A program made the translations under genes and the position numbers. From positions 1,984,001-2,048,000 of the forward strand of contig NZ_PJMS01000001.1 in assembly GCF_002846555.1 (NCBI RefSeq): 64,000 bases of DNA, written 5' to 3'. This document shows positions 1-64,000 of this stretch, in pieces. The notes under the pieces are model-generated. The model worked only from the letters and a program-made list of their open reading frames with translations. It was not told the DNA's origin and did not search any database. Positions within the stretch are counted from its first letter, which is position 1. Every line of letters starts with the position of its first letter. This stretch comes from Aquimarina sp. MAR_2010_214 (GTDB lineage Bacteria; Bacteroidota; Bacteroidia; Flavobacteriales; Flavobacteriaceae).

Positions 1-685
1 CAATCCAATACAAGTCAGAGTCAGGTAATAAACGATTAAAATCATCTGCAACTTCTGGAGGGGTGACATTGTCATTTTTTCCCCAAATAATACAAGTTGG
101 AGTATTCATTTTTGGTAAGTCTTTTGCCATGTTATGTCGAATAGCGCTCTTGGCAATAGCAAGAGTTCTGATTAACTTATTTCGATCATTAACAGTAGCG
201 TATACTTCATCTACAATTTCTTTGGTAGCAATTTCGGCATCATAAAATACATTTTCAGCTTTAGCTTTGATATATTCATAATCACCTCGTTTAGGGTAGC
301 TTTCACCCATGGCACTTTCATAAAGGCCAGAACTTCCGGTTATAATCAGACCTTTTACTTTTTCAGGAAACATTTTGGTGCATAAAAGAGCAATATGTCC
401 TCCTAGAGAGTTCCCTAAAAGTATAACTTCTTTATCACCATATCCTAAGTGGTCTATAAAATCTTTAAGGTACCTGGCATAAGTACTAACTTTTGTTTTT
501 AGCAAAGGTAAAGTGTATACAGGGAGTTCTGGAATCAGTACCTTATACCCATGTTCAGGGAAGTAAGAACCAACACCTTCAAAATTACTCAAACCACCCA
601 TCAGTCCATGTAAAATAATGATTGGTGTGCCTTTTCCTAAATCTAGATAACTAAATTTTCCGTCTTTTTTTAATTCGTGCTTCAT
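1..685 (-). CDS. alpha/beta hydrolase, 3' end cut by window edge
   Basis: I read this by translating the minus strand from the ATG at 685-683; the frame stays open to base 1, so about 228 residues are visible and the C-terminus is missing. The protein starts MKHELKKDGKFSYLDLG and shows an alpha/beta-hydrolase fold: an oxyanion-region HGLMGG near residue 30 and the nucleophile elbow GNSLGGH near residue 95. A later IIWGKND stretch matches the strand that carries the catalytic acid. It is probably a cytoplasmic esterase- or lipase-like enzyme; the substrate cannot be told. It is divergent from mraZ, and a hydrolase next to mraZ is a common flavobacterial arrangement. Confidence 0.85.
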   Translation of the reverse strand, partial: MKHELKKDGKFSYLDLGKGTPIIILHGLMGGLSNFEGVGSYFPEHGYKVLIPELPVYTLPLLKTKVSTYARYLKDFIDHLGYGDKEVILLGNSLGGHIALLCTKMFPEKVKGLIITGSSGLYESAMGESYPKRGDYEYIKAKAENVFYDAEIATKEIVDEVYATVNDRNKLIRTLAIAKSAIRHNMAKDLPKMNTPTCIIWGKNDNVTPPEVADDFNRLLPDSDLYWI

Positions 686-710
686 TAATACTTCTTACAA
701 GAATTAAAAG

Positions 711-718
711 CAAATATA
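711..718 (-). promoter_or_regulatory. possible -7 box of the alpha/beta hydrolase gene
   Basis: On the minus strand this reads TATATTTG, a perfect match to the Bacteroidota -7 consensus TAnnTTTG. It lies about 26 nt upstream of the hydrolase ATG. I see no clear -33 TTG partner, so this is tentative. Confidence 0.4.
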
Positions 719-917
719 GCATTTTCATAATTAGTTTTGGGTTTTTTTATTAATACTACAGAATGAATTTTTATATTTTTTTTTTAGATCGATTATTTCT
801 ATCTCAAATTAGGTCAGAGCAAGAATTTACAAGTGTTTCCGTAGTGTGCTGATAAACAAAATCTTAAAGTTTTTGGCCGTTACGAGTTTACTGTTTAGAA
901 GACAACTTATTAACAAT

Positions 918-943
918 GTGGTAAATTGTGGTAAAAAGTGGTA
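918..943 (+). promoter_or_regulatory. three MraZ-type operator boxes, 10-bp period
   Basis: The hexamer GTGGTA occurs at 918, 928 and 938, exactly 10 bp apart, so all three lie on the same face of the helix. MraZ is known to bind short GTG-rich direct repeats upstream of its own gene. These are therefore the likely autoregulatory operator of the dcw cluster. A fourth AGTGGTAAA copy lies at 988-996, 50 bp after the third, and contains the mraZ start codon. Confidence 0.75.
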
Positions 944-953
944 ATTTTTTCAA

Positions 954-961
954 TATATTTG
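954..961 (+). promoter_or_regulatory. probable -7 box of the dcw operon promoter
   Basis: TATATTTG matches TAnnTTTG and sits 27 nt before the mraZ GTG start. The three MraZ boxes cover the spacer and -33 region immediately upstream, the expected place for repression by MraZ. No good -33 motif is visible. Confidence 0.5.
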
Positions 962-988
962 ACTAATTAAACGTTTAGGGAAGTAAAA

Positions 989-1456
989 GTGGTAAATCTA
1001 ATCGGTACATACGAGTGTAAGGCAGACGCTAAGGGACGTCTAATGATGCCTGTGGCTTTTAAGAAGCAACTCTCGCCTGTGTTACAAGATGGATTTGTAT
1101 TAAAAAGAGCCGTTTTTCAATCTTGTTTGGAGTTGTATCCGATGGAAGAGTGGAATCTTTTAATGCAAAAAATGAATAAACTCAACCGCTTTAAAAAGAA
1201 AAACAATGATTTTATCAGAAAGTTTACTGCAGGTGTAAAAGTAGTAGAAATTGATGCAGCTGGTCGTCTTTTGATTCCAAAAGATCTAGTTGATTTTGCT
1301 GGAATTACTAAAGACTTAGTGTTGTCATCTGCTGTGAATATTATAGAGATTTGGGACAAAGATCAATATGAAAAGGCAATTGATGATGCAGCTGTAGATT
1401 TTGCAGATTTGGCAGAAGAAGTAATGGGGTTTGATGACGAAATAGATAATGATTAA
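989..1456 (+). CDS. mraZ: transcriptional regulator MraZ
   Basis: A 155-residue MraZ, first gene of the division/cell-wall cluster. It carries two SpoVT/AbrB-like half-repeats with the family DxxxGR signature: DAKGRL at residues 13-18 and DAAGRL at 89-94. MraZ forms ring-like oligomers that bind the repeated boxes upstream of its gene and repress the cluster. The start is GTG at 989: the next residues, VNLIGTYECKADAKGR, fit the usual family N-terminus with no room for a later start. The acidic tail FDDEIDND is typical of Flavobacteriia. The start codon lies inside a MraZ-box-like sequence, so binding could also affect translation initiation or early elongation (inference). Confidence 0.97.
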   Translation: MVNLIGTYECKADAKGRLMMPVAFKKQLSPVLQDGFVLKRAVFQSCLELYPMEEWNLLMQKMNKLNRFKKKNNDFIRKFTAGVKVVEIDAAGRLLIPKDLVDFAGITKDLVLSSAVNIIEIWDKDQYEKAIDDAAVDFADLAEEVMGFDDEIDND

Positions 1457-1537
1457 TAGAGGTTAAAACGCTTATTCTAATAAAGAGTAGTAGACGTTTA
1501 ACTTTTGTTTAAGCTATTAGAAACTAGAAAAGAAGAG

Positions 1538-2443
1538 ATGGAAGAGATGGAATATCATAACCCGGTTTTACTTAAAGAAACTGTAGATGGTCTGGCGGTA
1601 AAGCCAAATGGAATCTATGTCGATGTGACATTTGGGGGAGGAGGTCATTCTAGTGAAATTCTGAAACGATTAGGACCAGAAGGGAAATTATTTGCTTTTG
1701 ATCAGGATCAGGATGCTTTGGGAAATGCAATTGATGATGATCGATTTACTTTAATAAATGAAAACTTTAGATTCATTAAACGATTCCTTCGATTCTACGG
1801 AGTTAAAAAAGTAGATGGGATTTTGGGGGATTTTGGGGTTTCTTCACATCAATTTGATGTAGCAGATAGGGGCTTTTCTACTAGGTTTGAAGCAGATCTG
1901 GATATGAGGATGAATCAAAGTGGAGAAATATCAGCTTATCATGTAATCAATGAATATGATGAATCTGACCTAAGAGTAATGTTTCTACAATATGGAGAAT
2001 TGCGAAATGCTCCTAAGTTAGCAAGAGCAATAGTTGGAGCTAGAAAAGAAGGGAACTTAAAAACCAGCGTAGAGCTAAAAGAAGTTCTAAAGCCGTTTTT
2101 GCCAAAGCATAAAGAACATAAAATACTAGCTCAGATATATCAAGCGATTAGAATCGAAGTAAATCAAGAGATTGAAGCTCTTAAGGAATTTTTAATACAA
2201 ACAACAGAGCTTTTGGACCCTAAAGGAAGGGTTAGTTTGATTTCGTATCATTCTCTAGAAGATAGATTGGTAAAGAGATTTATACGTGGCGGGATGTTTG
2301 AAGGAGAGCCAGAAAAAGATCTGTATGGGAATGTATCGGTGCCTTTTAAAAAAGTAGGAGGATTGATAGTTCCGGGAGAAGAAGAAATTAAGGAAAATAA
2401 TAGGGCACGAAGTGCAAAACTGAGAATAGCTGAAAGAATTTGA
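1538..2443 (+). CDS. rsmH: 16S rRNA (cytosine1402-N4)-methyltransferase RsmH
   Basis: RsmH (MraW) methylates N4 of C1402 in the 16S rRNA P site using S-adenosylmethionine. The protein begins YHNPVLLKETVDGL after one or two methionines and has the SAM-binding VDVTFGGGGHSSEIL segment, then DLDMRMNQ and the C-terminal SYHSLEDRLVKRF motif, all standard for the family. A longer reading frame runs back to a TTG at 1505, but homologues start just before YHNPV, so ATG 1538 or ATG 1547 is the likely start. Its stop overlaps the ftsL start by 4 nt (TTGA), which suggests coupled translation. Confidence 0.95.
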   Translation: MEEMEYHNPVLLKETVDGLAVKPNGIYVDVTFGGGGHSSEILKRLGPEGKLFAFDQDQDALGNAIDDDRFTLINENFRFIKRFLRFYGVKKVDGILGDFGVSSHQFDVADRGFSTRFEADLDMRMNQSGEISAYHVINEYDESDLRVMFLQYGELRNAPKLARAIVGARKEGNLKTSVELKEVLKPFLPKHKEHKILAQIYQAIRIEVNQEIEALKEFLIQTTELLDPKGRVSLISYHSLEDRLVKRFIRGGMFEGEPEKDLYGNVSVPFKKVGGLIVPGEEEIKENNRARSAKLRIAERI

Positions 2444-2751
2444 AGCAAACAATTTATGACATATTAAAAGGTAAGTTTCTTATTGCAGATGATGCAATGA
2501 AGAATTGGAGGATGTTATTGTTTCTTTCTTTTTTGGCAATAATAATGATTGCAAGTTCTCATAATGCAGAGAGTAAAGTGCATGAGATTGCTAGATTGAA
2601 TAATGAAGTTAGAGAGTTAAGAACACATTTTGTAGATGGAAAGACCGAATTAATGAGATTGAAGATGGAGTCATCAATAATAAAAAAGATGACACAAAAA
2701 GGATTAAAACGTCCTGAAAGACCTCCTAGAAAAATAATAGTAAAAAACTAA
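2440..2751 (+). CDS. ftsL: FtsL-like divisome protein
   Basis: A 103-residue bitopic membrane protein in the position of ftsL between rsmH and ftsI. There is a cytoplasmic N-terminus of about 23 residues, one transmembrane helix at about 25-42 (MLLFLSFLAIIMIASS), then a heptad-rich region of about 45-80 fit for a coiled coil, and a basic, proline-rich tail. FtsL acts with FtsB/DivIC and FtsQ to activate FtsW-FtsI. The start is TTG at 2440, overlapping the rsmH stop; MKQTIYDILKGKFL resembles flavobacterial FtsL N-termini, and the next ATG would remove this conserved part. FtsL is poorly conserved, so the call rests on size, topology and position. Confidence 0.85.
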   Translation: MKQTIYDILKGKFLIADDAMKNWRMLLFLSFLAIIMIASSHNAESKVHEIARLNNEVRELRTHFVDGKTELMRLKMESSIIKKMTQKGLKRPERPPRKIIVKN

Positions 2752-2755
2752 ACTG

Positions 2756-4750
2756 TTGGCAATAAAAGAAAAAAACATATTAAACCGGTTGTATTTCATA
2801 GCAGCGTGTATGTTCGTCTTTGCAATAGCAGTATTGGCCAAGTTAGTGAATATACAGTTTGTAGAAGGAGATATGTATCGCCAGAAAGCTCAGGAGCGAG
2901 TTTTTAAAACTTTTGATATACCTGCAAATCGAGGTAATTTGTATGATAGCAAAGGGAACCTTTTGGCAACATCTGTCCCTAAATATGATATACGATTTGA
3001 TGCACTGGCAGTAAATGATAAAGATTTTAGAGCGCATATTAAGCCACTTTGTACAGCATTATCCAAAGAATTTGGGAAACCAGTTTCATATTATGATAAG
3101 ATTATAAGAACAGCAAGAGCTAATAAGAATAGATACTTGTTGCTACGAAGAAATTTAGGGTATTCTCAGTATATGAGGGTCAAAAAGTTTCCTTTGTTCG
3201 AATTTGGAGCCAATCGAGGAGGGTTAATAGTAGAACAACGCACAGTAAGAGAGCATCCTATAGGAAAGATAGCTGAACGTACTGTAGGGTATGAAAGAAG
3301 AGATGAGCAAGGGTATTATACCAGAGTAGGTTTAGAAGGAGCTTATGGGCCATTTTTAAGAGGGAAAGAAGGAAAACGAAAAAAACAAAAGATAGCAAAG
3401 AATCAATGGAAACCCATAGGGGATGCAAATGAAGTAGAGCCGCAAGATGGGTATGATGTTGTTTCTACCATTGATGTAAATATACAAGATATAGCGCATC
3501 ACGCATTACTAGCTCAACTTGAAATATTTGAAGCAGAGCATGGTACTGTAGTCGTTATGGAAACTAAAACGGGAGAAATAAAAGCCATCTCTAATCTAGG
3601 ACGTACTAATGCAGGAAAATATTATGAAAAACTAAATTATGCTGTTGGAGAATCTCATGAACCGGGGTCTACATTTAAATTGATGACAATGGTTGCAGCT
3701 TTAGAGGATAGAGTAATTGATTCAAGTTATGTAGTAGATACAGAAAATGGTCGTGTAAAATTTTATGATAGAATTGTGAAAGATTCAAAATGGGGAGGAT
3801 ACGGAAAAATATCTGTAGCAAAAGCATTTGAGTTATCATCGAATACTGCTTTCGCTAAAATGATTAATGAAAACTATAAAGATAATCCGAGAAAATTTGT
3901 AGATCGGTTAATTAATATGGGGCTTGGAGAAACACTTGGATTGGCAATTAAAGGAGAAGGGAAGCCTAAAATCCCTTATCCAGGAGATAAAGATTGGTAT
4001 GGGACTACATTGCCATGGATGGCACATGGTTATGGTGTTGCAATTACTCCATTACAAACATTAGTTTTTTATAACGCAATCGCTAATGATGGCGAAATGG
4101 TAAAGCCCAGATTTATTAAAGAAGTGAAAACTTGGGATAAAACCAGAGAGCGATTTGATAAAGAAATTCTTAATCCAACAATATGTTCTAAAGAAACCGC
4201 AAAAATTGTTCAGGAGATGATGGAAAATGTGGTTAAGAGAGGAACAGCAGACAATATTCGTACTGAGAATTTTGGTATTGCAGGCAAGACAGGTACATGT
4301 TGGGGGAATTACGGAAGAGATAAAGAACGTGAATATATATCATCTTTTGCTGGCTATTTTCCTTCTGATAAACCTATATACTCTTGTATTGTAGTGATTC
4401 ATAAACCAAATAAGAAAAAAGGATATTATGGTAGCGAGGTTGCTGCTCCAGTCTTTAAAACCATTGCCACAAAAATATATAATGATATACCAGTGATTGA
4501 TGAGGTGTCTTATGCTGTTGTAGAGAGTAATTCAGTGGTTAATAGTTATGAAAAGTATTATCAGAATGCTCAAAAATACAAAACTATAATGCCTAATGTA
4601 ACTGGTATGCCGGCAATGGATGTAATCTCTCTTTTAGAAAATATGGGGCTGAAAGTCGAATTAAAAGGATCGGGAAGAGTGAAAAAACAATCTATAAAGC
4701 CAGGAACTAAAGTGAAGATAAACCAAACAGTGAGATTAGAATTATCGTGA
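2756..4750 (+). CDS. ftsI: penicillin-binding protein, septal transpeptidase FtsI (PBP3-type)
   Basis: Class B penicillin-binding protein that cross-links septal peptidoglycan with FtsW. It has an N-terminal membrane anchor (about 11-33), a dimerisation/pedestal domain, and a transpeptidase domain with the three active-site motifs: STFK with the nucleophile S305, S361-S362-N363 and K511-T512-G513. The C-terminus (about 610-664) is a PASTA domain beginning MPNVTGMPAMDVI, a feature of Bacteroidota and Gram-positive homologues but not of E. coli FtsI. The start is TTG at 2756, 4 nt after the ftsL stop, because no ATG occurs before the membrane helix. The stop overlaps the murE start (GTGA). Confidence 0.95.
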   Translation: MAIKEKNILNRLYFIAACMFVFAIAVLAKLVNIQFVEGDMYRQKAQERVFKTFDIPANRGNLYDSKGNLLATSVPKYDIRFDALAVNDKDFRAHIKPLCTALSKEFGKPVSYYDKIIRTARANKNRYLLLRRNLGYSQYMRVKKFPLFEFGANRGGLIVEQRTVREHPIGKIAERTVGYERRDEQGYYTRVGLEGAYGPFLRGKEGKRKKQKIAKNQWKPIGDANEVEPQDGYDVVSTIDVNIQDIAHHALLAQLEIFEAEHGTVVVMETKTGEIKAISNLGRTNAGKYYEKLNYAVGESHEPGSTFKLMTMVAALEDRVIDSSYVVDTENGRVKFYDRIVKDSKWGGYGKISVAKAFELSSNTAFAKMINENYKDNPRKFVDRLINMGLGETLGLAIKGEGKPKIPYPGDKDWYGTTLPWMAHGYGVAITPLQTLVFYNAIANDGEMVKPRFIKEVKTWDKTRERFDKEILNPTICSKETAKIVQEMMENVVKRGTADNIRTENFGIAGKTGTCWGNYGRDKEREYISSFAGYFPSDKPIYSCIVVIHKPNKKKGYYGSEVAAPVFKTIATKIYNDIPVIDEVSYAVVESNSVVNSYEKYYQNAQKYKTIMPNVTGMPAMDVISLLENMGLKVELKGSGRVKKQSIKPGTKVKINQTVRLELS

Positions 4751-6210
4751 TAGAGTTAAAAGACATTCTATATAAGGTAGCGATTAACGCCGTAGTTGGT
4801 AATACAACAATGAGCGTTAATAAGATTGAATTCGACTCAAGGAAAGTTGAACAGGATGATGTGTTCGTAGCTATCAGGGGTTCTATTTCTGATGGTCATG
4901 ATTATATAGGAAAAGCTGTTGATCAGGGAGCCTTGGTTGTGATCTGCGAAAAGGCACCAAGTATTGTAGTTAGTGGTGTAACCTATGTAGAGGTTGAAGA
5001 TACACAATCTGCATTGGCAATCATGGCATCTAATTATTATGATTCTCCTTCGGGAAATTTAAAATTAGTTGGGGTGACTGGTACCAATGGTAAAACAACG
5101 ATAGCAACTTTACTATATCAACTTTTTAAGAAAGCTGGATTTAAAGTGGGGTTGTTGTCTACAGTAAAAGTTGTAGTAGATACCAAAGTGTATAATGCGA
5201 CACATACTACTCCGGATTCTTTAGCTATCAACTACTACCTCAATGAAATGAATATTGCAGGAGTAGAATACTGTTTTATGGAGGTTAGCTCCCATGGAAT
5301 ACACCAAAAACGTACTGAAGGATTAGAGTTTGCTGGAGGGGTTTTTACAAACCTATCTCATGATCATTTAGATTACCATAATACATTCAAAGAATATCGT
5401 GATGTAAAGAAAGTGTTTTTTGATAATCTACCATCAAAAGCATTTGCACTAGTAAATAAGGATGATAAGAACGGAAGTTTTATGGTTCAAAATACTAAAG
5501 CAAAACAACATAGCTATGCCCTAAAATCCTATGCAGACTATAGAGGTCAAATTTTAGAGAGTAGTCTAGAAGGATTATTGCTAAAGTTAAATGACCATGA
5601 AGTTTGGGCAAAACTAATAGGTAGCTTTAATGCGTATAATCTACTGGCAATTTTTGGTACAGCCGAATTATTAGGGCTCGAAACCTTAGAGACTCTTCAA
5701 CTGCTAAGTGATTTGCAAAGTGTAAGCGGTAGGTTTCAATATTTGATCTCTGATAAAAAAATTACTGCAATAGTTGATTATGCACATACACCTGATGCAT
5801 TGAAAAATGTGTTAGAGACCATTAATGATATTCGAACCAATAATGAAACACTGATTACAGTTGTAGGATGTGGTGGAGATAGGGATAAAATGAAACGTCC
5901 TGTGATGGGGAACATTGCAGCAAAACTTAGTAATAAAACAATTTTTACGAGTGATAATCCCAGAACAGAAAATCCAGATCAAATTATAGAAGATATTGAG
6001 AAAGGAGTAGAACCTCAGGATTATAAAAAAACACTGGCAATTACAGATAGAAAACAAGCTATTAAAACAGCATGCCAATTAGCGAATAAAGATGATATCA
6101 TTCTAATTGCGGGTAAAGGGCATGAAACCTATCAGGAAATTAATGGAGAGCGGACTGATTTTAATGATTTTGAAATTGTCAAACAAGAACTAAAGAAACT
6201 AAATAAATAA
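4747..6210 (+). CDS. murE: UDP-N-acetylmuramoyl-tripeptide synthetase MurE
   Basis: Cytoplasmic ATP-dependent Mur ligase adding the third residue to the peptidoglycan stem peptide. The ATP-binding GTNGKTT is at residues 112-118. The DNPR motif at 403-406 is the signature of meso-diaminopimelate-specific MurE; lysine-specific enzymes differ there. This implies a DAP-type wall, as expected for this phylum. The start is GTG at 4747 overlapping the ftsI stop by 4 nt. Length 487 aa is normal. Confidence 0.96.
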   Translation: MIELKDILYKVAINAVVGNTTMSVNKIEFDSRKVEQDDVFVAIRGSISDGHDYIGKAVDQGALVVICEKAPSIVVSGVTYVEVEDTQSALAIMASNYYDSPSGNLKLVGVTGTNGKTTIATLLYQLFKKAGFKVGLLSTVKVVVDTKVYNATHTTPDSLAINYYLNEMNIAGVEYCFMEVSSHGIHQKRTEGLEFAGGVFTNLSHDHLDYHNTFKEYRDVKKVFFDNLPSKAFALVNKDDKNGSFMVQNTKAKQHSYALKSYADYRGQILESSLEGLLLKLNDHEVWAKLIGSFNAYNLLAIFGTAELLGLETLETLQLLSDLQSVSGRFQYLISDKKITAIVDYAHTPDALKNVLETINDIRTNNETLITVVGCGGDRDKMKRPVMGNIAAKLSNKTIFTSDNPRTENPDQIIEDIEKGVEPQDYKKTLAITDRKQAIKTACQLANKDDIILIAGKGHETYQEINGERTDFNDFEIVKQELKKLNK

Positions 6211-6250
6211 ATCCTTTGCTCTCTTAAAAAAGAGTAAAAGGTAGTAACCT

Positions 6251-7483
6251 ATGCTATACTATCTATTCGAATATTTGGAAAGCGAATACCAGTTCCCCGG
6301 GGCGACGTTGTTTCAGTTTATCACTTTTAGGGCAGCAATGGCAATTATTTTATCGCTATTGATCTCTACAATTTATGGTAAACGAATCATAAATTTTCTT
6401 AGAAAGAAACAGATGGGAGAAAGTATTCGCGAACTTGGTCTTGATGGTCAGGCTGAAAAAGCTGGTACGCCAACCATGGGAGGAATCATTATTATTTTGG
6501 CAACTCTGGTTCCTGTATTGTTGTTTGCTAAACTGGATAATATATATGTGATCTTATTGATCATTACCACATTGTGGATGGGGGTTATAGGTTTTACAGA
6601 TGATTACCTAAAAATAAAAAGAAAAGATAAAGAAGGACTGGCAGGAAAATTCAAGATAATAGGACAAGTCGGACTTGGACTTATTGTAGGATGTACAATG
6701 TACTTTCATAATGATATTACTATCAAAGAAGAAAAAGTAAAATCAGAAACAGAGCAAATTGTAAATGCAGGAGAAGAGGTGTCAGATTTTAATCCGGCTA
6801 TAAAATCTACAAAAACTACGATACCTTTTTTTAAGAACAATGAGTTTGACTATTCAGATTTGATAACATGGATTAGTCCCGAAATGGAAAAATATGCTTG
6901 GTTAATTTTTATACCTATTGTTATTTTTATTGTTACAGCGGTATCAAATGGAGCGAATCTCACAGATGGGATTGATGGTCTTGCAGCAGGTTCATCTGCA
7001 ATAATGGTATTAACATTAGCTCTTTTTGCATGGGTGTCGGGTAATATTATTTTTTCAGATTATCTCAATGTGATGTATATCCCAAATTCTGGAGAAATGA
7101 CCATCTATATTACTGCATTTGCAGGGGCATTAGTAGGGTTTCTATGGTATAATACGTATCCGGCTCAAGTGTTTATGGGGGATACAGGCAGCCTTACTAT
7201 AGGAGGGATAATAGCAGTAATAGCAATCGCAATACGTAAAGAGTTTTTGATACCAGTTGTATGTGGCATCTTTTTTATTGAAACCGTATCAGTAATGATG
7301 CAGGTGAGTTGGTTTAAATATACCAAAAAGAGGCATGGAGAAGGAAGAAGAATTTTTCTAATGTCCCCATTGCACCATCACTATCAAAAAAAGGGGATTC
7401 ATGAAAGTAAGATTGTTACTAGATTTTGGATTGTCGGCATTTTTTTGGCGATCATAGCAGTGATCACGCTTAAAGTGAGATAA
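6251..7483 (+). CDS. mraY: phospho-N-acetylmuramoyl-pentapeptide-transferase MraY
   Basis: Polytopic membrane enzyme that transfers phospho-MurNAc-pentapeptide from UDP to undecaprenyl phosphate, giving lipid I. Visible family motifs are [16 protein letters not shown] with the catalytic aspartate pair, [12 protein letters not shown], and [10 protein letters not shown] near the C-terminus. At 410 residues it is longer than the roughly 360 of E. coli MraY. The extra length is a hydrophilic insert at about 160-215, which I believe is usual in Bacteroidota. It is followed not by murD but by an inserted small gene. Confidence 0.96.
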
Positions 7484-7507
7484 GTAGATTGAAGATATGC
7501 GATTTTG

Positions 7508-7876
7508 GATTAACGATTTATGAAAGAAGTATTAAAAAATAGAACAAAAGCATTTGCAATTGATTGTTGGAATTTATGTAGAAAGTTTCCTGTAACAAGA
7601 GAATATGATGCCTATTGTAGACAATTAATTAGGTGTTCTAGTTCTGTTGGGGCAAATTATAGAGCGGCTTGTCGGGCAAAATCAAATGCTGATTTCATAA
7701 ACAAATTGAAAATAGTTGAAGAAGAGGCTGATGAGAGTATGTATTTTTTGGAAATCTTTTTAGAAATATCTGAAAAAGAACATCAGGGAATAAAAAGATT
7801 GTTAAAAGAAGCTGACGAGTTATTATCAATAGTTGTTGCTTCAATCAAAACAATGAGAAATCGTAAATCGTGAATC
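7508..7876. repeat. inverted-repeat arms bounding the four-helix-bundle gene
   Basis: The left arm at 7508-7520 is GATTAACGATTTA and the right arm at 7864-7876 is TAAATCGTGAATC. They are inverted complements with 12 of 13 positions matching. The right arm belongs to a run of three AATCGT units with a 7-bp period (7859-7880). The arms tightly bracket the small gene at 7520-7873, so gene and arms may have arrived as one unit. Confidence 0.6.
7520..7873 (+). CDS. four-helix-bundle protein (23S rRNA IVS / S23-like, Avd-related)
   Basis: A 117-residue, highly charged all-helical protein. Features such as FAIDCWNLCRKFP, LIRCSSSVGANYRAACRA and KLKIVEEEADESMYFLE are diagnostic of the family first seen in 23S rRNA intervening sequences and related to the Avd accessory protein of diversity-generating retroelements. 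Its biochemical role outside those settings is unknown. Here it is an orphan: it is inserted between mraY and murD, where the dcw cluster normally has nothing, and it is bounded by inverted repeats. Its TGA overlaps the murD GTG by 3 nt, so it is co-transcribed with cell-wall genes. No reverse transcriptase or rRNA gene is nearby. Confidence 0.88.
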   Translation: MKEVLKNRTKAFAIDCWNLCRKFPVTREYDAYCRQLIRCSSSVGANYRAACRAKSNADFINKLKIVEEEADESMYFLEIFLEISEKEHQGIKRLLKEADELLSIVVASIKTMRNRKS

Positions 7877-9225
7877 GTAATTCAAAAATAAAAAAACGAC
7901 TTGTCGTTTTAGGAGCAGGAGAAAGTGGAGTAGGAACTGCTATTCTGGGTAAAAAAGAAGGATTCGATGTCTTTGTTTCAGATAAGGGAACAATTACAGA
8001 TCAATATAAAGAAGTTCTTAGAAATTTTGAAATTGAATGGGAAGAACAACAGCATACAGAAGTTAAAATTCTGAATGCAGATATCGTTATGAAAAGCCCC
8101 GGAATTCCTGATAAAGTAGCATTAATAGCGAAACTACATGAAAAAGGAATTCGTGTAGTGTCTGAGATAGAATTCGCTGTAAAGTACACAGCCGCTCAGA
8201 TTGTGGGTATTACCGGGAGTAATGGAAAAACTACAACTACAATGCTTACACATTATGTGCTTCAGCATGGTGGTTTAGAAGTTAATATGGCTGGTAATAT
8301 AGGAGATAGTTTTGCAAAACAAGTAGCAGAAAATGATGCTCCTTTTTATGTGCTTGAGCTAAGTAGTTTTCAGCTAGATGGAATAGAGGATTTTGCTCCG
8401 CATATTGCTGTTCTTACTAATATTACTCCGGATCATTTGGATCGATATGAACACCAATTTGAGAACTATATAGCGTCAAAATTCAGAATTGCAATGAATC
8501 AAAATGAAAATGATTATTTCATCTATGATGCAGACGATACAGTAATAACAGAATATTTAAAACAACATCCCGTTCGTTCAAGATTGTTGCCTTTTTCATT
8601 GACCAAAAAGGTAGAAAATGGAGCGTATTTAGAAGAAGAAAACATAACAATAATAATAGATAACAACAAAGTAATCATGCCAACAACAAATTTAGCATTA
8701 AAAGGAAATCACAATGTGAAAAACGCTATGGCCGCCGCTACAGTATCACAATTGTTAAAAATTAGAAAAGCAACCATTAGAGAATGCCTGGAAAACTTTC
8801 ATGGAGTAGAGCATAGACTAGAAAGCGTATTGAAAATTAATAATGTACAATACATTAATGATTCTAAGGCGACAAATGTAAATGCTACGTTTTATGCTTT
8901 AGACGCTATGAAATCAGCAACTGTTTGGATTGTTGGTGGAGTAGATAAAGGAAATGACTACACAGAATTGTATTCGCTGGTTAATGAAAAAGTAAAAGCT
9001 ATTATTTGTTTAGGAGTAGATAACTCCAAGATTATTAATGCATTTGGAAATTGTGTTGATAATATTGTGGAAACACAATCAATGAAAGAAGCTGTAAATA
9101 TAGCATATAAAATAGCTGAGAGAAACGAAAACGTACTGTTGTCTCCAGCATGTGCAAGTTTTGATTTATTTAAAAACTACGAAGAAAGAGGAAGGCAATT
9201 TAAAGAAGCAGTAAGAGAATTGTAA
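7870..9225 (+). CDS. murD: UDP-N-acetylmuramoylalanine--D-glutamate ligase MurD
   Basis: Mur ligase that adds D-glutamate to UDP-MurNAc-L-Ala. It shows the N-terminal Rossmann-like VVLGAGESGVGTAIL, the ATP-binding GSNGKT at residues 116-121, and NITPDHLDRY in the central domain. The GTG start at 7870 gives MNRNSKIKKRLVVLG. The first codons are encoded by the right repeat arm of the upstream inserted unit. Homologues usually begin one to three residues before RLVVLG, so the insertion seems to have replaced the native start and added about eight residues (inference). Confidence 0.95.
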   Translation: MNRNSKIKKRLVVLGAGESGVGTAILGKKEGFDVFVSDKGTITDQYKEVLRNFEIEWEEQQHTEVKILNADIVMKSPGIPDKVALIAKLHEKGIRVVSEIEFAVKYTAAQIVGITGSNGKTTTTMLTHYVLQHGGLEVNMAGNIGDSFAKQVAENDAPFYVLELSSFQLDGIEDFAPHIAVLTNITPDHLDRYEHQFENYIASKFRIAMNQNENDYFIYDADDTVITEYLKQHPVRSRLLPFSLTKKVENGAYLEEENITIIIDNNKVIMPTTNLALKGNHNVKNAMAAATVSQLLKIRKATIRECLENFHGVEHRLESVLKINNVQYINDSKATNVNATFYALDAMKSATVWIVGGVDKGNDYTELYSLVNEKVKAIICLGVDNSKIINAFGNCVDNIVETQSMKEAVNIAYKIAERNENVLLSPACASFDLFKNYEERGRQFKEAVREL

Positions 9226-9253
9226 TAAAAAACACAAGAAATTAATAGTAAGA

Positions 9254-10459
9254 ATGACTAAAGTATTAGCAAATATAAAAGGGGATAAGGCGATCTGGGC
9301 GGTAGCAGCTTTGTTGGCATTGTTTTCGTTTTTACCCGTATATAGTGCTAGTAGTAATTTGGCATATTTGTATGGAGGTGATGGAGATACTTTTAGTTTT
9401 TTGGTTAAACATTTTGCACATCTCGTTTTAGGTTTTTTGATCATGTATGGTGTACATAAGATACCTCACCATTATTTTAAAGGACTTTCTATTATTATGA
9501 TACCAATGGTGATTATATTATTATTAATCACATTGGCACAGAATACGACGGGTGGAGGGACGAACGCAAGCAGATGGATTCGTTTGCCATTTGTTGGTGT
9601 AGGTTTTCAGCCTTCTACTCTAGCAGCGGTAGTTTTAATGGCTTATGTAGCTAGATATCTTTCAAAAATTAAAGATAAAGCCGTTACTTTTAAAGAAACA
9701 TTATTGCCATTGTGGCTACCTGTGTTTTTGGTATTAATGTTGATTCTGCCTGCTAATTTTTCTACTGCGGCGATCATATTTTCTATGGTTATTGTTTTAG
9801 TATTTCTGGGGGGATACCCGCTAAAATATATTTCGGTGATCTTGGGGACTGGATTTTTGATACTTACTTTTTTCATTTTGTTTGCAAAAGCATTTCCGGG
9901 AGTTTTTCCAAACAGAGTAGATACCTGGGTGAGTAGAATAGAAAACTTTGCCGATGATAAAGATACACAAGAAGATTATCAGATAGAACGCGCAAAAATT
10001 GCAATTGCCAGAGGAGGAGTAATTGGTACTGGCCCTGGTAAAAGTGTACAGAGGAACTTTTTGCCACAATCATCATCAGATTTTATTTATGCAATTATTA
10101 TTGAAGAATGGGGTTTTGTTGGAGGAGTTTTTCTAATGTTATTATACATATTGTTGTTGCTCAGATTAGTGATTGTAGCTCATAAAAGCGCAGATGTTTT
10201 TGGTAAGTTGTTGGTTATGGGGGTTGGACTGCCTATTGTTTTTCAAGCATTTATAAATATGGCTGTTGCTGTAGAGTTATTTCCTGTAACAGGACAAACA
10301 CTCCCACTTATTAGTAGTGGTGGAACATCAATATGGATGACTTGCCTGGCAATTGGTATTGTATTAAGTGTAAGTAGTAAAAGAGAAACTAGTATAGAAG
10401 AAGAACGAATAAAAGAAAAAGAAGAAAACCCTTTAGAGGTTTTGAGTGAAGTTTTATGA
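9254..10459 (+). CDS. ftsW: SEDS peptidoglycan polymerase FtsW
   Basis: Multi-pass membrane glycosyltransferase of the SEDS family, working as the septal polymerase with FtsI. About ten hydrophobic helices are visible. Characteristic stretches include [14 protein letters not shown], the extracellular loop [13 protein letters not shown], and [13 protein letters not shown] near the C-terminus, the latter being the best-known SEDS signature. The cytoplasmic tail is rich in Glu and Lys. The stop overlaps the murG start (ATGA). Confidence 0.95.
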
Positions 10460-11568
10460 GCAAAAAGCTAAGAGTCATATTATCAGGAGGAGGCACAGGA
10501 GGACATATTTATCCTGCAATAGCTATTGCTAATGAAATAATGGATAGATATCCAGATGCTTCTATTTTGTTTGTAGGAGCAAAGGATCGCATGGAGATGC
10601 AAAAAGTGCCACAAGCTGGATATGAAATTGTGGGATTGTGGATTAGTGGTATTCAGAGAAAATTAACGTGGAGTAATTTGTTATTTCCTATAAAGCTGTT
10701 AAGTAGTCTGTGGAGATCCAGAAAAATCATAAAAAAAATTAACCCTGATATAGTTATAGGAACCGGAGGATTTGCAAGCGGACCATTATTAAAAATGGCA
10801 AATTCAAAAAAGATTCCAACGGTGCTTCAAGAGCAAAATTCGTTTCCAGGAATTACCAATAAATGGTTATCGAAAGGAGCGCATAAGATTTGTGTTGCTT
10901 ATGACAATATGGAAAAGTTTTTTCCGAAAAGTAAAATCATAAAAACAGGAAATCCTGTCCGTCAGGATTTACTAAAAACCAAAGAAAAGAGAGGTCAGGC
11001 AATTGTAAAATATAATCTTGATCCGGAAAAGAAAACGGTTTTGATTATTGGTGGGAGTCTAGGGGCAAGAAGAATTAATCAATTAATCGAAAAAGAACTT
11101 GGTTTTTTTGCAGGAAAAGAGGTACAGTTACTCTGGCAGTGTGGTAAACTATATTATTCAGATTATAAAGGATATACTGATCAAAAAGATGTGCAAGTGC
11201 ATGAGTTTTTGGATACCATGGATTTGGCATATGCAGCTGCAGATGTTATTATATCAAGAGCAGGTGCAAGTTCGGTTTCAGAACTATGTATTGTCGCTAA
11301 ACCAACATTGTTTATCCCTTCGCCAAATGTAGCCGAAGATCACCAAACTAAAAATGCTAAGGCAATTGTAGATAAAGGCGGAGCTGTAATGTTAAAGGAG
11401 AATGAATTAGATAAGAAGTTTCAGGATACCATTTTAGAATTATTGGATTCTGAAGATGTGCAAATAAAACTTTCTGAAGGAATAAAAAAATTGGCGTTGC
11501 CCAATGCTACCTCAGATATAGTAGATGAGATTGAAAAATTAATGCAAAATAAAGCAGCAAGAAATTAG
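10456..11568 (+). CDS. murG: UDP-GlcNAc:lipid I N-acetylglucosamine transferase MurG
   Basis: GT-B glycosyltransferase at the inner face of the membrane that converts lipid I to lipid II. The N-terminal [12 protein letters not shown] at residues 10-21 is the diagnostic loop; [11 protein letters not shown] opens the C-terminal domain, and [11 protein letters not shown] matches the UDP-GlcNAc-binding region. Length 370 aa is typical. ATG at 10456 overlaps the ftsW stop by 4 nt. Confidence 0.96.
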
Positions 11569-11577
11569 AAGTATATA

Positions 11578-12924
11578 ATGAACAAAGGTTTAGAGAACAT
11601 ACAGAATATATATTTTATCGGTATCGGTGGTATCGGTATGAGTGCTCTTGCCAGATATTTTAAATTCCTAGGCAAAAATGTGGCGGGATATGATAGGACT
11701 CCTAGTCAAATTACTTCTGATTTAATAGCATTAGAAATTCCGATTCATTTTGAAGATAACGTTGATAGTATTCCTAAGGCATTTTTGAATACTGAGAATA
11801 CGTTAATCGTATATACTCCTGCTATTCCAAAAGATCATAAAGAATATGTGTATGTGCAGAACAATGGGTTTTTGATCAAGAAGAGAGCAGAAGTTTTAGG
11901 GATTATTACAAAAGATGTATACACACTTGCGGTAGCAGGAACACATGGTAAGACCACGACCACTGCAATTCTTGCACATTTGCTTAAAGAAAGTGGAGCA
12001 AAAGTGACTGCTTTTTTGGGAGGGATAAGTGAAAATTATAATTCTAACCTTGTGTTAGAAGGAAATGAAGTAGTTGTAGTAGAAGCTGATGAATTTGATA
12101 GATCATTTTTACAATTATATCCAGATATAGCAGGAATTACTTCGATGGATGCAGATCATCTGGATATTTATGAAAAAGCCAATGCATTAGAAGAATCTTT
12201 TGTCGAATTTTCTTCAAGAGCAAAGGATCATCTTTTGGTTCGTAATGGATTACCTCTTTCGGGCATCACTTTTGGGATAGAAGATGATTCAGATTATTGC
12301 GCTCAAAATATAAAAATAGATAATGGGACATATGTTTTTGATTTAAAAACACCACATGAACGTATTACAGATTTGCATTTAGACCTGCCAGGTAGACACA
12401 ACTTGTTAAATGCTATTACAGCCTTTGCCATAGCGATGCTTTACGGCTCCCCGACCGGACCTTTGGCAAAGGCTTTATTTTCTTTTAAAGGGGTACAAAG
12501 AAGATTTAGTTACCAGATTAAAACAGATGATCTGGTGTATGTAGATGATTATGCGCATCACCCCACAGAGATTAATGCGCTGCATCAGGCGGTAAGAGAG
12601 ATGCATCCTGGGAAAAAGATACTAGCTGTTTTTCAACCACATTTATATAGCAGAACAAGGGATTTTGCTTCAGATTTTGCACAAAGTCTTAGTCAATTTG
12701 ACCAATTACTGCTTTTGGATATCTATCCGGCGAGAGAATTACCTATAGCAGGTATAACCTCGGATTGGTTGTTAAATATGGTAGATGCTAAAGATAAAAA
12801 ACTGATACAAAAAGATAATTTGGTAGAAGCAATAGTAGATAGTAATGCCGAAGTAGTGTTAACTATTGGAGCAGGAGATATTGGAGAAGAAGTATATCGT
12901 ATAAAGGAAGCTTTGTTAGTATGA
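11578..12924 (+). CDS. murC: UDP-N-acetylmuramate--L-alanine ligase MurC
   Basis: First amino-acid-adding Mur ligase, joining L-alanine to UDP-MurNAc. It has the N-terminal IGIGGIGMSALARY dinucleotide-fold motif, the ATP loop GTHGKT at residues 121-126, and DDYAHHPTEI in the C-terminal domain, all typical of MurC. The 448-aa length is normal. It ends 4 nt into ftsQ. Confidence 0.96.
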   Translation: MNKGLENIQNIYFIGIGGIGMSALARYFKFLGKNVAGYDRTPSQITSDLIALEIPIHFEDNVDSIPKAFLNTENTLIVYTPAIPKDHKEYVYVQNNGFLIKKRAEVLGIITKDVYTLAVAGTHGKTTTTAILAHLLKESGAKVTAFLGGISENYNSNLVLEGNEVVVVEADEFDRSFLQLYPDIAGITSMDADHLDIYEKANALEESFVEFSSRAKDHLLVRNGLPLSGITFGIEDDSDYCAQNIKIDNGTYVFDLKTPHERITDLHLDLPGRHNLLNAITAFAIAMLYGSPTGPLAKALFSFKGVQRRFSYQIKTDDLVYVDDYAHHPTEINALHQAVREMHPGKKILAVFQPHLYSRTRDFASDFAQSLSQFDQLLLLDIYPARELPIAGITSDWLLNMVDAKDKKLIQKDNLVEAIVDSNAEVVLTIGAGDIGEEVYRIKEALLV

Positions 12925-13640
12925 AAAGAAGGATGTTGACATATTTAAAATTTAGCGGTCTGCTCATTTTAATGGTAGTTCTTTTTGCTTTTGCCAGTAA
13001 GCGTAATGAGCAACGAAAGATTAATGAAGTACTTATAGAATTTGTTGAAGAACAAGATCCTTACGTGAATGAAGTAACGGTTAATAAATTGTTAATACAA
13101 AATCAAGGTAGAGTTACGAACGTGGGTAAAGAAATTTTAGTTTTGAATACTGTAGAGCAAAAGCTCGATGCGCATAAAATGATTGAGCATTCTGATGTGT
13201 ATCTTACTGTAAATGGAGAACTTAGGGCGAGAATCAAGCAACGCACCCCAATTGCTAGGGTTAATGCGGTTACTCCTTTTTATGTTGATGTTACGGGAAA
13301 TACGATGCCTTTGTCTGATAGTTATTCGGCACATGTGCCAATAGTACATAATGTATCAGAACGAGAAGTTATTCAAGTTTTTCCTTTATTAAAAAAAATT
13401 CAGGAAGATGAATTTTTAAAAAAACATGTTGTAGGGGTTTATCTTAATGTTGAAGGAAATTATGAACTAGAGTTACGAGTGTACTCGTTTAAATTGGTTT
13501 TTGGGAAAATAGAAAATTTAGAGAATAAGATTAAAAACTTTAAGGCATTTTATCAAAAAGCATTAAGAGATAAAAGTCTTGAAAAATATAAAAAAGTCAG
13601 TTTGCAATTTAGTAATCAAGTGGTGTGTACAATAAAATAA
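12921..13640 (+). CDS. ftsQ: cell division protein FtsQ/DivIB-type
   Basis: A 239-residue bitopic protein between murC and ftsA, the standard place of ftsQ. It has one transmembrane helix (about 8-25) after a short basic N-terminus, then a periplasmic part with a POTRA-like segment (VNEVTVNKLLIQNQGRV onward) and a beta domain. FtsQ links FtsL/FtsB to the rest of the divisome. Sequence conservation is low; position and topology carry the call. ATG at 12921 overlaps the murC stop. Confidence 0.9.
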   Translation: MKRRMLTYLKFSGLLILMVVLFAFASKRNEQRKINEVLIEFVEEQDPYVNEVTVNKLLIQNQGRVTNVGKEILVLNTVEQKLDAHKMIEHSDVYLTVNGELRARIKQRTPIARVNAVTPFYVDVTGNTMPLSDSYSAHVPIVHNVSEREVIQVFPLLKKIQEDEFLKKHVVGVYLNVEGNYELELRVYSFKLVFGKIENLENKIKNFKAFYQKALRDKSLEKYKKVSLQFSNQVVCTIK

Positions 13641-13647
13641 TACCAAT

Positions 13648-15006
13648 ATGGAAAGAGAAGTAAATGAAATAGCGGTAGGACTAGACATAGGAACAACTAA
13701 GATTGTTGCCATGGTAGGGAAATATAATGAGTACGGAAAGATGGAGGTATTGGGAATTGGCAAATCCAAAAGTTTGGGTGTACACCGTGGTGTAGTCAAT
13801 AACATAACACAAACAATTCAGTCAATACAACAGGCAATTCAGGAAGCAGAAAGTGTTTCAGGATTAAAAATTAATGATGTAACGGTTGGGATAGCAGGTC
13901 AGCACATACGTAGTTTGCAACATAGCGATTATATCACTAGACCAAATGCAGATGCTGTAATAGATGAAGATGATATTGAAAAATTATGCAATCAGGTACA
14001 TAAATTAGTGATGTTACCTGGCGAAGAGATATTACATGTATTACCTCAGGAATATAAAGTAGACGGGCAAGCTGAAATAAAAGAACCAGTGGGGATGTAT
14101 GGAGGAAGATTAGAAGCTAATTTTCATGTAGTAGTTGGGCAGGTGACTTCAATTCGTAATATAGGGCGATGTGTAAAAAGCTCAGGGTTAGAATTATCAG
14201 ATGTCACTTTAGAACCATTAGCATCGGCCAATGCAGTGTTAAGTCAGGAAGAAAAAGAAGCAGGAGTAGCATTAATTGATATAGGAGGAGGTACTACAGA
14301 TTTAGCCATTTTTAAAGATGGAATTATTCGTCATACTGCAGTAATTCCCTTCGGTGGTAATGTGATCACAGAAGATATTAAAGAAGGGTGCTCAATTATC
14401 GAAAAACAAGCAGAATTACTAAAAATAAAATTTGGATCTGCGTGGCCAGGTGAAAATAAAGATAATGAGATCGTTTCAATCCCAGGACTAAGAGGAAGAG
14501 AGCCTAAAGAGATCACTTTAAAAAACCTTTCTAAGATTATTCATGCACGAGTGGTCGAAATTGTAGAGCAGGTTTTTTTAGAAATTAAAAATTACGGACA
14601 TGAATCCCCAAAGAAGAAGTTAATTGCAGGAATTGTATTAACAGGAGGAGGATCACAGCTTAATCACCTTAAGCAGCTTGTCGAATATATAACAGGTATG
14701 GATACACGAATAGGATATCCTAATGAACACCTGGCAGGGAATAGCGATTCAGAAACTACAAGTCCTATGTATGCTACGGCGGTAGGATTAGTAATGGATG
14801 GATTAATACATATTAAGAAACAAAAGAAAATAAGTAAAAAAGAAGCGGTTGCAAGTGCTCAATCAAAACAAAAACACGAAACAACAGCTATAGATGATGA
14901 TATTAATATTGAAGAAGAAGACCCAAGAGTTGATCTAAAACCAAGGAAGAATATTCTAGAGAAGTGGACAGAGAAATTCAAAGAATTCTTGGATAATGCA
15001 GAATAG
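13648..15006 (+). CDS. ftsA: cell division protein FtsA
   Basis: Actin-fold ATPase that tethers FtsZ to the membrane. The phosphate-1 loop GLDIGTTKIVAMVG is near the N-terminus, ALIDIGGGTTDLAIF forms the phosphate-2 motif, and VLTGGGSQL the adenosine motif. The C-terminal ILEKWTEKFKEFLDN can form the amphipathic membrane-targeting helix. An acidic linker (about 405-430) precedes it. Length 452 aa, slightly above the E. coli protein. Confidence 0.96.
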   Translation: MEREVNEIAVGLDIGTTKIVAMVGKYNEYGKMEVLGIGKSKSLGVHRGVVNNITQTIQSIQQAIQEAESVSGLKINDVTVGIAGQHIRSLQHSDYITRPNADAVIDEDDIEKLCNQVHKLVMLPGEEILHVLPQEYKVDGQAEIKEPVGMYGGRLEANFHVVVGQVTSIRNIGRCVKSSGLELSDVTLEPLASANAVLSQEEKEAGVALIDIGGGTTDLAIFKDGIIRHTAVIPFGGNVITEDIKEGCSIIEKQAELLKIKFGSAWPGENKDNEIVSIPGLRGREPKEITLKNLSKIIHARVVEIVEQVFLEIKNYGHESPKKKLIAGIVLTGGGSQLNHLKQLVEYITGMDTRIGYPNEHLAGNSDSETTSPMYATAVGLVMDGLIHIKKQKKISKKEAVASAQSKQKHETTAIDDDINIEEEDPRVDLKPRKNILEKWTEKFKEFLDNAE

Positions 15007-15087
15007 TTAGAAGATCAAGTAATGTTCGTTTTTTTGAACAGTGAAAACATATAAAGATACAGTAGGAGAACCAGAAAATTAGCAATT

Positions 15088-17064
15088 ATGAGTAAAAATG
15101 AGGAGTTCGAAAACATTTCGTTTGATTTACCAAAAAATCAATCTAATGTAATTAAAGTTATTGGAGTAGGAGGAGGAGGTAGTAATGCCATTAATCACAT
15201 GTTCCAGCAAGGAATCAAAGGGGTTGATTTTGTCATTTGTAATACGGATGCTCAAGCATTAGAAAACAGCCCAATTCCTAATAAAATTCAGTTAGGAGTT
15301 TCACTAACCGAAGGGTTGGGTGCAGGAGCAAACCCAGAAGTGGGTGAGCAATCAGCAGTAGAAAGCTATGAGGAGATAAAAACAATGTTGGATACCAATA
15401 CCAAAATGATTTTTATCACGGCAGGTATGGGTGGAGGAACCGGTACTGGAGCTGCTCCTATTATTGCCAAAATGGCGAAGGAGCTAGATATTTTGACTGT
15501 TGGGATTGTTACAATTCCTTTTCAGTTTGAAGGCCGTATGCGTAATGAACAAGCACAATTGGGAGTAGAAAAACTTCGTGCTCATGTAGATTCTTTAGTT
15601 GTTATTAACAATAATAAACTAAGAGAAGTTTATGGTAATTTAGGATTTAAAGCTGGTTTTTCTAAAGCAGATGAAGTTCTTGCCACCGCATCTCGAGGTA
15701 TAGCAGAAGTAATTACACATCACTATACACAAAATATAGATTTACGAGATGCAAAAACAGTACTAAGCAATAGTGGTACAGCTATTATGGGGTCTGCTAA
15801 TGCCTCAGGTAATAAACGTGCTCATGATGCTATTGTTAAAGCGTTAGATTCTCCTTTGCTTAATGATAATAAAATTACCGGTGCTAAAAATGTACTCCTG
15901 TTAATTGTATCTGGTAAAGAAGAGATTACTATTGATGAGATTGGTGAAATTAATGATCATATCCAGCAAGAAGCTGGTCATGGTGCTAATATCATTATGG
16001 GAGTTGGTGAAGATGAATCTCTAGAAGATGCAATCTCTGTAACTGTTATTGCTACTGGATTTGATGTAGAACAGCAAGATGAAATTGTTAATACAGAAAC
16101 AAAAAAAATAATTCATACTCTAGAGGACGAACAACGTTCAGCAATACAAGACTTATCTCCTAAGTCTACAGGTAATGTTACTCCTATGCGTTCTCCTTTA
16201 CCAAAGAAAAAAGAAGTAGAAGAACCATCAATTATAAAGCACGAATTAATTGAAGATGAAGACGTAGATGAGGATGCCTTATTGATACCGACAACAGATC
16301 TGCTAAAAAATATTGATGTATCCTACGAAGTGGTAGATTCATTTTCTTCAGATAATGATTTTGTGATTATTAATGCGCAGGATATTATTAAACAAATAGA
16401 AGTTAATGATGAAAAAGAAGTAAGTGCTGAAGAAGAGAAAGAAGATCAGTTTGCCCTAGCATTTGATATGCCTGTAGGAGGGAACGAAGAAGAATCTGTA
16501 CAGATGCCAACAGCTTCTATCGATGAGCAGAAAATAGAAGAAGAGGAACAACCAATTGTTTTTGATCTTAGTGATGATATTCTTGATTTAGAAGTTAATG
16601 ACGCAATAGAAGTGGTTCCTGTTGATGAAACTACATCCGGAGGAGTGCGTAAGTATAGCTTAGAGGATTATATGGAGGAAGAAAAACGATTAACTGAAGC
16701 ACAACCCGCAGAAGTTATGGAAGAAGAAGATGAAGAGATCATTTTAGAAAAGAAAACTGTTGCTCCAGCTCCAGAAACAGAAAAAGCAGAAGATGTAGAT
16801 CCTGTTAATCAACCTATTTCTGAAACCTTAAAAGCTAGAGCAGCAGAGCGAAGAGCTAAAATGAAAGAATTTAATTATAAATTTAGAAATAGCTCTTCTA
16901 AAATTGAAGATATCGAAAAAGAACCAGCTTATAAAAGAGCAGGGATTGATGTGGATTCTAAACCAGATGATTCTGGACTCTCAAGAACTTCTTTGGGAAC
17001 CGATAGTAATGATGATATACAATTGCGCAAAAACAATTCCTTTTTGCACGATAATGTAGACTAA
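15088..17064 (+). CDS. ftsZ: cell division GTPase FtsZ with long acidic tail
   Basis: Tubulin-like GTPase forming the Z ring. VGGGGSNAINHM lies near residue 28 and the tubulin signature GGGTGTG is at residues 115-121. The GTPase core ends near residue 325. After it comes a very long, strongly acidic, low-complexity linker (about 330-640), giving 658 aa compared with about 380 in E. coli. The final peptide IQLRKNNSFLHDNVD is the type seen at FtsZ C-termini in Flavobacteriia and should bind FtsA. It is the last dcw gene and a strong terminator follows. Confidence 0.97.
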   Translation: MSKNEEFENISFDLPKNQSNVIKVIGVGGGGSNAINHMFQQGIKGVDFVICNTDAQALENSPIPNKIQLGVSLTEGLGAGANPEVGEQSAVESYEEIKTMLDTNTKMIFITAGMGGGTGTGAAPIIAKMAKELDILTVGIVTIPFQFEGRMRNEQAQLGVEKLRAHVDSLVVINNNKLREVYGNLGFKAGFSKADEVLATASRGIAEVITHHYTQNIDLRDAKTVLSNSGTAIMGSANASGNKRAHDAIVKALDSPLLNDNKITGAKNVLLLIVSGKEEITIDEIGEINDHIQQEAGHGANIIMGVGEDESLEDAISVTVIATGFDVEQQDEIVNTETKKIIHTLEDEQRSAIQDLSPKSTGNVTPMRSPLPKKKEVEEPSIIKHELIEDEDVDEDALLIPTTDLLKNIDVSYEVVDSFSSDNDFVIINAQDIIKQIEVNDEKEVSAEEEKEDQFALAFDMPVGGNEEESVQMPTASIDEQKIEEEEQPIVFDLSDDILDLEVNDAIEVVPVDETTSGGVRKYSLEDYMEEEKRLTEAQPAEVMEEEDEEIILEKKTVAPAPETEKAEDVDPVNQPISETLKARAAERRAKMKEFNYKFRNSSSKIEDIEKEPAYKRAGIDVDSKPDDSGLSRTSLGTDSNDDIQLRKNNSFLHDNVD

Positions 17065-17181
17065 TTTACATGATAATTAAAGCAATAGTATTGTATTAGG
17101 AATAAACCCGTAATTCTAGTACTTTGTTTAGATTCAGTGTAGACTCGACTAGAATTTATAAATAGATATAGTATTTAAACT

Positions 17182-17220
17182 AAACCGATAATCTACTGCT
17201 AGATTATCGGTTTATTTTTT
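17182..17220 (+). terminator. strong terminator after ftsZ
   Basis: A perfect 14-bp stem (17182-17195 pairing with 17200-17213), a 4-nt loop and a TTTATTTTTT tract. It closes the dcw cluster. Confidence 0.9.
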
Positions 17221-17253
17221 ATCTTCGCAATCCAAAGATAAAAATAGATTATC

Positions 17254-17703
17254 ATGAGTTTAGAGCAAAAAGTAATGACTGCAATGAAAGAGGCTATGAA
17301 AGCCAAAGATACTAATGCATTGACATCATTGCGTGCTGTAAAGTCAGCTATTTTATTAGCTAAGACAGAGAGTGGAGTAAAGGAAGAACTTACCGAAGAT
17401 CAGGAATTAAAATTATTGCAAAAACAAGTTAAGCAACGTAAAGATAGTGCTGCAATTTTTGCAGAACAAGGGCGTGATGATCTGGCAGATCCCGAACTGG
17501 CACAAGCAAAAGTGATTGAGCAATTTTTGCCAGAGCAATTAGGCGAAGCAGAGGTTGAAAAAATAGTAGTAGATATTATTGCTAAAACTGGTGCAGAGGG
17601 AATGAAAGATATGGGTAAAGTTATGGGGATGGCAAATGCTGCATTGACAGGAAAAGCAGATGGAAAAACGATTTCTACAATAGTAAAAAGTAAATTATCT
17701 TAA
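17254..17703 (+). CDS. GatB/YqeY domain protein
   Basis: A 149-residue all-helical YqeY-family protein, related to the tail domain of the GatB amidotransferase subunit. Its function is unsettled; it may act on aminoacyl-tRNA or be a general tRNA-associated protein. MKAKDTNALTSLRAVKSAI, VKQRKDSAAIFAEQGRDDLA and FLPEQLGEAEVE are typical family segments, and the full family length is present. A TATCTTCG sequence at 17220-17227, a variant -7 box, lies about 27 nt upstream, so it probably has its own promoter. It is followed directly by tRNA-Arg. Confidence 0.92.
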   Translation: MSLEQKVMTAMKEAMKAKDTNALTSLRAVKSAILLAKTESGVKEELTEDQELKLLQKQVKQRKDSAAIFAEQGRDDLADPELAQAKVIEQFLPEQLGEAEVEKIVVDIIAKTGAEGMKDMGKVMGMANAALTGKADGKTISTIVKSKLS

Positions 17704-17714
17704 TATAAGAAAAT

Positions 17715-17788
17715 GGCCGCGTGGCGCAACTGAATAGCGCATCAGATTTCGGCTCTGAGGGTTGGGGGTTTGAATCCCTCCGCGGTCA
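17715..17788 (+). tRNA. tRNA-Arg (anticodon TCG)
   Basis: All cloverleaf parts can be drawn by hand. The acceptor stem is GGCCGCG with CGCGGTC and discriminator A. The D stem is GCGC/GCGC around AACTGAATA, the anticodon stem TCAGA/TCTGA around TTTCGGC gives anticodon TCG (reads CGA, arginine), the variable loop is 5 nt, and the T stem is GGGGG/CCCTC. CCA is not encoded. Its 3' end (17773-17789) is copied with 16 of 17 matches at 17918-17934 and 26906-26922, which marks it as an integration target. Confidence 0.93.
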
Positions 17789-17815
17789 CGAATGAATCAC
17801 AAAAAAGTGAATCAT

Positions 17816-17852
17816 GAAGCGAGTTTCAAAAATGAGACTCGCTTCTTTTTTT
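17816..17852 (+). terminator. terminator after tRNA-Arg
   Basis: A 12-bp stem with one wobble (GAAGCGAGTTTC with GAGACTCGCTTC), a short A-rich loop and seven T residues. It is placed to end the yqeY/tRNA transcript. Confidence 0.88.
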
Positions 17853-17901
17853 GAAAATTGTGAAGTGATTCTTTTTGTGATTTTCAACGCGTAGCGTTGT
17901 A

Positions 17902-17935
17902 GGGATCAACTTTAGTTAATCCCTCCGCGGTTACT
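17902..17935. repeat. 34-bp direct repeat, left copy (att-like, tRNA 3'-end homology)
   Basis: Identical over 34 bp to 26890-26923. The first 22 bp are an imperfect palindrome (GGGATCAACT, TT, AGTTAATCCC; one mismatch). The last 17 bp repeat the tRNA-Arg 3' end with one change. A 6-bp hairpin, CAACGC-GTA-GCGTTG, lies just to its left at 17885-17899. Direct repeats with homology to a tRNA 3' end are the classical mark of tyrosine-recombinase integration. Confidence 0.85.
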
Positions 17936-17945
17936 ACAAGCAGAA

Positions 17946-17974
17946 AACCACGTCATTGATGTGGTTCTTTTTTT
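17946..17974 (+). terminator. terminator-like hairpin after the left att-like repeat
   Basis: AACCACGTCA pairs with TGATGTGGTT (one wobble), followed by CTTTTTTT. The right att-like repeat is also followed by a hairpin with a T tract, so the two borders have the same layout. Confidence 0.75.
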
Positions 17975-18414
17975 GGAGAAATCTGAAGCCAAAAGCTTCA
18001 AGGTTTCTGAAGAAAATAAAGAACTAGAGCATACTCCAAAACAGAGCATGGTTTCATTTATATCAATTATTGCTAAAGTCAATACCTTAATTTCGCTTCC
18101 GACTTAATTTTCAAACTGTATTTGGGAACATTTCGTAGCACTTGAATACAGACAATAAAATAAAACATCAGGATTTGTTTTAGAAGTTTGGACTCGATTA
18201 TTTTCATAATCATAGCCATAAGTTGCAATTTCTTGAACTGGCAAAGAGCACATAAATATGGGGTATTTACCCTTTGTAATTTAAGAAAAGTGTTTCTAGA
18301 TTTGATATCATATCGTTTTGTATATAAAAACAAATAATAATTAGCTTAATTATTGTTAGTTATTCTCTTCATTTAACCGGTTTATCGTATAAACCTAATA
18401 ATTAATAAAACTAA
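17975..18414. other. 440-bp gap inside the island, no convincing gene
   Basis: AT-rich DNA with an imperfect hairpin near 17978-18010 (AGAAATCTGAAGC ... GCTTCAAGGTTTCT). An 84-codon open frame on the minus strand has no recognisable domain and poor codon character. The next gene starts at 18415. Confidence 0.5.
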
Positions 18415-21400
18415 ATGAAATGGATCAATATATTTTCAGTATTTAGTGCGCTTTTTTTGATGCATTGTTCAGGAGTTTTTTCTCAAGAGCAAAATTCATA
18501 CTATGTAAGACACTATGATATTTTTAATGGTTTGTCAAATAACTGGATATCAGAAATTTTTCAGGATCAAGATGGTTTCATTTGGTGTGCCACACAGAAC
18601 GGATTAAATCGATTTGATGGTAAAGATTTTACAACCTATACCTATCGCCCAGGAGATACTATGAGTCTTGGGGCTAATTGGGTGAGGTCAGTCATTCAAC
18701 TTAAAAACAAACAATTTTTTTTAGGTACTCATGGTAATGGCTTAAATCAAATGGATCCGTATTTAGAACTGTTTTCCAATCCATTATCTCAATCTAAAAA
18801 CGAAAAAGAAATTGTTGTCATTAATAAATTAGCTAAAGATGAATGGGAAAATCTTTGGATTTCTTCTTCAAGCGGTGCTTTTTGTTATAATACTGAATCT
18901 AAAGATCTAAAACAGTTGTATAAACACAGAGTCTCGGATATTTCTGTGTTTAGCGGTGCTACTCCTTTGCTGACAACACCAAAAGGAATATTCATTGTAG
19001 AAAAAGACAGCACATATCAATTACCATTGTTAAAAGATAAAAATGTTACAACTGTTTTCAGGATACAAAAAGATAGTATTCTCGCTTTTGCAGATCATGC
19101 TTTATATCTTCTCAAAGAAATAGAGAATACCTGGTGTCAAGAGAATTTATCATTTAAAACCACATTTGCCCCAACAACATATAACAGACCATTTATCTTT
19201 CAGGATAAAGCTGATCAGATATGGATTAATGGAGGGCAATGGATATGGAGATTTTCTCATGACCTTCAATTACAAGAATCCTTTGAAGTATCTTCTTTAT
19301 TACAATTTAATCTTTCAGATAGGTTAAATGCTCATTGTATGTTTCAGGATAGGGAAGATAATTACTGGATAGGGACTAATCTTGGAGTTTTTCAGCTTAT
19401 TCCACATAAAACCTTTAGGCATCCAATTTTAGAGAAATTAGGAACCACTCTAGGAGGGGTTCGAGAAATTGTGGAGTGTAATGAGCAAGTTTGGTTTGCA
19501 ACTTCAGAAGGTTTATATGTATGGAAAAAAGAAACTATGGAGCAACCGCAATTGGTCTACAAAGACAAAATAATAGCGATGCATTGTACTAGCGATGATT
19601 TTCTTTATGCAATTCCTACTGAAAATGCTAAGATAATATCGGTGCTGAAAATAGATACGATTACTAAATCTGTTGAAAAGATTCCTATAATATTACCATC
19701 TATTAGCTGTTGGCGAATCGTAGAAGATAAAAATAAACGGCTATGGATTGCCGAATGGAATTATATGGTTGCCTATGATCTAAAAGATCAGAGTTATTTT
19801 CCAGTCTCTCTAAAAAAGAACGGTGTTGATCTTGATCTTCGTATTATAGATATGCTAATAGATAATGATGATAACTTATGGATAGGGACAATGAGCGAAG
19901 GGCTTATCAAGATCCCAAATATTAGTACTCTCGATAAAAACAGATCTCCTATATATCAACAGTTTCTTTATGACAAAGACGATCCTTATAGTATAAGTTC
20001 CAATTTGATACAATCCATTCATCAGAGTAATGATGAAAAACTATGGATAGGAACAGATGGAGGATTAAATTGTTTTAATTCCCAGAGAGAGCAATTTCAA
20101 CGTTTTATAAGAAATGATCAAATGCCAGATGATAAAATTCTAAATGTAACCAGTGATAAAAGTGGAACTCTTTGGTTAAGCACCGTCAGTAATGGAATTA
20201 CCTCTTTTGAGCCGGGTAACAACAAATATTGCACCTATACTACAAGAGATGGTTTGTATGATAATTCTATGTTATTAAGTTCTGTTTTTCAGAATGAAAA
20301 AGGGTATATTTGGATGGGAAGTACCAGTGGATTGCAATATTTTCATCCGGATCAAGTGACACAACGGTCTACAATTAGACCTAATTTAAAGTGGTTGTCC
20401 TATACCAGGCATCAATCCGATACACTAGAAGTTTTTCGTTTTCCTTCAGAAGGAACTTCAAAAGAAAACCCTATTAGGGTTACATCAAAAGATCAAAGTA
20501 TTACATATCAATTTTCTGCACTAACATACAAAGAACCAGAAAATGTTCGATATCGGTTTCAGCTAGAGGGATATCATAAAGATTGGTTGCCTATTCAAAA
20601 AAACGGGGTATTTATTATATCTAATGTGCCTAAAGGTACCTACAAGCTACTCGTAGAAGCATTTGATGTCAGTGATAATTGGCATAGCACCCATCGCCCA
20701 ATTCATGTTCGGGTAATTCCTCCTTGGTATCAAACAAATTTGAGCTACTCATTATATGTATTATGTATAGTCATATTACTATTTATAGGATATCGTTTGC
20801 AATTACGAAAAAAAATAGCGGTTTCCGAAAAAATACATTTTAAAGAACTATCACAAACGAAAACACGATGGTTTACTCAGATTGCACACGAGTTTAGAAC
20901 TCCTTTAACTGTTATACTGGGGGCCATAGATCAAATGAAACATAAATTATCTGGTCGACTCAATAATCAACTTGATACACATTTTACTCAAATACAAAAT
21001 CAAACCAATCACTTATCAAAACAGGTGAGCCAGATTCTGGAAATTGCTCAAATGAATGAGAATCGACTAACAATACAAAATACTGTTGGAGATTTTATCG
21101 CTTTTCAACGTTATATATTAAAATCTTTTTCTTCGCTGGCTGCATCTAATGAAGTACAACTTCAGTTTTCTACATCCAAAGATATTTTATATGCTTCCTA
21201 TGACGAAGATAAATGGCAGAAAATTACAGCAAACTTGATATCTAATGCCATTAAGTATACAAAAAAAGGAGGAAATGTAATGGTAACTGTTGATTTTATA
21301 GATGCTACACCACAACCCATGATTCAACTTTGTGTAAGTGATACAGGAATAGGGATATCCTCTGCATTCATACCCCATCTATTTGATTCTTTTACCCAAG

Positions 21401-22338
21401 AACGAACAGGAAGAATTAAAGGAATAGGTTTAGGGTTGGCATTAACCAAGGAGTTGGTGGAACTCATGGCTGGAGAAATTACCGTAAAAAGTAAAGAAGG
21501 AAAAGGAAGCAGCTTTAAGGTACTGATTCCGGGAACAAAAATAGCTTCTGAACCAAAAGTTATAGCAAAAACGAGTGTTCAGGTTTTAGAAGAAATGTCT
21601 AAATCCTTAATCCTTATTGCCGAGGATCATCATGAGGTTAGGGAATATATTAGGTTTTGTTTAGAGCCGGCCTACCGATTGCTTACTGCAACCAATGGCC
21701 GTGATGCTTGGCAATTATGCAAGAAACATATCCCCGACTTAGTTATTTCTGATGTAATGATGCCGGAATGGAGTGGATTGCAATTCGGGGTTGCAATTCG
21801 AGAACATATAGCTACTAACCATATCCCTCTTATCCTATTAACTGCAAAAACAAGTCATGATAACCAATTGGAAGGGCTAAAAATTGGTGCAGATGCTTAC
21901 CTTACTAAACCATTTGATCGAGAAGAATTGTTGATACGAGTAAATCATTTGATTGATACCCAAAATAAATTACGAGAAAAATATCAACAAGGAGATTTTA
22001 GCCCAAATTCTAATCATAAAAACATTGATGCCTTTATACAATCAGTTATTAAGATAGTGCATAAAAATATGGATAATGATGATTTTAGTGTTCCTCAGTT
22101 AGCTGATCAATTAAATATTAGTAGGGTACATTTATTCAGAAAAGTTAGAAACATAACTGGTATGTCTCCTACCAAACTTATTAGAAGTGTACGATTACAT
22201 GAAGCTAAGAGGTTATTGAGTAAAAAAGAACTAACCATTGCAGAAATTTCTTACCAAACTGGTTTTAAAGATCCTGCATACTTTACCAGAGTATATGGAA
22301 AGGAATTCGGAAAAACCCCTTCAGAGTACAGAAATTAA
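18415..22338 (+). CDS. hybrid two-component system regulator (HTCS)
   Basis: A 1307-residue one-protein sensor-regulator. The order is: signal peptide (1-23); two beta-propeller domains made of Reg_prop repeats such as DGFIWCATQNGLNRFDG and EKLWIGTDGGLNCF, to about residue 690; a Y_Y_Y-type Ig domain; one transmembrane helix (about 777-796); a HisKA domain with phosphorylatable H825 in AHEFRTPLT; HATPase with DTGIGIS and GIGLGLAL; a receiver domain with D1113 in DVMMPEWSG; and an AraC-type HTH (about 1210-1307). HTCS proteins normally sense a glycan fragment in the periplasm and switch on a polysaccharide locus. No SusC/SusD genes are nearby, so the target may be the secreted hydrolases downstream (inference). 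Confidence 0.95.
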   Translation: MKWINIFSVFSALFLMHCSGVFSQEQNSYYVRHYDIFNGLSNNWISEIFQDQDGFIWCATQNGLNRFDGKDFTTYTYRPGDTMSLGANWVRSVIQLKNKQFFLGTHGNGLNQMDPYLELFSNPLSQSKNEKEIVVINKLAKDEWENLWISSSSGAFCYNTESKDLKQLYKHRVSDISVFSGATPLLTTPKGIFIVEKDSTYQLPLLKDKNVTTVFRIQKDSILAFADHALYLLKEIENTWCQENLSFKTTFAPTTYNRPFIFQDKADQIWINGGQWIWRFSHDLQLQESFEVSSLLQFNLSDRLNAHCMFQDREDNYWIGTNLGVFQLIPHKTFRHPILEKLGTTLGGVREIVECNEQVWFATSEGLYVWKKETMEQPQLVYKDKIIAMHCTSDDFLYAIPTENAKIISVLKIDTITKSVEKIPIILPSISCWRIVEDKNKRLWIAEWNYMVAYDLKDQSYFPVSLKKNGVDLDLRIIDMLIDNDDNLWIGTMSEGLIKIPNISTLDKNRSPIYQQFLYDKDDPYSISSNLIQSIHQSNDEKLWIGTDGGLNCFNSQREQFQRFIRNDQMPDDKILNVTSDKSGTLWLSTVSNGITSFEPGNNKYCTYTTRDGLYDNSMLLSSVFQNEKGYIWMGSTSGLQYFHPDQVTQRSTIRPNLKWLSYTRHQSDTLEVFRFPSEGTSKENPIRVTSKDQSITYQFSALTYKEPENVRYRFQLEGYHKDWLPIQKNGVFIISNVPKGTYKLLVEAFDVSDNWHSTHRPIHVRVIPPWYQTNLSYSLYVLCIVILLFIGYRLQLRKKIAVSEKIHFKELSQTKTRWFTQIAHEFRTPLTVILGAIDQMKHKLSGRLNNQLDTHFTQIQNQTNHLSKQVSQILEIAQMNENRLTIQNTVGDFIAFQRYILKSFSSLAASNEVQLQFSTSKDILYASYDEDKWQKITANLISNAIKYTKKGGNVMVTVDFIDATPQPMIQLCVSDTGIGISSAFIPHLFDSFTQERTGRIKGIGLGLALTKELVELMAGEITVKSKEGKGSSFKVLIPGTKIASEPKVIAKTSVQVLEEMSKSLILIAEDHHEVREYIRFCLEPAYRLLTATNGRDAWQLCKKHIPDLVISDVMMPEWSGLQFGVAIREHIATNHIPLILLTAKTSHDNQLEGLKIGADAYLTKPFDREELLIRVNHLIDTQNKLREKYQQGDFSPNSNHKNIDAFIQSVIKIVHKNMDNDDFSVPQLADQLNISRVHLFRKVRNITGMSPTKLIRSVRLHEAKRLLSKKELTIAEISYQTGFKDPAYFTRVYGKEFGKTPSEYRN

Positions 22339-22535
22339 TTCTCTTACGCCCTTATTTTATTATACTTTCCCTTACATGTAACTACAGTACAGGTTTTGGT
22401 AACCAGAGTACAATACACTACACCTCTTATTCACTAGCTTGCATACATTATTTATATAGAAGTTGAGATTTCTTTTTTTGAAATAATCCATACTCATCAG
22501 TTTTATTAAATAGTGACTTTTTAAAATTTAGTATT

Positions 22536-23474
22536 ATGAGAAAAATGTTTGTACTATTAGTTTATGTTAGTTTGTTATTCTGTTCTTGTAATAAAGATGA
22601 TGAAACTACATTTGATGAATCTTCAAAATTTAAATACGTCTTTACGGATAACCTGTTAAATAAAGAGAAAACCATTGAATACAAGTTTATTAATGGGGTA
22701 GACCCAAATCTTTTAAGCTTGGATATCTATTATACTAAAGAGACAGATAAGAAAAAACCAATTGTCATTTATGTTCATGGTGGTGGTTGGTGTTTAGGTG
22801 ATAAAAAAAATAATATCGAGAAGAAAGTATCTTTGTTTCAATCACAAAATTGGCTTTTTATAAGCCTTAATTATAGACTTAGCCCATTCCCCTATCAATT
22901 ATTTAATACAAACAGAGTAAAATATCCTGACCACAATAATGATGTGGCGGATGCCATAGAATGGATTCATGATAATATTGATCAATATGGCGGGAATTCA
23001 GAAAAAATAGTGCTTTTGGGGCATAGCGCTGGTGCTCATTTGGTATCGCTAACAGGAACAAATAAAAGTTTTTTAGAAAAACGAGGGGTATCATCTTCTG
23101 TTATTAAAGGAGTAGCTTCTATAGACACAGAAGGGTATGATATTTTAGAACAAATAATGAATACCAAATATAAAAACAGGTTATATATTAACTCGTTTGG
23201 AGTAAATCAACCTCAATATATAGATGCCTCACCCATACATAATCTTATAGATGATGCTTCTTATCCAAATTTCTTCATTGCTAAAAGAGGGTCTGTTGAG
23301 AGAAAAGCAATTGCAAATCAGTTTATTGAAGCATTGAAAAATATTTCTATTTCGGTTTTTCAAGTTGATGGAAGTGTTTATTCACACTCCGAAATTAATG
23401 GTGCTATTGGTGAAAAAAATGAAATGGTCATTACCCCACCTTTAATTGAATTTATTAAAGATTGTGTGGAATGA
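22536..23474 (+). CDS. lipoprotein alpha/beta hydrolase (esterase/lipase family)
   Basis: Begins with a lipoprotein signal ending LLFCSC, so it is likely anchored to the outer membrane or exported. The fold is the hormone-sensitive-lipase/BD-FAE type: the oxyanion motif HGGGW at residues 81-85 and nucleophile elbow GHSAG with S164. A late VYSHSEING segment could supply the catalytic histidine. It may be a carboxylesterase removing acyl groups from carbohydrates or peptides; the substrate is not visible. It lies downstream of the HTCS regulator inside the att-flanked island. Confidence 0.88.
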   Translation: MRKMFVLLVYVSLLFCSCNKDDETTFDESSKFKYVFTDNLLNKEKTIEYKFINGVDPNLLSLDIYYTKETDKKKPIVIYVHGGGWCLGDKKNNIEKKVSLFQSQNWLFISLNYRLSPFPYQLFNTNRVKYPDHNNDVADAIEWIHDNIDQYGGNSEKIVLLGHSAGAHLVSLTGTNKSFLEKRGVSSSVIKGVASIDTEGYDILEQIMNTKYKNRLYINSFGVNQPQYIDASPIHNLIDDASYPNFFIAKRGSVERKAIANQFIEALKNISISVFQVDGSVYSHSEINGAIGEKNEMVITPPLIEFIKDCVE

Positions 23475-23643
23475 AGGTGTAGTTACAACAGAGTCATAAT
23501 GAATATCCCTATTTATTAAAGATTAGAATGCTGTATAACCAAGCTATCACACTACATAAATAAAAATTGGATAGACTTCTTTCTAAACAGAAATTACTTA
23601 TCAATCAGTTTCGTTAAATCAGAACTTTTAAGAATATAATAAA

Positions 23644-25689
23644 ATGAAAAAAATAACTCTAATACTAATGCTATTATGCAGATGTATCACATTTGCCAAT
23701 GCATATAATACAGAAACCATCAAGTGTCTTGATAATGATACAAAAGAGATTGAAACAGTGCCTTTTGTATTCAATGACGCTTTATTTAAGGAAGTAATTC
23801 ATCAGAAATTATTCAATAAAGTAAAAGGATATTCTCTAGTTGTAGGCAATAAGAAAGGGATTCAAACCAAAGTATCTGGCGGCTGGGCAAAAATGCCAGG
23901 AGATGGAAATTTATCTATGAAAACGGATGTTGCCTCAGGAATAGGTTCTGTTTTTAAAACCATATCTGCCGTAGCCTTGCTAAATATTTTTAGCCGTCAT
24001 ATTCATTCTTCTAAAACGGTACAAGAACAATTAGATATGAAAATGATTCACCAACTTCCTGATCGATGGAAAACTAAATTTATAGGTACTGGGATTGAAA
24101 AAATTTCTTACCGGAACCTGCTCACTCACAAATCAGGAATCAGTAAAAACAAAGAGACAATAGAAAAAGTAGGGCAAATTGGACTTGCCTATGAAAAAGG
24201 GTTTTACCATTACTTAAATATGTCTTACGGTTTTAAAGAATCAAATGTTGGGGTTAAAAGAAAGTATGAAAACACAAATATAGGGCTCTTAGTGTGGTTA
24301 ATTCCCTCGTTAGCCTATCCACAAAAAGTAAAGAATATTCAGAATACTTATAATCACATCAATGATCCCAAAAAGCATTCTCAAAAGATGATAAAAGAGT
24401 ATGCAGTGCTTTATGAAAAATATATAAGAGAACATATTTTTAGCAAAGTAACACCCAAAATGAAACCTATTTATAAGCCAACAAATAATATGAAATATGC
24501 TAAAAATTATCAGGCAAATGGTTCGTCAGGAGTTATCGATAATTCACATGCACATGCGCAAGGAGGTTGGATGGTTTCTGCACAGGATTATGCCAATTTT
24601 GTTAGAACCTTTTACCATACCAATACATTTTTTGGTTCCGTTACCAGAAATTCACTTTATGTAGACGACACAGAACAAACCCGTGATAATATGATCGTAT
24701 TTTCGGGACAGCTTTTTGATGATAAATTTGCAGATAGTACAAACTATTACCCTTCTCATAATGGAGCTGAAGATCAATATAGAGCTGTGTTTACAATACT
24801 TCCAAATGATTATTATGCTATCATTATGGTTAATAGTACCATATTGAAAAACATCAATGATAAAGAAACGGATATCACTAATAAAGTTATAAAGGATATA
24901 GTTTTTGATGCCTTTTATGAGGCAACCAGAGGAAAACCTATACATCTAAATAGACATGGTATTCCAGAGGCCGAATACTACAGGATTTTAAGGGTAATGG
25001 ATAAAAATGGCTCTGCAGTAGTGTGGGCAGATTTTTACACTGTTAACGGAAAAACATATGTCAATGCCATTTTTAAACCTACTACAAAAAAATGGTTGTC
25101 CAGACACGATCTTTCAACTTCTGCCTATCAAAGCGTATATGATGAATATTGGGATCAGGGATACCGACCACTACATATTGATACCTATACAAAAAGAAGT
25201 CAGATTAAGTATTCTGTTATTATGAAAAAAACGAATACTAAAAACTATAAAGCTTTTCATAATAAAACCCTTACCGTATTTAAACAAAAAATGAACATCT
25301 ATAAAAACGAGGGATATGTCCCAATGAATATCACATGTAGTTCTAATGGTGAGGATGAAATATTTACAGCCTCATTTAAGAAAATACCAAATTCTAATTG
25401 GAAAGTGAAATATTCTTTACCTATATCAAATCTGAAACCAACAATAGACGATATGGAAAACAAAGGAATGATTCCCATATCTGTAAATGCCTATACTCAT
25501 AAAGGTAAAAACTATTGTACTGCCATTTTTATAAAGCAGCAACAGAAATACAGGTACGTTGTTGGTAAAGGGCCAATAAAATATTTAGAAACTTTCGAAA
25601 AGCACAGTAAAGAAGACTATGATCTAAAATCAATAACTGGTTATGGCGAAGGGTCTAAGCATCGATTTGCAGCACTATGGTGGAAATAA
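23644..25689 (+). CDS. secreted serine hydrolase (beta-lactamase fold) with C-terminal tandem repeats
   Basis: N-terminal signal peptide, then a class C beta-lactamase/D-Ala-D-Ala-peptidase fold. SVFK with nucleophile S102 and K105 is the SxxK motif, Y208-E209-N210 is the YxN motif, and H372-N373-G374 stands in for KTG. After about residue 430 come three to four repeats of about 60 residues with a YxxxWxxGYxPxxI-like pattern and sheet-forming A(I/S)F(K/I)P segments, resembling the bacterial tandem repeat domain (BTRD1) often fused to such hydrolases. It may be a peptidase or esterase acting outside the cell. It follows the lipoprotein hydrolase by 170 bp on the same strand. Confidence 0.85.
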   Translation: MKKITLILMLLCRCITFANAYNTETIKCLDNDTKEIETVPFVFNDALFKEVIHQKLFNKVKGYSLVVGNKKGIQTKVSGGWAKMPGDGNLSMKTDVASGIGSVFKTISAVALLNIFSRHIHSSKTVQEQLDMKMIHQLPDRWKTKFIGTGIEKISYRNLLTHKSGISKNKETIEKVGQIGLAYEKGFYHYLNMSYGFKESNVGVKRKYENTNIGLLVWLIPSLAYPQKVKNIQNTYNHINDPKKHSQKMIKEYAVLYEKYIREHIFSKVTPKMKPIYKPTNNMKYAKNYQANGSSGVIDNSHAHAQGGWMVSAQDYANFVRTFYHTNTFFGSVTRNSLYVDDTEQTRDNMIVFSGQLFDDKFADSTNYYPSHNGAEDQYRAVFTILPNDYYAIIMVNSTILKNINDKETDITNKVIKDIVFDAFYEATRGKPIHLNRHGIPEAEYYRILRVMDKNGSAVVWADFYTVNGKTYVNAIFKPTTKKWLSRHDLSTSAYQSVYDEYWDQGYRPLHIDTYTKRSQIKYSVIMKKTNTKNYKAFHNKTLTVFKQKMNIYKNEGYVPMNITCSSNGEDEIFTASFKKIPNSNWKVKYSLPISNLKPTIDDMENKGMIPISVNAYTHKGKNYCTAIFIKQQQKYRYVVGKGPIKYLETFEKHSKEDYDLKSITGYGEGSKHRFAALWWK

Positions 25690-25743
25690 ACAAATGTATT
25701 ACCGGTAATTTTTATAAATATTAACTTTTAAAATCATACACTT

Positions 25744-26907
25744 ATGAAAACAATTAAAATCATAGATATTATTCTTATGTTAGTTATACTTGGTTTCCTT
25801 TCATGTGAAAAAGCCGATGTAATGAGAGAAGATACTATACGACAATCTCTTGAGGAGGATCAAAATGTTTCGATAACTCTAGAAAACGAAAATAAAATTT
25901 CATTCTTCAAACATGATATAGATGAGGTTTTTATTCTCGAAGAGAGCAATTGTTCTAATTGCTCGGTTCTCGAAAACATTATTGCTATTACAGGAAAAGA
26001 ATTATCCGAAGCAGAAATTTTTTGGGCATTATCCAAACCAGAAGATGTAGTTCCAGCATTTTTACAGATGAATCAGGTTCTGAGCAAAACCTCTTCCAAG
26101 CCTCAGGGATGGGCAAGGAATCAGGTTCAAAAATATACTAAAGGGTTCGAAAACCCTACACCAAGTCCTGTGATTGCGTGCAAAAACAGTAATTTTACCA
26201 GTGCTATTGCTGGAGGATTTTTAGGAAACCCAGAATTTGTAAAATTAGACAAAAAACCACTTACATATTCTAATTTTACAAATGACTGCAATAACCTTTC
26301 TGATGATATGTGTCAAAAAGGGAAGAGATATCGTTACTCGGCTACTTTTAACAATATTAAAAAATGGAGGGGAAAAATATGCGCTAGATCTGTTCAGAAT
26401 TCAAACAATGATCATTATCTTCCTAATATTATTTGTGATAGTCCTCCTTGCACAGCATATCGTGGCCCAGTATTGTATTTCGAATTTAAAAAAGATGGTG
26501 TTTGGAAACCAATTAAAGTGTCAATCCAACAAGGCATTGAAATACCCACAAACAAAACCAAAGCATATAGTTTTTATAAAAATGCATCAAAAAAAAGATC
26601 TTATAGAATACGGGTAAAAAATGCTATGAAACTTGATGAATTTGATTTTATGATGGATAAAGCGGGAACAGATTCTTCTGGAGGTGGAGGTTCTACCCAA
26701 AATGAAGACGTTATCCCTGATTACATAAGTATAAACGATAATAACAAAATCATTGTCGACTTCACTAACGCTCCTGATGATATTTTGACTCCTCAGATAA
26801 GTATTCATAGAGATGCATTGAAAAGTAATGATTCCCTATACGATTACTTTGATAATAATGGAAATCTTAATCTTCCTAAAAACTTTTGTGGGATCAACTT
26901 TAGTTAA
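25744..26907 (+). CDS. lipoprotein of unknown function ending in the right att-like repeat
   Basis: A lipoprotein signal with GFLSC and C21 as the lipidated cysteine. I do not recognise the rest (387 aa). It is rich in Asn, Lys and cysteine: NCSNCS near residue 70 and pairs later that could form disulfides outside the cytoplasm. A Gly-rich linker SSGGGGS near residue 317 separates two parts. The last codons and the TAA stop (26905-26907) are supplied by the 34-bp repeat, so the original C-terminus may have been different before integration or recombination. Downstream of the serine hydrolase by 54 bp, probably the same operon. Confidence 0.7.
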   Translation: MKTIKIIDIILMLVILGFLSCEKADVMREDTIRQSLEEDQNVSITLENENKISFFKHDIDEVFILEESNCSNCSVLENIIAITGKELSEAEIFWALSKPEDVVPAFLQMNQVLSKTSSKPQGWARNQVQKYTKGFENPTPSPVIACKNSNFTSAIAGGFLGNPEFVKLDKKPLTYSNFTNDCNNLSDDMCQKGKRYRYSATFNNIKKWRGKICARSVQNSNNDHYLPNIICDSPPCTAYRGPVLYFEFKKDGVWKPIKVSIQQGIEIPTNKTKAYSFYKNASKKRSYRIRVKNAMKLDEFDFMMDKAGTDSSGGGGSTQNEDVIPDYISINDNNKIIVDFTNAPDDILTPQISIHRDALKSNDSLYDYFDNNGNLNLPKNFCGINFS

Positions 26908-26923
26908 TCCCTCCGCGGTTACT
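26890..26923. repeat. 34-bp direct repeat, right copy (att-like)
   Basis: Perfect copy of 17902-17935, 8,954 bp of DNA apart. It overlaps the 3' end of the unknown lipoprotein gene and repeats the tRNA-Arg 3' end at 26906-26922. Together the two copies delimit the probable island. Confidence 0.85.
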
Positions 26924-26941
26924 TTTAAGACAAAATTTACC

Positions 26942-26970
26942 AAAGCGAGACAATATTGTCTCGCTTTTTT
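26942..26970 (+). terminator. terminator after the right att-like repeat
   Basis: Perfect 12-bp stem AAAGCGAGACAA/TTGTCTCGCTTT around a 2-nt centre, with a TTTTTT run. Confidence 0.88.
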
Positions 26971-27011
26971 GTTGGAGATTATTACTTTTCTGTTCTAAAT
27001 GTATAGTTAGT

Positions 27012-27053
27012 AAGGTAACTATATACCCAGATATTAAGAAATATAGTTACCTT
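27012..27053. promoter_or_regulatory. 13-bp perfect inverted repeat upstream of an unknown gene
   Basis: AAGGTAACTATAT (27012-27024) and ATATAGTTACCTT (27041-27053) are perfect inverted copies 16 nt apart. Another half copy, TATAGTTAGTAA, precedes them at 27002. A perfect 12-bp palindrome ATTGTTAACAAT follows at 27068-27079, 9 nt before the gene at 27089. Likely operator sites; an RNA hairpin is also possible. Confidence 0.55.
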
Positions 27054-27088
27054 GGTACTTATATAACATTGTTAACAATAATTACGAA

Positions 27089-27625
27089 ATGGGATGGACG
27101 CAACAAGGTTATAATGCTCAAGGATTTAACCCCTCTTTTGGAATTAAATCTAACTTCTGGTATGTAGAATGTAATGGTGATGAAGATGACGAGATTGAAA
27201 AATTTGATGAATTAAAAGTTGATATAAACAATTGGGACGAGAAACTTAAAATAGTTTATGGGACGTCTGGCAGAGAATATTTTAGAGGTTATATATTAAC
27301 TAATGATACCAAAGCTGCTAAGTTCTTACTTGACAAGTTTCATAGATTTTTGGTCTATGAAGGGAAGTATGGAGGAGAGAAAGAATTTGATTCTAATAAG
27401 TTAACATTAATACCTTTTTTGAACATTATTATTTTTTTTGAAACCAATGCAAAAAGATATTTAATAGATGAAACCGTACCTCTAGCCGAAATAGCAGAAG
27501 AAATTTTTAAAGAATTAATGTTTGCTGTTAAACATGGGTTCATCAGTGATCTTGGAAAATCTCGAGAAGAAATTTCGAAAGAAATGAAAAGTAAAATATT
27601 GTTAACACAAAATAAACCCTATTAA
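27089..27625 (+). CDS. protein of unknown function
   Basis: A 178-residue, acidic, probably cytoplasmic protein; I do not recognise the family. It starts MGWTQQGYNAQGFNPSFG, has a hydrophobic strand or helix LTLIPFLNIIIFF near residue 107 and a C-terminal amphipathic helix. There is no signal peptide. It lies immediately outside the island border with its own apparent operator (27012-27079), and a hairpin overlaps its stop codon. It could be an immunity- or antitoxin-like single gene, but nothing in the sequence proves that. Confidence 0.65.
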   Translation: MGWTQQGYNAQGFNPSFGIKSNFWYVECNGDEDDEIEKFDELKVDINNWDEKLKIVYGTSGREYFRGYILTNDTKAAKFLLDKFHRFLVYEGKYGGEKEFDSNKLTLIPFLNIIIFFETNAKRYLIDETVPLAEIAEEIFKELMFAVKHGFISDLGKSREEISKEMKSKILLTQNKPY

Positions 27626-27639
27626 AACGAGGGTTTATT
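27611..27639 (+). terminator. terminator-like hairpin overlapping the stop codon of the unknown gene
   Basis: AATAAACCCT pairs perfectly with AGGGTTTATT around a 9-nt loop. The stem's T-rich 3' arm is not followed by a long T tract. It is followed at 27643 by AACCGTTACCCAAC, which resembles the right ends of the palindromic units further on. Confidence 0.55.
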
Positions 27640-27672
27640 CAAACCGTTACCCAACAAAAACAATTGAAATCA

Positions 27673-28623
27673 ATGAATAAAAAAAATACAACCAAAATTA
27701 TCAGTCTAATTTTCAGTCTGCTTGTCCTAGTAACTCACAGTTCTTACGCTGCAAATGCTAATTCTGATTTTGTAGTAACCACCATTACTCAAAACGTGTA
27801 TAGCATTGTTTCGCCCTCAAAAGGATTACCTACTCCTGAAAACAAAGGTTGGAATTCCAATGTTCACTTTGTAGTTACGGAAAAAGGGGTGCTACTTTTT
27901 GATTCTGGGTCTTCCGAATCAATTGGTAACAAAATAAAAAAAGCTATTAAATCGGTTACTGACCAACCAGTTCGTTGGATAATTAATTCACATAGTCATG
28001 CAGACCATTGGTTTGGTAATGCCGCGTTTACAAATACTGCTTTTGAAATTATTACAAGTAACAAAGCATTGGTAACAATGAAAGAGCATGGACAACCATC
28101 TTTGGAATTTTATTCTAAAGTGACTAAAGGCACCATTGGTTCTACTCAACTTGTGTATCCTACAGTAATATTATTGCAAGGAATAAAGCGAAATTTTGGA
28201 GGGATAGACGTAGAGTTTATTCTTTCTAATGATGGGCATTCCCCAGGGGATATATTAATTTGGTTACCAAAACAAAAAATCATAATCGGTGGAGATGTAT
28301 TAAGTTCTGATTGGATGCCAATGATTACTGGACATGGAAATGTTCCTAATTTAATTAGCATGCTTAACACTGTAGCAAAGTTAAATCCGACCATTGTCTT
28401 AACAGGTCATGGAAAAGCAACCAATGTAGAATCGGTAATACGAGATGCTGATTTATTGTCAAGTGTTTGGAAGCAGGTTAAATCTGATTATGAAAAAGGA
28501 AAAAAACCTAATGAAACTCTTAAAGATATTGAAGCTAAATTGACGCTTAAATACAAGCTCTTATATAACGATTTTAGTTCGGAAATTGAAAGACATGTTA
28601 ATCTTATGTATAAATTACAGTAA
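27673..28623 (+). CDS. metallo-beta-lactamase-fold hydrolase, exported
   Basis: Signal peptide (about 1-27, LVLVTHSSYAANA) followed by an MBL fold. The metal motif SHSHADHWFGNAAF supplies HxHxDH, DGHSPGD the later histidine, and TGHG the last metal ligand. Such proteins include subclass B lactamases, SoxH-like and glyoxalase-II-like enzymes. The 316-aa length and the lack of clear lactamase-specific residues make a general hydrolase more likely than an antibiotic-resistance enzyme. A TTG lies 9 nt upstream of the chosen ATG. The start is only 13 nt after the CCGTTACCCAAC palindrome-like end. Confidence 0.88.
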   Translation: MNKKNTTKIISLIFSLLVLVTHSSYAANANSDFVVTTITQNVYSIVSPSKGLPTPENKGWNSNVHFVVTEKGVLLFDSGSSESIGNKIKKAIKSVTDQPVRWIINSHSHADHWFGNAAFTNTAFEIITSNKALVTMKEHGQPSLEFYSKVTKGTIGSTQLVYPTVILLQGIKRNFGGIDVEFILSNDGHSPGDILIWLPKQKIIIGGDVLSSDWMPMITGHGNVPNLISMLNTVAKLNPTIVLTGHGKATNVESVIRDADLLSSVWKQVKSDYEKGKKPNETLKDIEAKLTLKYKLLYNDFSSEIERHVNLMYKLQ

Positions 28624-28702
28624 TTAGACATTTTTTCAAAGATTTCTTGGTTTCAGAATGAGTTTATTCATTTTCTATGAATGAGATATGAAAAACAAAT
28701 AT

Positions 28703-28721
28703 ACGTTGGGTAACAACGTGT
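28703..28721. repeat. left end of palindromic unit P1, cut by an insertion sequence
   Basis: ACGTTGGGTAACAACGTGT: a right-end motif ACGTTG and a left-end motif CAACGT share a 5-nt centre and form a perfect small palindrome (28703-28719). The rest of this unit resumes at 30164 beyond the insertion sequence. Confidence 0.55.
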
Positions 28722-28784
28722 CCTATGTAAAGCCCTTTCCCAAGTCTTAGGTTAAAAATACAATATTTTATTATTTTAATTATC

Positions 28785-29048
28785 TCATTCTAATGATTTT
28801 AGATTGTTGGATTGTTGGCAACGCCATTAAAGCGTTGTCAATACTTCAACAATAGCCCATTATAACTCCGCATCCTATATGTGGTATGATACAAAATCAT
28901 CCACCAGCATCACTATGATTATGATTGGCAAACAAGGCAACTTGCTATAAAATGTGATAACGGTTTAAAGCTTCACCCACGTTGTTTAGTTGTCCTTTTT
29001 TGTGCCAAAAGTATTGTCGAGTTTTTAGGCTTATATTTTTTATTTTTT
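28785..29048 (-). ncRNA. candidate bridge-RNA region of the IS element
   Basis: About 260 nt of noncoding DNA between the transposase stop and the element end. It contains a structured segment: TTGGCAACGC (28815-28824) pairs with GCGTTGTCAA (28832-28841), and outer ATTGTTG/CAACAAT arms enclose it. IS110-family elements are known to encode a guide (bridge) RNA in their noncoding end, and in IS1111-type members it lies downstream of the transposase. Location and structure fit; expression is not shown. Confidence 0.4.
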
Positions 29049-30104
29049 TCAACTTACCACTCCTATCTGATAGGGGGTTTCTGTTCTGATAATAGCATGA
29101 ATACGGCTCAGTAATTTTCTGGCCACCTTTACTAAAATCCTTTTCACATCTTTTCCCTTATGAGATCGGTAATATGCTTGCATCACAGGATCAAACCGTA
29201 AAGCAACCCAAGTAGCCTCTACCAGGTAACTTCTCATAATTCTGTTTGCTCTGGGAGTAAGGCCAGAAGTAGTCAAACTATCACCACTCTGGTGAACAGA
29301 TGGAATCAAACCAACATAACTAGCCAACTGCTTAAAATTCTTAAACCTTCGTAAATCGCCTAACTCACAAATGATCCCACATGCTACAATAGGACCTACT
29401 CCTGGAACACTCCTTAGTAAATAATAATCCTTCTTGTAATGTTTACGACAATAAGCGCGTAGTTTAACACTCACGTCTCGTTGTTGCTTGTCTACAAAAT
29501 CAAAAGATGCTAATCGGGTCTGCAAACAATAATCCATCGTGGTATAATCAAAGGATAAATTCTTTAGCCAATTTCTAAATTTATGAGACCAATGGGGTTG
29601 ATCTAACTCTTTGGGAATCTCAACTCCTAAATACAATAGTTGCATCTTGATTTGGGTTTTGATCTTACGCAGTTCTTTAACTAGATCATTACGCCTACGA
29701 AATAGACATCGTAAGTACTCCCGCTCAATATCTGGAACATGAATCCCTCGTAAACGACCATCTTTTAACTCCCTACATAATAATCGAGCATCGATCTTAT
29801 CGCTCTTCTGAAATTGTGCCTTGGCTGGCCGGTGAACATCAGCCGGGTTAACCACCATAGAACACCAACCAAAAGATTCAAATAAGCGATGATGACTAAA
29901 ACCACAACAACCAGATTCATAACAACAATATACCTGATATCCTGTAAAATGTTTGTCTACATATTTCTGTAATGCATAAGCATTGGGAGGAATCGTCAAA
30001 TCTGAGCCATCAAAAAGGTCGGTAGCTGTATGAATTTTCCAACTTCTCTTGTGTACGTCAATACCAATAAATAACTTTGAGTCTGTAGTATCCTTTGTTT
30101 TCAT
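29049..30104 (-). CDS. IS110-family transposase (DEDD)
   Basis: A 351-residue intact transposase. The N-terminal RuvC-like domain shows FIGIDVHKRSW (D16), YESGCCG (E63) and KSDKIDARL (D102, D105), giving the DEDD set. The C-terminal Transposase_20 domain shows LRSVPGVGPIVACGIICELG, FKQLASYVGLIPS and HQSGDS with a candidate catalytic serine. The frame has no internal stop, so it may be active. A relative that has lost most of this gene is at 37.6-37.8 kb. Confidence 0.93.
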   Translation of the reverse strand: MKTKDTTDSKLFIGIDVHKRSWKIHTATDLFDGSDLTIPPNAYALQKYVDKHFTGYQVYCCYESGCCGFSHHRLFESFGWCSMVVNPADVHRPAKAQFQKSDKIDARLLCRELKDGRLRGIHVPDIEREYLRCLFRRRNDLVKELRKIKTQIKMQLLYLGVEIPKELDQPHWSHKFRNWLKNLSFDYTTMDYCLQTRLASFDFVDKQQRDVSVKLRAYCRKHYKKDYYLLRSVPGVGPIVACGIICELGDLRRFKNFKQLASYVGLIPSVHQSGDSLTTSGLTPRANRIMRSYLVEATWVALRFDPVMQAYYRSHKGKDVKRILVKVARKLLSRIHAIIRTETPYQIGVVS

Positions 30105-30163
30105 AATAAATTAGTAGTTTGATTCATTATATAAACTTAGGATACTGCTTTTACATGGTTGCT

Positions 30164-30271
30164 ATAATTAATTGCTTAGGGCAGTGTTACTCGGAAAATC
30201 CGAAGGTTCGGTTTCCTTTTGGTAAATTAGTTGCGAAACAATCGCAACTAACCATATACAAATCCGTTGCC
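30164..30271. repeat. right part of palindromic unit P1
   Basis: Begins ATAATTAATTGC and ends CATATACAAATCCGTTGCC, the right-end pattern of the other units. An internal perfect 10-bp hairpin TTAGTTGCGA/TCGCAACTAA lies at 30227-30251. The left end of this unit is at 28703-28721. Confidence 0.6.
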
Positions 30272-30278
30272 ATTAATT

Positions 30279-30383
30279 ATGGAAAAACCTGAAAATCCTA
30301 ATAAAAAACTTGAATTAGTAATCAAAGATTCTGATTTACCTTCTCTATCCAAAGCATTAATTTGGGAACCACCTATCAAGTAA
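30279..30383 (+). CDS. possible 34-aa peptide directly after palindrome P1
   Basis: ATG at 30279, only 7 nt after the P1 end, and TAA at 30381. The peptide begins MEKPENPNKKLELVIKDSD and ends LIWEPPIK. It reads like protein rather than random sequence, but it is short and may be a truncated remnant of a cassette gene. No promoter was seen. Confidence 0.35.
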   Translation: MEKPENPNKKLELVIKDSDLPSLSKALIWEPPIK

Positions 30384-30423
30384 AAATTTTATTTCTAATT
30401 CTCAAGAATTGCTTTGAATAAAA

Positions 30424-31872
30424 CTATTTTGTATTTGCTTCGTAATAAGCATTCATTGTAGCTACAGATACATTTGGGTTTCTATGATGCTGTACAATTC
30501 TTTTGATTTTCAATTTCTCATCACGGACAAATTCTATAAACTGTTTTTCAACGTCAGATAAATGTGTCGCAATAGAATTATCTGCTGGAATTTCTAAAAA
30601 ATCACCTTCATAAATTAGTTGTTCTTTTTCAAAATAGACAAAACTTTGCTTTAAGCTATGATTATTTTTTAACACATAAAAACGAACCCCATTAATGTTT
30701 TTCTTATTTGTAAGTGTTTCAAATTTAAAGGTTTCTATTGTTTTATTAAATGCGGGAAAGTTTTGTATTGCATCAATAGTATAATCGTCTGCAAGTATGG
30801 TTATTCCTCTTTCTGCGTAAGCAGGTAAGCCACCAATATGGTCGTTATGTGGATGAGAAACAAATACAGATTGGATTGTTTTCATTGGAAATTTTTCACT
30901 AATTAAGTGCACAACTTTTTCAGTAATTTCATCATTACGAGGGGCTCCAAAAACCATAATATCATTCTTAATAATTTTTAAAAGAATAAATCGACTATTA
31001 TTTGCCACGTTAATTATGTAAATATCATTTGCTATTTTAGTGATTTTAGGTTCAGATTTTGCTGTTTTTTCTGGTATTTTATAACCATTTGGAACCATAA
31101 ATTTTGAAGAGGGGATTCCCATCGTTGTTTTAAAATTCTCAATAGAAACCGATGCACTAAATTTATTAGATCTATAAATATCTTGTTTTTCTGCATATTC
31201 AACACCATCTTTTGAAACAAAATCTCTATACTCGACAAAAGAATCATCTTCTGTACTTTTTAATTTTTTAAGTTTTAATGTAGACGACTCAAAAGTATAT
31301 GTATTGGTTATATCTTTATTAACTGTTTGTGTTAGTATTACAAACGTTTTTCCAACTTCTATTTTTAAAGGTTTCCCCATTTTATGGTTTGTTAATAAAA
31401 TGTGTACCTGCTCAAAACTTAAGACATCACCTGCTCTTTTACGTTGTTTTTCATAGGCATTTTTATCTAATTTTTTAAGTACTTTTCCTCTAATAACACC
31501 ATTTACATCGTATGAAACAGCTTTTTTGCTATTTTGAAAATGTTTGAATTCAAAAATAAAATTCCCTGGGAATTGACTTTTATCATGAGTGAAATATTCT
31601 TTTTTTTCCTTATCAACATCTATTGTATAGATACCAAATCGATTAATTTTAGCTTCTGGATGTTTATAATCATGACTTTGATAAGGGTTTAATCCCGTGA
31701 ACTTATAAGTCACTGTATATTTTTTTAGACCTGTTGTAAACTTGTATTTTTCGTTTAACATATCAATAATGTTGTCTGAAGTAATTTTTTGACCACAGGA
31801 TGATAAAGATGTTAAAATTAAAAGTGCAAGAATATTTACACGTATTAGTTTGCTTGTTCTCATTTTTTTCAT
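30424..31872 (-). CDS. lipoprotein with C-terminal metallo-beta-lactamase domain
   Basis: Lipoprotein signal ending LTSLSSC with C26, then an unrecognised N-terminal domain of about 240 residues and an MBL-fold domain from about residue 275. The metal motif is SHPHNDHIGG (near residue 338), and later YEGDFLE and QHHRNPN supply plausible ligands. The N-terminal half looks like a beta-rich outer-membrane lipoprotein domain (VTYKFTGLNPYQSHDY). Function unknown. It is the only gene of the palindrome-bounded region, apart from the transposase, on the minus strand. It is divergent from the LytTR regulator, which may control it. A minus-strand -7 match TATATTTG is at 31937-31930. Confidence 0.82.
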   Translation of the reverse strand: MKKMRTSKLIRVNILALLILTSLSSCGQKITSDNIIDMLNEKYKFTTGLKKYTVTYKFTGLNPYQSHDYKHPEAKINRFGIYTIDVDKEKKEYFTHDKSQFPGNFIFEFKHFQNSKKAVSYDVNGVIRGKVLKKLDKNAYEKQRKRAGDVLSFEQVHILLTNHKMGKPLKIEVGKTFVILTQTVNKDITNTYTFESSTLKLKKLKSTEDDSFVEYRDFVSKDGVEYAEKQDIYRSNKFSASVSIENFKTTMGIPSSKFMVPNGYKIPEKTAKSEPKITKIANDIYIINVANNSRFILLKIIKNDIMVFGAPRNDEITEKVVHLISEKFPMKTIQSVFVSHPHNDHIGGLPAYAERGITILADDYTIDAIQNFPAFNKTIETFKFETLTNKKNINGVRFYVLKNNHSLKQSFVYFEKEQLIYEGDFLEIPADNSIATHLSDVEKQFIEFVRDEKLKIKRIVQHHRNPNVSVATMNAYYEANTK

Positions 31873-32022
31873 TCTTTTTTAATGATTAATTTATGTATAG
31901 TAACTTTAGCATTACGTTAACTATCACTGCAAATATAGAATCAGATATATTTAATTATTTTAGCCAAACACCTGTAATGCCTTCAAACAAGGAGTTATTG
32001 TACTGAAATACGTGTTAAGAAA

Positions 32023-32859
32023 ATGCAAAAAAAAATTCAACACTCAATTTTAAGAAATCCTATATACATTTTAGGTTGTTATTCTATTTTGTTACTTCCT
32101 GAATTTATTAATTCTTGTAGTCATAAAGCTATAGTCACCTCTTTTTGGAATAATATTCCTTTGTGTAGTAAAGAATTTGTGTTTGCTCAGTTTTTAGGAA
32201 ACTCTATCTGGTCAATATTATTATTAGTTTTTGTATTTGAATCATTTAAAATTGCAAGTAGGTATTTTAAAATAACTTCATTCCCTACAAAAATAAAAGA
32301 ATGGTTGTTGTTTGAATTAAAACTAGTTCTTTCTTCGGTTATTGCTTTTTTAAGTTATTTGCTTATTGCCTATATATTTGCATGGTTTAATAAATCTATA
32401 GAAGAGATAGATCCTTTTAGTATTTTCTATAAAGCTATGGTTGTTGCATTTGTTGGTGTTCATGGAATAATATTTTTAAGTCATTTAAAATTTGTTAAAA
32501 ACCCTTTAATTCAAAAAATTGATGTAGAAGGGCCACTAGGTAAAATGCCAATAACAGTAAATGAAATTGTTTATTTTGAAAAAATTGAAAGGTACTATTA
32601 TGTGAATTCGGCTGATGTATCATATAAAATTAACTATAACTTATCAGATATAGAAAAAATGCTAGATAAAGCACACTTCTTTAGAATTAATAGAACCGTT
32701 ATAGTAAATGTAGAAGCAGTAGAGAGTTATTCTAGATGGGAGAACGAAAAATACATCGTTACTTTAATTAATAAAAAAGAGTTGGTTGCTACTAGAAAGC
32801 GTATTGTTGAATTAAAAGATTTAATAAAGAATTTAAAAAAACGGATTGACCTGTATTAA
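32023..32859 (+). CDS. membrane-bound LytTR transcriptional regulator
   Basis: A 278-residue protein with about four N-terminal transmembrane helices (residues 14-155) and a C-terminal LytTR DNA-binding domain (about 175-270) containing NEIVYFEKIERYYYVN and FFRINRTVIVNVEAVESY. It has no kinase or receiver domain, so the membrane part is probably the sensor. It is divergent from the MBL lipoprotein 150 bp away, the usual place for a dedicated regulator. Both genes lie between palindromes P1 and P2. Confidence 0.88.
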   Translation: MQKKIQHSILRNPIYILGCYSILLLPEFINSCSHKAIVTSFWNNIPLCSKEFVFAQFLGNSIWSILLLVFVFESFKIASRYFKITSFPTKIKEWLLFELKLVLSSVIAFLSYLLIAYIFAWFNKSIEEIDPFSIFYKAMVVAFVGVHGIIFLSHLKFVKNPLIQKIDVEGPLGKMPITVNEIVYFEKIERYYYVNSADVSYKINYNLSDIEKMLDKAHFFRINRTVIVNVEAVESYSRWENEKYIVTLINKKELVATRKRIVELKDLIKNLKKRIDLY

Positions 32860-32962
32860 CCCTATCTAAAATATTAGAATAAAAGCTATTTTTTTTCCTA
32901 TAAACTCAAGAATAGCAACCTGAAAGAAGTTAATCAATTTATAGAGAAAATAAAAAACTAAT

Positions 32963-33091
32963 GCCAACACCGTATAAAATTAATTGCTAATTTTAGCTTA
33001 TTTACAAAAGTTCTCGCGGACTTTCTATCTGTGTTTATTTACTAATTTTAGTGCTTGAAACACGCAACTAATCTTATACAACAACGTTGTC
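32963..33091. repeat. palindromic unit P2 (129 bp)
   Basis: Starts GCCAACACCGTATAA and ends TTATACAACAACGTTGTC. GTATAAAATTAATTGC (32972-32987) pairs with GCAACTAATCTTATAC (33064-33079) at 14 of 16 positions, so each strand can fold into a long hairpin. The end motifs recur in P1, P3, P4, P5 and P7. Confidence 0.75.
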
Positions 33092-33193
33092 ATTTACCAT
33101 GATGGATAACCCTTTTTGTAGCTACTTTGATATAAAATATTTCTAACTTAGTACGTTTAATTTCAATATATTGTTAATACTTTTTGCTAACCT

Positions 33194-34000
33194 ATGCTTA
33201 CTAATATTTTTTCTTTCTTTCTTAAAATTTCTCCACGACTGAAGCGAGCGGTCTGGAAAAAACTATATGAGTATCTGTCAAAGAAGTATCCAACAGAGGA
33301 GTGGATTTATATGAACTATGGATACGAATCTTGCAATGAACCTATTGGAATCCCACTGAAAGAGGAGGAAGAGCGTGACCGGTATATGATTCAGCTATAC
33401 CACCATGTGGCAACAGCTGTAGACCTTGTGGATAAAGACGTATTAGAAGTTGGTAGTGGACGTGGAGGAGGTTCGTCGTACATCAAACGATACCTTAAAC
33501 CAAAGACGATGATTGGAATTGATTACTCTAAAAACGCAATCAAATTCAGCAATAAACATCATTCGGTAGAAGGATTAACCTTTATTCATGGTGATGCGGA
33601 GAACTTATCGTTGGGGAATGAAAGTGTAGATGCGATTGTAAATGTAGAATCGTCACATTGCTACGGGTCCATGAAAAAGTTTGTGGAGCAAGTTAACAGA
33701 GTGCTTCGTCCTGGCGGGTATTTTTTGTTTGCAGACTTACGTCCCTCAGAAAAGATCGAAGAACTTGATAAGATTTTCAATGATGCAGGATTTGAAGTGC
33801 TTAAAAAGGAATTGATCTCGAAGGAAGTGGTCAATGCAATGGATGCATTTCACGAATTCAAGTTAGAATTCTTTCAAAATATGGTAAAGGGTTGGTTAAA
33901 AAAGCCGTTGAATGATTTTGCAGGAGTTAAGGGGTCGAACATCCATAAGGAATTGAGTAATGGTAAGGTGGTTTATTATCATTATGTGTTAAGAAAATGA
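33194..34000 (+). CDS. class I SAM-dependent methyltransferase
   Basis: A 268-residue enzyme with motif I VLEVGSGRGGGSSYI near residue 84, the acidic MIGIDYS end of strand 2, and LRPGGYFLFADLRP as the post-motif strand. It resembles small-molecule C- or O-methyltransferases of natural-product or lipid pathways; the substrate is unknown. The codons look more GC-rich than the neighbours (for example GCGAGCGGTCTGG at the start), which suggests a different donor. It sits alone between palindromes P2 and P3. Confidence 0.88.
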   Translation: MLTNIFSFFLKISPRLKRAVWKKLYEYLSKKYPTEEWIYMNYGYESCNEPIGIPLKEEEERDRYMIQLYHHVATAVDLVDKDVLEVGSGRGGGSSYIKRYLKPKTMIGIDYSKNAIKFSNKHHSVEGLTFIHGDAENLSLGNESVDAIVNVESSHCYGSMKKFVEQVNRVLRPGGYFLFADLRPSEKIEELDKIFNDAGFEVLKKELISKEVVNAMDAFHEFKLEFFQNMVKGWLKKPLNDFAGVKGSNIHKELSNGKVVYYHYVLRK

Positions 34001-34058
34001 TAAGCCTCTGCTTACTCCAACAGGTTTATCTAGACGCAGTATTAAATTGAAAAACTAA

Positions 34059-34187
34059 GCACAACAGAATATATAAAAATGCTTAAGATTTGGCTATCTT
34101 TGAGTTCTTCTCTACTTTTAAAACAAATCACGGCTGAAAAAACCGTCTCCCAAAAAGACGCACTTTTCATATACAAAACCGTTGTGT
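34059..34187. repeat. palindromic unit P3 (about 129 bp)
   Basis: Left end GCACAACAGAATATATAA, right end CATATACAAAACCGTTGTGT. The outer GCACAAC/GTTGTGT arms are complementary at 6 of 7 positions. Same length as P2. A 62-codon open frame across it is an artefact of the repeat. Confidence 0.6.
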
Positions 34188-34302
34188 ATCATTTTACAAC
34201 TTGTCGCCAAAATTCAACAATTCAGAATAAAAAAAATTGTAGGCCTCAAAAAAAAGCGGAATTTTGAAAATAGATATTTAAACTAATTTAATTAATAATA
34301 AA

Positions 34303-34428
34303 ATGGAACATTTAGCTACGATAGGTATTTTTTTTGCTGGTTTGGGAACTTTACTATGCAGTTTTGGAATCTTTTGGTTTGCATCGATTTATCAAAAAGT
34401 AAACGCGCCAAAGGAAGATAAATCATAA
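34303..34428 (+). CDS. 41-aa single-helix membrane peptide
   Basis: ATG 34303 to TAA 34428, between P3 and P4. The peptide has one strong transmembrane helix (about 6-28, with FFAGLGTLLCSFGIFWF) and a charged tail ending KEDKS. It occupies a whole unit: the stop codon is 6 nt before P4. Such solitary membrane peptides can be small regulators, toxins or cassette orphans; function unknown. Confidence 0.6.
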   Translation: MEHLATIGIFFAGLGTLLCSFGIFWFASIYQKVNAPKEDKS

Positions 34429-34434
34429 ACGACT

Positions 34435-34653
34435 ACACAACACCGTGTCCTATAAAACATAGCTAATAAGTGCAAATCGAAAGGTTTGCGCTTATTTACA
34501 AAGACTCCCAAATTTTTAAAGCTTGTGCCGAGCTTGTCAAAGTATGGCTTTTAAAATAAAAAAGTAAAAACAAAAGATAAAAATTCGACTCTGTGTTTAA
34601 CCGAAAAGTCAGCGTCTTTTTACACGCTACGTTTTATACAATAGACGTTGTGT
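34435..34653. repeat. palindromic unit P4 (219 bp)
   Basis: The outer arms ACACAAC and GTTGTGT are perfectly complementary; inside lie ACCGTGTCCTATAA and TTATACAATAGAC. A second hairpin AAGTGCAAATC/GGTTTGCGCTT (with wobbles) lies at 34468-34493. Longer than P2, P3 and P5, but with the same end pattern. Confidence 0.7.
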
Positions 34654-34680
34654 GTAACTAAAAACAGGCAAGAACAGAAT

Positions 34681-35565
34681 ATGACAATAGAACTAAAAAC
34701 TAATGCAGGAACAAGAATTGGCTCAATGGTTCTTGACCATATTGCAATGACATTTATCGCAATGATTTTTTTTATTCCTGGAATGGTTTCTAGATTTTCA
34801 ACCGCTTTTGAAGTAACTCACGAACAGTCAAATATTGATATTTTTGGTGGTTTAAGTTATGTTGGACTAATTGGACTTGCAATTTATTTCTGCAAAGACT
34901 GTATAAACGGACGTAGCATTGGAAAAAGAGCTTTAAAACTTCAAGTAGTTGAAAACTTAAGTGGAAATGTTGCTTCGCCAATTAGATGCTTTATTAGAGA
35001 TATATTTTGTGTCATTTGGCCTATAGAAGTAATTGTAACCTTAGCAAATCCAAGTAGAAGAATTGGAGATATGGTTGCTGGAACTAAAGTTGTTCCGTTT
35101 GACCCTGAGCTTGAACAACCGAAAAGTAACTTTGGACAAATTGGACTTGCACTCATACTCGCTTACGGAATTATGTTTCTATTAATGCTTCCTTTTGAAA
35201 GTCTAAAATCAAAATTAAAAAGTAATCAAGTAACTTATATTGAAAGTTCATTAAACGAACAAACAGCAAACGAAACGGAGCAAATTTTCAAAGATAGTTT
35301 AAGTGAACACTTAACTTCAGACGTCCTAATTTATGACCAAATAGAGCAGAACAAAGATTTAAAATACGTTTCTGTCATCCTAAGACTTAAAGAAAATTAT
35401 TTAGAGAATGACGATAATTATGAACAAATCAAATCAGCAACCGTACCACTGCTCTTAACTAAATTTCCAGAAGGAACTTTTGTTGGACAAATAAAATATA
35501 TCTATCAACAACCAAGAAGTATACATACTAGAACATTATCGCTTGATTGGAGAAAGAAAGAGTAA
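34681..35565 (+). CDS. RDD-family membrane protein
   Basis: A 294-residue protein with an N-terminal RDD domain (R near residue 10 and paired aspartates in helices) spanning about 10-145: TRIGSMVLDHIAMTFIAM, GRSIGKRALKL and RRIGDMVAGTKVV are typical. A further helix at about 155-175 and a C-terminal soluble part follow. RDD proteins are integral membrane proteins, some acting as ion transporters or targeting devices. ATG 34681 is chosen; an in-frame GTG at 34648 lies inside P4. The start is 27 nt after P4 and the stop 5 nt before P5. Confidence 0.85.
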   Translation: MTIELKTNAGTRIGSMVLDHIAMTFIAMIFFIPGMVSRFSTAFEVTHEQSNIDIFGGLSYVGLIGLAIYFCKDCINGRSIGKRALKLQVVENLSGNVASPIRCFIRDIFCVIWPIEVIVTLANPSRRIGDMVAGTKVVPFDPELEQPKSNFGQIGLALILAYGIMFLLMLPFESLKSKLKSNQVTYIESSLNEQTANETEQIFKDSLSEHLTSDVLIYDQIEQNKDLKYVSVILRLKENYLENDDNYEQIKSATVPLLLTKFPEGTFVGQIKYIYQQPRSIHTRTLSLDWRKKE

Positions 35566-35570
35566 AAAGG

Positions 35571-35669
35571 ACAGCACATAAAACAGTATAAAAATAATAA
35601 GGGTTAAGCGCCAAACCGAAAAGTAAGTACGTTTTAATCCCTTACTACTTTTTATATTAAACGTTGTGT
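35571..35669. repeat. palindromic unit P5 (about 99 bp)
   Basis: AGTATAAAAATAATAAGGGTTAA near the left pairs with TTAATCCCTTACTACTTTTTATATT near the right over about 20 bp with few mismatches, so this is a nearly complete hairpin. It ends TTAAACGTTGTGT, sharing TGTGTAAC with the end of P4. Confidence 0.7.
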
Positions 35670-35698
35670 GTAACTTTGAGTCGAACTGAATTTAAAAT

Positions 35699-36361
35699 AT
35701 GAGTTTTTTTAAAAGATTGTTTGGCAAAAAAGAAACGCCAACTGAAAAAGAATATACCGAAGAAGAACATGAAAAGGACTATGAATTAAAATCCAAAGGA
35801 CTTGAAGACATTCTTGGGGAAATGCATAATCTGGTTGGACATGCTATTATTCCTTTTGCTGTAGGTGGAGCAGTTGATATGTATTATTTTCCAAACCATA
35901 TAAAAGGAACTGGATTCGCAACAATGGAATTATTAGACCCAGATGGAAACGGACCGTTGAAAAATCGAATAGGAACCTATGAATTAGTCGCTTTCACCAG
36001 GCACAATTATAATACAAGTGAAGAAATTCAAACACCATTCAATCTGATAGAAAGACAAGCTTGTGGATTTTTAACTTCTATTGGGATGTACTCATCACAG
36101 GCGGTTCTTAATCCAAAAGAAACGATTGAAGTGCCAAATGGAGAAAATGAAGAAAATACTTGTTTGGTCTTAGACTTATATGAGCCTGACGGAAAGAAAT
36201 TTAAAATAGGGAATCGAGAGCACCACTTACTGCTTTGTCTACAAGTTTTTAGAAGCGAAATGGATTATGCAAGAGAAAACGGAAGCGATGAACTATTCAA
36301 ATTATTGAAAGAAAAAGGAGTTTACCCATATAGCGATTTGGATAGAGAACCTTTAATATAA
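35699..36361 (+). CDS. suppressor-of-fused (SUFU)-like domain protein
   Basis: A 220-residue soluble protein. The segment from RIGTYELVAFTRH to FRSEMDYARENGSDELFKLL, ending near YPYSDLDREPL, resembles bacterial SUFU-domain proteins, which are often immunity proteins or partners in polymorphic toxin systems. A charged, Lys/Glu-rich N-terminal 40 residues precede it. No toxin gene is adjacent. It starts 29 nt after P5 and ends 2 nt before the degenerate P6. Family assignment is by eye and moderate. Confidence 0.6.
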   Translation: MSFFKRLFGKKETPTEKEYTEEEHEKDYELKSKGLEDILGEMHNLVGHAIIPFAVGGAVDMYYFPNHIKGTGFATMELLDPDGNGPLKNRIGTYELVAFTRHNYNTSEEIQTPFNLIERQACGFLTSIGMYSSQAVLNPKETIEVPNGENEENTCLVLDLYEPDGKKFKIGNREHHLLLCLQVFRSEMDYARENGSDELFKLLKEKGVYPYSDLDREPLI

Positions 36362-36363
36362 AA

Positions 36364-36431
36364 AAGGCAATACACGATAATTTGTATAATGTATATGCGC
36401 CCTGGGGAATGCAGAGGTGCGAAACGTTAGC
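36364..36431. repeat. degenerate palindromic unit P6
   Basis: GGCAATACACG on the left and GAAACGTTAGC on the right, with a GC-richer centre (GCGCCCTGGGGAATGCAGAGG). The ACGTT end is kept but pairing between the ends is weak. It holds the same place between two genes as the other units. Confidence 0.35.
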
Positions 36432-36578
36432 AATAATTTATGATAATATTTCTAAATTAATGCTTGAAAGATAAGGAACAAATAACCTTCTGTAAGACTA
36501 TAATTCGTCAAAGAAACCACAAGGGATATGTAACATACATAAGTTTTATAACACTTATATTCAAAATCAATAAATCAA

Positions 36579-37592
36579 ATGAAAAACTTAAGTATTTATT
36601 TCCTTACTCTTATTTCAGTTTTATTAATGAGTTGTAACTCAAACTCAAAAAAAGAAACGCATCCAAAAAACATAATTCGATCAAGTATAAAAGTAAAAAA
36701 GAGCTCTTCGATCAATAAAATTGAAGACACCCGAATTATAAAGGTTAAACTAGGTGTTAATTCCAATCGGATATCTAATGAATGGAAAAATGTATTAGGA
36801 AGTAGGAAGAGTGCTTCTAAACTTGATTCTCTATCAAATGTGGTTAAACAATTAACAAAGGAAGAACAAGATTGGATAAACTTAATTGAATCCAAAACAA
36901 GTAAATGGAATGCATTTAGAGACTCACTAAAAGTACCTTTTCAGAATATCAGACTTAAAGATACCATTTCTGTCCTTTTGGGGTATCAAGGTGGAGATGA
37001 TGCTTTTACCTATAAAAATAAAACTATTTGTCTCGATGTAAATGCATTGCACAAAGCATACGGTTCTGCAAAAAAATCTGTTAATGACAATCGAATTGAC
37101 CGTATATTTGCACACGAATTCACACATTTACTTCACAAAGAATGGGCAAAAGAAAATAACTTAAAACTCGATACATTCAAAGATCAGATTTTGTGGGAAT
37201 GTGTAACGGAAGGCTTTGGGATGTATCGTTCGATGTCAACTAAATGGTTTCCTATAGGAGATTCCTTATCATTGACATCAAAAAAAACTTTCGAAAATTT
37301 ATATCCAAAATTTACGGAGAGAATCATTAAAGTATGTACCCAATCAAACCTTACAAGTGAAGAAGAAAACAATTTGCATGCAAACCTGTCTAGAGGTTCT
37401 ATGAAAAAAAAATGGGGTGCTTTGCCAGTTGCGGTATGGCTTGCGTTAGAAGCGAAAGGGAATGATAAGAATCTTGTAAAATGGGTGAACAAAGGACCAG
37501 ATGCCATAATTCTGTTAGCAGAAAAATATTTAACAAATGAAAGCAAAATAGCATTTGATGAATTCTTGAAAAGTAATAAAAGTTCTAAATAA
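36579..37592 (+). CDS. lipoprotein zinc metallopeptidase-like protein
   Basis: Lipoprotein signal with LLMSC. The zinc motif HEFTH is near residue 180 (FAHEFTHLLHKEW), and WECVTEGFGMY about 30 residues later gives a glutamate that could be the third ligand, the gluzincin pattern. It is likely an extracytoplasmic peptidase; the substrate is unknown. The stop codon is 8 nt before palindrome P7, so again one gene fills one unit. Confidence 0.8.
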   Translation: MKNLSIYFLTLISVLLMSCNSNSKKETHPKNIIRSSIKVKKSSSINKIEDTRIIKVKLGVNSNRISNEWKNVLGSRKSASKLDSLSNVVKQLTKEEQDWINLIESKTSKWNAFRDSLKVPFQNIRLKDTISVLLGYQGGDDAFTYKNKTICLDVNALHKAYGSAKKSVNDNRIDRIFAHEFTHLLHKEWAKENNLKLDTFKDQILWECVTEGFGMYRSMSTKWFPIGDSLSLTSKKTFENLYPKFTERIIKVCTQSNLTSEEENNLHANLSRGSMKKKWGALPVAVWLALEAKGNDKNLVKWVNKGPDAIILLAEKYLTNESKIAFDEFLKSNKSSK

Positions 37593-37600
37593 AAGCAATT

Positions 37601-37611
37601 GCCAACACCGT
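37601..37611. repeat. left end of palindromic unit P7, cut by an IS remnant
   Basis: GCCAACACCGT, identical to the start of P2. It is followed at once by TATTCTATGTAAAGCC, matching the left end of the IS element at 28722. Confidence 0.55.
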
Positions 37612-37802
37612 ATTCTATGTAAAGCCTTTTCCTGAGACTTAAGTTAAAAACACGAAATTTTATTATTTTAATTTTCTACATAATAATCGAACATCGATCT
37701 TATTGGTTTTCTAAAACTGTGCCTTTGCAGAACGATGGATATCAACTGGGTTGACCATCAGAGAATGCCAATCAAGGGATTCAGAAAAACGATGATGACT
37801 AT
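37612..37802 (-). mobile_element. decayed IS110/IS1111-type remnant
   Basis: 37612-37672 matches the left end of the IS at 28722-28784 with scattered changes. Then, after an internal deletion, 37672-37802 matches transposase codons corresponding to 29771-29900 (ACATAATAATCGAACATCGATCTTAT region). Order and orientation are the same as in the intact copy. Many substitutions show it is old. Confidence 0.8.
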
Positions 37803-37879
37803 CATCTGGAACTTGCTGATAGAATCACCTACAGGAAACTTGTTAGTAGAGAAGTAATCTTCAAGTTGAAGGTCACTAT
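37803..37879. other. unassigned DNA after the IS remnant
   Basis: No gene and no clear match to the palindromic units. The right end of P7 is not visible here, so the deletion that damaged the IS probably removed it too. Confidence 0.4.
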
Positions 37880-37916
37880 AAGTAAAAGACCACACAAATA
37901 GTGTGGTCTTTTACTT
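37880..37916. terminator. 16-bp perfect hairpin terminator
   Basis: AAGTAAAAGACCACAC pairs with GTGTGGTCTTTTACTT around AAATA. It separates the cassette-like region from the secretion operon and may act in both directions. Confidence 0.8.
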
Positions 37917-38012
37917 GCAAAGGTTGTAATTATGGGATATACCCTGTTTTTAATAGAAGCTTGTAATACGAGATTGTTGTTAAACTATTATAAATTATAG
38001 TTAAACTCTCTA

Positions 38013-38035
38013 ATATAATAGTAATACTATTATAT
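38013..38035. promoter_or_regulatory. 23-bp palindromic operator overlapping a -7 box
   Basis: ATATAATAGTA, A, TACTATTATAT is a perfect 11-bp inverted repeat. It overlaps TATATTTG (38033-38040), a perfect Bacteroidota -7 box. A weaker palindrome CTATTATAAATTATAG lies upstream at 37985-38000. A dimeric repressor could block the promoter of the following operon. The ATG at 38049 is only 8 nt after the -7 box, so the mRNA would be leaderless or nearly so. Confidence 0.65.
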
Positions 38036-38048
38036 ATTTGCCTTAAGA

Positions 38049-38291
38049 ATGCGAAACTTTCAGATACATATTAAAATAAGTGAGGAGCTTTATATAGTCT
38101 ATAAATGTGTAGTACGAAGTATAAGTGATATTGCTTTTGAATTTCTACACATGCTTATCTCAACCGTAATTGAAGGAGCGCATCATCAACGTTATTTCTC
38201 TAAGTATTTACTTTCACTAACAGATATTGAAGAGAGTAAAAACAATATTATTCGTTTTTACGACGATCTCGCACTAAAAACTATAAAATGA
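38049..38291 (+). CDS. small protein of unknown function, first in secretion operon
   Basis: 80 residues, helical, with no signal peptide and no recognised domain (VRSISDIAFEFLHMLISTVIEGAH). It overlaps the next gene by 4 nt (ATGA). It starts right after the operator and could be a small regulator or the remnant of a larger one, since no HTH is visible. It may not be translated if the real operon begins at the next gene. Confidence 0.45.
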   Translation: MRNFQIHIKISEELYIVYKCVVRSISDIAFEFLHMLISTVIEGAHHQRYFSKYLLSLTDIEESKNNIIRFYDDLALKTIK

Positions 38292-38605
38292 ATTTGTGTA
38301 GGATAAACATACTAGTGTTTTTTAAAAGCTTCACAATATCAGTAATATTGCTGACTGTAGTTATACAGCCTCTGGCTCAAACCTTTAGCCTTCTCTCAGA
38401 TTCTCATTATGGGTTAGTAGAAGTAGATGACGAAGAAAATATAGAGAAGGAAGAGCAGCAGGAAGATAAAAAAAATGAATTACAGATTTTAAACTTATGT
38501 AATTATCATCTAGAATATGGTATTAGATTTTCTACCTATTCATCTCAAAACATGTATTGTAGTCTTCATATGGAAATTCTCATTCCACCGCCAGATATGG
38601 CATAA
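38288..38605 (+). CDS. small exported or membrane-anchored protein upstream of the ABC system
   Basis: 105 residues. A hydrophobic segment at about 10-30 ends IQPLAQ, a possible signal or anchor, then an acidic stretch VDDEENIEKEEQQEDKK and a C-terminus ending EILIPPPDMA. The family is not recognised. Its position between the operator and the ABC-HlyD-TolC genes suggests a role in, or export by, that system. Confidence 0.55.
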   Translation: MNLCRINILVFFKSFTISVILLTVVIQPLAQTFSLLSDSHYGLVEVDDEENIEKEEQQEDKKNELQILNLCNYHLEYGIRFSTYSSQNMYCSLHMEILIPPPDMA

Positions 38606-38729
38606 AATAACCTCAATTATTTCAAATGCTTTTCCTGCATCTTAAGGAGACGCTTCATTCAAATTACATAAAAATAGTAAGGATTAATACATATTGATCC
38701 CAAACCTTTAACACCCAATTATTAGTTAA

Positions 38730-40403
38730 ATGGAAAATATAATATCACCCTGGAAGAGATTTTTAAGCCTTCTTGAACTCGATAAGAAAGATATTCGTCA
38801 AATTTTTTACTACGCCATATTTGCTGGCTTGGTAGCTTTAACATTGCCACTAGGAATACAGGCCATCATAAACCTTATTCAGGGAGCTCAGGTGTCTACC
38901 TCTTGGATTGTACTTGTGGTTCTCGTAACAATGGGAGTAGCATTTCAAGGAATTTTACAATTGATGCAAATACGCATTTTAGAAAATATGCAGCAAAAAA
39001 TTTTTACCAGAGCCTCTTTTGAATTTGCTTATAGATTTCCTAAAATAAAAATAGAAGAGTTGAGCAACTATTATCCGCCAGAGTTAGCAAATCGTTTTTT
39101 TGATGTTTTAACCATTCAAAAAGGATTATCCAAAATATTGATTGATTTTCCAGCTGCAGTCTTACAAATCATATTTGGTTTAATGCTACTTTCGTTTTAC
39201 CACTCATTTTTTATTATTTATGGTTTCTTGCTAGTATTGCTCATTTACATTGTATTCAAGTTCACCGCAAAGAAAGGTTTAGTAACCAGTCTTGTTGAAT
39301 CCAAGAGCAAATACAAAGTGGCACATTGGATTCAGGAAATATCGCGTTCACTTATCAGCTTTAAGTTATCTGGTACAACTGGGCTTGCCATGAAGCGCAA
39401 CGATCATTACACAACAAATTATCTAGAAGCACGAGAAAATCACTTTAAAGTATTGGTAACCCAGTTTATTCAGCTTATAGGGTTTAAGATATTAGTAACT
39501 GCAGGACTTTTAATTATAGGTGGTTTGTTAGTACTCAATCAACAGATGAATATAGGACAGTTTGTAGCTGCCGAAATCATCATATTGCTAGTACTTAGTT
39601 CTGTAGAAAAATTGATAAAAGGATTAGAACCTTTTTATGATGTATTGACATCACTTGAAAAAATAGGACAGGTAGTAGATAAAAAATTGGAGATTCAAGA
39701 TGGTGAAAATCCATTTGCAAACGACGATGAATTACATATAGAACTAGATGATTTAAAATATGTAACACCAAGAGGTCTAGAAGTTTTAAGTAATATCAAT
39801 TTTAACATAGACCATAAAGACAGAATACTTTTTGAAGGAGCTTCTGGGTCTGGTAAAACGACTTTGTTAAAAATATTATCGGGCCTTTTAACACCATCTA
39901 ATGGTTCTATATATGTTAATGATGTCTCTATAAAAGGAGTTTGGCCCAATAAATATCGCTCATATATAGGACAAGTAATCCCGTCACAGTTACCATTTGA
40001 AGGTACTATTCATGAAAATATAACATTTGGCAGAAAAGATATTTCTCAAGAACATTTGCATACAGTACTTAAAGAACTTGGTTTACTTACATTTATTAAA
40101 CAACAACCTAAAGGAATAAACACAATGCTATATTCTGAAGGACAACAAATACCATTTACAGTTTCTAAGCGTATTGTTTTAGCCAGAGCTATTATACATA
40201 ACCCTAAACTACTATTACTTAAAGATCCTTTAGAGCATTTTGAAAAGGAGGAAGCAGAACAAATAATCAAATATTTAACCGCCCCAAAAAGACCTTGGGC
40301 ATTAGTTGTTTCTAGCCGAAACAATTACTGGAAATCTCATTGTAATCAGACGATTAAAATTTCAGAAGGAAAAATAACCTCAAAAAACAAGAACAATGCT
40401 TAA
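38730..40403 (+). CDS. ABC transporter (membrane + ATPase) with degenerate nucleotide-binding motifs
   Basis: A 557-residue half transporter: six transmembrane helices (about 20-300) and an ATPase domain from about 345. There is no N-terminal C39 peptidase. Walker A is intact (GASGSGKT, G370-T377). The Walker B region reads LLLLKDPLEHF, with K498 where the Asp and D499 where the catalytic Glu should be. The LSGGQ signature is replaced by TVSKRIVLARA (from T477), and the H-loop histidine is absent (VVSSRNN). It forms an operon with HlyD- and TolC-type genes, so it is the inner-membrane part of a type I secretion or efflux machine, but its ATPase may be weak or regulatory. Confidence 0.9.
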   Translation: MENIISPWKRFLSLLELDKKDIRQIFYYAIFAGLVALTLPLGIQAIINLIQGAQVSTSWIVLVVLVTMGVAFQGILQLMQIRILENMQQKIFTRASFEFAYRFPKIKIEELSNYYPPELANRFFDVLTIQKGLSKILIDFPAAVLQIIFGLMLLSFYHSFFIIYGFLLVLLIYIVFKFTAKKGLVTSLVESKSKYKVAHWIQEISRSLISFKLSGTTGLAMKRNDHYTTNYLEARENHFKVLVTQFIQLIGFKILVTAGLLIIGGLLVLNQQMNIGQFVAAEIIILLVLSSVEKLIKGLEPFYDVLTSLEKIGQVVDKKLEIQDGENPFANDDELHIELDDLKYVTPRGLEVLSNINFNIDHKDRILFEGASGSGKTTLLKILSGLLTPSNGSIYVNDVSIKGVWPNKYRSYIGQVIPSQLPFEGTIHENITFGRKDISQEHLHTVLKELGLLTFIKQQPKGINTMLYSEGQQIPFTVSKRIVLARAIIHNPKLLLLKDPLEHFEKEEAEQIIKYLTAPKRPWALVVSSRNNYWKSHCNQTIKISEGKITSKNKNNA

Positions 40404-41748
40404 CGTTTCTCATAATCAGTTAAATAAAAAAGTGTCACTAGAGGGATATACCGCTTTCGCGAAAGCGTTTACCTCAAGGCACAATAAATATTTTAATCGT
40501 TTTTTAGGCGTGTTTGCATTTATACTAATCATTGTACTTTTTCTACCCTGGACTCAAAATGTAAGTGGTAATGGTTATGTTACAACACTTACACCTGACC
40601 AGCGACCACAAACTATACAATCACCTATTCCTGGTCGTATTGAAAAATGGCACGTAAAAGAAGGTGATTATGTTACCAAAGGGGATACTATTATTTTTAT
40701 TTCTGAAATTAAAACAGAGTATCAAGACCCTCGTTTGGTAGAGCGAACTAATCAGCAACGTGAAGCAAAAAGTCGTTCGGTAGTTTCATACCAAGAGAAA
40801 ATTAAAGCACTAAAAGGGCAGGTAACAGCCTTAATAAACGAACGTACATTAAAACTTTCTCAAGCCAAAAATAAACTAAAACAAACACGATTTAAAGTAA
40901 AGAGTGATAGTGTTGATTTTCAGGCAGCAAAGACGAATCTTGATATTGCCCAAAAACAGTACAATCGTACCGTAATGCTTCAAAATGAAGGCCTTAAAGC
41001 TGTAACGGATGTAGAAGCAAAGCGGTTGAAATTGCAAGAAACACAAGCGAAACTTATATCACAAGAAAATAAACTACTTGCTAGTCAGAATTCTGTAATG
41101 AATGCGCAACTAGAAATAAGTCGCATAATGGCAGAGTATTCTAACAAAATTGCAAAATCAAGAAGTGAACGCTTTACAGCTGAGTCAAATCAATTTGAAG
41201 CAGAAGCACAGGTATCAAAATTAGACAATCAATCCTCTAGTTATAAAATACGCAATGCGATGTATTATATTACTGCGCCACAGAATGGATACATAAATAA
41301 AGCTATAAAAGGAGGTATAGGTGAAACATTTAAAGAAGGAGAAAAGTTGGTAGGCATCATGCCAGCAAACTATGATCTTGCCGTAGAAACTTTTGTAAAC
41401 CCTATTGATTTACCATTACTGCATATAGGTGAAAATGTTCGTGTCCAGTTTGATGGATGGCCTGCTATTTTCTTTAGTGGTTGGCCTAATGCATCATTTG
41501 GAACCTATGCAGGAAAAGTAGTAGCTATTGAAACATTTATTAGCAAAAATGGCAAGTTTAGAGTTCTAATCGCACCAGATAAAGAGGATAACCCCTGGCC
41601 AGAAAATGTACGTGTAGGCTCTGGTGCATATACTATTGCTTTATTAGAAGATGTCTCTATTTGGTACGAATTATGGCGACAACTAAATGGTTTTCCTCCC
41701 AATTATTACACTCCAGAAGATAAACAAGCTAAAAAAGATAAGAAGTAA
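40396..41748 (+). CDS. HlyD-family periplasmic adaptor
   Basis: A 450-residue membrane fusion protein: one N-terminal transmembrane helix (about 38-57), a biotinyl-lipoyl-like half (IPGRIEKWHVKEGDYVTKGDTI), a long coiled coil (about 120-285) and a beta-barrel domain. It bridges the ABC protein and the TolC-type channel. It overlaps the ABC gene by 8 nt. A 16-bp CGCTTTCGCGAAAGCG palindrome lies in its early codons, encoding AFAKA. Confidence 0.93.
   Translation: MLNVSHNQLNKKVSLEGYTAFAKAFTSRHNKYFNRFLGVFAFILIIVLFLPWTQNVSGNGYVTTLTPDQRPQTIQSPIPGRIEKWHVKEGDYVTKGDTIIFISEIKTEYQDPRLVERTNQQREAKSRSVVSYQEKIKALKGQVTALINERTLKLSQAKNKLKQTRFKVKSDSVDFQAAKTNLDIAQKQYNRTVMLQNEGLKAVTDVEAKRLKLQETQAKLISQENKLLASQNSVMNAQLEISRIMAEYSNKIAKSRSERFTAESNQFEAEAQVSKLDNQSSSYKIRNAMYYITAPQNGYINKAIKGGIGETFKEGEKLVGIMPANYDLAVETFVNPIDLPLLHIGENVRVQFDGWPAIFFSGWPNASFGTYAGKVVAIETFISKNGKFRVLIAPDKEDNPWPENVRVGSGAYTIALLEDVSIWYELWRQLNGFPPNYYTPEDKQAKKDKK
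40452..40467. repeat. 16-bp perfect palindrome CGCTTTCGCGAAAGCG
   Basis: Perfect palindrome in the hlyD-like coding sequence, much more GC-rich than its surroundings. I noticed only this copy in the window. It may be a highly iterated palindrome of a related genome. Confidence 0.6.
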
Positions 41749-43161
41749 ATGAAGACACTTTTAAAATATACATTGTTGCTTTTTATTTTTGTTTATTCTG
41801 AAATATTAGCAGCTCAAACCAAGCATCTTTCATTAGAGAATGTACTTACTTTTGAAGAATATTTAGGATATGTAAAAAAACATCACCCATTACTGAAACA
41901 AGCCGACCTTATACTGAGTGTAGGTGAGGCAAATTTGCTAAAGGCACGTGGTGGATTTGATCCAAAAATTGAAGTAGATTATGACCGAAAGAAATTTAAA
42001 AATACAGAATATTACGATCAACTAAGTGCTACCTTTAAAATACCCACTTGGTATGGTGTTGAGTTCAAAGCAAATTTTGAAGAGAATATGGGGGAATTCC
42101 TGAATCCAAATCTTACTGTACCTGATAAAGGATTGTATAGTGCTGGTATTTCATTCTCATTAGCTCAGGGCTTTTTGATTAATGAGCGTATGGCTTCACT
42201 TAAAAAAGCACGTTTCTTTAGAGAGCAGACCAAAGCTGATAGAGATTTACTTGTTAATTCGCTATTGTTTGAAGCTAGTAGCGCTTATTTAGAGTGGTTA
42301 AAGGTTACTAATGAAGAGCTTATTTATATAACTTTTCTAAAAAATGCAAATACGCGTCTTCTAGCCGTAGAGCGTAGTGTTGAAATGGGTGAAAAGGCAG
42401 CTATTGACATTACTGAAGCCAGAATTACATTACAAAACCGGCAACTTAATCTAGAGGCAGCTTCTTTAAAAAGAAAAAAGGCAGCTCTGATAGTTAGTAA
42501 TTATTTGTGGCTAAATGATGTACCAATGGAAATTCGAGAAGAGGTGGTTCCGGTATTACCAAAGCTAGATGCTTTAGAAGCTTCACTTTTATTAGAAGGT
42601 ATTACAGATACTTCAAGATTACTTCGGAATCACCCCAAGTTATTAAGTCTTGATGCTAAAATTGATGAGCTTACTGTAGAGCGTTCTTTAAAACTAAATA
42701 AGTTATTGCCTAAAATAAATATTCAATATAATTTTTTAACACCAAAAATTGACCAAGCACGAACATTAAATACTGCGAACTATAAAGCATTCGTTAATTT
42801 TAGTTTCCCATTGTTTTTGCGCAAAGCAAGAGGTGACTTACAATTGGCTAATTTGAAATTACAAGATGTCAATTTTGAACGTGTATCCACTGCAACAACT
42901 CTTCAAAATAAAATCGATGCGGTATATGCTGAGATTAATTCACTTTCTAAACAAAACCAATTAATAAGAGATATTGTCATAGATTATAAAGCATTAGTAA
43001 AAGCAGAAGAACGCAAATTCTTTTTAGGAGAAAGCTCTTTATTTATTATAAACTCACGTGAACAAAAGCTGATTGATATACAGTTAAAAGAGAATAAATT
43101 ACGTGTTAAGCAGCTTATGGCAACAGCTAACTTGTATAATACTTTGGGGTTGCCTATCTAA
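41749..43161 (+). CDS. TolC-family outer membrane channel
   Basis: A 470-residue protein with a signal peptide (about 1-21, ending ILAAQ) and two TolC-type halves rich in long helices: AYLEWLKVTNEELIYITFL and AEINSLSKQNQLIRDIVIDY. YSAGISFSLAQGFLIN marks the outer-membrane beta strands. It starts at the base after the adaptor stop, so the genes are co-translated. Together with the two genes before it, it makes a complete tripartite export system. Confidence 0.92.
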   Translation: MKTLLKYTLLLFIFVYSEILAAQTKHLSLENVLTFEEYLGYVKKHHPLLKQADLILSVGEANLLKARGGFDPKIEVDYDRKKFKNTEYYDQLSATFKIPTWYGVEFKANFEENMGEFLNPNLTVPDKGLYSAGISFSLAQGFLINERMASLKKARFFREQTKADRDLLVNSLLFEASSAYLEWLKVTNEELIYITFLKNANTRLLAVERSVEMGEKAAIDITEARITLQNRQLNLEAASLKRKKAALIVSNYLWLNDVPMEIREEVVPVLPKLDALEASLLLEGITDTSRLLRNHPKLLSLDAKIDELTVERSLKLNKLLPKINIQYNFLTPKIDQARTLNTANYKAFVNFSFPLFLRKARGDLQLANLKLQDVNFERVSTATTLQNKIDAVYAEINSLSKQNQLIRDIVIDYKALVKAEERKFFLGESSLFIINSREQKLIDIQLKENKLRVKQLMATANLYNTLGLPI

Positions 43162-43438
43162 ACAAAACTGTGAAAGTAACAATTCATGGTTATGGATTTG
43201 GTGGAAAGGGAGAGTGTTATGAGATCATATCAGTTATGATTTCTTCTAGAGAGTGAAGATATTTATATTTTGTCAAATTCTTCAAAAAACATACTGTATG
43301 ATTTACCTTAGGTATAACTTCATGTAAATCCTGTTAAAATGCAATTTTATCCTATTCTATAGATTGTGATGAGAACTATTTTTGTAGATAGATAATGAGT
43401 TGTAATTTATGTATTAGTAAAATGTAAACTGAATCAAT

Positions 43439-44062
43439 ATGAATGAGAAATGGGATAAAAGGTATAAAAATCAAGAATTTGCTTATGGCAAAGAACCAAA
43501 TGTATTTTTTAAAGAATGGCTTCCAAAATTTGAAGCTGGATCTATATTGATGCCAGCAGATGGAGAAGGACGTAATGGAGTATTTGCAGCGCAATTAGGG
43601 TGGAAAGTGACTTCGTTTGACCTAAGTATAGAAGGGCAGTTAAAAGCAGTACAACTTGCAAAAGAGAATCGGGTTACTCTTGAATATATTGTTGGAGACT
43701 TAGAACAACTCAAGTTTAAAAGAGAAATATTTGATATTATTGGACTTGTATATGCTCATTTTTCTGCTGAAAAGAAGTCAATATTTCACAAGAAATTAGA
43801 TAACTATCTCAAAGAAGGAGGTATAATTATTTTAGAGGCTTTTAGCAAAAATCATATACATCACAACAACCTTAATCCTAAAGTTGGAGGTCCTAAAGAT
43901 GTTGATATGCTGTACTCTAAAGAAGAAATAATAGCCGACTTTAAAAATTATGAAATAGTACTGTTAGAAGAAGAAGAAATTCTTTTAAATGAAGGTAAAT
44001 ATCACATAGGGAAGGGGAGTGTGATTAGATTTATAGCAAGAAAATTAGGTAGTAATCATTAA
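43439..44062 (+). CDS. class I SAM-dependent methyltransferase (TehB-like)
   Basis: A 207-residue soluble enzyme that begins WDKRYKNQEFAYGKEPN, the start seen in TehB/thiopurine-type methyltransferases. Motif I is ILMPADGEGRNGVFAAQLG, followed by VTSFDLS and LKEGGIIILEAF. Possible substrates include tellurite/selenite-type or small thiol compounds; not determined. Single gene. Confidence 0.88.
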   Translation: MNEKWDKRYKNQEFAYGKEPNVFFKEWLPKFEAGSILMPADGEGRNGVFAAQLGWKVTSFDLSIEGQLKAVQLAKENRVTLEYIVGDLEQLKFKREIFDIIGLVYAHFSAEKKSIFHKKLDNYLKEGGIIILEAFSKNHIHHNNLNPKVGGPKDVDMLYSKEEIIADFKNYEIVLLEEEEILLNEGKYHIGKGSVIRFIARKLGSNH

Positions 44063-44449
44063 CATTTATGATTAACTTTATTACCTTTGATTGTTTATTG
44101 GGAAATAATTATTGTTATCAATAAGATGAGTATAGTTTCCTGAAATCTATTTTAGAAAGAAAATGATAGATTCATAAAAAATTCTATAAAATGAGCAAGA
44201 CTAAAAATTTTATTTCCAATCAGTCTACCTATCTATTACTTAGTGTTGCAAATTACATTAATATAAAATCTCCTTTTTCATAATAATCTCAATTTGATTA
44301 CTAGTTTATTATCTGCTATTTGAGGTTGAATTTTTTCATAACAACACTCATTTAGTATGATTATCCTTCTTCGAATAATTTTGTAGAGCATTATAAAAAC
44401 AGAATTAGATCGTGAGTGTATTTAAATCCGTATTAAACAGATAAACATT
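44063..44449. other. 387-bp gap, only a possible promoter seen
   Basis: AT-rich DNA with no ORF of note. TAATTTTG at 44376-44383 matches TAnnTTTG and lies 66 nt before the dioxygenase gene, a possible -7 box without a clear -33. Confidence 0.4.
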
Positions 44450-45394
44450 ATGACTAGAAAAGAATTATTAGAAGCTATAGATAAAAAATATACTGCAATG
44501 GGGCAAGATCCAGATGTACACCTGTCTGGCTTATTGCATGCCGAACCTATGAAATATTGGGACTTTATTCAGGTAGATGCCTTATTAGGTTTACAAACCC
44601 AACGAACACAATTGCCTGATGAGATGGTATTTATCATGTATCATCAAATTAATGAATTATTGTTTAAAATGATTCTTTGGGAAATGAGCCAAATTTCTCA
44701 CACTGAAAATATAGAGCCTAAAAAATTTGAAATGCATCTTATGCGTGTGAGTAGGTATTTTGATATGCTTTCAAATTCATTTGATATCATGGGAGAGGGA
44801 ATGGAGATTGATCAGTACATGAAGTTTAGAGATACCTTAACCCCAGCAAGTGGATTTCAATCAGGACAATATCGAAAAATAGAGATTGCTTCGACAGAGT
44901 TAATTAATTTAATCGATTTTAGATATAGAAAAACAATCGATAGAAATACTCCATATGAATATGCCTTTGATAATATGTATTGGCAAGCGGCCGGCACAGA
45001 TCATAAAACAGGTAAGAAGAGTAAATTGATGATCAATTTTGAAACAAAGTATAAAAAGGAATTGATCGAATGGATGAAAGAATACAATACAGTTAATTTA
45101 TGGACAAAGTTTAAAGAACTTCCTGAAGAGTATCAGAAAAATACAGAGTTGATTAATGCTATGCGCCATTATGATCATACAGTAAACATTAATTGGGTAA
45201 TGCACCATTATGATGCAGCAGCAAAATACTTGGATCACGGAAAAGTTAATGTAGAAGCAACCGGGGGTAGTGATTGGCATAAATATATGCATCCAAAATA
45301 TCAAAAGCGTATATTTTTTCCAGAATTATGGAGCAAAGAAGAACTCGAAAATTGGGGAATCACTAATCTTGAAGGATATGAGAAGGTTTCATAA
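44450..45394 (+). CDS. kynA: tryptophan 2,3-dioxygenase
   Basis: Haem enzyme that opens the indole ring of tryptophan to N-formylkynurenine, first step of the kynurenine pathway. Family features are YWDFIQVDALLGLQTQRT, YHQINELLFKMIL (H65 in the position of the substrate-binding histidine), TPASGFQSGQYR, and a late histidine-rich helix RHYDHTVNINWVMHHYD that should hold the axial haem ligand. The C-terminal ATGGSDWHKYM matches the mobile substrate-closing loop. No other kynurenine genes are adjacent. Confidence 0.9.
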   Translation: MTRKELLEAIDKKYTAMGQDPDVHLSGLLHAEPMKYWDFIQVDALLGLQTQRTQLPDEMVFIMYHQINELLFKMILWEMSQISHTENIEPKKFEMHLMRVSRYFDMLSNSFDIMGEGMEIDQYMKFRDTLTPASGFQSGQYRKIEIASTELINLIDFRYRKTIDRNTPYEYAFDNMYWQAAGTDHKTGKKSKLMINFETKYKKELIEWMKEYNTVNLWTKFKELPEEYQKNTELINAMRHYDHTVNINWVMHHYDAAAKYLDHGKVNVEATGGSDWHKYMHPKYQKRIFFPELWSKEELENWGITNLEGYEKVS

Positions 45395-45450
45395 CTTCAT
45401 TTTTACTATCTGTAGTTTTGATATAATTTATGGTAACTTAAAACTAGAGC

Positions 45451-45678
45451 TTAATTAGTATTCAGTTCTTGCAGTTCTATTTCAGTAGCTTTTAAGAGCT
45501 TTTTTAATTTTCTTTTTGTAAATCTACAATTGGAGTTTGATATATCTTCTGTAGTACGATACATTAGAGATTCACAATATTTAATTCGATTAACAATTGG
45601 TAGTTTTGAGATAACATTTTTATATAGTTGATCTAAGTTGATTAATGAGTCTGGGGGATTCCTCTTAAATGAAAACAT
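45451..45678 (-). CDS. possible small protein, unknown
   Basis: 75 residues, strongly basic and helical (CRFTKRKLKKLLKATEIELQEL). No recognised domain or signal. It is the only open frame in the 496-bp gap between the dioxygenase and peptidase genes and could be chance. Confidence 0.3.
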   Translation of the reverse strand: MFSFKRNPPDSLINLDQLYKNVISKLPIVNRIKYCESLMYRTTEDISNSNCRFTKRKLKKLLKATEIELQELNTN

Positions 45679-45890
45679 TATTGGTTGTAAATTTAGTCGT
45701 GTTAGGTATGCTGGTTTTAAAAATTAAACACCAACTGCCAAAGAGTATCAAATTTCATTCCCAAGTCCATGCAGAATAGTTAAATTTCTGATAAGAATGG
45801 ATTTTTTAATATTCGCTGTATTTATTGTACGAACTTATATTGTAAAGTTGAAATATAAAAAACTGATAGTGTGTGAAATAGAATGGATTA

Positions 45891-46835
45891 ATGTTAAATT
45901 GTTATTTTAATACCATTTTTGCTTCTAAAACGTTATTTTTAGTAACCTTAACCTACATTATCTTTTTTTTGAATCTTTATATAGCGTCTTTGTTATTGTT
46001 TGAAGAAGAAACTTCTAATACATTACTCCAAAATATACTTGGGGTATTTGTTACTGTTGGAATTGTTTCAATATGTATATATTATGTTTTACGATATTTA
46101 GAATCAATTTATGTAAAGTATAAGAAAAGGCCTTATTTTATTCATTTTTATCTTACTCCAAAGAAATTACCTCCTCATTTACAGGCGTTTCTGGATGAGA
46201 ATGATTTTTATACTACTCTTGATAAAAGAAGAAAGCGATATTTTGCACATAGAACAGTCAGGTTTCTTGAAGATACTCGTTTTGTAGGTAGAGAAGGGTT
46301 AGCTATTGATGATTTTATGCGCATGCAAGTGACTATAATGGTTACACAGCTTACCTTTGGGATGCGCCACTATCTGTTAGAATATTTAGAAACAATAGTT
46401 TTATATCCAACATCATTCTATTCAATTTTAAATAAAACAGAAAACATAGGAGAGTTTAATCCTATATCCAGAGCATTGGCTTTATCCTGGAAAGATTTTC
46501 AAAAAGGAAATTTACATCTGGATAAAGGGAAAAGTTTAGGGGTTCATGAAATAACACATGCGATTCATCATAACTCTATAAAAAACAACAATATTAGCTG
46601 TGAAATTTTTTATGATACTTTTTTATTATTAGAAAAATATTTGGGTGCTGAAGAAATAAGGAAAAGGATAGTGGATTCTAAGATATTGAGAGATTATGCG
46701 TATACTGATAAATTTGAATTTATTGCAGTTTTGGTTGAAGTTTTTATGGAATCACCAGAGGAGTTGAAACAACAATTTCCTGAGATATACTATTATGTCG
46801 TACAGATGTTCAATTTTAGATATTTTGAGGATTAA
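45891..46835 (+). CDS. MtfA-type zinc peptidase with N-terminal membrane segment
   Basis: A 314-residue protein with two N-terminal hydrophobic helices (about 12-36 and 47-68) and an MtfA/M90 peptidase domain. The zinc motif is H219-E220-I-T-H223, and EFIAVLVEVFMESPEELKQQ with FP matches the conserved region holding the third ligand. E. coli MtfA is soluble and affects the Mlc glucose repressor; the membrane-anchored form here is different and its substrate is unknown. Confidence 0.8.
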   Translation: MLNCYFNTIFASKTLFLVTLTYIIFFLNLYIASLLLFEEETSNTLLQNILGVFVTVGIVSICIYYVLRYLESIYVKYKKRPYFIHFYLTPKKLPPHLQAFLDENDFYTTLDKRRKRYFAHRTVRFLEDTRFVGREGLAIDDFMRMQVTIMVTQLTFGMRHYLLEYLETIVLYPTSFYSILNKTENIGEFNPISRALALSWKDFQKGNLHLDKGKSLGVHEITHAIHHNSIKNNNISCEIFYDTFLLLEKYLGAEEIRKRIVDSKILRDYAYTDKFEFIAVLVEVFMESPEELKQQFPEIYYYVVQMFNFRYFED

Positions 46836-46905
46836 TTATGATATCATTTTCAAGAAACAATTATATTTATAGCCATCAATAATTTTAATTATATATATAT
46901 CAGAT

Positions 46906-47607
46906 ATGGAAGAATTTCAGCAAATACTACCTGTTAGTTCACTCACCGATGAAAAAAGGGTTGCGTTCTATAAAAAGACCTATACCCATCTTGCTATGGC
47001 TGTTTTGCTTTTTGTAATCGTAGAATGGATATTTTTTCAAATAGAACCTATTGTAAACTTTGCATTTTCTATGACGCAAGGATGGAGATGGCTTGTTATG
47101 TTAGGCGGTTTTATGCTGGCAACAAATTATGCAGAGAAAATGGCATTTAAGAATCATAATATCAATCAGCAATATTTAGGATTGTTGTTATATGTAGTAG
47201 CAGAAGCTTTTATTTTTATTCCGCTTATAGGGATTGCTATGATGATTGCAGAAAGCGGAGGCGCTAATATTCTTAATCAGGCTGCAATTTTGACTCTATC
47301 ATTATTTACAGGGCTTTCTGCTGTTGTTTTAATTACCAAAAAAGATTTTTCGTTTTTAAAATCTATACTGGCAATTGGATTTTTTATTGCAATAGGACTT
47401 ATTGCAGCAGGTTTACTATTCGGATTTAATCTAGGTCTTTGGTTTAGTGTAGGGATGGTAATTCTGGCTTCTGGATCGATCCTATATCAAACCTCTAATA
47501 TGGTACATAAATATTCTGAAGATCAATATGTAGGAGCATCATTAGGATTATTCGCTTCTTTGATGTTGTTATTTTGGTACATATTAAGTATTCTCTCTAG
47601 AGATTAA
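46906..47607 (+). CDS. Bax inhibitor-1/YccA family membrane protein
   Basis: A 233-residue protein with seven transmembrane helices and the BI-1 pattern: KRVAFYKKTYTHLAMAVLLF at the start, GLSAVVLITKKDFSF in the middle, and the helix pair ASGSILYQTSNMVHKY then SLGLFASLMLLFWYIL. Members behave as pH-sensitive calcium leak channels or FtsH-associated proteins. Single gene with a terminator. Confidence 0.93.
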   Translation: MEEFQQILPVSSLTDEKRVAFYKKTYTHLAMAVLLFVIVEWIFFQIEPIVNFAFSMTQGWRWLVMLGGFMLATNYAEKMAFKNHNINQQYLGLLLYVVAEAFIFIPLIGIAMMIAESGGANILNQAAILTLSLFTGLSAVVLITKKDFSFLKSILAIGFFIAIGLIAAGLLFGFNLGLWFSVGMVILASGSILYQTSNMVHKYSEDQYVGASLGLFASLMLLFWYILSILSRD

Positions 47608-47628
47608 ATGATAATTACTATAAAATTG

Positions 47629-47655
47629 AAGCCAGACCTAGTCTGGCTTTTTTTG
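47629..47655 (+). terminator. terminator of the Bax inhibitor-1 gene
   Basis: AGCCAGAC/GTCTGGCT stem with a 3-nt loop and a T7 tract. It lies between convergent genes. Confidence 0.85.
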
Positions 47656-47658
47656 TAG

Positions 47659-48621
47659 CTATTTTTCTGTAATCGAATTTAATATTGTTTTAGCATGAAT
47701 TCTTGAGTTTTCGATAAACCAAATATGGGTATCCATACCACCACATATTACTCCAGCCAAATAAAGGTTTTTGATATTAGTTTCCATGGTTTCTTCATTA
47801 TATTGAGGATATAATTTTTCATCGTTAGAGAGTTGAATCCCTATTTTTTGCAGAAATTTAAAATTTGGTTTATAACCCGTTAGTGCCAATACGAAATCAT
47901 TTGGAATACTAAATTCTCCTTGTGGTGTTTGTATATCGATTTTTTTTGGTAATATTTCTTTTATAGTAACATTGTAGAAGACTTTGATGCTACCTTCTTC
48001 AATACGGTTTATAATATCTGGTCTTACCCAATATTTCACACGTTTTCCTATTTCTGGCCCTCGAATCAGCATTGTTACCTCTGCACCCTTTCTATAACAT
48101 TCTAAAGCAGCATCAACAGCAGAATTACTTGCACCAATAATTGCTAGCTTTTGTTTAGCAAAAAAATGAGGATCCTTATAGTAATGGGAAACTTTAGGCA
48201 AATCTTCTCCAGGAACATCTATAGTATTAGGAAGATCGTAAAACCCGGTAGCAATGATTACATAAGAAGAGGTATATTGCTCTTTATCGGTTTTGATATG
48301 AAAAGTATCTTGTTTTTTGAGAACTGTATTAACTTTTTCAAACAGATTAATATTTAAATCGTTAGAAGTTACAATCCTACGATAATATTCAAGATCTTCA
48401 TTACGCTTTGGTTTAGCTTCGTTACTGATAAATGGAATATTATCAATTTCAAGTTTTTCTGAAGACGAGAAAAACTGCATATTAAGAGGGTAATTATATA
48501 AGGAATTAGTGATGGGCCCTTTTTCGATAATACAATAATCAATTCCTTTTTTCTTTGCTTCGAGACCGCAGGCTATACCAATAGGTCCACCGCCAACAAT
48601 TATCAAATCTATATGCTTCAT
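47659..48621 (-). CDS. YpdA-family FAD/NAD(P) oxidoreductase
   Basis: A 320-residue flavoprotein disulfide reductase-like enzyme. MKHIDLIIVGGGPIGIACG is the FAD dinucleotide motif and KLAIIGASNSAVDAALE the NAD(P) motif. PLNMQFFSSSEKLEI is characteristic of the YpdA group (putative bacillithiol disulfide reductase). ATG 48621 is chosen because it directly precedes the FAD fold; an upstream in-frame ATG would add eight residues. Partner bacillithiol genes are not in view. Confidence 0.88.
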   Translation of the reverse strand: MKHIDLIIVGGGPIGIACGLEAKKKGIDYCIIEKGPITNSLYNYPLNMQFFSSSEKLEIDNIPFISNEAKPKRNEDLEYYRRIVTSNDLNINLFEKVNTVLKKQDTFHIKTDKEQYTSSYVIIATGFYDLPNTIDVPGEDLPKVSHYYKDPHFFAKQKLAIIGASNSAVDAALECYRKGAEVTMLIRGPEIGKRVKYWVRPDIINRIEEGSIKVFYNVTIKEILPKKIDIQTPQGEFSIPNDFVLALTGYKPNFKFLQKIGIQLSNDEKLYPQYNEETMETNIKNLYLAGVICGGMDTHIWFIENSRIHAKTILNSITEK

Positions 48622-48717
48622 TAAAAAATCATATTGACAAGGCACTAATTCTAGCTTTTAGAACAATACCTTATTCTTACTCTTGTAAAACTAGTGATTT
48701 TTGTAATCTCTAATGCA

Positions 48718-48753
48718 AAAAAAGGTGAGCTTCTGTTATGAGTCTCACCTTTT
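48718..48753 (-). terminator. terminator of the FG-GAP protein gene
   Basis: GGTGAG/CTCACC stem flanked by A and T runs, just after the stop on the minus strand. Confidence 0.75.
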
Positions 48754-48771
48754 CTAAGTAGTGGTTAACTA

Positions 48772-50538
48772 CTATTTAACAACTAACTTTTTCACAACTG
48801 TTTTTTTTCCTAGTATAATGTTTAAAAAATAATTTCCCGGTGATAAAGAAGCAGTGTTTACTATAATCTCCTGATTGATATTAAAATTGGTTTCCGAAAT
48901 TTTTAACCCCGAGGCATCTATTATTTTTACCGTAACCGGAATACTTGTTTCCAAATTATCAATTTTGACTTTCACCATGTTCTTAGAAGGGTTTGGATAC
49001 ACGATTACTTTGGAGTTGTCGTCGTTTCTTTTAATAGGTGGATCGATTGGTTTTTTTTCACCTTCTTCTATAGTATAAAATTTATTCACTTTTAGTTTTG
49101 TATATGTATCTACATTTCCGGAAGGCCAATACACAATGAGTTTCTCAATTTTTGGTGCTTTACCAAGTCCAAAATGAGCTCGCAAACTGTTTTGTCCCAT
49201 AAATGCATTTGAGGCAGAGATTTCTCTTTTTTGAGTTACCAATTTCCCTTTTACTTTGGTGATTAATTCTAATCTGGCACCTAGGGCAGCTTTATTAGAA
49301 GGATTGCCAATGAGTTTAATATTTACAAAATGATTTTTTACTGTTAAATCATTTCTAAAAAGCCCTTTTACACCTTGACCAACAACAAAGAAATCCAAAT
49401 CACCATCGTTATCATAATCTCCGATAGTTGCCCCGGTAGAGTTTCCAGAGGTTGCTGTATTAATAAGATTAGCATTGTTTTCTGTAAAAGTCCCATCTCC
49501 ATTATTAACAAAATACCCACTACCCATTGCACTAGAAGCTGTAATGATAACATCTAAATCACCATCATTATCAAAATCTCCCCAAGCATTGGATAAGTTT
49601 TGATTGTTACTGGCAGTAAAAGGGGTATTGGTATTTTGATATACCCCAGAAGTATTAATATAAAACTTGTTTCCGATTCCAGAATAGTTGGTAAGACAAA
49701 TATCAAGATCCCCATCATTGTCATAATCAATTGCATTATAACATTGTCCATCTTGTGGATCTTCTGCAAATGAGAGATCGGTATTGGTTAATTTTACAAA
49801 TCCTTCTTTTCCGGTTTCGATTTGTAGATTCTTAAATAAGAAATCATGTTTGATTCCTGTAGGGCCAGTAGCAGGACCACTGGCAATAAATAAATCAGTA
49901 TCTCCATCTTCGTCATAATCGGTCCAATTAGATACAGTGTAGGCTGCTTTTTCTGTAAGAAAATCGTAGGGTTCTGTTACTTCGGTAAATGTACCATCAT
50001 TATTTCCTCGGTACAAACGATTAGGAAATCGATTTGATCCAAGAAATAAGTCGGCGAATGTGAGAATAAAATCAATATAGCTATCATTATTATAATCACA
50101 CCATTGTACACTCCAGGTGGCAGAGTTGATTGTATTTAAAATTGTATTCGTTTCGGTAAATTGGCCAGTACCATCGTTAGCATAAATTCTGGTTTGTAAG
50201 GTAGATGGTGCCGTAAATCGCGAATAAATTAGATCCAGATCTCCATCATTTTCGTAGTCTGCCCAACTGCAGCTGTTTAGAGATGTAGCAACAGGTATTG
50301 TTGTACTGCCTTCTGCAATTTTAAAATTCCCGTTTCCAAGGTTTTTGTAGATAGTCCCTGCATAGAATAAATCTAAATTATTATCATTATCAATATCTGT
50401 CCACCCTGTACCAAAATAGGTTCCTCGAATAGTTGAATCAGATACTATAGGATTAATACTGTCTTTGATTAGTGTAAATTTTTGTGCAAAGACGGTAATA
50501 GTAAAACTGTAAAAAATGAATAAAAATAAAGTTCTCAT
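48772..50538 (-). CDS. secreted FG-GAP/VCBS repeat protein with type IX sorting tail
   Basis: 588 residues: signal peptide (about 1-18), seven or so FG-GAP/VCBS repeats with calcium-type loops such as DYDNDGDLDICLTN and WGDFDNDGDLDVIIT, an ASPIC/UnbV-like domain (about 400-490, with LRAHFGLGKAPKIEKLIVYWPSG split by short gaps), and a C-terminal sorting domain (YPNPSKNMVKVKI ... KLVVK). The tail predicts export by the type IX secretion system and attachment to the cell surface. Possible adhesin or carbohydrate-binding protein. Confidence 0.92.
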   Translation of the reverse strand: MRTLFLFIFYSFTITVFAQKFTLIKDSINPIVSDSTIRGTYFGTGWTDIDNDNNLDLFYAGTIYKNLGNGNFKIAEGSTTIPVATSLNSCSWADYENDGDLDLIYSRFTAPSTLQTRIYANDGTGQFTETNTILNTINSATWSVQWCDYNNDSYIDFILTFADLFLGSNRFPNRLYRGNNDGTFTEVTEPYDFLTEKAAYTVSNWTDYDEDGDTDLFIASGPATGPTGIKHDFLFKNLQIETGKEGFVKLTNTDLSFAEDPQDGQCYNAIDYDNDGDLDICLTNYSGIGNKFYINTSGVYQNTNTPFTASNNQNLSNAWGDFDNDGDLDVIITASSAMGSGYFVNNGDGTFTENNANLINTATSGNSTGATIGDYDNDGDLDFFVVGQGVKGLFRNDLTVKNHFVNIKLIGNPSNKAALGARLELITKVKGKLVTQKREISASNAFMGQNSLRAHFGLGKAPKIEKLIVYWPSGNVDTYTKLKVNKFYTIEEGEKKPIDPPIKRNDDNSKVIVYPNPSKNMVKVKIDNLETSIPVTVKIIDASGLKISETNFNINQEIIVNTASLSPGNYFLNIILGKKTVVKKLVVK

Positions 50539-50633
50539 AAGCTCAAGATTTTAAGAGTTATAAGATTAAAGTTCACTAAAACAAGAAGAGAATAGGTTTA
50601 GAATTATAATTTTTAACCTTTTTTAATTTGAAT

Positions 50634-51764
50634 TTAGTTGTTCTGAATTTCCATTTTTTTTCTTTTGTATTCAGATGGAGTACAATTGAACTTATTTTTG
50701 AAAGCAGTGTTAAAAGTAGCTTTGTTATTAAATCCAACATCAAAATAAATTGTTTTAATACTAGCTTCAGAATTTTCTAGAAGTAGTTTTTGAGCTTCTT
50801 CTAACCTATATTCATTAATAAATTGGTTGAAGTTCTTCTTAGATTTTTCGTTTATAAGTTTAGAAAGTATATGGCTAGAAAAACCGATATTATCAGCTAA
50901 TTGCACTAGACGTAAATCATTGTTTAAATAGGGTTTATTTATTTTAATATATGACAATAACATATCGTAAAACTCATCTTTGGTAGATTCGGTTAACTCT
51001 TGATGATTTTCTTCTTTAAAAAATAGATTGGATAATAATTCTCCGTTAAAGATAGAAGGTTCTTTATATACCATATAGCCAATACCATAGATAGCTATAG
51101 ACATTGAGAAAGAAATTGCATAATCCCAATGAATGTTGAAAAAAGAAAATTTGACCAATACATAATAACTTATGTAGGCGATAATAAAGACTAAGAATAA
51201 ATTAATGAGAAAATTTGACCATTTTTTTCTGATCACCTCATATTGAGACTTTTTATCGCTTTTATGAAAAGCGATAAAATCTTTTATTATGATTATATAA
51301 ATTATTAGCGATAAAGCTACCAACCAAGGGGAGCGAAGTGACCAAAAGAGATAAAAAAGAAAATCACCTTTATAATCATTAAGATTTTGAAAACCTTCTG
51401 ATGTAATAAGATAGTATCCATTAATAATAAATGATAAGATCGCTGGTGCAAAGTGATACCACCTTATTTTGAAATTTTTATTATAAAATCTTGTAATATA
51501 AACATACAGTAGAGGCCCAAATGCGAGATACCAACTAGAGTCAAAAAAATAAAAATAAGGATATACAGACCCGTAGTTAGTCCAGAAAAACACATATTGA
51601 AGTAGAATAAAAGAAAAACCTAAGATAAGTAAAACAACAGGAAGGTTATTGATCCTTCCTGTTTTACGAATACTTAGAATAATACTTAAGAAGAACCCTA
51701 GTGAGCTTACGATTAGGAAAATTGATGTCCAGGTATCAAAAGACGGAATAGGGTTCTGTTCCAT
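50634..51764 (-). CDS. AraC-family regulator with multi-pass membrane sensor
   Basis: 376 residues: seven to eight transmembrane helices (about 12-245) and a C-terminal AraC HTH (about 275-376) with LVQLADNIGFSSHILSKLIN and TIYFDVGFNNKATFNTAFK, then CTPSEYKRKK. Membrane-bound AraC proteins of this type are common in Bacteroidota. It lies 10 nt downstream of rpe, so they are probably co-transcribed, although the functions seem unrelated. Confidence 0.9.
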   Translation of the reverse strand: MEQNPIPSFDTWTSIFLIVSSLGFFLSIILSIRKTGRINNLPVVLLILGFSFILLQYVFFWTNYGSVYPYFYFFDSSWYLAFGPLLYVYITRFYNKNFKIRWYHFAPAILSFIINGYYLITSEGFQNLNDYKGDFLFYLFWSLRSPWLVALSLIIYIIIIKDFIAFHKSDKKSQYEVIRKKWSNFLINLFLVFIIAYISYYVLVKFSFFNIHWDYAISFSMSIAIYGIGYMVYKEPSIFNGELLSNLFFKEENHQELTESTKDEFYDMLLSYIKINKPYLNNDLRLVQLADNIGFSSHILSKLINEKSKKNFNQFINEYRLEEAQKLLLENSEASIKTIYFDVGFNNKATFNTAFKNKFNCTPSEYKRKKMEIQNN

Positions 51765-51774
51765 TTTTTATTGA

Positions 51775-52437
51775 CTAAGTGTTTATGATCTCCTTCAATT
51801 CTTTAATGGTTTGGTTTGGATCAGTACTTTTAAAAACAAAACTTCCGGCAACTAATACATCTGCTCCGGCATCTATAAGTTGTTTTGCATTTTTATTAGT
51901 TACTCCTCCATCAATCTCAATTAGTGTACTTGCATTGTTTTTTACAATAATCTCACGAAGTTGTTTTACTTTTTTATAAGTATTTTCTATAAATGATTGA
52001 CCACCAAAACCAGGATTTACACTCATTATGCATACCAGATCAATATCATTTATCACATCTTCTAGCAAGCTTACATTGGTGTGCGGGTTTATTGCAACAC
52101 CAGCTTTCATTCCTTCTGCTTTTATAGCTTGTAGTGTTCTGTGTAAATGTGTACAGGCTTCATAATGTACAGTAAGTATATTACTTCCCAAATCTGCAAA
52201 AGTTTTAATATATCGATCTGGATCTACAATCATAAGATGTACATCGATGGTCTTGGTTGCATGTTTTACAATATCTCTTAAAACAGGCATCCCGAAAGAA
52301 ATATTAGGAACAAAAACACCATCCATAATATCGATATGGAACCAATCTGCCTCACTTTTGTTAATCATTTCTACATCACGCTGTAAATTGGCGAAATCTG
52401 CAGCTAGTACTGAAGGGGCTATACGTTTTGAAGCCAT
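51775..52437 (-). CDS. rpe: ribulose-phosphate 3-epimerase
   Basis: A 220-residue TIM-barrel enzyme of the pentose phosphate pathway that interconverts ribulose 5-phosphate and xylulose 5-phosphate. IAPSVLAADFANLQRD, WFHIDIMDGVFVPN (metal His and catalytic Asp), VHLMI, VNPGFGGQSF and IDGGVT are the family landmarks. Full length. Confidence 0.96.
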   Translation of the reverse strand: MASKRIAPSVLAADFANLQRDVEMINKSEADWFHIDIMDGVFVPNISFGMPVLRDIVKHATKTIDVHLMIVDPDRYIKTFADLGSNILTVHYEACTHLHRTLQAIKAEGMKAGVAINPHTNVSLLEDVINDIDLVCIMSVNPGFGGQSFIENTYKKVKQLREIIVKNNASTLIEIDGGVTNKNAKQLIDAGADVLVAGSFVFKSTDPNQTIKELKEIINT

Positions 52438-52618
52438 AAATTTTTGTTGTTTCCCGCAAAAGTACTATTTAAGTTTAAATTATAGAGAACTCTGTTTTGA
52501 AATATTTGTATCGATAAAGAATTAAAATTATTTGTAATCATGTTTGATTAACTTAGTTGAAGGATATAGATCTAATTATAAAGTACTGGTATACTATTAA
52601 TATTTGGATAAATACTAG

Positions 52619-53026
52619 TTAATTAAGGTTCATGAATTTTTGAGCCAGATATGATATGCTTTTATAATGTTCTGGATTATTTGTTTCCTCTTTTTTTAAG
52701 TATTGATGTAATTCATTTTGATTATAATGATTAGATATTACTGTGAATGAAGAATGATATTCAGAGAATGGAGAGGTTACAATTTCTTTATCAAGCATTT
52801 TAATGATATTATGATGTCGATGATCTTTTCTTATTTTTTCAAACATCATTTTAACGGTCTGCTCTTCGCCTTCGAGAATTTGAAAAAAGTTTCCCTCAGA
52901 ATATATTAATATTCCCGTAAGACCAATAGCATTATTATTAAGTCTAACATAGTTCATGAGTGCTTTCATATCAGAATTTGATATGTTGGGATTTACCGTA
53001 CTAACATAACTTATTATATATCGCAT
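52619..53026 (-). CDS. BLUF-domain blue-light photoreceptor
   Basis: A 135-residue stand-alone BLUF protein that binds FAD. The flavin-contact residues are in place: Y7 in ISYVS, N31 in LNNNAIGLTGIL, and Q49 in GNFFQILEGEE. The semi-conserved Trp/Met pair on the fifth strand is replaced: the SPFSEYHSSF segment has Y90 and S92. No output domain is fused, so it acts on a partner. Two 16-bp palindromes lie upstream (53145-53181). Confidence 0.9.
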   Translation of the reverse strand: MRYIISYVSTVNPNISNSDMKALMNYVRLNNNAIGLTGILIYSEGNFFQILEGEEQTVKMMFEKIRKDHRHHNIIKMLDKEIVTSPFSEYHSSFTVISNHYNQNELHQYLKKEETNNPEHYKSISYLAQKFMNLN

Positions 53027-53144
53027 AATGAATTATATATTAGAGGGGTAACTACTTAAAGATACGAATTTTGGGGTGTTTTTGCCAGAATTTGAGGGGT
53101 TCTGTTGGAGGAATTTTCAATTTTTATCGAAAAAAATGAGTTTT

Positions 53145-53181
53145 TTACGGGTTACCGTAAGGGAATTACGGATTACCGTAA
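53145..53181. promoter_or_regulatory. two 16-bp palindromes, 21 bp apart
   Basis: TTACGG-GTTA-CCGTAA at 53145-53160 and TTACGG-ATTA-CCGTAA at 53166-53181. The 21-bp period places both on the same helix face. They lie about 120-155 bp upstream of the BLUF gene and beyond the rpoD terminator, so they look like paired operators for the BLUF gene. Confidence 0.5.
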
Positions 53182-53182
53182 G

Positions 53183-53210
53183 AAAAAACCTCCGGTAATC
53201 AGCCGGAGGT
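53183..53210 (-). terminator. rpoD terminator
   Basis: ACCTCCGG/CCGGAGGT stem with a 7-nt loop and a run of six T residues on the minus strand, about 65 nt after the rpoD stop. Confidence 0.85.
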
Positions 53211-53273
53211 CATTCATCAATCAAAAAACGAACAGTTATGTTATAAAACTGTTTGTAACCGCAATTTAGGAAT

Positions 53274-54137
53274 TTATCCTAAATAAGTCTTTAATATTTT
53301 ACTTCTAGATGTATGTTTTAATCTTCGAATTGCTTTTTCTTTGATTTGACGTACACGTTCACGTGTAAGATCAAAAGTTTCTCCAATTTCTTCAAGAGTC
53401 ATTGGGTGTTGATCTCCAAGGCCAAAATAAAGTCGTATTACATCTGCTTCTCTAGGAGTAAGTGTTTCTAGAGCGCGTTCTATTTCTGTGCGAAGAGACT
53501 CATGTAATAGCGTTCTATCAGGATTTGGTGATTCTCCAGAATTTAATACATCATAAAGGTTAGAATCTTCTCCTTCAACCAGTGGAGCATCCATACTCAC
53601 ATGACGCCCAGAGTTCTTCATTGACTCTTTAACATCATTGATGGTCATGTCTAATTCTTTTGCAATTTCTTCGGCACTTGGTGGGCGCTCATGTGACTGC
53701 TCTAAGAATGCATATGTTTTATTGATCTTATTGATCGAACCAATTTTGTTTAATGGTAAACGAACAATACGAGATTGCTCTGCTAAAGCTTGTAGAATAG
53801 ATTGACGAATCCACCATACGGCATAGGATATAAATTTAAATCCACGAGTTTCATCAAAACGTTTTGCAGCTTTAATTAATCCAAGGTTACCTTCATTAAT
53901 TAAATCAGGAAGGGTAAGACCTTGATTTTGATATTGTTTTGCAACCGATACTACGAATCTAAGGTTAGCCTTTGTTAGTTTTTCAAGAGCTCTCTCATCA
54001 CCAGCTTTTATACGTTGAGCTAATTCCACCTCTTCATCTGCAGTAATAAGGTCTACTTTTCCTATTTCTTGCAAATACTTATCCAGCGATGCAGTCTCAC
54101 GATTCGTTACCTGCTTCGTAATTTTAAGTTGTCTCAT
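53274..54137 (-). CDS. rpoD: primary RNA polymerase sigma factor RpoD/SigA (short Bacteroidota type)
   Basis: 287 residues, lacking the long region 1.1 and non-conserved insert of the E. coli protein, as in other Bacteroidota. Region 1.2 ([16 protein letters not shown]), region 2 ([34 protein letters not shown]), region 3 and region 4 ([23 protein letters not shown]) are intact. It should recognise the TTG/TAnnTTTG promoters of this phylum. Unusually, a perfect Shine-Dalgarno site precedes it. Confidence 0.96.
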
Positions 54138-54144
54138 CTATAGT

Positions 54145-54151
54145 TCTCCTT
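54145..54151 (-). promoter_or_regulatory. strong Shine-Dalgarno site of rpoD
   Basis: AAGGAGA on the minus strand, 7 nt before the rpoD ATG. Bacteroidota mRNAs rarely have such sites, and the other starts I looked at closely lack one. Confidence 0.6.
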
Positions 54152-54390
54152 GAAATTTAATTTTGTGAATATTTAGGGCCTTTTACTTATTATACGTAAT
54201 ATGTTATCGAAATGTTACAAAAAGATTGTTTTTTTTTACAGAAAATATTTTTTGAATAGCTTGTTGGACTTCCTCAAGTATCGATATATGGGAGTTTGGT
54301 TATTTTTTGTAAAAATATTTTTTTTCAAAAAAAATAAAAAATAATGGATTTTATAAAGAATGTAGAAAACAATGCTGTACAGAACATTAT

Positions 54391-55866
54391 TTAGAACTCA
54401 TAAGAAACTCCTGTTTGAATTGTAAAGTATAAAGGTCGATAACTTTCAGAATTTTGACTAGCATTTTTTAATTGATACTTAAGTAAAGGCTCAACATTCA
54501 AAAACACTTTTTTTGATAGCTTATATCGAAGATTTGTTCCAATATTAATACTGAAATTTGTTTTCAGAATATTAGTATTGCTTCCTAACTTAAAATTGTT
54601 AGAAGCAGTGTTTATAGCAATATTATTTTCATCTAGAAACAGAAAACTTAATTCTCCTATTAGTGAAGTGCTAATCTGATTGTCTAAGATTTGATATTGT
54701 AACCCAAATGAAATATCGTTGTAAATTGTCTTTTGTATTACATCTACTTTTTCAGAATCTCCTATGATATCATTAATGGGTAAGATTATTCCCAAATCAT
54801 TAAGTATAATTGGTAATTGATCGGTTTGTACATTTTTTATTTTGTTGCTTAACTTTAATCTATTAAATCCAACTCTTAGTGCTATTTTCTCGGTATAATA
54901 TGTTTTAAAGAGAATACCATAACTTAAGCTTATTCTGCCACGATTTGTGTTTTTTGTAAGATGGTCGCTTAACAAAGAACCATTAGGGGCTATTATATAT
55001 GTTGGAGTAATATGTACTCCAACACTAACTTTCTGAAATGGTTTTTTCTTTATTGGGTTCATATAAACTAATGTATCCTTATTCTTACGGTTAGTAATAT
55101 TCGTATTCTTTTTGGATGCTATTAGAGTTTTTAGAGAATCATCTTTACGTTCTTTGTTTTTAGAGACTTTGTTGTGATTGTTGTTTAAAATATTATCCGT
55201 TTTGGTTGTTGTTTGACTGGTAGTTGAGGTTGCAGATATTGAGGTCCCTCTATTTATAGGATTAGTTTTTGTACTAGAAATAGAAGTGTTTGGCTTGTTT
55301 TTTATTTCTTCAATATCTCTATTGCTACCTTTTTTTGTGTTAGATGCCTGTTGATTAGTTTTGTGAGTAGGGAGCGGCATTTTATTTGTTGTTAATAGAA
55401 GACTAGTATTCGAAACATTTTTATTTGATGATAAACCAATACCATTATTAGTTTCACTATATAATAAAGACCAATTGTTTTCTATCGTACTTGTATGCAA
55501 ATCATTGATGTCAGGTTTTGATTTGGGTGACATAGATACTGTTGTTATAACTTCATTACCTGATATTTGTAGTTTGTTATTTTCTGGATCTATTTCTTCG
55601 CAATTTTCTGGGGTTACTGGTTTTTTTGTTTTAGTATTAATTGAGTTTTCTGTGATACTATTATAGTTAGATGTATTAGCAGCAAAAAGTATTAATAACA
55701 AAAGAAATATAAGTACACCTACTACTTTTGCCCAATAAGAAAGCGTGTTATCTTCTTTTTTGGGTAACTTAGGTTCGATATCCTCCCAGGATAAATTACT
55801 AGGTGATTGATCAAAACTTTTAAGTTTTTCTTTAAAAGCTTTTCCTATGTCTTTTGGGTCAGCCAT
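54391..55866 (-). CDS. membrane protein with anti-sigma-like N-terminus and beta-barrel-like C-terminus
   Basis: 491 residues in three parts. A cytoplasmic N-terminus (about 1-43, DIGKAFKEKLKSFDQSP then WEDIEPKL) is typical of proteins encoded after ECF sigma genes. One transmembrane helix follows (about 46-63, VVGVLIFLLLLILFAA). Then comes a low-complexity Ser/Thr/Asn-rich periplasmic linker (about 65-275) and a C-terminal outer-membrane barrel-like domain (about 280-491) ending in aromatic F. It overlaps the sigma gene by 8 nt. It probably controls that sigma factor from the membrane. Confidence 0.75.
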   Translation of the reverse strand: MADPKDIGKAFKEKLKSFDQSPSNLSWEDIEPKLPKKEDNTLSYWAKVVGVLIFLLLLILFAANTSNYNSITENSINTKTKKPVTPENCEEIDPENNKLQISGNEVITTVSMSPKSKPDINDLHTSTIENNWSLLYSETNNGIGLSSNKNVSNTSLLLTTNKMPLPTHKTNQQASNTKKGSNRDIEEIKNKPNTSISSTKTNPINRGTSISATSTTSQTTTKTDNILNNNHNKVSKNKERKDDSLKTLIASKKNTNITNRKNKDTLVYMNPIKKKPFQKVSVGVHITPTYIIAPNGSLLSDHLTKNTNRGRISLSYGILFKTYYTEKIALRVGFNRLKLSNKIKNVQTDQLPIILNDLGIILPINDIIGDSEKVDVIQKTIYNDISFGLQYQILDNQISTSLIGELSFLFLDENNIAINTASNNFKLGSNTNILKTNFSINIGTNLRYKLSKKVFLNVEPLLKYQLKNASQNSESYRPLYFTIQTGVSYEF

Positions 55867-56413
55867 TACTTATTGCAATTTTTTTTAAACAATTGTTACT
55901 AGATGTTATTTTGGTTTTCAGTATAACTTTTGCTCTATGTAGGTTTGATTTTGAAGTTCCTTCAGAAATATGTAACATCTTGGCTATTTCTTTATGAGAA
56001 TACTCATCCAGCTCATATAAGTTAAAAACCAATCTATATCTGTCGGGTAATTCTTGTATGTGTTTTAGTAATTCATCTAATGAAAGATTTAATGTTTCAG
56101 AATCAATTCTGGTATCTGCGAGATTCTCTTCATTTATATTTATATCAGTAAAAGATGTTTTTTTATATTTGTCTATAGCTTTGTTAATCGTTATTCTTTT
56201 CATCCAACCTTCAAAAGAACCTTTAAAACTATATTGATTTATCTTTTTAAAAATTGTAATAAAAGAGTCTTGTAAATTATCTTCTGCTTCATCATAATTT
56301 TTGCAATACTTAAGACTCAAAGCAAATAGTATATCCCTATAAAGGTGAAACAATTCACTTTGTGCTTTCCTGTTGTTTTTTTGGCACTTCTTAATTAGCT
56401 TTCTTGTGTCCAA
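55859..56413 (-). CDS. ECF-type RNA polymerase sigma factor
   Basis: 184 residues with sigma region 2 (FALSLKYCKNYDEAEDNLQD, FEGWMKRITINKAIDKYKK) and region 4 (HIQELPDRYRLVFNLYELD, YSHKEIAKMLHISEGTSKSN). No region 3, as in ECF factors. It is translationally coupled to the membrane/barrel protein, its probable regulator. Confidence 0.93.
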   Translation of the reverse strand: MDTRKLIKKCQKNNRKAQSELFHLYRDILFALSLKYCKNYDEAEDNLQDSFITIFKKINQYSFKGSFEGWMKRITINKAIDKYKKTSFTDININEENLADTRIDSETLNLSLDELLKHIQELPDRYRLVFNLYELDEYSHKEIAKMLHISEGTSKSNLHRAKVILKTKITSSNNCLKKIAISNG

Positions 56414-56583
56414 TTGGTTTTAAGCTTAGCAAAGACTATTTATCGAAATCTGAAATACTTTTAATAAACAAAAAGAACTCAATTTTCACCTTTAATTTTC
56501 ACTATGTGGTACTTAAAATACTACATAAATTATCACTAGTTTACTTTTTAGACTGAATTGTTTTAGATGGTTGCGTAAAAGAT

Positions 56584-56625
56584 TTAAAAAAAAGCAATCT
56601 TTCCTTGTTTTTAGGAAAGATTGCT
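56584..56625 (-). terminator. terminator of the lipoprotein gene at 56637
   Basis: 13-bp perfect stem AGCAATCTTTCCT/AGGAAAGATTGCT followed on the minus strand by eight T residues. Confidence 0.88.
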
Positions 56626-56636
56626 AAAAGTAACAA

Positions 56637-57695
56637 TTAGCTCTCGTCATTATTATCGCAGGCTTCAGCAAATAAAACTATTCTAATTATTTTAGATTTG
56701 TTGGTGTCTGTATTTTTGACGTTAACAAAAACTACTTGAGGATTAGTTGTGTTTTGATAAGCAGATGAGTCTAATATATTTGTTTCTTGTTCTGCATGTT
56801 CATAGGTTTGATAAAATGATACTATTAATAAAGAAGTATCTACATTTTCCTGAAAAGAAAGAATACAGTCTTTGTAATCATTAAAAATAAAAATGGCTGT
56901 TTCTTCAAAATTTTTCAATTCACATTCCTTAAATTCTACATAATCACATGAGTTTTCAACATTGCATTGTCTTTTGATGATATACTTATCGGTTTCATTA
57001 GATATTTCTACAGTTTCATCATCTATTATCACGGCTTTCCAATCAAAATTCCAATCTTTGGCTGTTTCAGAATCCCCTTCAAGGTGAATATTGATATGTA
57101 ATTTACCTTCAAGAAAAAAGGATACCCACGAGGTTCTGTATGCATTACCCTTATCATAAAAAATACCGGTTCCATCGTCATAAAAATCTAGTAACGCATC
57201 ATCATAGTTTTGATTATTGGTTGAAGAGGTAATTTTCCAAACGCAATTTTCTTCTAATATTCTATTACAATAAGTAATAATCTCTGATTCGATACAAGCC
57301 TCTATGGTTTTTTTTAATTCGGCATTGTTCTGGATGCTAAACGAACTACCATCTTCTAGAATGGTGGTTATGGGATAACTTAGGCCTATTGCACTATTAC
57401 TTCCTTCGGAGTCTTCCAGAAGACCTACAAAATCTATATTATTGTAGACTATTCTACTATCTACAATTTCAGAATCTTCATCAAAAAGATATACATTGAA
57501 AGGATAAACAAAAGTGATACAGACGAGTTTATTATCTTCATTTTTGTTTTCTGAAATACTTTTTAACGAATTGAATAATTCTGAATCTGTTTCTATTTTT
57601 TGGATATTATCCGGAAATAGATCGAAGGATTCATTATGGCAGGAAACCATTGAAATTAGTAGGGTGCTAAGCAGTAGGGTTTTAAACGTTGTCAT
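56637..57695 (-). CDS. lipoprotein of unknown function
   Basis: 352 residues; lipoprotein signal with LLISMVSC. Three parts can be seen: an N-terminal domain with VCITFVYPFNVYLFDEDSE, a lipocalin-like middle (WKITSSTNNQNYDDALLDF and GNAYRTSWVSFFLEGKLHI, about 155-245), and a short C-terminal domain with a cysteine pair (NSCDYVEFKEC). Acidic overall. Function unknown. Confidence 0.75.
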   Translation of the reverse strand: MTTFKTLLLSTLLISMVSCHNESFDLFPDNIQKIETDSELFNSLKSISENKNEDNKLVCITFVYPFNVYLFDEDSEIVDSRIVYNNIDFVGLLEDSEGSNSAIGLSYPITTILEDGSSFSIQNNAELKKTIEACIESEIITYCNRILEENCVWKITSSTNNQNYDDALLDFYDDGTGIFYDKGNAYRTSWVSFFLEGKLHINIHLEGDSETAKDWNFDWKAVIIDDETVEISNETDKYIIKRQCNVENSCDYVEFKECELKNFEETAIFIFNDYKDCILSFQENVDTSLLIVSFYQTYEHAEQETNILDSSAYQNTTNPQVVFVNVKNTDTNKSKIIRIVLFAEACDNNDES

Positions 57696-57839
57696 AGTTA
57701 CATTATTTAAAGTCTTTGTCTTATAGACTGGTAGCCTCTAAATGGTTGCGTAACATTAACTTATTTATCTAAATCAATAATTAGTAAAATTTATAAGAAG
57801 GGGATGTGTTTGGAATTTAGATTGTGTGTAGTGAAATAA

Positions 57840-57870
57840 AAAACGCCTTCAAGATTCTTGAAGGCGTTTT
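57840..57870 (-). terminator. pnp terminator
   Basis: 14-bp perfect stem (57840-57853 with 57857-57870) with A and T runs at its base, 20 nt after the pnp stop. Confidence 0.88.
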
Positions 57871-57889
57871 ACTAAATAGTATAGAAAAA

Positions 57890-60076
57890 TTAATTTTCTT
57901 TTTTATCTCTGTGAGGTTTTCGATCTCCTCTTGGCTTATCACCTTCTGGTCTAGGAGGTCTAGGCAATAATGCTTTTCTAGACACTTTTTCTTTACGAGT
58001 TCTAGAATCAATTCCGAAATACTTTACATCAAAGATATCACCCATGTTTACAACATCGCTAACATTCTCTGTGCGTTCCCACGCTAATTCTGAAACGTGA
58101 AGTAAAACTTCATTACCCGGAGCTTCCATATATTCTACTACGGCACCAAAATCTAACATTTTGATTACTTTCACTTCATATACACTACCAACAACAGGTT
58201 TAAAAGTAATAGAATCGATTTTTGCTAATACTGCATCAATTCCTTCTTGATTTGTACCAAGAATCTCTACATTTCCTTCTTCTGTAACAGGATCTTCATT
58301 AATTACTATAGTTGTACCTGTAGTTTTTTGTAATTCTTGAATTACTTTACCTCCTGGGCCAATTAAAGCGCCAATAAAGTCTCCAGGAATTGTTTTAGTT
58401 ACCATTTTTGGAGCATGAGCTTTTACATCTGCATTTGGCGATGCAATAGTATCTGTTAATTTTCCTAGAATATGTATACGACCATCAGCAGCTTGCTTTA
58501 ATGCGTTTACCAAAATTTCATAAGAAAGACCTTTTACTTTAATATCCATTTGGCAAGCCGTAATACCATCAGCAGTACCAGTTACTTTAAAGTCCATATC
58601 TCCTAAGTGATCTTCATCACCTAAAATATCAGATAAAACTGCATATTTTCCTGTTTCACCATCAGAAATTAATCCCATAGCAATACCAGAAACAGGTTTT
58701 ACCATTTGTACTCCGGCATCCATCAATGCCATAGTTCCAGAACATACAGTCGCCATAGAAGAAGAACCATTAGATTCTAGTACTTCTGATACTATACGCA
58801 CAGTATATGGGCAATCAGCAGGAATCATTCCTTTTAAGGCACGTTGTGCCAAGTTACCGTGACCAACTTCTCTACGAGAAGTTCCTCGTATAGGTCGTGC
58901 TTCACCAGTACAGAAAGGAGGGAAGTTGTAGTGAAGGTAGAATGTTTCTTCTCCTTCATAAGATGGCATATCAATTTGATTTGCCTCTCTAGAAGTTCCC
59001 AAAGTCACTGTTGCTAGTGCTTGAGTTTCTCCTCTTGTAAATATAGAAGACCCGTGAGTTGATGGTAAATAATCAACTTCACACCAAATTGGTCTGATCT
59101 CATCAGTTTTACGACCGTCCAGACGTAATCCTTCGTTTAAAGTAAGATCACGAATAGCAGCTTTTTCTGCTTTAGAATAATATTTAGATACTAGATCTCC
59201 AAAATCTTCAAGTTCTTCCTCAGAATACGTAGCTTTTATTTCTTCTTTTATTTCAGAAAAAGCTAAACCACGTTCTTTTTTAGAAGATCCTGCTTTTGCA
59301 ACAGCATATACTTTATCATATGCCATTTCATGAATTTTCTTAGCCAGATCTTCATCTTCTCTTTCCGGATCGTACTCTCTAACCTCTTTTTTTCCAAAGG
59401 CTTCGGCTAACTTAAGCTGAGCAGCACATTGTATTTTTATATGATCATGAGCGAATTTGATAGCTTCTACCATTTCTTCTTCGCTAATCTCTTTCATCTC
59501 TCCCTCAACCATCATTACAGAATCTGCAGAAGCACCAATCATCATATCGATATCTGATTCTTCTAACTGCGCTCTTGTTGGGTTAATGATAAATTCACCA
59601 TTTACACGACCTACACGTGCTTCTGAAATGGCACATTCAAAAGGGAAATCAGATAATTGTATCGCTGCAGATGCTGCTAGTCCAGCCATTGCATCAGGCA
59701 TAACATCATCATCATGAGACATTAACTGGATCATCACCTGAGTTTCTGCGTGATAATCTTTTGGAAATAGTGGTCGTAATACACGATCTACTAATCTCAT
59801 TGTTAGTACTTCACCATCACTTGGTCTAGCTTCTCTTTTGAAAAAACCACCAGGGTAGCGACCAGATGCTGCGAATTTCTCTCTATAATCTACTGTTAAT
59901 GGTAGAAAATCGACATCACTTTGTTTGTAATTTGAAACAACTGTACATAATAACATACACTTGCCAGATTGTACAACAACAGAACCATGGGCCTGTTTTG
60001 CTAATTTTCCGGTTTCGATAGAAATTTCTCTACCGTCACCAAGGTCAATGACCTCTTTATAAACTTTTGGAATCAT
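57890..60076 (-). CDS. pnp: polynucleotide phosphorylase
   Basis: 728-residue 3'-to-5' phosphorolytic exoribonuclease. There are two RNase PH domains (about 10-230 and 310-550, with [14 protein letters not shown] and [18 protein letters not shown]), a KH domain ([20 protein letters not shown], about 560-615) and an S1 domain ([20 protein letters not shown], about 625-695). The tail is basic and Pro/Arg-rich. It lies downstream of rpsO in the usual rpsO-pnp order with a 217-bp gap. Confidence 0.97.
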
Positions 60077-60264
60077 AATTTTTTTGATTCTAACGTATCA
60101 GTTTTATCATACAGATAAATCCTGATATGTTTAATTAAACATTGGTTTCCGTCTTACTCGGACGGACAAGGTTGTGTTGTTGTAGTAATTGTGCGACCAA
60201 TGAAAAACTAAGGCATGCATCCGTACTCTAGTGAAGTACAAATGTTTTTTAATTATTTAATATA

Positions 60265-60292
60265 AAAAAAAGAGGCATGCAGCCTCTTTTTT
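60265..60292 (-). terminator. terminator between rpsO and pnp
   Basis: AAAAAAGAGGC/GCCTCTTTTTT symmetrical stem with a 6-nt loop, 1 nt after the rpsO stop. Confidence 0.82.
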
Positions 60293-60293
60293 A

Positions 60294-60563
60294 TTACTTT
60301 CTTAATCCTAATTCTTTTACAATTGCACGATATCTCATGATATCCTTTTTAATAAGGTAGTCTAACAGATCTCTACGTTTTCCTACCAGCTTTACTAAAG
60401 AACGCTCTGTATTAAAATCTTTACGATTCTTTTTTAAGTGCTCAGTAAGATGAGTAATTCTGTGGGTAAACAATGCAATTTGACCTTCTGCAGAACCACT
60501 GTCATTCTTTCCTTTACCGTGCTTTGCGAAGATTTCTTCTTTAACTTCTTTCGTTAAATACAT
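60294..60563 (-). CDS. rpsO: 30S ribosomal protein S15
   Basis: 89 residues starting MYLTKEVKEEIFAKHGKG. It binds 16S rRNA helix 22. GSAEGQIALFTHRITHLTEHL and LVKLVGKRRDLLDYLIKKD are diagnostic. A longer frame upstream to 60620 adds 19 residues unlike any S15, so ATG 60563 is the start. Confidence 0.97.
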   Translation of the reverse strand: MYLTKEVKEEIFAKHGKGKNDSGSAEGQIALFTHRITHLTEHLKKNRKDFNTERSLVKLVGKRRDLLDYLIKKDIMRYRAIVKELGLRK

Positions 60564-60728
60564 TCCAATATTATTTAAATGATTTTTATGTATAAATAGC
60601 TCTTTGCTATTAGCGTGCAAATATAATATTTTTTGGATTAGAAATACATTTTATATGAAAAAACATAATGTAATTAAACGTTTTACATAATATATGGTCT
60701 TAGTATCGTAACGTTAAAATTAAATATT

Positions 60729-61556
60729 ATGAAAAGTAACTTATTTAAATTTAGTTTAATCACATTATTTTTTTTGATTTTAGTAGGATGTAATAAAGAT
60801 GATACTGAAGATCAATTGGTGGCATCTTTTACTACTGAAGAAACAGAACTTAATGCCAAGGTAGATAATGCAACCGAGGTAATAAGTGATACATTTTTAC
60901 AAGTGTATGAGTATGAGGAAAGCGCTGTAAAAAGTGCAACACATCCTTTTTTACCAGACTGTGCAACTATAACCATTGAGGTTACAGATACTTCTAAAGA
61001 AGTGATTGTAGATTTTGGCACTGAAGGATGTGAAGTTAGAGGAGGGCATATTGTAAAAGGAAAGGTGAATATGTCATACGTGGTAGATACCGAAGCAATG
61101 ACAAAGATTATTAACTATACTCTCGAGGACTTTTTTATTAATGATGTTCAATTTGTTGGGTCTAAAACCATAACCAGACAAAAAGCTAATGATAATGGTA
61201 ATCCTCAATATACAATGAATCTTGATTTAACGATTGCTTTTGCTGATGGTACGCAGGCATCCAGAACGGGGTCAAAGGTTCGTGAATGGATCGAAGGTTC
61301 TTTTAATGGTAATTGGGGAGATAATGTTTTCTTAATTACAGGCATCTGGGAAACTAATTTCAAAAATGGAAGCACACATAGTACTACAATTACAACACCA
61401 TTACGACGAGAGGCAAGCTGTAGATTTTTGGTGAGTGGTGTTGTTGAGTTAGTAAGAACAAATTATAGTGGTTCATTAGATTATGGTAACGAAGAGTGCG
61501 ATAATTTAGCTGTATTTACTAATGATAATGGAGAAGAACGTGAGATTCGATTATAG
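60729..61556 (+). CDS. lipoprotein of unknown function
   Basis: 275 residues with lipoprotein signal LFFLILVGC. The mature part is beta-rich with ATITIEVTDTSKEVIVDFG and a few cysteines (DCATI, EGCEVRG, ASCRFLVSG, EECDN) likely to form disulfides. Common in Flavobacteriaceae as surface or periplasmic lipoproteins; function not known. Confidence 0.78.
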   Translation: MKSNLFKFSLITLFFLILVGCNKDDTEDQLVASFTTEETELNAKVDNATEVISDTFLQVYEYEESAVKSATHPFLPDCATITIEVTDTSKEVIVDFGTEGCEVRGGHIVKGKVNMSYVVDTEAMTKIINYTLEDFFINDVQFVGSKTITRQKANDNGNPQYTMNLDLTIAFADGTQASRTGSKVREWIEGSFNGNWGDNVFLITGIWETNFKNGSTHSTTITTPLRREASCRFLVSGVVELVRTNYSGSLDYGNEECDNLAVFTNDNGEEREIRL

Positions 61557-61591
61557 CCTGATAATCTACAAGTCTTTAATGTGATTATATT

Positions 61592-61622
61592 AAAAAGGCC
61601 CGACTTTAAGTCGAGCCTTTTT
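61592..61622. terminator. bidirectional terminator
   Basis: AAAAAGGCCCGACTT/AAGTCGAGCCTTTTT with one mismatch. It lies between the convergent lipoprotein gene and accD and has A and T runs for both directions. Confidence 0.85.
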
Positions 61623-61646
61623 GTATATAACTAGATACAGGATGTC

Positions 61647-62504
61647 TTAATTTACTAAAGGACGATTTAGAATTAAACTTAGATATAAGTTTATCTTTTG
61701 TTTTAGCTCGTGTCTTGGAGTTATGAAGTCCAGAAACCCATGTTCTTTTAAGAATTCAGCGGTTTGAAAACCTTCAGGTAATTCTTTTCCTGTGGTATCT
61801 CTAACAATACGTGGGCCAGCAAATCCAATTAATGCTCCTGGCTCTGCAATATTAATATCTCCTAACATGGCAAAAGAAGCTGTTGTACCTCCAGTAGTAG
61901 GATCTGTACATAATGAAATATACGGTATTCCTGCATCGGCTAATTGAGCTAACTTGGCAGATGTTTTTGCTAATTGCATTAAGGATAATGCAGCTTCCAT
62001 CATACGAGCACCTCCTGATTTGGAAATAATCATAAATGGAATTTTATGCTTTAATGAATAATCAGCAGCTCTTGCGATTTTTTCACCTACAACACTACCC
62101 ATAGAACCTCCAATAAATGCAAAATCCATACATGCAATAACTAAATCATTACCAGAAGATTTTCCTACTGCTGTTCTTACGGCATCTTTTAAATTTGTTT
62201 TTTCTTGTGCGTCTTTAAGACGATCAACATATTTCTTTTTGTCTTCGAATTTAAGAGGATCTTTTGAGGTAACACCTTTATCAAGTTCTTTAAATTTATT
62301 ATCATCAAATAGGATTTCGAAATATTCTTTACTACCTATTCTCACATGGTATCCATCTTCTGGACTTACATAGAAGTTTTTTTCGAGCTGTTCTGCATCT
62401 ACAATTTTTCCCGTTGGAGATTTATACCAAAGACCTTTAGGGACATCCTTTTTGTCTTCGGTAGCAGTTTGTATACCTTTTTGTGTTCTCTTAAACCAAG
62501 CCAT
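61647..62504 (-). CDS. accD: acetyl-CoA carboxylase carboxyltransferase subunit beta
   Basis: 285-residue beta subunit of the carboxyltransferase that makes malonyl-CoA for fatty-acid synthesis. The catalytic core is clear: [35 protein letters not shown] and [16 protein letters not shown]. The N-terminal zinc ribbon has lost all four cysteines: [12 protein letters not shown] and [12 protein letters not shown] replace CxxC pairs. This form appears usual for Flavobacteriia. Confidence 0.96.
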
Positions 62505-62526
62505 ATAATTTTATTATAATTAAAAA

Positions 62527-62557
62527 AAGCTGAAACTTCTTAAATAAGTTTCAGCTT
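62527..62557 (-). terminator. fbaA terminator
   Basis: 12-bp stem AAGCTGAAACTT/AAGTTTCAGCTT with a 7-nt loop; T tract on the minus strand. Confidence 0.85.
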
Positions 62558-62571
62558 AAGTTTTCAGTCTT

Positions 62572-63639
62572 CTATAATGTATTTACATTATTTAAATCCT
62601 CGAATGCCTTTTTAAGACGGTTCTTAAAGGTAATTTCTCCTTCTCGCAACCATTTTCTAGGATCATAATACTTTTTATTAGGTTCTTCTGATCCATCAGG
62701 ATTACCTATTTGCGTCTTTAGATATTCAATATTATTGGTCATGTAATCCCGAATACCTTCATTAAATGCAAATTGCAGATCAGTGTCAATATTCATCTTA
62801 ATGACTCCATATCCAATTGCTTCTCTTATTTCTTCAATAGTAGAGCCACTTCCTCCATGAAATACAAAATCGATGTGGTTATGTTCGACTCCATACTTTT
62901 CTGAGATAAACTCTTGAGAATTTTTAAGTATTTTAGGTGTTAATTTTACATTACCTGGTTTGTATACGCCATGAACGTTACCAAAAGCTGCTGCTACGGT
63001 AAATTTATCACTTACTTTACTCAATTCTTCATAGGCATAAGCAACTTCTTCTGGTTGAGTATATAGCTTAGAATCATCTACATCGCTATTGTCTACACCA
63101 TCTTCTTCACCACCGGTGATTCCCAGTTCGATTTCTAAAGTCATGCCCATTTTGCTCATGCGAGCCAAATATGTAGAACAGATCTCGATGTTTTCTTCGA
63201 TAGGTTCTTCAGATAAATCGATCATATGAGAACTGTACAATGGTTTTCCGGTTTCTTTATAAAATTCTTCTCCAGCATCTAATAGGCCATCGATCCATGG
63301 AAGTAGTTTTTTTGCACAGTGGTCAGTATGCAAAATTACTGGTACTCCATAGGCTTCAGCCATTAAATGTACATGCTTGGCGCCTGCAACTGCTCCTGCG
63401 ATTGCGGCTTTTTGGTCTTCATTAGATAGGCCTTTTCCAGCATTAAACTGTGCCCCTCCATTAGAGAATTGAATAATTACAGGAGAATTTAGCTCTGCAG
63501 CAGTTTCTAAAACGGCATTAATCGAATTAGAACCGATTACATTAACTGCAGGTAATGCAAAAGCTTTCTCTTTTGCATATTTAAAAATTGCCTGGACTTC
63601 GTCTCCTACAGCAACTCCTGGTTTGATGTTGTGACTCAT
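62572..63639 (-). CDS. fbaA: class II fructose-bisphosphate aldolase
   Basis: 355-residue zinc aldolase of glycolysis/gluconeogenesis. HTDHCAKKLLPWIDG carries zinc ligand and catalytic residues, EIELGITGGEEDGVD is the class II signature, and FHGGSGSTIEEIREA supplies the phosphate-binding loop. Length matches the class IIA enzymes. It lies upstream of accD on the same strand with a terminator between them. Confidence 0.96.
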   Translation of the reverse strand: MSHNIKPGVAVGDEVQAIFKYAKEKAFALPAVNVIGSNSINAVLETAAELNSPVIIQFSNGGAQFNAGKGLSNEDQKAAIAGAVAGAKHVHLMAEAYGVPVILHTDHCAKKLLPWIDGLLDAGEEFYKETGKPLYSSHMIDLSEEPIEENIEICSTYLARMSKMGMTLEIELGITGGEEDGVDNSDVDDSKLYTQPEEVAYAYEELSKVSDKFTVAAAFGNVHGVYKPGNVKLTPKILKNSQEFISEKYGVEHNHIDFVFHGGSGSTIEEIREAIGYGVIKMNIDTDLQFAFNEGIRDYMTNNIEYLKTQIGNPDGSEEPNKKYYDPRKWLREGEITFKNRLKKAFEDLNNVNTL

Positions 63640-63823
63640 AATTTAGTTTTGGTTTATAAGGCTACAAAAATAGTAAAATTATACGGAAACCGATAAGATT
63701 AAGATACTCATTAAAACGAGCAGAGTTGTAGTTGTTTTAATTATTAAAGATTATTGATTTTTCTCAAAAATGAGATATATGAATTTTTGATTTTTGAATT
63801 AAATTATATGACATAATAGTTGA

Positions 63824-64000
63824 CTAAAAAGGATAATTAATTCCAAAATTATAAACGGCTTCAGAAAAGTTATACCCTTTAAACCAACGTTTATCTTGAT
63901 CTCTGGCAGGATTAAAAGTTTTAAATCCAATGTCAAGTCTTAAAACGAAGAAATTAAAATCATATCGAAACCCGAAACCACTTCCTACGGTCATTTCCCT
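63824..64000 (-). CDS. C-terminus of a BamA/TamA-type outer membrane barrel protein (partial)
   Basis: 59 codons on the minus strand ending in TAG at 63826-63824; the rest lies beyond the window. TVGSGFGFRYDFNFFVLRLD is the penultimate-strand pattern of the BamA/TamA surface-antigen family, and the protein ends in FGINYPF with the terminal aromatic required for BAM-assisted insertion. Confidence 0.8.
   Translation of the reverse strand, partial: REMTVGSGFGFRYDFNFFVLRLDIGFKTFNPARDQDKRWFKGYNFSEAVYNFGINYPF

Follow-up and report, generated by a model that had tools for sequence, protein, structure and literature searches.

Tandem arrays of gene units in Aquimarina are best read, with a probability of roughly 0.87 on the sequence comparisons presented here, as integron-type gene cassettes that a linked XerA-like tyrosine recombinase would move. 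We file the system as a new integron variant, perhaps one of separate origin. The initial annotation had proposed a cassette-type system of Flavobacteriia, a proposal now supported by the distribution of the sites, by gene turnover at their ends and by the linked recombinase. The open PMC papers, which were the literature covered, yielded no account of such arrays.

In the 64,000-nt stretch of DNA analysed here (the window), eight units alternate with attC-like palindromes in an array that is decayed and lacks an integrase (Table 1). The palindromes and gene units reported earlier as seven units between P1 and P7 are real, but one further unit at the left end (27071-27604) had been missed. Ahead of it stands a hairpin with the anatomy of the site that follows intact integrase genes, its palindrome listed as inverted repeat I17. 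The low arm scores of some units look like decay. No integrase remnant was found in the window, where tblastn returned five matches of 12-26 aa (best E 0.31) and Rfam models identified a tRNA and the S15 leader only; the earlier statement that an integrase is absent thus holds for the window, but not for the genome, which carries two intact recombinase copies elsewhere, at 4.10 and 4.91 Mb. Six relatives, compared over about 17 kb upstream of the conserved neighbour in each, did not reveal what the locus looks like when cleanly empty of the array, because they share DNA with the window only from about 37977 rightwards, short matches aside.

Table 1 Features of the window array. Arm scores are matches out of 10, with GTT counted in.
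Feature	Position	Strand	Description
attI-like hairpin	27043..27073	+	Palindrome, AACATT, GTT at 27071; no integrase gene adjoining
Unit 1	27071..27645	+	Cassette, 178-aa ORF 27089-27625; arms GTTAACAATA / TATTGTTAAC, 10/10
attC1	27604..27648	+	45 nt; from sequence and arms
Unit 2	27646..28714	+	Metallo-beta-lactamase (MBL)-fold protein, ORF to 28623; arms 10/10
attC2 (P1)	28712..30268	+	Split by IS110-family element into a left half starting at 28712 and a right half ending at 30268
IS110-family DEDD transposase	29049..30104	-	351 aa; Pfam PF01548, PF02371; inside attC2
Unit 3	30266..32968	+	Two genes; arms 9/10
Unit 3, first gene	30424-31872	-	MBL-fold protein
Unit 3, second gene	32023-32859	+	LytTR protein
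attC3 (P2)	32966..33088	+	Covariance model: 36.6 bits, E 0.0007
Unit 4	33086..34065	+	Methyltransferase 33194-34000; arms 7/10; present elsewhere in other genomes
attC4 (P3)	34063..34183	+	From sequence and arms; homologous copies in loci L276 and L277
Unit 5	34181..34441	+	41-aa ORF 34303-34428; arms 8/10
attC5 (P4)	34439..34649	+	Covariance model: 78.5 bits
Unit 6	34647..35584	+	RDD protein 34681-35565; arms 7/10
attC6 (P5)	35580..35665	+	Covariance model: 54.3 bits
Unit 7	35663..36376	+	SUFU-domain protein 35699-36361; arms 4/10 (decayed)
attC7 (P6)	36374..36428	+	Decayed; from sequence and arms
Unit 8	36426..37606	+	ORF 36579-37592, DUF5700 (putative zinc peptidase) match; arms 8/10
attC8 (P7)	37604..37801	+	Left half, then relics of IS110-family element

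The units are delimited by a pairing rule that spans the gene: the 7 nt that follow GTT in one palindrome are the complement of those that precede AAC in the next. At least six of the seven positions pair in 126 of 167 adjacent pairs, against 3 of 165 pairs taken in the wrong order and 372 of 20000 random pairs (1.9%). Pairing of arms within one palindrome, tried as a candidate, was rejected at 7 matches in 195. Complementary outer ends had been noted before and do match in P4, but the general rule is pairing across the gene unit.

A covariance model of the sites, trained only on loci outside the window and seeded with sites picked for stem complementarity, found 225 sites in the 45 loci searched, none of which had sites on both strands. 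In the window it recovered P2, P4 and P5 and missed P1, P3, P6 and P7. On both sides of the stem 14 of 16 pairs vary, and stem cells are paired in 95.9% of cases compared to 21-44% when slid, while further pair types in the stem (24, against 22.6 in shuffled alignments) are not above chance. Because the seeds were chosen for complementarity this covariation is partly circular, a circularity from which the arm rule is free, the arms being no part of the model. When the palindromes were folded singly as DNA, P4 (z -2.6) and P1R (z -4.3) were stable, P1L was borderline (z -1.9), and P2, P3, P5, P6 and P7L were not unusual (z -1.5 to +0.1), which makes the folding of individual palindromes weak evidence; it is the anatomy of the sites that suggests use of folded single-strand attC by the recombinase. 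A first DNA alignment of P1-P7 was uninformative, and a scan of viral contigs for the right-end pattern gave no matches.

Between the arms, the longest ORF runs in the direction of the array in 104 of 121 cassettes (opposite in 12, none in 5). These 104 ORFs start a median of 24 nt after the beginning of GTT and stop a median of 14 nt before the end of AAC, and the median unit is 766 bp long. Cassettes of the window recur unlinked in other Aquimarina genomes with homology that often stops at GTT or AAC, and a good share of the comparisons show a change of gene content where the palindromes end, as had been predicted. Many edges of homology fall inside the cassette body rather than at its ends, and several pairs have a common body joined to an attC core of another type, a combination not expected from simple integron recombination.

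The sites are far from confined to this locus: they occur in 51 of 52 genomes of the genus, many of which have dozens, and in 65 of 296 genomes of the order. Related loci are present in Winogradskyella, Seonamhaeicola, Aequorivita, Rufibacter, Pontibacter and Mediterranea. A tyrosine recombinase that co-occurs with the sites, of the kind that the initial annotation had suggested looking for, lies directly upstream of intact arrays as a co-directional gene of about 375 codons. In the order survey, sites were present in 21 of 24 genomes positive for the recombinase (E 1e-70 or better) and in 44 of the 272 remaining genomes (Fisher p about 1e-12); no site was found in 3 of the 24 positive genomes, and all 21 compared sites lie downstream of the recombinase and point the same way.

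Intact arrays begin about 40 nt past the recombinase stop, a junction common to most of the Aquimarina loci that were examined and to several from other genera. Of the 17 loci with a recombinase, 14 have a GTT whose following 7 nt fit the arm of the first detected attC at six or more of seven positions, and this GTT lies 35-50 nt past the stop in 13 loci and 177 nt past it in one; the remaining three loci, L101 among them, lacked such a match. The first recombinase copy of this genome has an exact arm partner 2.3 kb on, and the two copies of the genome show an identity of 0.99 to the left of the GTT and of 0.59 to the right. In a wider set, in which downstream sequence was too short at some loci, 13 of 53 had an exact partner compared to 5 matches for two control patterns together, and several of the 13, such as that of L234, may be due to chance. 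A looser search (one mismatch, 150-6000 nt on) succeeds from 188 of 880 random GTT positions, so a partner found by it alone is no evidence, and what we count is an exact match or a match with the site detected first.

The junction after the recombinase bears on whether the recombinase is a passenger in real cassettes that Xer or another integrase moves. The association is correlative, and 44 of the 65 order genomes with sites have no recombinase at the survey threshold; we nevertheless rejected this reading as improbable in view of the fixed junction and the downstream, co-directional placement of every compared site.

It is also quite improbable, and slightly more so than a passenger role, that the arrays are a canonical integron with an ordinary IntI and ordinary, merely diverged attC sites. 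The architecture fits such an integron, with a recombinase, an attI, co-directional single-gene cassettes and attC arms split across the unit, and the recombinase resembles the integrase IntI4 (2a3v) in sequence and fold and just reaches the cut-off of NCBIfam NF040815, whose description includes "integron integrase". Against this, the integron integrase model TIGR02249 is above its cut-off in none of the 52 genus genomes and scores 187 on the recombinase of this genome, compared to a cut-off of 265. About 45 residues of IntI4 are absent (recombinase 293-304 against IntI4 192-248), and an IntI4-type insertion occurs in none of 53 aligned homologues. In a quick tree of 33 rows, the IntI branch (SH-aLRT 100) contains no candidate recombinase, and the candidates themselves do not form one clade (6 changes). 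The R boxes of integron attC sites have the consensus GTTRRRY and RYYYAAC, which 20 and 15 of 194 sites fit, respectively. The canonical reading is thus already largely refuted on membership.

Across the 53 aligned homologues, R234, K259, R326, H349 and Y358 are invariant and H323 nearly so, and we take these six to be the catalytic residues from knowledge of the family. In its catalytic half the recombinase is closest to XerA and archaeal Xer (4a8e, 5hxy; NF040815), by sequence as well as by fold. XerA may have a dif-type role. The solved chains cover only residues 108-368 of the recombinase, whereas the N-terminal segment of about 105 residues and the cassette arrays belong to the Aquimarina system. 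This extra domain is HARP-like in distant members; the HARP match of the Aquimarina recombinase itself was not significant, more N-terminal segments had a match to DUF5710 than to HARP, and a single-sequence fold was of no use (pLDDT 43).

The least probable reading takes the palindromes for repeats that do not move (REP- or MITE-like, or terminators) and that lie by chance between the genes of plastic regions. It was rejected since, although the palindromes are intergenic and repetitive in the genome and stops precede them where terminators would sit, the arms differ from unit to unit and match across genes, the junction after the recombinase is fixed, each locus has one orientation, and relocated units have edges at GTT or AAC.

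With integrons proper the arrays share a recombinase gene with an adjoining attI-like site, tandem, short, co-directional and mostly single-gene cassettes, closely spaced attC-like hairpins made of outer arms, spacer and inner stem, complementarity of the arms across the cassette, a left side with one unpaired base more than the right, and relocation unit by unit, here with some edges off the unit ends. They differ in a recombinase from another branch, which lacks the IntI-specific domain and has an N-terminal domain of its own, in arms made up of GTT and some 7 almost freely varying nt rather than GTTRRRY, and in an attI that is a palindrome just downstream of the co-directional recombinase gene. 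PMC9668308 defines the integron integrase as a tyrosine recombinase with an IntI-specific additional domain and gives as a criterion two or more attC separated by less than 4 kb, a spacing that these arrays show; PMC8618304 counts Bacteroidota among the phyla with integrons. The window array resembles a CALIN in having attC-like sites and cassettes but no integrase in 64 kb, and differs in its retained attI-like hairpin and non-canonical attC type.

The IS110-family element that splits attC2 has four near-complete copies in the genome, all within arrays, and insertions inside attC are seen at attC2 and at an attC at 4.091 Mb. ISKpn4 and ISPst6 of the IS1111-attC group are described in PMC11187229 as sitting inside attC. 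An element with an IS110/IS1111-type DEDD transposase is inserted in attC here too, but host, attC type and sequence differ, and the likeness lies in transposase family and insertion in attC.

For the integron-type reading we propose a model in which a cassette comprises GTT with about 7 unit-specific nt, usually one gene, the complementary 7 nt with AAC, and an attC core ending in the GTT of the next cassette. In a circular cassette the two arms would meet to form one full attC hairpin. The XerA-like recombinase would bind the folded single strand without an IntI domain, cut at GTT and insert cassettes at the palindromic attI directly 3' of its own gene, and would also excise and shuffle them. 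Having an attI-like hairpin but no recombinase, the window array would therefore be a decaying satellite array, which the intact copies at 4.10 and 4.91 Mb could serve in trans. We more tentatively suggest, at somewhat less than even odds, a second, independently evolved integron of Bacteroidia in which a XerA-like recombinase has acquired a HARP-like domain acting on single/double-strand junctions where IntI has its own domain, attC and the palindromic attI are both recognised by shape and not by sequence, and attC cores can be exchanged like cassette bodies.

Standard surveys keyed to the IntI-specific domain, as in PMC9668308, would by that definition skip this recombinase. If the system works as proposed, Bacteroidia would hold a large uncounted reservoir of mobile genes, and the system would offer a natural comparison for the old question of what an integrase must contain in order to recombine a folded single strand.

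Eight gene units, mostly in one direction and with imperfect palindromes between them, occupy 27.0–37.7 kb of the window (Table), and judged by its architecture and by comparative sequence tests, this array resembles an integron in appearance and behaviour. In integron arrays the two arms of one attC lie apart, the right arm opening a cassette and the left arm closing it. We tested the 7 nt that follow GTT at one site for complementarity to the 7 nt that precede AAC at the next, bases that lie outside R1, our covariance model of the attC-like palindromes. Arms across a unit agreed at ≥6 of 7 positions in 126 of 167 adjacent pairs; the corresponding counts were only 7 of 195 for arms inside one palindrome, 3 of 165 for arms in the wrong order, and 372 of 20,000 for random arm pairs. 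The longest ORF in 121 validated cassettes ran with the array direction in 104 and opposite to it in 12, with 5 lacking any ORF of 40 aa; in the 104, it started a median of 24 nt past the beginning of GTT and stopped a median of 14 nt ahead of the AAC end.

Arm scores of the window units run from 10 down to 4 of 10, so the array is partly decayed; no recombinase gene was found within the window. An IS110-family element splits P1 (attC2), one of the palindromes that the initial annotation had placed between the units, and a relic of the same element breaks P7 (attC8). All four near-complete copies of this element in the closed 5.98-Mb genome lie inside cassette arrays, and relics at 950, 960, 3377 and 2021.6 kb also lie within or adjoin arrays; two further partial matches lie at 4204–4208 kb. 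The element has the appearance of an IS that targets attC. P4 (attC5) carries three bases, CCT, that related attC sites lack, at the position of the IS110 junction in attC2, and these may be an IS footprint.

Table. Features of the window (G000:C1 1984001-2048000), of the own genome (G000, contig C1) and of compared loci (L numbers)
Feature	Location	Strand	Description
Unit 1			178-aa protein; arm match 10 of 10
Unit 2			MBL-fold protein; 10 of 10
Unit 3			MBL-fold + LytTR pair; 9 of 10
Unit 4			methyltransferase; 7 of 10
Unit 5			41-aa peptide; 8 of 10
Unit 6			RDD protein; 7 of 10
Unit 7			SUFU protein; 4 of 10
Unit 8			DUF5700 protein; 8 of 10
P4	window 34439-34649		attC5
IS110-family copy	window 28712-30268		in P1
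IS110-family copy	G000:C1 4074066
IS110-family copy	G000:C1 4091063
IS110-family copy	G000:C1 4922042
Recombinase copy 1	G000:C1 4,096,550-4,097,674	-
Recombinase copy 2	G000:C1 4,913,394-4,914,518	+
Same body, different core	L089/L068		switch at AAC
Same body, different core	L096/L065		switch at AAC
Same body, different core	L067/L071		switch at AAC
Same body, different core	window 36426-37604 vs L280 and L281		switch at AAC
tRNA gene	window 17715-17788		ordinary
S15-Flavobacteria leader	window 60561-60625		ordinary

As a DNA query, P4 matched 14 places in its own genome and gave matches in 28 of 36 genomes (own counted); the longer matches form co-directional clusters, and short ones close to the E-value threshold may have arisen by chance. 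A simple detector pattern, AACA...CGTT with a complementary stem, returned 61 sites in 47 loci versus 2 in reversed sequence. R1, seeded with 38 sites that all lie outside the window, found 225 sites at E ≤ 0.1 across 45 loci, 3 of them in the window, and in none of the 45 loci did its sites fall on both strands. Stem cells of these sites were 95.9% paired versus 21–44% when slid, and stem covariation was 0.652 versus 0.190 in shuffles, evidence that is partly circular because the seeds were picked for having a stem; further pair types in the stem were at chance level (24 versus 22.6 shuffled).

Upstream of intact arrays, and co-directional with them, lies a gene for a tyrosine recombinase of ~375 aa, unlike class 1 integrons, in which the integrase is divergent from the cassettes. 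Searching with TIGR02249, the profile of the canonical integron integrase IntI, gave sub-threshold matches, the best-scoring of which adjoin arrays in several genomes. In the own genome the protein is encoded twice, both copies being 375 aa long and 98% identical to each other. The stop is followed, at 14 of the 17 loci with a recombinase gene, by a GTT (the putative attI) whose next 7 nt fit the arm of the first attC detected at ≥6 of 7, lying 35–50 nt from the stop in 13 loci and 177 nt in one. Because the search span ran from 300 nt before the stop through to the first site, the attI evidence rests on the clustering at 35–50 nt. The exact arm partner of copy 1 lies 2.3 kb further along, in a short attC-like site that is absent from the R1 results, the attI arm of copy 2 agrees at 5 of 7, and at locus L101 no arm match was found between 300 nt before the stop and the first site. 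A short palindrome, varying in sequence among genomes, precedes the attI GTT in 24 of 37 loci. Among 13 related pairs chosen by hand, 11 gave values for identity around the attI junction, which was 0.78–0.99 on the left and, in 10 of the 11, 0.57–0.64 on the right (in the G014/G025/G043/G006 set, the split point used lay 11 nt to the left of the actual GTT). G014/G025 stood at 0.97 on the right and have their first cassette in common. For the two own copies, identity was 0.99 left and 0.59 right, with homology that begins ~460 nt before the gene and ends at about the attI GTT.

Homologous cassette bodies among the fetched arrays made up 22 rows, five pairs being counted from both sides. The left homology edge lay ≤5 nt from GTT in 6 rows, and the right edge ≤20 nt from AAC in 6 and ≤5 nt from the attC end in 8; the remaining edges fell inside the body or attC, or continued into the next site. 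Window units were also searched in 52 genus genomes and their edges examined at 15 fetched places, 9 of which hold R1 sites at E ≤ 1e-6 and one further at 3e-5. At all 4 places, homology to the DUF5700 unit starts ≤4 nt from GTT; at 2 of the 4 its end lies 5 nt beyond the AAC start. For the methyltransferase unit it ends 4 or 20 nt beyond the attC end marker at 2 of 4 places and is gene-only at the other 2, with left edges at −38, −8, +6 and +80. SUFU and RDD homology covers mostly gene bodies, one RDD match starting 102 nt upstream of GTT, within attC. In genome G001 each of these four units sits in a different place, and 23 kb separates two of those places.

Five alignments were inspected base by base. 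Several common bodies bear a different attC core, the change falling at AAC (Table). Under plain integron recombination a body stays joined to its own core; these cases would therefore call for core exchange by some other route, or for a recombinase that can act at the AAC side as well.

The recombinase did not reach TIGR02249 (187 versus a cut-off of 265), and the IntI insertion was present in 0 of 53 aligned homologues. By the two defining features of the IntI integron family that were tested, the IntI-specific domain and the GTTRRRY/RYYYAAC R boxes, neither of which was found, the array is not a member of that family. On a quick tree of 71 proteins, 12 IntI and four others formed one branch (SH-aLRT 100) with no candidate within, and the 33 candidate recombinases were not monophyletic (6 changes). 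NF040815 was barely satisfied (220.1 versus a cut-off of 220), and since its description reads 'site-specific tyrosine recombinase/integron integrase', the naming partly exists already. The catalytic half is closest to XerA-type structures, and it matches IntI4 in two pieces with ~45 residues missing. A fold model (mean pLDDT 83, pTM 0.55) had Xer and IntI4 as top structural matches; in it, residues 1–75 are arranged as a beta-beta-alpha-beta-beta-alpha-beta unit. Among 27 N-terminal segments from the wider family, Pfam HARP matched 3 (best 6.4e-7) and DUF5710 matched 4 (best 9.8e-5), and 1 of 6 full proteins scanned reached the HARP cut-off (26.4 versus 25); the Aquimarina recombinase itself had no match. 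HARP domains bind forked DNA. The profile matched SMARCAL1 chain 4o66, which we take to be its HARP domain, weakly (E 0.88); two designed proteins and a domain of a retroviral integrase ranked higher. Separately, a Spirochaetota MAG contig (L187) carries a wider-family recombinase with Pfam HARP above cut-off and a possible attI/arm pair.

Within the genus, 51 of 52 genomes carried R1 sites (≤54 candidates scored in each); within the order the figure was 65 of 296 (≤9 scored in each). The recombinase was found at E ≤ 1e-70 in 24 of the 296, and together with sites in 21 (p about 1e-12). On the 10 listed contigs with both, all 21 sites within ~35 kb of the recombinase lie downstream of it on the same strand. 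Of 80 named contigs, 58 loci were searched with R1, giving 20 matches in 8 loci; an exact attI/first-arm pair was present in 13 of 53 loci, and two control patterns gave 5 matches. Canonical IntI exceeded its cut-off in 105 of 395 phylum genomes. Of the 108 genomes matching IntI at 1e-50, one is labelled as the window's class and the rest by phylum only; this contrast with the frequency of IntI in the phylum sample, whose share of that class is not listed, may hint at replacement. On a bolder reading, these arrays would have an origin separate from IntI integrons. The integron claim itself, if true, would affect a whole class of bacteria.
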